DNA from: Viridothelium virens
Taxonomy: Eukaryota > Ascomycota > Dothideomycetes > Trypetheliales > Trypetheliaceae
Assembly (NCBI GenBank): GCA_010094025.1
Contig: ML991912.1
Location: forward strand, 1 to 22,067
Length of the DNA stretch: 22,067 nucleotides
Direction: 5' to 3'
The notes under the pieces are model-generated. The model worked only from the letters and a program-made list of their open reading frames with translations, did no database searches and had not been told where the DNA came from. Of this stretch, positions 1 through 22,067 are shown piece by piece. The stretch's first letter is position 1. Each line of letters begins with the position of its first letter. The position numbers and the translations under genes were made by a program.

Positions 1-236
1 GGTGGTGAAAGCTTGTAGATTAAGCTATGGAGGCGAGGATATCTATATACGTAGCCAATTCACGAACCTCACTCCTATTCACGTGATAGGATTGCCAATT
101 TCCTACGGTAGTAAGATTGCCTTCTCACACATCACATGCAACATCAAGGACATCTATAGGTACTTTATACATGGCAACTCACGACCCTCATTCGTAATCA
201 CGTGATAGGATTGCCTTCTCACACATCACACTCCTA
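1..236. repeat. Repeat block with two internal copies of a CACGTG-containing unit
   Basis: Two 37-bp units, 60-96 and 179-215, differ at only four positions and both contain the palindrome ATCACGTGAT or a close form of it. A 21-bp stretch (ATTGCCTTCTCACACATCAC plus A) is identical at 116-136 and 210-230. The first 40 bases (3-40) recur with one mismatch at 13389-13426, where a looser version of the CACGTG unit also follows. This is therefore part of a dispersed repeat, probably the edge of a mobile element cut by the window boundary. I cannot assign a family. The short ORF across it is not credible as a gene. Confidence 0.7.
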
Positions 237-752
237 TCTAGGTATGCATCATCAACCCTACACGTGATGCGGAGGTAATTAAGTGTCCACCTAAGGTAGG
301 TATGTCCCTAAGGAGAGTGATTACCTGAGGAAAGTAATTCCAATCCGATGTAATTCAATTTATAACTACAACATGTTTAAAAGTTGTAGAGTGGGATGGC
401 ACAGGATATTTGCTCATTCACGTGGGGGAGTCGTTCCCTAACCGAATCTATCCCCGAACCTGTCTCCCTGCTGAACTCATCTCTTTACGGTACGAATGTC
501 ACTACGGCCAAGTCTCCCTATGATCCTACTCCCGCGGAGTTTTCGTTAGATATATCCGAGCTTGGCTGGCATTCTGGCAATCCATCCTATCCCTTGTCTG
601 GCTGCTGCGCGGTGCTGCGCATGGACGATTTTTGTATGTATGGGAGTTCGACCATAGTCTAGCTTGAATAAGTAGAGCTCACTTCTTTTACTTCTAACTA
701 CATCTGATTTTCGGTGTTTCCTAGTCCGTGCGCAGCAGCGCAGCCGGACAAG

Positions 753-766
753 CAGACTGGGCAACG
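753..766 (+). repeat. Left terminal inverted repeat of the hAT element
   Basis: The 14 bases CAGACTGGGCAACG are the exact reverse complement of 3177-3190. They are immediately preceded by the 8-bp target duplication CGGACAAG. Confidence 0.93.
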
Positions 767-1379
767 GTACGATTATCGCCGATAGTATCAGCGGTATTTT
801 TATCGTACGATACGGTATGATAACGATACTATCGTATGATACGCTAGCCCCCACACAAATAGCTAAATTTTAGAAATTCTTTGTGAAATAAGACTTTTTG
901 TATAAAATAAGCTATAATTATGGCATTTATTTAGACTAAAGAATTTTTTTTTACTGCTGATATTAAGAGTACTGAGTCTAAAGCTTAATATAGGTTAGAT
1001 ATTTATATTTATTATTGTATAAAAAAGCTAAATAAATTAAAAAGACTTAAAAAAGCATTACTTTATTATTGCAAATATTATAATAAAAAGTTTTTCTTAT
1101 TAATTAGTGGATTATAAAGTTATATTTAGAAATATTACCTAGAAGTTGGGATTAATTAATTTTGTATAATATTATACTTAATAGCTTTAACTTTAATTAA
1201 TTAATTAAAAATAGATTATAAAAAGCTTTGTACAAAAGGAGAAGCGGCTGAATTTAAGTAATATATATACTCTTATATAATAAATATCACACTTATAATA
1301 ATAGTATTTTTTAATCTGCTTATTATATATAAACTTTTTTTTTGACTTATTAAATAGGATGTATTACATAAATTTATTT

Positions 1380-3055
1380 TTATACTTAATCCCTGGGTTA
1401 AACTTCCTTATGTTTATAATACAATAAAGAAAAGAGTTTAAGAGTCTTTTTTAGAATTAAAAAATATTATACAAAGATTAATCCAGTTTATAAAAACGCG
1501 AATCTATTTAGCTATTAATATTTAGATATCTTTAAATAATTACCTTTTTTTAGCTATTTATGCAAGTTATATTAATTATATTAATTAATTTTATACTTAT
1601 TTAATTAGTTTCCATATAATACCAGGCTATAGCAGTAAAGCTTAGTAATTAGTTTTACTTCCGGTCCTTAAAAAATATGGCTATATAAAGTTAATTAGCA
1701 CAGTTATTGGCAATAATATAACTATAAATAATACTCTTTATTATATAATATTAATATACTTCTCTAAAACTTATTAGATTAACTGGACGGCTACTTAAAA
1801 TTATATTTACTGCTAAGGTTATATTCTAAATTTTATTATATAAGCATATCTTTTTAATAATAAAGATAATAAAAATAATATAACTTTATATAATTAAAAA
1901 GAGCTTTTGGATGAGCAGCTAAATAAGAAGATATTAAAAAAAAGGCAAAATAAATTACATATTTAAATAAAAGTAATAAATAAACTTTACAATTTTATTA
2001 TCCATATCCATGCATTTGCTCTTTATATAATAGAATTTATTTTAAAAGCTGGTTAAAGAATCCCTTTTAATAATTATATAAAATAGAATAACTGGTTTAA
2101 TATGCTTTAAGTTGCTAAAAAGCAATAAGTTAAAGAGGTGCTTATAACATATATGGATAAGTATTATAATATTAATTTATTAAATAAAAGAGATATTCTT
2201 ACTTTAGAAGATTGGAATTATCTTTATACAGTCTGCTAATATTTTAGAATATTTAAATAGGCTATATTATATCTTTAAGGAGATTGTATAATACTTTAAA
2301 GAGTTTATAAGAGTATTAAAGCGCTTTATAAGTAGCTTAAAGGAATTAATATATATTATATTATTATATTTAACTTTATATAAAATATACTAATTAATTA
2401 TTTTAAAAATTAAAGTTTTTAAAGCAAATTCACACTTAAGTATAATACATGCTTTTAAAATTAGAATAATATTAAGAAAAATTTAATATTTTTTATTATT
2501 ATTAAGCAGCCCGCTTTTTGTCTCTTATAATTTATACAATATTTTTAAAAAATAAAGAGGGTAATTTAACTTAAAAGAGAGTTATATAATTTTGGAAAAT
2601 TAAGCAACTTTAGCTTTAATTCTCTTAAAAACCTTTTATTAATCTTAATTATTTATATAATACTTAAGGAAAATTATTAACTTTTATACAAAAGTAAAAC
2701 CTTACTCCTTTTAAACAGATCCTTTAAGAGTATTATAATAACCAGTAACTGCAGAGTTAAAATTAATTTAATTAATATTGCGCAGAAACAGCTTTATATA
2801 AGATTCCTTTATTGCTAATTAAGTAGTGGGCTAAAGATATTTAATAAAAATAATAATTATACCTCTTTTTATTTGCTTTTAATATTCTCTTAATTCCTGT
2901 AATAAATAATAAACTAGAATAGGTATTTTTTGGTGCGCGTTATATAATTTTTTGGGATAAAGCACAGCTTAATCCAGATACTGTTAAACTTTAAGAACTT
3001 TTAAAGGATTGGAAAAGATCAAATATTTTAAAAAATTAATTATATAATTTAGAGT
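1380..3055 (+). pseudogene. Decayed hAT transposase
   Basis: Plus-strand translation, ignoring many stops, gives pieces in the right order for fungal hAT transposases. There is an RNase-H-like block near 1490-1560 (IYLAINI then ISLNNYLFLAIYA, matching the usual LSFDLWTSPN..ALLG pattern). A middle block follows near 2161-2238 (LLNKRDILTLEDWNYLYTVC). The C-terminal dimerisation block lies near 2915-3030 (FFGARYIIFWDKAQLNPDT, matching the family's VFSGARRTISWDRAQLG-type motif). TAA and TAG codons often sit where W, Q or R is expected, consistent with C:G to T:A change. The exact start and any introns cannot be set. Family assignment rests on recalled motif patterns, not on a search. Confidence 0.82.
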
Positions 3056-3176
3056 AAATTATCTCGTACAATAGTTTATTAAGGGGAGGAATTTTATTTT
3101 ATTATAATAATTGTGTCGGCGCTGACGATATCAGCGATATCGCGGTAATTTATCGTACGATACGTATCGCGCCTAT

Positions 3177-3190
3177 CGTTGCCCAGTCTG
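3177..3190 (-). repeat. Right terminal inverted repeat of the hAT element
   Basis: The 14 bases CGTTGCCCAGTCTG mirror the left end exactly. They are immediately followed by the second copy of the target duplication CGGACAAG. Confidence 0.93.
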
Positions 3191-3203
3191 CGGACAAGGG
3201 ATA

Positions 3204-5950
3204 CGAAAGCTCTTGTTAGCTTATATCACTGGCTGCCGTTTGCTTAGGGCTTCTTAAAAGTCTGTAAAACTTTTAACCCATTCTAGTAACACGTATGCTC
3301 TATGCTCAGATCCTGATTGCCTCTACAATTTCGCTGTGAGTGGACATGCTTCTCGATTTCACATTGTTTAAAGTTTTGCGGAGCTTTGCGGATGTTTGCG
3401 GAGCTCAACCGAACAAAGAATCACGTACATAAATTCCAAGCAAGCTCTTGTAGTTGATTTCTTCTATCTTGAGCAAGAAGATTTTCTTTGCCGGAAATCC
3501 ATCCCGAGTACTTCCTTGTTTCTTGACTTTCTTGTTAGTGTATTGGGAAGAGTTGTTGTTGTTAATGTCGTCATCACTTCTGTAATCATCCACATTCTTG
3601 TATCCCAAAACTTGATGCTTTTTGTTGGTAGCGAACTCTCCCCATACTGTTCCTTTACGCATGTCCCTGCAGATTAGGTGTTCACCATCCTTATTTGCAA
3701 CCTTCAGCACAATAAAACTGCTTGCAAGCATTGTTGACAATTTGACTGGCGTGTTGATTGAGAAACCTTTAGTTCTGTTGCTCTTCCGCGTGAACATCCC
3801 ATTATACAGTCCTCTGGTTGTTATAATGTTGTCTTCTTACTTATGCAGAAGCTTTATTAGAATTATCTGTGCATTTATACCACTAACCTTATGGATATTA
3901 GAAACGCTTTTGCACACAATCTTCCCATGTAGAAAATAGTGCCAGGACTAGTTGCTGATGTAGCGAGATTTTGCTATAATAATAAAGAATATTATGAGTA
4001 CTTATGTAAATGTTATAAGTTGGAACGGATTCACGCCAGCGATATAGTTGTGCACGGCGAAAGGAACAGCCAGCGATCCGCACACAAAAGAGATCGCAAT
4101 AGCGATAATAGTTATAATGTAACTTTGGTAATTAATCCTAATAGAGTCCTTAGATATTACTTAGGTATCCATCTTCTGTTTATGTTTTCTGTATTCTGTT
4201 AGGATCTGCTGGGCGTGTTCCTCGGCTTTTAATCCTGTACTTAGTGCGCTATCTTTTTTGAGATCTGTTCCCACTTGAAAGAGTATTAGTTATTAAATGT
4301 CTGAAGGATATTGAGGACCCACCTTGGATACCCTATTTTAGAGGGCTGTAGGGAATAGATTGTATGTTATTATTCTCTAGTTGCTTAAGTTTGTCCTTTT
4401 TTTGATTTCGCAAGCAGTCCTTGGAAATTATATGAAATATTGCTTGGAAAGATTTTGGTGGCGGAGAAAAGGGTAATATCGGGTCCTTTTTTAAAGATCC
4501 AGTAGCCACTGTTCTGAGCATACATGTCACGCAATTAGCTGAATATATAGTTGCGAGACTTTGCATAACGGCGATTGATAAGATATTTTTTATAGAGTAG
4601 AGGTAGGTGGTCTGGTCCTTTATTTTATGCGTGTTTCCAGACCGACGTGGCTAACTCCAGTGGATAGTTGCTTTAATTGGTCCCAAAGCCATCCCTCTGC
4701 TCCCTGTAAGTGCTCGGTTGCGGGAGTTAATCACTTCCAGCTTTGCTCGCAGTAAAAGGAGTCTGCTGTATAAGGTGATTATATTAGTGGGCTCTGATAA
4801 AAAATTAATAGAACTAGACTAATCTTGATTAATTAATGTAAGAACACCTTTTAACCCAGCCGTATAAATAAGTGTGCACGCCTTAAAAAATGCGGAGTTA
4901 ATAGCATTAGCGTGTTATATATTTCTCTTGTTTAGGATAAACCATGTTATGTACTTTATTAAGTACCCCAGGTTTTTATGAAAGAATAAATAAGTCTTAT
5001 AGTAGAAATTTTTAAGGCTTATGTTTAAGTTTAATGTATTATATTGCACTTCTTTCTCCTTATTGCCTCCTTTTTTATCCAATTTCTGGATATTAAATTT
5101 AAGAAATATAAGCCTCTTGCTATTATATATCTCTATAAGTCTGTTAATAACATCCTTACTATTGGTGACGGATAATTTCGCGTATTAACTGGGATTGTAT
5201 GCTATCAGTTTTAGCTTAACAGCCCATAAAGCCAGGATAGCCAACAAGTATTTAACCTAATATCAACTTGTTGCTAATCTAAGAATTAGCCTGGCCACAC
5301 AGCTGAGTATATAATCACAAACAGCGTGGTAAAGTGTGTGATTCCTTTTAGGCGGCTTAAGAATCCGCGGCTTAGCTCCTTTTATAGTATTATTAGCACC
5401 ACCAAATTAAGCAAGGAGGAGCCTATAGCTATTTTTAAAACCTTTAATTGCGACTTTAAGCAGCGTCTTATTGGCATTCCACATCCTAATTTGGGCATTA
5501 TTATAAGCAATAATAGCAATATTGCAGGAAATCTAATTTATTATGCTCTTAGCGTCTTTAAAATTAGCTAAGGATCCCTTTATAAATAATCCCTTGCTGT
5601 TAAATAGGTAGTGTCCCTTACCAGATACCACTCCGGCAAGCTTCTTGATCTTTTTCCGCACGAGATTATTGTGCGCTTCAGCGGATATACCATACGCTGA
5701 GCAGTTATTAAATTATGTTAAGCCTTTAAGCTTTATGTGACCATTACCATACAATTTATGCTCTTGTGTAACCGTAAATGTCTCTTTTAAATCAAGCGTA
5801 AAGATGTGATTTTCTCTCTGTACAACTCTCTTTTTTCACCAAAAGGTCGCTTCCCGCTGACGGTAGGTACTGGAGAATAATGAGCAAAGAACATTTTAGG
5901 CCGACACATGAAGCCATTATGACATTTTATTCATTCATGGCTTACTTTAA
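3204..5950. other. AT-rich intergenic region, no gene supported
   Basis: About 2.7 kb without a defensible gene. A short direct repeat TTTGCGGAGCT occurs around 3374-3404. A 130-codon minus-strand ORF (3405-3797) has an acidic and Asn-rich stretch and no motif I recognise. From about 3840 to 5780 the DNA is AT-rich and stop-filled, with islands of more ordinary composition near 4630-4760 and 5600-5700, which suggests decayed repeats of unknown type. No inverted termini or target duplications were found here. Confidence 0.5.
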
Positions 5951-6974
5951 AGAGTTCAACAGTCCTGGATTCTTTTCAATGTGATCATTTGTGGCCTTGT
6001 GGTTGTGTTGGCTGAGAAATGACTCATTGAGTCCTTTCGTTGGCGTGTCAGCAGAACTGCACGAAGGCATTGCCGGCAATGTTTTGAGCCAGGGTCCAAA
6101 GACAAAGCGATATTGGAACGACGCTCTCGGAAACTATATTCCAGAGTAGTCATGATGATATACGGGAAAGCGTCCGGTCTGGTACCATCTGAACATGGCT
6201 ACACCGCTGGAGTAGACGATGCAGTCATAAAGCGCCATTGTGACGCTCGTGCATCGTGCTCGGCGCTGGAATGTCTGAATCTTGCTCATCAACTGGACGA
6301 GATTGGAGATATGAGCTGTAGATCACACACAAACGTCTGCGATATGTGCCTTGCTGACAACGGGAAGATCTCACGATGAGAACTGCCCCGTCGTGCACCG
6401 CCACAATAAGGCCCGAATGCACACTGCCACAATCATGAGAGCCTTAGTACCGTGCTAGCATACAAATGCGGAAAGAAAATGCAGTTTCTCAAAAATGTTC
6501 TTGCTCATCGGTGCAGCTTGCATTGGTACTACTCTACTCTACTGCAGGCTTTCTCAAGGCCTACAAAGCGCAGTATCGGATGATGGCAAAATTGATATAG
6601 CGAAGAAAGATCTGACTTCCAACAAGGCATATTCTGGCAGGACGAGACATCTTGGCATGCAAGCCTTGCAACCCGTCCCTCGACCATTTCCGTCGCCTCA
6701 GCTCTTCCGCATCTCCGCGAGTACCTCTGATTGTTTCATCAACTTGCGGGCCGCACATGGATGCAAGCCTCTCAGTCACGCTTCTTCCAACCTCACTACT
6801 CCGCGACGCAAAATCAACTACATCTCGTGCTAGCTCGCATCAGCGGTTGAACCTGGAACCTTAAAAACTTCAAAACTAGCTCCATCTCGTTGCCTCAATC
6901 TGCAAAGCATACAAAGACAAATTGTAGCCCTTACATAATTTGTCTACTCTAGTGCCACCAATGAACCTGAGGCC
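5951..6974. other. Region of ordinary composition with only small doubtful ORFs
   Basis: Base composition returns to normal, but no frame is long. A plus ORF from ATG 6495 to 6833 (112 codons) begins with a hydrophobic run (FLLIGAACIGTTLLYC) that could pass as a signal or anchor. The rest is low in recognisable features, and the opposite strand is open over much of it, so it is weak evidence for a gene. A Cys-containing plus ORF ending at 6379 has no proper ATG. Nothing here can be named. Confidence 0.4.
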
Positions 6975-9197
6975 ATGTCATTAGCGGAGTATGATTACGC
7001 TTTATCTTCTTATCTTGCTTTGCAAGCAAAGAAAACCGAAGAGAAGGTAATACGGCCGGACGGAAATCAACTTTCGGCCTTTGATATCACCGAGAAGCAG
7101 CGTTCGACTGGCGACCGACCAGTGATTACGCCTACTAGCTCCGTTGCGCAGGCTAGAGAATCTGATAATGATTTTAACACGTACGCGCTTCTAGTACGAC
7201 GCATGATAGACAAAGATGGAAATCATTAGCGAACACAGCTTGAGATCCAGTCTTCAGTCATCCAGGAAGCCCTTCAAGCCAGAATGCGCACACTTAAATC
7301 TTGCCGCGCATCCGGTTATATTCAAAGCTCCATATTATGAGCTATTCCAGTATCGCAAGGAGATCTGTGAATATACTGAGCATACTGATAGGACAGAAGT
7401 CCAAAAGTTGTATCTGGGTTTGCTGCTATATTTTATATCCGTAAACCTAGCAAAGATTGAGAAAATCCACAGCCAATATTATCCTAATTGGACCAGCACA
7501 TTCGCCATACTCTGGACATATTATAGGCCGGAAATATTTATAATTTATTAGACTGAGCATTATTAAAAGCTTTACCGCATTTGTTGCTGTTATTACAGCA
7601 AGGACCCCCTTACTTAAGCAAACTTCTTTGAGCTGAGTGTCTGGTTATAGGATTATAATAGCAAAGGCTTTGGCCTAAAGAAGACGTCGCTCAACCTTTA
7701 AGAGTTCTAGGGAGTGAGGAATTTGACTGAATTTAACTTCTTCCTGGTCGGATGTTTACCAGCTGATAAAAGATGTGCAATATTTGCAAGATTAATTAAG
7801 CGCGGCAAGAAGTGGCAACGTCTCATCCATCAAAGTTACCAACAATACAATGGTATATCTTAAAGTATCCAGAAGTTAATGGATTACTAATACTAAATGC
7901 GATGGTAGGCCCAGCTTGGGTTGCTTCTGATCCAAGCATGGAATGTTGAGGAGCGGTAACAGAGGCAAAGGATCTAGTGCCCATCCATGTGCGCCTATGT
8001 CATCCCGCTGTCTGTTGATCCACACTGACTATTTATTATATATTTTAGGTCACAGGCCGCGTGATTGTTAACTATAGCAACCACAGACAGCGTAATTATT
8101 TGCTAGCTACGAAGCTATACCCCCAGGGAGAGCCGGTCAATCTTTAAGAAACAGATTGGGCAGACCTAAATCCAGAAACTGCATTCTATTTTCCTAATCA
8201 GCAAAAGCTCATCAGGGATGGTGTTCTGCTTAATAATATGGTTACCTATGCCAACACAGACCTTTATAAAATTACTAACTTCTAGGCTGCTGTAGCTCCA
8301 GCACGGGTCTGTGATCTTTTATTTATAAAGAAGAGATGGTTACTGTTTACTGTGGAGAAATTAGGGGAAATCGCATGGATGGAATTAAAATTCGCATAAT
8401 TGCAGCTTAAGCTATTGTACAAGGAAGCAGTGTAAGCTGTTCTACAATAGCACCAGGAAAAGGAACTGCAACTTAACCAGTTAATAAAAAAGGGCAGAGG
8501 ACTTGTAATACTTTTATATGGAGCGCCCAGGACAGGGAAAACTCTGACAATGGGTGCGATTTATCTTTCCTTAATACATCCTTTATAGCTATCTCGTCCT
8601 AATTTAACACCTATCTTAGAGACTGTTGCCGAAACATTGCATCAACCACTCTACTACGTCGGCGTTAACAAACTTATGTCTTTATATTTTAATAATACCG
8701 AAACTGTCATAAGGAAAGTCTTTGACCTCGCTACTTCCTGGGGTGCTATCATCCTCATTAATAAAGCGGACATCTTTATGGTCCAATGCGGGCGCAATAA
8801 CAGTTACCAAAACAGCTTAGTGGCGACTTTTCTCTGAATGCTTGAATACCACAAAGGCATCGTCTTCCTCACCAGCAATCAAATTGAGGATTTCAATAAG
8901 GCATTTGAATTAAGACTGCATCTGCGCCTCCGATACCAACCAATGGACCCTAGCAAGAAAGAACGCGTGTGGCGCACAGCCCTCGCTAGCGTGCCGGAAG
9001 CTACAAATCTGAAGGACAAAGATCTTGGCCGGTTGGCCCACGATGTGGACGTCAATGGACGGCAGATCACCAATCTCGTGCGCACCGCTCGGGCAGTTTC
9101 GAATTTTAGGAAAGTACCGCTCACCATTGAGACGTTGAAATCTGTCCATGAGATGAACTCCCCCCGTGATCCTGACAGTGACAAGCATGGCTCATAG
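6975..9197 (+). pseudogene. Decayed AAA+ ATPase gene with DUF7025-like N-terminal part
   Basis: Fragments in three segments follow the order of the large fungal AAA+ ATPases of unknown role. A variable N-terminus and a block ending RRMIDKDGNH lie at 6975-7229. After a frame change comes the region preceding the ATPase core (7216-7551, with YYPNWTSTFAILWTYYRPE), then stop-broken pieces to about 8500. The ATPase core follows. Walker A is GAPRTGKT at 8520-8543, where the family has GPPGTGKT or GAPGTGKT. Walker B is ILINKAD at 8751-8771, where D and E are expected in place of N and K. A TGA at 8835-8837 sits where related proteins have Arg (FL-R-MLEY). The C-terminal AAA lid (8838-9197) is clean. 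A relic intron is visible at 8554-8619 (CTAAT branch, CTTAG end); removing it joins LTM to ETVAE in frame. Nearly all losses that can be judged are G to A or C to T. Confidence 0.85.
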
Positions 9198-9252
9198 GAT
9201 TTTTCCTCCAACGTACTGCATGCTCTCGCCGTGGTATTCTTCGTTCAGATCA

Positions 9253-9440
9253 GTAATGTAAAGTTACTAAGTAATTACTATTTTACTAAGTAATGATAAC
9301 GTAGTAACGCATATGTCATAATAATAATAATGATAATAGTAAATAGTGATAGTAAAAAAATTTAAAATTTGATAGTTATAGTAAAAGTAATGATAAACAA
9401 TAATACTATTTACTACCTAGTATTTACTATTTCTTACAGC
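9253..9440. repeat. TA-rich low-complexity island built from TACTA/TAGTA words
   Basis: ACTAAGTAAT occurs at 9266-9275 and 9285-9294, followed by ATAATAATAATGATAATAG and, at the right edge, inverted versions such as ACTATTTACTACCTAGTA. The two edges are loosely inverted relative to each other, so this could be a small decayed inverted-repeat element or simple-sequence drift. No clean termini or target duplication are visible. Confidence 0.4.
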
Positions 9441-10192
9441 ACTGGTACCTTATGATGTGAAAATGTATGTATCCGCTGGATGAATACATTTGAGAATAAA
9501 ATTTCAATCTGTCGTTGCTACAGCAACAGTTCAACTCTTCTCTACTTAGATAAGATGAAACTGGCGAAAACACTTTAAAGGAATGAGATACAACGATAGC
9601 TAGCTATGACATAGCGAACAAAAAAACAAAGAGAAAAAAGAGAGAAAGAGAAGAAGAGAAAATAAAAAGAGCAAAAAACCAAAAATTAATGAAATTCTGA
9701 GTACTGTAGTACGAAAATTTATTGTACTGGCAAGAGATTCCGTCTAAATAGCAAAATCAAGCCGCGCATCGGAAAACTTTCCCATTGAAAGGAAAAAAAA
9801 AACTCTCCCCTCTCGGAATAACCAGGTAATACCCTGATATGACATGGTCGAGAGTCGATCCATGACACGAAATTACGCGAAATTACAGCATACTTTACAT
9901 AATTGAATATATCGAATTATTCATGCTTATTCATTCTTTATGAAAGTTATTCATGCTTATCCAATTCCTTAATTCTTTCGATCTCTGAGTCCAATTGGAT
10001 ATCGACGACCAATCTCAATTCAATCTATCTGCCGTCCAGGCTATATGGAGAGCAAGATTTTTTTCTATAATATTGATGGGGATCGAAACAAGCTAATAGC
10101 GATTAGGAAGTGATCTGCGTGATCTAGATCAACAGTTGCCGTATAGTTGACCGGGGCTATCGACTTACGCCCGACACACCATAGCTGCCTAA
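9441..10192. other. Intergenic region with purine tract and short repeats, no gene
   Basis: A nearly pure A/G tract runs from about 9616 to 9679 on the plus strand. CGAAATTACGCGAAATTAC (9869-9887) is a short tandem. GTTATTCATGCTTAT-like words are repeated around 9917-9960. This stretch would contain the promoter of the gene starting at 10193 or 10319, but no convincing core promoter is seen. Confidence 0.45.
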
Positions 10193-10675
10193 ATGTTGCG
10201 GGTTTCCCCGATGAGAAAGTCAACAAGCTCTACGTATTCAGACCTCCATATTCGTGCACAAGTGTCTTCAAATCCTAAACGACTTTTTTTTGAGCTATTA
10301 ACTCGAGTAAAATTCACGATGAGCCAGATGAGTACTTCGGAAAGCCCAGCAAACAACTGGTTGGGTCTTGCTTCCAATTGTTTGGGACTTGTGAAAGCCA
10401 TTGCGGACAGCACTGTGCAAGGCAACAGTCTCAGCCAAGCTGCAAGGACGTTCTTTCAGTGGCTTGCTCACGAACGCATATCTGAGGAAGACTATGAGAC
10501 TGTTGCTATCAAGACGTCACACTTAATGTCTATCAATGATAACGGTATCTTGCTGCTTGAGAAGATCAGGAAAAAGTCCGATGGAAAGAGTTCAATAGCT
10601 GGCATACCTCTCACAACTGCAGGATCCGTTGGAAGAGCTATTGCATCTGCTCCGACCCATAGTTATATGATCACC

Positions 10676-10683
10676 ACAGCTGC
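10676..10683 (+). repeat. Left arm of the 8-bp inverted repeat at the inversion edge
   Basis: ACAGCTGC, containing the palindrome CAGCTG, in codon phase T-A-A of the upstream frame. The outer neighbouring bases do not continue the repeat. Confidence 0.75.
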
Positions 10684-10933
10684 AAGCGTATCTGGGTCTG
10701 CAACATCGCCACCATATTTTACTTGCAGCTTTTCAGGGAGCTTATGAGCAGAGTAACCAGCATTCACCACGTTTAAAGTGATACTGGAGACCATTTTTCT
10801 CAGGATTCCATTGACGTATGCACGCGATACATCGTATTTGTATTCAACACCGTGAGCATGACTCGCCTGATCGAAGACCATATTCGTTATGGCTCGGGTG
10901 ACATAATCCATATCATGATACGGTAATAAAGAA

Positions 10934-10941
10934 GCAGCTGT
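10934..10941 (-). repeat. Right arm of the 8-bp inverted repeat at the inversion edge
   Basis: GCAGCTGT is the exact reverse complement of 10676-10683. It lies five bases upstream of the in-frame ATG at 10946 that opens the next block. Confidence 0.75.
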
Positions 10942-12865
10942 CGCTATGGCTATCCAGAAGAATGACGTTGACTTACTCCTGGACTGCGATGTTCTGTACA
11001 GCGACATCATCAGTTGGATTTTATCTCACTATGAGGGTATCTTCCAAGTCTCTATCGATGGCACTGTCGTTTATCGAGAAAGCTTGGGTCTCAGGAAGTT
11101 GAGACTCATGATATTGGTAAGGGAATCTATAATATCGCCTGACAGCCCGTATGTACGAGTATCCACCAAGATCCCGGACATCCTAGAAACAGTGGTCGAC
11201 GCTCATCCTATCACTCATGGCTCAAGAGGTACGAAGGCAGCCAGACCATCCACAAGATTGCCTTTGTATACATTATCGCACGTGGATTACGCTCCGAATC
11301 ATGCAAGTGCAATGCGGGCTGATCGACTAGCTCTTTCAGAGTTAGTCCTCAGCCGCAACGAGTACCTAGCGATCGAATATACAGCTCAAGAAATAATGAA
11401 GTGGCTCTTGAAGCGTCCCCTTCACGTGAACCCCGAATCCACCCAAAGCCTTGAGTTCACTGTTGATCTTGAGAGATCTGGGGACTTCACGCTGGCGGAT
11501 GCCTTCTGTCGACATCCAGGTCTCACATGACTGGCTGGAAAGCAAGACGATAACCCTGTCACGTTCAGGCAGCCTGCATCGACTACATTGCAAGACGATC
11601 CTAATCGTCCAGGCAGATCGCTTATGGGGCTCTTTCAGGAACAAACAGCTGCTCAGAAAGCGGCATCAGAGCCGCTTAATGGACTAGATCTTATTGTTCA
11701 GAGCTTTCCATTACTTCAAGATGCGCTGATCATATGTCAGAAGCGCTGCGACTGTTCAACCTGTCCTGATGGCGGAGCGATAGGCTTAGGTAAGCCTAGC
11801 TGTCTCCGGGAAACTGCAATTAACATACTATTTACACTTCTCGGCCATGGTATCGCTGAAGGCTTCGGAGTCTCCGATATATCTGGAATCATACCTGCTA
11901 TTGTACACAGGTCGGCAGTCTCAGGAATTCTCATGCATGTCGTTAGATTCAAGCGAATCATCTGGGATTCATGGTTTTCACTTGCTGCGTCAATCTTTCT
12001 TGGCTGCCAGTCGTCGGATGCCAGATTAAGCAGATCTCAAGGAGCCGGCGAGCTGGTTGCTGTACAGCACGGATCCATGGTCGTCGTGGCTAGATGGGCT
12101 TGCCTTGGTAATCAATTGCAAAAGACTGACATTTTCAGCCTTTTCCAAGCCGAAGGTCATCTTCGAGGCTTACAGGATGAATATGCTTTAGTCCAAGTGG
12201 AGAAAACCACTGATCTGGATGATTGCAACCTTGGTGACCAGACCCCGTGGATTACACGCCGAAACCAGGGATTGCAGACGGAAGCTTTTCAGGAGGACTA
12301 TTCGAAGGATCTAAGCACACCAAGTCTTACGCACTGGATGATAAATGATGAAGGTCCATGTTCTCACCTTCTCATTGTCATTCAAACTAGCAGCTTCGAT
12401 CGCATCATTAATCCAGCTCGTGCTATCATGAGCCTATTCCGCAGCGTCTACGTGAGCTGCAAACACAATGATAAACAACATACAGTGATGGTCGTCAAAA
12501 CAACTGCAAGCATGTGGAATTTGGAGAGCGCCTTGAGCAAATGGAACTCATGGAATAACCACGTGCAACCGACGCAACCAATACAGTCAGCGATGCACCC
12601 AGAGAGAAAAAGCCAAGCGACAGATGAAGGTAGGGAAGGTATTCCGACGCTATATGTCTCCCATACTCTGGATACGGAACTCAAAATGAACGTAGCATTT
12701 GCCTTGTCGCCTTTCGGTCTTGTGGTAAAGCATCCAACTCGTTCCTGTCTAAAATGCGCAGTCGAGGCCGTATCTAACATAGATACACATGGGAACGCCT
12801 GGCGAATCGTCAACAAGGACATCTTCGAGGGTCAGCTGGTGATTCGGTCGAGTGATGATCGATAA

Positions 12866-13388
12866 AGTTATCGGACTACGTTCCAAGGATTAGCCGTCTC
12901 TGGCTCTTACTCTATCGGTAATCAAAGATCTGTCCACCACCGGAGAACGATACCAAATAGAGACCTATCTCATGCTCGCCATTCTGCAGGTAAAAGGCGT
13001 CTCTTGAATGTTTCGATGGCTATCCAGGACTCAAGGGATCTTTCTTGAACTTATCTCTAAACAATGCACAGCCGCAACCACGTCCAATGTCAACCATGTT
13101 CAGAACAAAATTTGAGCATTTCATGATCAAATAGCATATATGGTGCTCAAGTCAGGCTATAGAAAGTCGACCGAATTCAGTGAATCAACTCTTTTCGGCT
13201 CAGCCCAGTTTCAGATATTTGATTTGAATCTTGCTCTGTCAACCAACTTTCACAAGAGAAGTGTACTCTAGATATGCTATTTGCTCAGTCGATGGGACGT
13301 GCTCTCAAGGTTTCGTCCTTACATAGATAGTGAGACTTTGATGCAAGACTAGTATCGCTTGGAAGTAGGGCTTGATGATGAAATTCGA
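12866..13388. other. Intergenic, nothing recognised
   Basis: Ordinary base composition, with no ORF of note, repeat or inverted termini that I can see. Confidence 0.5.
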
Positions 13389-13490
13389 TGGTGAAAGCTT
13401 GTAGATTAAGCTATGGAGGTGAGGATCTAAATATACTCCTACACTAGTGGATCACGTGAGAGGGTTGCCCTGTGCTCGTAAAACATCACA
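13389..13490. repeat. Second copy of the repeat found at the window start
   Basis: Bases 13389-13426 match 3-40 with one difference (GGAGGTGAGGAT against GGAGGCGAGGAT) in the same orientation. After a shortened middle, 13451-13490 resembles the CACGTG unit (ATCACGTGA, GGTTGCC, ACATCACACC). The two copies are direct repeats about 13.4 kb apart that bracket the decayed part of the window. Confidence 0.75.
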
Positions 13491-14425
13491 CCCCTTCAAT
13501 CCTAGGAGCGTGGTTCTTTGAAGCCTTTGCTTGTGTGAGCCTTGGTAAATGACGTAATTTTCTGTTGTTGACCTTGTTGTTGACATGTATGTAGATAGAT
13601 CCTCCCTTTCTCTGTAGATTTGGGCGTAGAACACCACAATTGACATGATAGCTGTATGTGTAGCCAGTTATTAAATAACAATCTCCTTCTTCAACTCTTT
13701 AATTATCCCTGACAATTGGGACCTCAAAGACCTCAAATCTGAGTTTTTTACCAGGATCTCTTGTCTGGATGCTCTGAATCTTCTACTAGGATCTTCTGCC
13801 TAGATGCTCATAATCCTTCTTCACCCTCTGAATAAAATATCTCTTCAAATCTGCACAGCTATCTCTGTAAGGATCTCTGCCTAAGGATCTCTGCCTAAGG
13901 ATCTTTGCTAATGCTCTAATGAATAAGCAGATAAAGGTGAGGTAGGTAGGTAAAACATGAGGTGGTTGGTAGAGGTAAAGGGCGACGTTGAGTAACCATA
14001 AGACCGTCGCTGTAGTAGCGTTTTCGTAGCTGAGCATGGAAGCAATCACCCAGGTCTGAGGGAGGTAGATAGCATAAAATGCGTCAGGGAGGCACGGCTC
14101 CAGGCTCATAACCTGATGATGAAATTAATTAATAAAGGTGTAAAGGCTTAAAGAATAATTAAAATAAATTAAATAAGTCTAAAAATAAGCTGCCGAACCT
14201 ATAACTTATTAGGATAAGAAAAATTAAATATAATGTATGATAAGGTAAAATCTAAATTAAAAAGAATTCTTAAAGAGAGATTATATAAGCCTGCACTAAT
14301 ATAGATAGGGTAATAACCACCTATAATACGTTCCTTCATCTGGGCCTTGGGGGCCACTTCCCACAACAGGTTTTTGGGCGAGTTTTTTATTTCTTTTGCC
14401 TTTTTAAGCCATAGATGTTCAGCCT

Positions 14426-14496
14426 TATAACGCCACTATCTTGGTTGTGACACTGGGTGAGCTATTTATACATCTAATCAATAGAGTGACGTTATA
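14426..14496. repeat. Short inverted repeat, 12-bp arms, 47-bp loop
   Basis: TATAACGCCACT (14426-14437) pairs with AGTGACGTTATA (14485-14496) with one mismatch. It could be the ends of a very small decayed inverted-repeat element. It lies just before the 17-bp tandem repeat. Confidence 0.5.
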
Positions 14497-14506
14497 ATGA
14501 GGATAA

Positions 14507-14590
14507 ATACCGTAAGGTAATAGATGCTGTAGGGTAATAGATGCCGTGGGGGAATGAGTACCGTAGGGGAGCGAGTACCGTAGGGAGAAG
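14507..14590. repeat. 17-bp tandem repeat, five units
   Basis: Units start at 14507, 14524, 14541, 14558 and 14575 (last unit 16 bp). The shared core is ATACCGTAGGGGAATAG with a few changes per unit (CTGTAGGGTA, CCGTGGGGGA, CCGTAGGGGA). It is non-coding minisatellite-type DNA. Confidence 0.8.
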
Positions 14591-15288
14591 ATCCCGCCTG
14601 AAACTAAGTCTTCGGTGTCAATTTTCGGCTCGCTGTAGTAGTCTCCCTCGTTATACGCGTCACTAAGATTCGTAGATTACTCATTGTAGATGTGCGCGCG
14701 CCTGTATGGGGAGAGCCTCAGTCCTTACTCAAATCCTGCATCTTCGTCGTCACCGTCGCCGCCGTAGTCATACAGATGTGCGATTCGGCAATTCGACAAC
14801 GTCTCGAGCTCTTCTTGGCTGGATGAAGGGTAAATCCCAGCGCGAAGGGCGTCAAAGAATTGCGCCTGAATCTCAGCCTTACTCTATCCGTTTAGAGAAA
14901 CTTTGCCGGGCGGTACACTAGAGTAATTTGCACGCGTGCATAACTATCACATTACTTTAAGGTTGTGTCCGCGACGCTTAATAATCGTAAGTCCGAGTGC
15001 GGGGAACCTGCCAGGAGAAAAAACATAGTCGAGGTAGGTTTGAAGTCACCAACTATCACGCACGCATAATTACACCATCGAAACGTCGACTGAAATGATA
15101 CATTGCAAGCATCTCAAATACAGGCAATTCTCCCGTAACGGCCGTAAAGAATAGTTTTTGTATATTCTATCTGTATTGACTGATGCTCTATGCTACTGAA
15201 TGAGTGCGGAGAGTGACTCTGGCTGAACCTATGTGACATGGCAGGCCAGCGATGTTGCCAGTGTAAACGAGTATTCGACATGATCGGT

Positions 15289-17292
15289 TCATATGTTTCC
15301 CCCATTCGTAGTTCGTTGCTCGTCCGCTTCTTTGAGAACATCAAGAATGACATCGTATAGGTGTCCCGACCTGATCGACTCATACACCCGCGTATTGTAT
15401 AGACCTATACTCGGCGTGACGCCGTCAACCGTCGCGGCCTTGGTTGAAGCCAAGTGCTCCTCTCCAAGGAACGGAATGCCGAGATCCTTCCGAATGAAGT
15501 GGTACATGCGCCGCGAGGCCTGGCCGATGTACGGCGTTGCGTTAGGCGGGCTATCCTTCCGGCCCTCGATCTCTATTGTGCGGAGGTCGAGCGCTTGACA
15601 CAACGCCAGAAGGTGCGCCGAAGCGATTTGGGATAGCACATCAACGGCCTCGAGCGTGTACCGGGCCGATACGAGCGCAAGAGAGTTGAGGGCCTGGTTG
15701 CCCATCTCGGCAGTCTGGACGTGCGAACCGACGGGATTGGCCAGGAAGCCCAGCTCGGAAGTCAGGCCAGCAACGACGACATCAAGCCCCTTGAACAGAA
15801 ACGAATCGTTGGCGTCGTCGGAGCACAAGTTGGGCGGCAGTCCCCAGCTGGTGGCCGGGTTAATCATCTCGGTACACTGCGTGAAGAGCATGCGACCGAT
15901 ACTCTGTAGGCCCTGGCGCAGCTTCTCGACCGCGGACGTGACGGCGCGCGCCTGAAAGTTGCCGCCGTGAAGCACGCGGCCCGTCTCTACTTCGACCAGC
16001 GGGTTGTCTGTTACTGAGTTGAGCTCGATCGTCAGCTGGTCGTACGCTAGGCCAAAGTCCTCTAGTACGGGCCCGATCCACTGGCTGGCCGTGCGCAGCG
16101 AATATCGATCTTGTCGCAGCGTCGCCATATCCTGGCTGTCGTGTCGGTTGAGCAACCTCGACCCGGTCAGGAACGCCGTGATATTCCGTGCGCTGTCTAT
16201 CTGCCCAGGGTGCGCCCGCACCCGCGCGATAAATGGTTCGAAGCTCTCATCACTGCCCCGTAGCGCCTCCACGCTCATGGCCGTCAGCAATTGCGACAGC
16301 GCCGCGAGTTGGAGGGACTCGTGCGCCGCAAGAGCCGCCACCCCAGCCGACACAGCGGTGCCGTTGACGATGGCGAGACCCTCCTTGGCGTGTAGGCTGA
16401 TGGGCGCTATGCCGGCTTCCGACAGCGCGATGTCGGCTCTCGTCACTCTTCTGGCTCGCTCAACATCTCGTGGACCGGTAAAAGCGGTAGCGGATGTCTT
16501 GCCTTCCATCAAGGCGCTGATCCACGCGAGCGCACTGAGGTCTCCCGATGCCGAGATGCTCCCTCGGACGGGGATACGCGGCACAACGTCCTTGTTCAGG
16601 AGATCCCTCAGAGACTCCGCGATATTGACGCGGACACCCGATGCACCGCCGGCTAGAGAGTTCAGGCGGATAAGCATAGACGCCCTCGCCCACGACTCTG
16701 GCATGGAGGTGGCGGCGAGCGGGTCGTTTAGTGGGAGTAAACTTCTCACCGACACACGTTGTTGTTGCAGTTGTCCATTCAATTTGCCATTGTGGGACCG
16801 GGCCTCAGCCTCGCTTTGGCTTGAATTTCCATTGATTTGGTTGGGATGCCTATTGCTTTGCTCATTGCTTTGACTGATATGCCCATTGCTTTGGCTGGAG
16901 TACCCATTGGTCTGGTTGGTAGGTTCATTGCTGTTGGCGGCGGGTTCCCACTTGCCGTCCGAGAGTATTCCGCACGTCAAGTGACTGATCAGGCTCTGTT
17001 GGATCATCTGAACGTCGTTGGATCTCGCGTCGGCGCTGCCCCCAAATCCTGTGTTAACGCCGTAGATGACCTCGCCCTTGGCGATCTTCTCCGGGATAAT
17101 CCTGCTGCACACTTCAATGGCGTCGATGGACTCGGACGTGAGCTCAATCTTTGCTAGATGTCTCGAGACTGCCACCACGTCGGCAATAGTCAGGCCTCCT
17201 CCGTCGATGCCCAGCCTGGTATCAGCGGACGACGGGGAATCGCGCCACTGTGATAGGACTAAATCCGTGAATGAGCGTGCTTTGGTGGCCAT
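15289..17292 (-). CDS. Aromatic amino acid ammonia-lyase (PAL/TAL family, MIO enzyme)
   Basis: A 667-residue intronless ORF starting at ATG 17292 (MATKARSFTD). The family removes ammonia from Phe, Tyr or His non-oxidatively; PAL/TAL give cinnamate or p-coumarate in the cytosol. The lid Tyr is Y77 in VIYGVNTGFGGSADAR. The cofactor-forming Ala-Ser-Gly is at residues 248-250 (GSISASGDLSALAW). The active-site block DNPLVEV and LHGGNFQ is present. The selectivity pair is His104-Leu105 (SLISHLTCGIL). Fungal PALs I recall carry His-Gln, plant PALs Phe-Leu, histidase Ser-His, and tyrosine-preferring enzymes His-Leu. Residues about 120-180 are an Asn/Gln/Ser-rich insert absent from typical members. 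Length is close to fungal PALs even so. It reads toward the window's left; the DMATS gene lies upstream on the same strand. Alternative: a PAL or dual PAL/TAL. Confidence 0.93.
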   Translation of the reverse strand: MATKARSFTDLVLSQWRDSPSSADTRLGIDGGGLTIADVVAVSRHLAKIELTSESIDAIEVCSRIIPEKIAKGEVIYGVNTGFGGSADARSNDVQMIQQSLISHLTCGILSDGKWEPAANSNEPTNQTNGYSSQSNGHISQSNEQSNRHPNQINGNSSQSEAEARSHNGKLNGQLQQQRVSVRSLLPLNDPLAATSMPESWARASMLIRLNSLAGGASGVRVNIAESLRDLLNKDVVPRIPVRGSISASGDLSALAWISALMEGKTSATAFTGPRDVERARRVTRADIALSEAGIAPISLHAKEGLAIVNGTAVSAGVAALAAHESLQLAALSQLLTAMSVEALRGSDESFEPFIARVRAHPGQIDSARNITAFLTGSRLLNRHDSQDMATLRQDRYSLRTASQWIGPVLEDFGLAYDQLTIELNSVTDNPLVEVETGRVLHGGNFQARAVTSAVEKLRQGLQSIGRMLFTQCTEMINPATSWGLPPNLCSDDANDSFLFKGLDVVVAGLTSELGFLANPVGSHVQTAEMGNQALNSLALVSARYTLEAVDVLSQIASAHLLALCQALDLRTIEIEGRKDSPPNATPYIGQASRRMYHFIRKDLGIPFLGEEHLASTKAATVDGVTPSIGLYNTRVYESIRSGHLYDVILDVLKEADEQRTTNGGNI
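16753..16935 (-). repeat. Asn/Gln/Ser-rich coding repeat inside the ammonia-lyase
   Basis: On the plus strand, words such as CCCATTGCTTTG and CTCATTGCTTTGACTG recur through about 16830-16930. They encode repeats like SQSNGHISQSNEQSNRHPNQ at residues about 120-180. The insert keeps the frame and falls between the selectivity loop and the segment before the MIO domain, so it probably extends a surface loop. Confidence 0.75.
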
Positions 17293-17388
17293 TTTGATCT
17301 GAAAGTGGACTGGTATTCAGAGAGTAAAGGGACACAAGGTGTCTGTGAAGGTACCTCTGTTCTATATCCTTTCCGGCAGTGAGTGGTT

Positions 17389-17396
17389 CTTATATG
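17389..17396 (-). promoter_or_regulatory. TATA-like box of the ammonia-lyase
   Basis: On the minus strand this reads CATATAAG, about 97-104 bp before the ATG at 17292. A pyrimidine-rich run lies just upstream (17410-17430). The spacing is like that of the other two cluster genes. Confidence 0.45.
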
Positions 17397-17768
17397 TGTG
17401 TGTGCAAATAACGAGGAAGAAAAAAAAAGAGATTTTAACTGCCAAGAATGGCCAGTATCCTTGTCAAGGTCAGTGGATGTATTCGGACAAGCAAGGCAGC
17501 AGGGTCCAAATCCTTGCTGCAACGAACGATGCAGCTAGTGTGTGTTACAGAGTTATGCTTAACTTTCTTACACCTACATGTCCCTCAAGCTCTAGATGAA
17601 GGCAATACCTAACTCCGAGGCGGTGTATTGTGTCTACGACCGGTGGGACATACGCGAGCCTATCGGGATTGGATTCATTAGTCGTCCACCTACACACCAA
17701 TACAAGGACTTTTTGTAATCTTCACTCATTGAGAAACTTGTACGAAACGCGATAACTATGCTTCTATA

Positions 17769-17777
17769 TTACCCGAG
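17769..17777 (+). promoter_or_regulatory. TTACCCGAG, single-mismatch relative of the DMATS/UbiA promoter motif
   Basis: It lies about 480 bp upstream of the lyase ATG. It differs from TTGCCCGAG, found twice in the bidirectional promoter, at one position. A chance match is quite possible for a 9-mer. Confidence 0.25.
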
Positions 17778-18433
17778 CCGCATGCGGAACGTGCAAGGAA
17801 GCAGCAGCGGTATTGACGACATCGGAGAGAGACAACTCCGCTATCTCCGATGTATACTCTACTATAGCCGACACCACGCAGAGGCAGTCCTTTGCTTCTA
17901 CTTCCAATCTCGGAACTCGCCATTTGTTCCAATCAGAGAGTAAGAAACTAGTCTGGGAAAAACAGAAATAGTCGAGGAAGTTATTGTCACTGTGGTGGCG
18001 AGCGTCAAGATTGACGTTCACTTGACTCTCCTCACAGAGGGATGTATACGGACTTTCGATATCTTTTGACCTCTACGAGATGCACGCCGTTACCATCGTC
18101 TAGCCTTCACGCTGGTAGTCTACTGTTTGCCCTTGTACCTGGGAACGCTTTCTCTTCCAGGTATCGCTGGAGAAGATCACCATCATTATCAGCCCTGGAG
18201 CAATCAACATCTCGCTGCTATTACCCTAATGATACAACTGCATGGGAAACACCCAGAGGATTACTTATGTAATACCAATGGTGTTGAGACAGCTCTGAGG
18301 CATCCGTTTTCACTCTGAGCGATGGCGGTCTGGCAACGGTTGCGGTCTTGTCACTAATTCCTTTTGTTTTCTTCCCTCGCGTGCTAATCCAAGTCGATAA
18401 CTCGACAAATAACGCCCTGCAGCCCTTTAATAG

Positions 18434-19968
18434 CTAATTATGCAGTCCATTTACTTCAGGAAGCTTCGGCGTGTAATACATAGTCATGTAAAGGCCGGTC
18501 TTTGGCGTATACGTGAGTGAAATCCATGTATGCGTGAGATCTTTGGACGAGAGATCATGTTTAGGGCTACAGAAAAGATCTGAGTCAGCATAAAGACGAA
18601 AAATTCATTTAGAGCAACGTTGAGTGCTCTGTACTTACAATGTTGACTTCAAGTCCCGTTCATATCGTTCGGCGAGATCGGCGTGGCCACACTTCTGGAA
18701 CCAGGTAGACAGCACCTTACAGATTTGCTCATCTGTTTGGCCGAGCCATGATGCTGGCATATGAAGCTTGACCTCAATGTTTGCTTCCTTCTCGCCTTCC
18801 GCAACGGGTCTCATCTCATACACAAAGGCAGCTCTAGCCCCGGCGTCTAGAACCTCCTTATTCTCTAAATCTGGATCTGAGCTATAGAGGCCGAACCTGT
18901 GAAACCAAAAGTCCTCGATTGCTTCTAATCCAGCTTCGGTCATTGGTCCTGAGATTCTGCCCCCCAGGTCGAACGCGTGCTTGACCTTGGCAAGAGTGTT
19001 GGCTAGAGTGTTAACGTAGACCTTTGCTCTGGTTGCGGGAGAGTCAGGTGCACAATCATTAGATAGCAGGAAGACTATCGGTACATTATCACCACTGAAA
19101 GTCTTCAGATAGCCATCCAGTACCTCAACGGACGCGACGTAGGTCCCTGCCGGTCCGCTCCACTTGCGTACAGCATCTAATACGACGGCGTTTGTTGACG
19201 TACCCATGTGGATGGCTTTCGGAACTGGATTGAAGTATGCTTTGGCCCCTGCACTCAAACCAGATTTAGTGAGTACTGATTTAAAGGATTGAGCTAGCAG
19301 AGGCGTTTTTCTTCAAAGGAAAGCTATATGGAGAGCCACACAGGGAGCTTCAGCTGCAGAGAGAGACTGATGAAGGAGCTAGAGCCCCTGAATGACTTAC
19401 CAATGCTGCCATTCTCCAGATCGAATGCGGTCACTACAAGGAGTTTTGGGACGTGCTCTGGAAACTTCTGCAGTATTTCATCTGCTTTATCGTTTGGTAC
19501 ACGGAATTCCGACAAGAACAGATCGAATTTTACCATATCGATACCGGGGATGTGCTTGGCCATTGCGGTCAAGAGATCCTTTGCCGCTACCTGGTTGAGC
19601 CGATCAGCAGCGGTGCCGGATTTGAGAGAAGATGGCTCAATCGTAAAGCGGACAGTCTGGCCATTTTTCTTCTTCTCTTTCCAGTTGAGACTGTACTCGA
19701 GTGGCGACCCGTCGTAGGTGAATGACGAGCTGTAGTGGGGCTTGCCACCAACGGGAGCCGGACCAAAAGAGCCTGCGATCCATTGCTGATACCATTGAAG
19801 ATAGTAAAGCTGTTCCTCCTCGCTGTACTGACTGGTCTGCAGCAGCGTAGCAAGCGACTGAGCTGTGACGCCCCACCAGAAGGCTTTGTTCTCATTACGA
19901 TTGGACTGGATGTCTTGATCGACCCGCTTAAAGGAGAGGTTTGAGACGGGTAAGACCGAGACAGACAT
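18434..19968 (-). CDS. DMATS-type aromatic prenyltransferase, three exons
   Basis: A soluble ABBA-fold enzyme family that moves a prenyl group from an allylic diphosphate onto an aromatic acceptor without the Asp-rich motif. Exons: 19401-19968, 18639-19275, 18434-18566; introns: 19276-19400 and 18567-18638, both with GTAAGT donors, the second with a GCTGAC branch site and CTGTAG acceptor. The joined product is 445 residues, normal for the family. Visible marks: FWWGVTAQSLATLLQ near 30-44, DGSPLEYSLNW with Glu91 in the place of the conserved acceptor-binding Glu, and VRFTIEP with Arg107 as a likely diphosphate ligand. AGAKAYFNP follows, and a C-terminal WISLTYTPKTGLYMTMYY lies in the 44-codon last exon. 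The start at 19968 is preferred because a longer ATG (20076) lies above the TATA-like element. Substrate is unknown; the neighbours suggest a phenolic, but indoles are common in the family. Confidence 0.93.
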
Positions 19969-20016
19969 GATGGCTGTTATGTGGGAGTTTGAGCTTTGTA
20001 AAGCGTATCTAGTACA

Positions 20017-20027
20017 AATTGCCCGAG
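20017..20027. promoter_or_regulatory. AATTGCCCGAG motif, copy 1
   Basis: Exact 11-bp direct repeat of 20101-20111, exactly 84 bp apart, 49 bp before the DMATS start codon. Confidence 0.4.
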
Positions 20028-20056
20028 AGAATCTGTGATAAGGGAAGTTTTCCTCA

Positions 20057-20062
20057 CATATA
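20057..20062 (-). promoter_or_regulatory. TATA-like box of the DMATS gene
   Basis: TATATG on the minus strand, about 89-94 bp before the ATG at 19968. It lies between the chosen start and the more distant in-frame ATG at 20076, which supports the shorter protein. Confidence 0.4.
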
Positions 20063-20100
20063 CAAGTGTCTAACAAAGTGCAGGCTGATGGTATAATATT

Positions 20101-20111
20101 AATTGCCCGAG
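20101..20111. promoter_or_regulatory. AATTGCCCGAG motif, copy 2
   Basis: Second exact copy in the same orientation. It lies upstream of the DMATS TATA-like element. Confidence 0.4.
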
Positions 20112-20659
20112 CTCATTAACTTCTATTTCCCCATTAGCAATCCTCTCATAATCAAGTTCAGGTATTGTTTCCTCGTAGCTCATTCACTTTCCGGCTCTCT
20201 CACTTCCAACCCTTTGTCGGGGTTTCTTCAATTGGCGTCGGAGTTTTAACACAGGTGTAAAGCCTGATCTTTACCCAAGCGAACCCTTTCACCTTCAAAA
20301 CTTATTTCGAAACTTATCCCGGGTTCTATAGTATTATCAGATCTGCAGGGTTTGCGCTTGACGGAACTCAATCTGGTTGGCTTCTCCGACCGGCGGGTTT
20401 TATGCATTTGCAAGCTTTGTCAAACCGGAGTTTCTGGATGATTGATCCAAGACGGTCTAACCAAACAAGGCGTCATTCACGAATCGATTCTAGCCTGTTG
20501 CTCTCGGGAATATCTTGGTATGAAAAATGCCTCATTCTTGTTTGTAGATAAACATGCTACGATGAAGGACAAAGGTGACAATAGTCCGAACCACTGGCAC
20601 TGAGTACTGCAGCAACAGCGCTTTCCACTGCGAAACTCTTGCCCTTAGCTCTGGGGCTG

Positions 20660-20667
20660 TATATATT
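20660..20667 (+). promoter_or_regulatory. TATA box of the UbiA-type prenyltransferase gene
   Basis: TATATATT, 88-95 bp before the ATG at 20755, followed by a C/T-rich stretch (CCAGTCCTTTCTATTCTTGA) typical of fungal transcription starts. Confidence 0.55.
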
Positions 20668-20754
20668 CCCCACCACCATACCAGTCCTTTCTATTCTTGA
20701 CCTTTGGCAGTTATACGCCATCGCAACCCCCAACAGAACCACCTTCTCCACGCC

Positions 20755-21780
20755 ATGGATGCCGTTGAAGGCTATAGCAAGCCAAGTCAAGGCGTCTTTC
20801 GCTTCATACCCGATGCATGGGTTCCATACGCCGAACTCATGCGTCTTGACCGACCGTCAGGGTTCTGGGCTTTCTACTGGCATTACTTGATCGGACTTGG
20901 TTTTGCCATCAATGTCCAGCCCTTCTCCAGCAATCTTGATCTTGTTTCTGTTGGACTTCTCGCTGCGTACTTGGGTTTGTGGACCACCGTCTTCCGCGGT
21001 ATTACCTGTACGTGGAATGACAACCTAGATCAAGACTTTGATCGCCAGGTCGCTCGCTGCCGAGTAAGACCCATCCCACGGGGTGCCGTCACGACAATGC
21101 AGGCGCATTTCTTCACAGCCGTACTGGTTGCCGCTGGAGCCTTCATCCTATACCCCTACGGCCATTCGATATTGTATCACGCCGCTGTGGATAGCGTGCT
21201 CTTGTTCATCTACCCCCTGTTGAAGCGCTGTACGGACTTCCCCCAAGTTGAACTCGGATTTGGGCTGTCTTACGCCATATTTTTAGTGGCTGCGTCAGTC
21301 GGGAAGGATCCGTTGGCGCCTCTGTTAGATTCGTCGCTGACTCTCTCAGCGCGTGTCTCGAGGGTCGTTGAGTCACCTCTGGCCCAGTCAGCTGCATGTC
21401 TATACGTCGCTGGAATTCTCTGGAGTGTTATCTTTGACACCATCTACGCTCATCAAGATTATCTCGATGACTTGAAAGCTGGCGTTAATGGACTTGCCGT
21501 GCGACTCGGGAGGAAGGGAACGAAACCAGCTTGTTATGTAATGGGTGCCGTGCAGATATACTGTCTAGTCCTGGCAGGTCATTTGGCAGAGTTTGGGCTA
21601 TCATATTATGCAATATCATGTGGCGCAACTGCTCTCATGTTGGCCAGGATGATATGGGTTACTGATCTGGAAGATGGTGCCAGTTGCGCTTGGGCATTTG
21701 GTCGTGGAAGTGCTTACGTCGGCGCCTCAATCTCAGCTGGGCTTCTGACGGAGTTCTGGACGAGGAAGCACGGGTACTGA
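20755..21780 (+). CDS. UbiA/COQ2-like membrane prenyltransferase
   Basis: 341 residues, intronless. ATG 20755 in CGCCATGG is the first true ATG of the frame. The UbiA family transfers polyprenyl groups to aromatic acids or phenols inside the membrane, using Mg2+ held by two Asp-rich motifs. Motif 1 is NDNLDQDFDR (Asn88, Asp89, Asp92, Asp96); motif 2 is DTIYAHQDYLDDLKAGV (Asp228, Asp235, Asp238-239). RCRVRPIPRGAV follows motif 1 as in COQ2 and fungal meroterpenoid enzymes. Several hydrophobic helices are visible (for example near 43-53, 64-80, 121-135, 145-156, 171-182, 215-227, 262-275). There is no clear mitochondrial targeting sequence, and a primary-metabolism COQ2 would usually be longer at the N-terminus. 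Together with the clustered lyase and DMATS this favours a secondary-metabolism role. Acceptor and prenyl chain length cannot be told from sequence. Confidence 0.93.
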   Translation: MDAVEGYSKPSQGVFRFIPDAWVPYAELMRLDRPSGFWAFYWHYLIGLGFAINVQPFSSNLDLVSVGLLAAYLGLWTTVFRGITCTWNDNLDQDFDRQVARCRVRPIPRGAVTTMQAHFFTAVLVAAGAFILYPYGHSILYHAAVDSVLLFIYPLLKRCTDFPQVELGFGLSYAIFLVAASVGKDPLAPLLDSSLTLSARVSRVVESPLAQSAACLYVAGILWSVIFDTIYAHQDYLDDLKAGVNGLAVRLGRKGTKPACYVMGAVQIYCLVLAGHLAEFGLSYYAISCGATALMLARMIWVTDLEDGASCAWAFGRGSAYVGASISAGLLTEFWTRKHGY

Positions 21781-22067
21781 CGGATCAGATCAGCTATCTG
21801 GTCGCATGTGAATCTCAAATAAGGAACAGGTAGATACATGAGAGAGAGGGAGGAAGGTGTCCTTCATCAAGATGCGTATAACGGAACAGTCAGATTTGAT
21901 GAGCATGCTACTAGAGTTAGTGTCATAATTTTTAGGTGGCAATTATCGTCGAGGTCAAGATCTCTGTTTTTTTTATCTGGCTAGAAAATGAAGCTGCATA
22001 TATACACCGTAACAACCCCTGTATCTTCGGGATCTCATCCTTCTGCTTCCGAGAGTATTAGTCAGCT
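21781..22067. other. 3' flank of the UbiA gene
   Basis: No ORF of note. It is a purine-rich patch followed by T-rich DNA (ATAATTTTTAGG, CTGTTTTTTTTATC). The window ends before any next gene can be recognised. Confidence 0.5.

Follow-up and report, generated by a model that had tools for sequence, protein, structure and literature searches.

A gene frame on the plus strand of Viridothelium virens contig ML991912.1, running from an ATG at 10319 to 12865, is interrupted twice, first by a segment at 10676-10941 and further on by a lone TGA (11528-11530). The first interruption raises a question, as the segment is closed on the plus strand, open on the minus strand and bounded by an inverted repeat. 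It may have turned over once, it may turn over repeatedly, it may be an intron, or it may have been produced by assembly. The stretch analysed, referred to here as the window, is the complete contig of 22,067 bp, and the assembly comprises 30.7 Mb in 175 contigs. The preferred reading, to which a probability of about 0.86 is given, is that a chance microinversion took place at a short inverted repeat in a gene copy lost not long ago, which also carries a separate nonsense codon. The features concerned are listed below; the ATG at 10319 was chosen by the authors as the gene start, and profile columns and bit scores refer to the family profile described further on.

10319..10675, plus strand: block 1, the first 119 codons of the broken gene, up to the inversion; 57.7 bits over profile columns 6-111
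10676..10683, plus strand: left arm of the inverted repeat, ACAGCTGC, exact match to the right arm
10676..10941, coding sense minus: inverted segment, 266 bp, 88 codons
10745..10747, plus strand: TGA closing the present plus-strand frame, from the frame listing
10934..10941, plus strand: right arm of the inverted repeat, GCAGCTGT, exact match to the left arm
10942..11527, plus strand: block 3, continuation of the gene in the block 1 frame; frame 10919-11527 matches profile columns 198-384, 81.7 bits
11528..11530, plus strand: second lesion, an in-frame TGA from the frame listing, independent of the orientation of the segment
11531..12865, plus strand: block 4, C-terminal half, 444 codons plus stop; profile columns 420-778, 226.6 bits

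The first-pass annotation had described a frame shared by both sides of the segment and closed within it by a TGA on the plus strand, and the frame listing bears this out: the plus frames 10193-10747 and 10919-11530 agree, and the TGA lies at 10745-10747. The product predicted from ATG 10319 to this TGA is 142 aa long. The minus strand has no stop across the segment, as had been claimed, the number of codons inside it being 88 and not the 89 given earlier; the minus frame as a whole, 11025 to 10666, contains 120 open codons. That the flipped segment joins both sides in frame also holds, as judged by frame arithmetic and not from a rebuilt flipped gene, with residue 2 mod 3 for block 1, flipped segment and block 3. 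By the same arithmetic alone, block 4 is likewise 2 mod 3.

A search with block 4 (11531-12862) returned eight rows, namely the window itself, five other places in the genome (designated C28, C138, C54, C21 and C18), and second stretches of C28 and C21. These relatives are 25-35% identical to the window gene, a member of a small fungal gene family. Four of them are unbroken single frames of 757-832 codons that read through the segment region without a stop, and the fifth, C18, consists of two frames, the first of which (450 codons) spans the segment region. The block 1 frame 10193-10744 matched four of the five relatives; the one missed, C138, has the shortest single frame, at 757 codons, and this frame has its start inside the block 1 region. 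In C54, the counterparts of block 1 (161323-161682), the minus-strand peptide (161659-161931) and block 4 (162604-163479) all lie on one strand. A Pfam search with the gene pieces and four relatives gave no family above the cut-off, and a PDB profile search gave no matches up to E = 5. Relatives of block 4 were absent from the genome and viral contig collections searched (19 pattern matches with none confirmed, and no pattern match, respectively), which says little, as these collections are non-fungal.

Some features of the relatives were observed in passing. The split between the two frames of C18 is probably a 128-nt intron (L007, reverse strand, 1203-1330) running from GTACGT to CTCCAG with a CTGAC branch site, all three signals matching well. 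The relatives in C28 and C138 are located near a gene for a thiamine-pyrophosphate enzyme (L021:1200-2804 and L022:6760-8241), an arrangement that may reflect duplication of a gene pair, and the C21 relative adjoins pieces of a highly reducing polyketide synthase with KR and ACP domains (L024:1151-4414).

The peptide encoded by the minus strand of the segment matched all five relatives, with E values from 2.3e-11 to 5.2e-5 and 28-32% identity. The first-pass annotation had proposed a comparison with homologues in other ascomycetes; within this genome, each of the five relatives includes the peptide as coding sequence. A family profile was constructed from the four single-frame relatives and the first frame of C18, excluding the window, and pieces of the window were searched against it singly. 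The minus-strand piece inside the segment aligned to columns 112-187 with 65.6 bits, and the whole minus frame 10666-11025 to columns 102-203 with 74.0 bits. As controls, 18 pieces of at least 8 aa were taken from the five remaining frames of the segment, and not one of them obtained a profile score above zero bits (12 are listed, all negative, and six are unlisted; pieces under 8 aa were dropped). G+C content at third codon positions did not separate the segment frames: the minus frame has 0.39 and the others range over 0.36-0.58. The value of the minus frame is lower than those of the blocks (0.47-0.51), a point against the preferred reading. Judged by homology, the minus strand is the real coding sense of the segment, and its peptide is the missing part of the gene.

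The profile columns of the pieces are consecutive, 6-111 for block 1, 112-203 for the minus-strand segment and 198-384 for block 3, and at both junctions they abut with no visible loss or doubling in this protein-level comparison. The first residues of block 3, which was compared against the family profile only, are the codons shared by the repeat, and its match begins at column 198. By eye, the junction residues of all five relatives line up with those of the window. Since consecutive columns abut, the gene originally ran from block 1 through the segment into block 3, and the arrangement seen now is derived; the relatives are distant, so the ancestral order is shown at the protein level only. 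The segment is the reverse complement of the ancestral sequence, with nothing lost at that level, and is therefore classified, from its predicted peptide and junctions, as a real, derived and balanced microinversion. The disruptive inversion proposed in the first-pass annotation is supported, all five relatives having the segment peptide in uninverted order.

If the present order were that of the normal gene, the segment would be removed from the transcript as an ordinary intron. There are 26 in-frame GT-AG pairs across the segment that could serve this purpose, the best donor, GTATCT at 10688, agreeing at three of four positions, without a branch-site match. Against such splicing stands the conservation of the minus strand, which encodes a part that is coding in all five relatives; the segment was therefore an exon before it turned over. 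A normal intron at 10748-10945, which had been put forward earlier as an observation that would overturn the inversion, is rejected, as these coordinates neither begin with GT nor end with AG. An intronic origin of the segment is extremely improbable, and a spliced transcript, if present, would represent a secondary rescue and would leave the inversion itself real.

It may also be asked whether the organism carries the uninverted sequence and the inversion is an artefact of assembly or library preparation. The small size of the contig, one of 175, favours such an error. Assemblers use overlaps longer than 8 bp, however, and the arms of the repeat fall short of the length at which repeats usually cause misassembly. 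A single chimeric join would leave one junction, whereas here there are two, both clean, and when the assembly was searched at the DNA level, 10400-11300 matched the window alone. Assembly error is thus unlikely, and only a small probability is assigned to it.

The repeat itself is as the first-pass annotation described, the 8-bp arms ACAGCTGC (10676-10683) and GCAGCTGT (10934-10941) being perfect reverse complements located at the two boundaries of the segment. Inverted matches of at least 8 bp between random pairs of places in the gene occurred in 11 of 3730 pairs at a half-width of 9 nt, 22 of 3746 at 12 nt, 25 of 3716 at 15 nt, 52 of 3679 at 20 nt and 141 of 3725 at 30 nt; in four relatives, the same test at +-20 nt gave 8 of 2000. 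To find 8 bp of inverted repeat at both boundaries is uncommon, not extreme. The gene contains 14 pairs of inverted 8-mers separated by 100-500 bp, some of them overlapping, so that 8-mer pairs as such are common, and the notable point is that one pair lies exactly at both breakpoints. At the homologous junctions the repeat is absent in all five relatives, where the longest inverted match is 4-5 bp. A repeat at both breakpoints agrees with an inversion that arose through a template switch or through repair guided by microhomology.

The second interruption, the TGA at 11528-11530, does not figure in the first-pass annotation and breaks the frame downstream in either orientation of the segment. 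A scan for introns that would remove it (donors 11380-11529, acceptors 11531-11760, length 40-300 nt) produced 40 in-frame GT-AG candidates, none above two of four donor consensus positions. Eight candidates have two of the four positions, and in three of these eight a branch-site match is present as well, together with a pyrimidine preceding the AG. Removal of the TGA therefore appears unlikely from the splice signals, although a weak intron might achieve it, and the TGA might also stem from an error in sequencing. In an alignment made by eye, the donor of the likely C18 intron lies a few codons downstream of the spot matching the window TGA, which is accordingly read as probably exonic. Given this TGA and the lack of an intron with a good donor, a truncated product is expected in either orientation.

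This bears directly on the proposal, raised in the first-pass annotation, that the segment flips repeatedly at the 8-bp repeat and that its orientation switches the gene on and off. A clean inversion bounded by a perfect inverted repeat, in a gene whose pieces keep open frames except for one codon, speaks for a switch, and palindrome inversions have been reported in a chloroplast spacer, within species too according to the title of the report (PMC2903610). However, neither orientation provides a working frame, as the TGA at 11528 would truncate the product either way, with the proviso that a weak intron or a sequencing error could in principle exist there. No recombinase family was detected by Pfam in any of the 31 window frames of at least 100 codons, and the search of the assembly with 10400-11300 revealed one orientation. 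The arms, at 8 bp, are far under the 50-250 bp cited for homologous recombination in one report (PMC8755829) and shorter than the 250-bp repeat of the Sclerotinia case discussed below (PMC3574095). A switch conserved in the family is rejected, since the repeat is missing from the homologous junctions of all five relatives. The on/off switch is not supported by these data and is highly improbable. Flipping at appreciable frequency without a dedicated recombinase, giving the gene two alternative forms, is equally improbable; the forms that it would predict are a 142-aa stub and a longer product that either ends at 11530 or passes the stop by splicing or readthrough. Repeated flipping, if true, would be remarkable; the evidence points the other way, and with the second break further on, the gene looks like an ordinary dying copy rather than a switch.

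The chance microinversion in a lost gene copy is also consistent with the overall state of the frame. The four pieces comprise 846 codons with no internal stop, and one stop codon lies between blocks 3 and 4. The share of single changes that create a stop, with transitions weighted, is 0.0347, which predicts about 88 stops for each substitution per site; one stop would then fit about 1% neutral change, with a rough 95% bound of about 5%; this estimate is the authors' own arithmetic, which assumes neutrality and ignores insertions and deletions. As there are no other stops in the 846 codons, the loss of the gene looks recent. Frame disruptions, consisting of the inversion and one nonsense codon, set the gene apart from the unbroken frames of 757-832 codons in four relatives, and it is best read, on the sequence at hand, as a pseudogene, probably a recently lost copy of the family. 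From 10319-12865 a gene caller would obtain only truncated frames.

Repeat-induced point mutation (RIP) was considered as a cause and rejected for the gene: in the four stretches of 10319-12865, TA/AT is 0.57-0.67 and (CA+TG)/(AC+GT) is 1.28-1.61, values that are not RIP-like by the usual thresholds. By the same thresholds, positions 1-2000 of the window are RIP-like by both indices, and the left end as a whole (1-6000) is A+T-rich, with a G+C content of 0.29-0.37 and TA/AT of 1.11-1.17.

The upstream neighbour of the gene is a remnant of a fungal AAA ATPase with two internal stops within 8499-9197, perhaps starting, by eye, at about 6960. It contains the Walker-A-like motif GAPRTGKT and shows a sub-threshold Pfam match to the fungal AAA lid domain; its C-terminal part matches at least 22 other places in the genome. 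Since this gene is also decayed, the locus is decaying more widely. On the other side of the disrupted gene, positions 15289-21780 hold together an aromatic amino acid lyase with an insert rich in asparagine, glutamine and serine, a Trp_DMAT-type prenyltransferase in two frames and a UbiA-type prenyltransferase, and these genes are possibly a metabolite cluster.

In the sequence of events proposed here, the 266-bp stretch would have been inverted once, exactly between the two 8-bp inverted repeats, and as far as the protein comparison can tell, no sequence was added or removed. The inversion most likely took place during replication or break repair, when the template was switched from one repeat to the other or synthesis was mediated by their microhomology, and together with the separate nonsense codon at 11528-11530 it would have ended the gene. 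The data show the derived inversion, junctions that are clean at the protein level, the repeat and the second stop; from these we infer the repair mechanism, the single event, its non-reversibility and the order of the two lesions.

Microinversions between human and chimpanzee are among the closest known parallels. As reported, inverted repeats of 3-75 nt flank all 59 definite cases, the inversions are 17-33 nt long, and repair mechanisms are proposed (PMC8755829). The window segment resembles them in being balanced and precise, edged on either side by a short inverted repeat, and in that no recombinase is invoked, and differs in its location within a coding frame of a fungal nuclear gene and in its length, its 266 bp falling outside the 17-33 nt of that set, a range not taken here as defining the kind (PMC8755829). 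Because the segment is longer, the repair mechanism is carried over from that set by inference. The titles and abstract openings listed by one open library yielded no matching fungal case of a small, intragenic, phase-variable or polymorphic inversion. Short inverted sequences also bound small inversions in the chloroplast trnH-psbA spacer (PMC2903610); those are organellar and non-genic and are known from many lineages, whereas the present case concerns a fungal nuclear gene in one state. The MAT inversion of Sclerotinia sclerotiorum is 3.6 kb long with 250-bp repeats and segregates 1:1 in progeny (PMC3574095). It too belongs to a filamentous ascomycete, cuts a gene short and has inverted repeats at its ends; the window case, in contrast, has 8-bp repeats and a single observed state, and its gene is broken elsewhere too. 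Set beside these systems, the inversion is ordinary in kind and notable for its size and clean reconstruction, being a well-resolved, mid-sized balanced microinversion in fungal coding sequence whose ancestral order is provided by relatives in the same genome, and the site offers a concrete test of the way in which inversion is promoted by short repeats.
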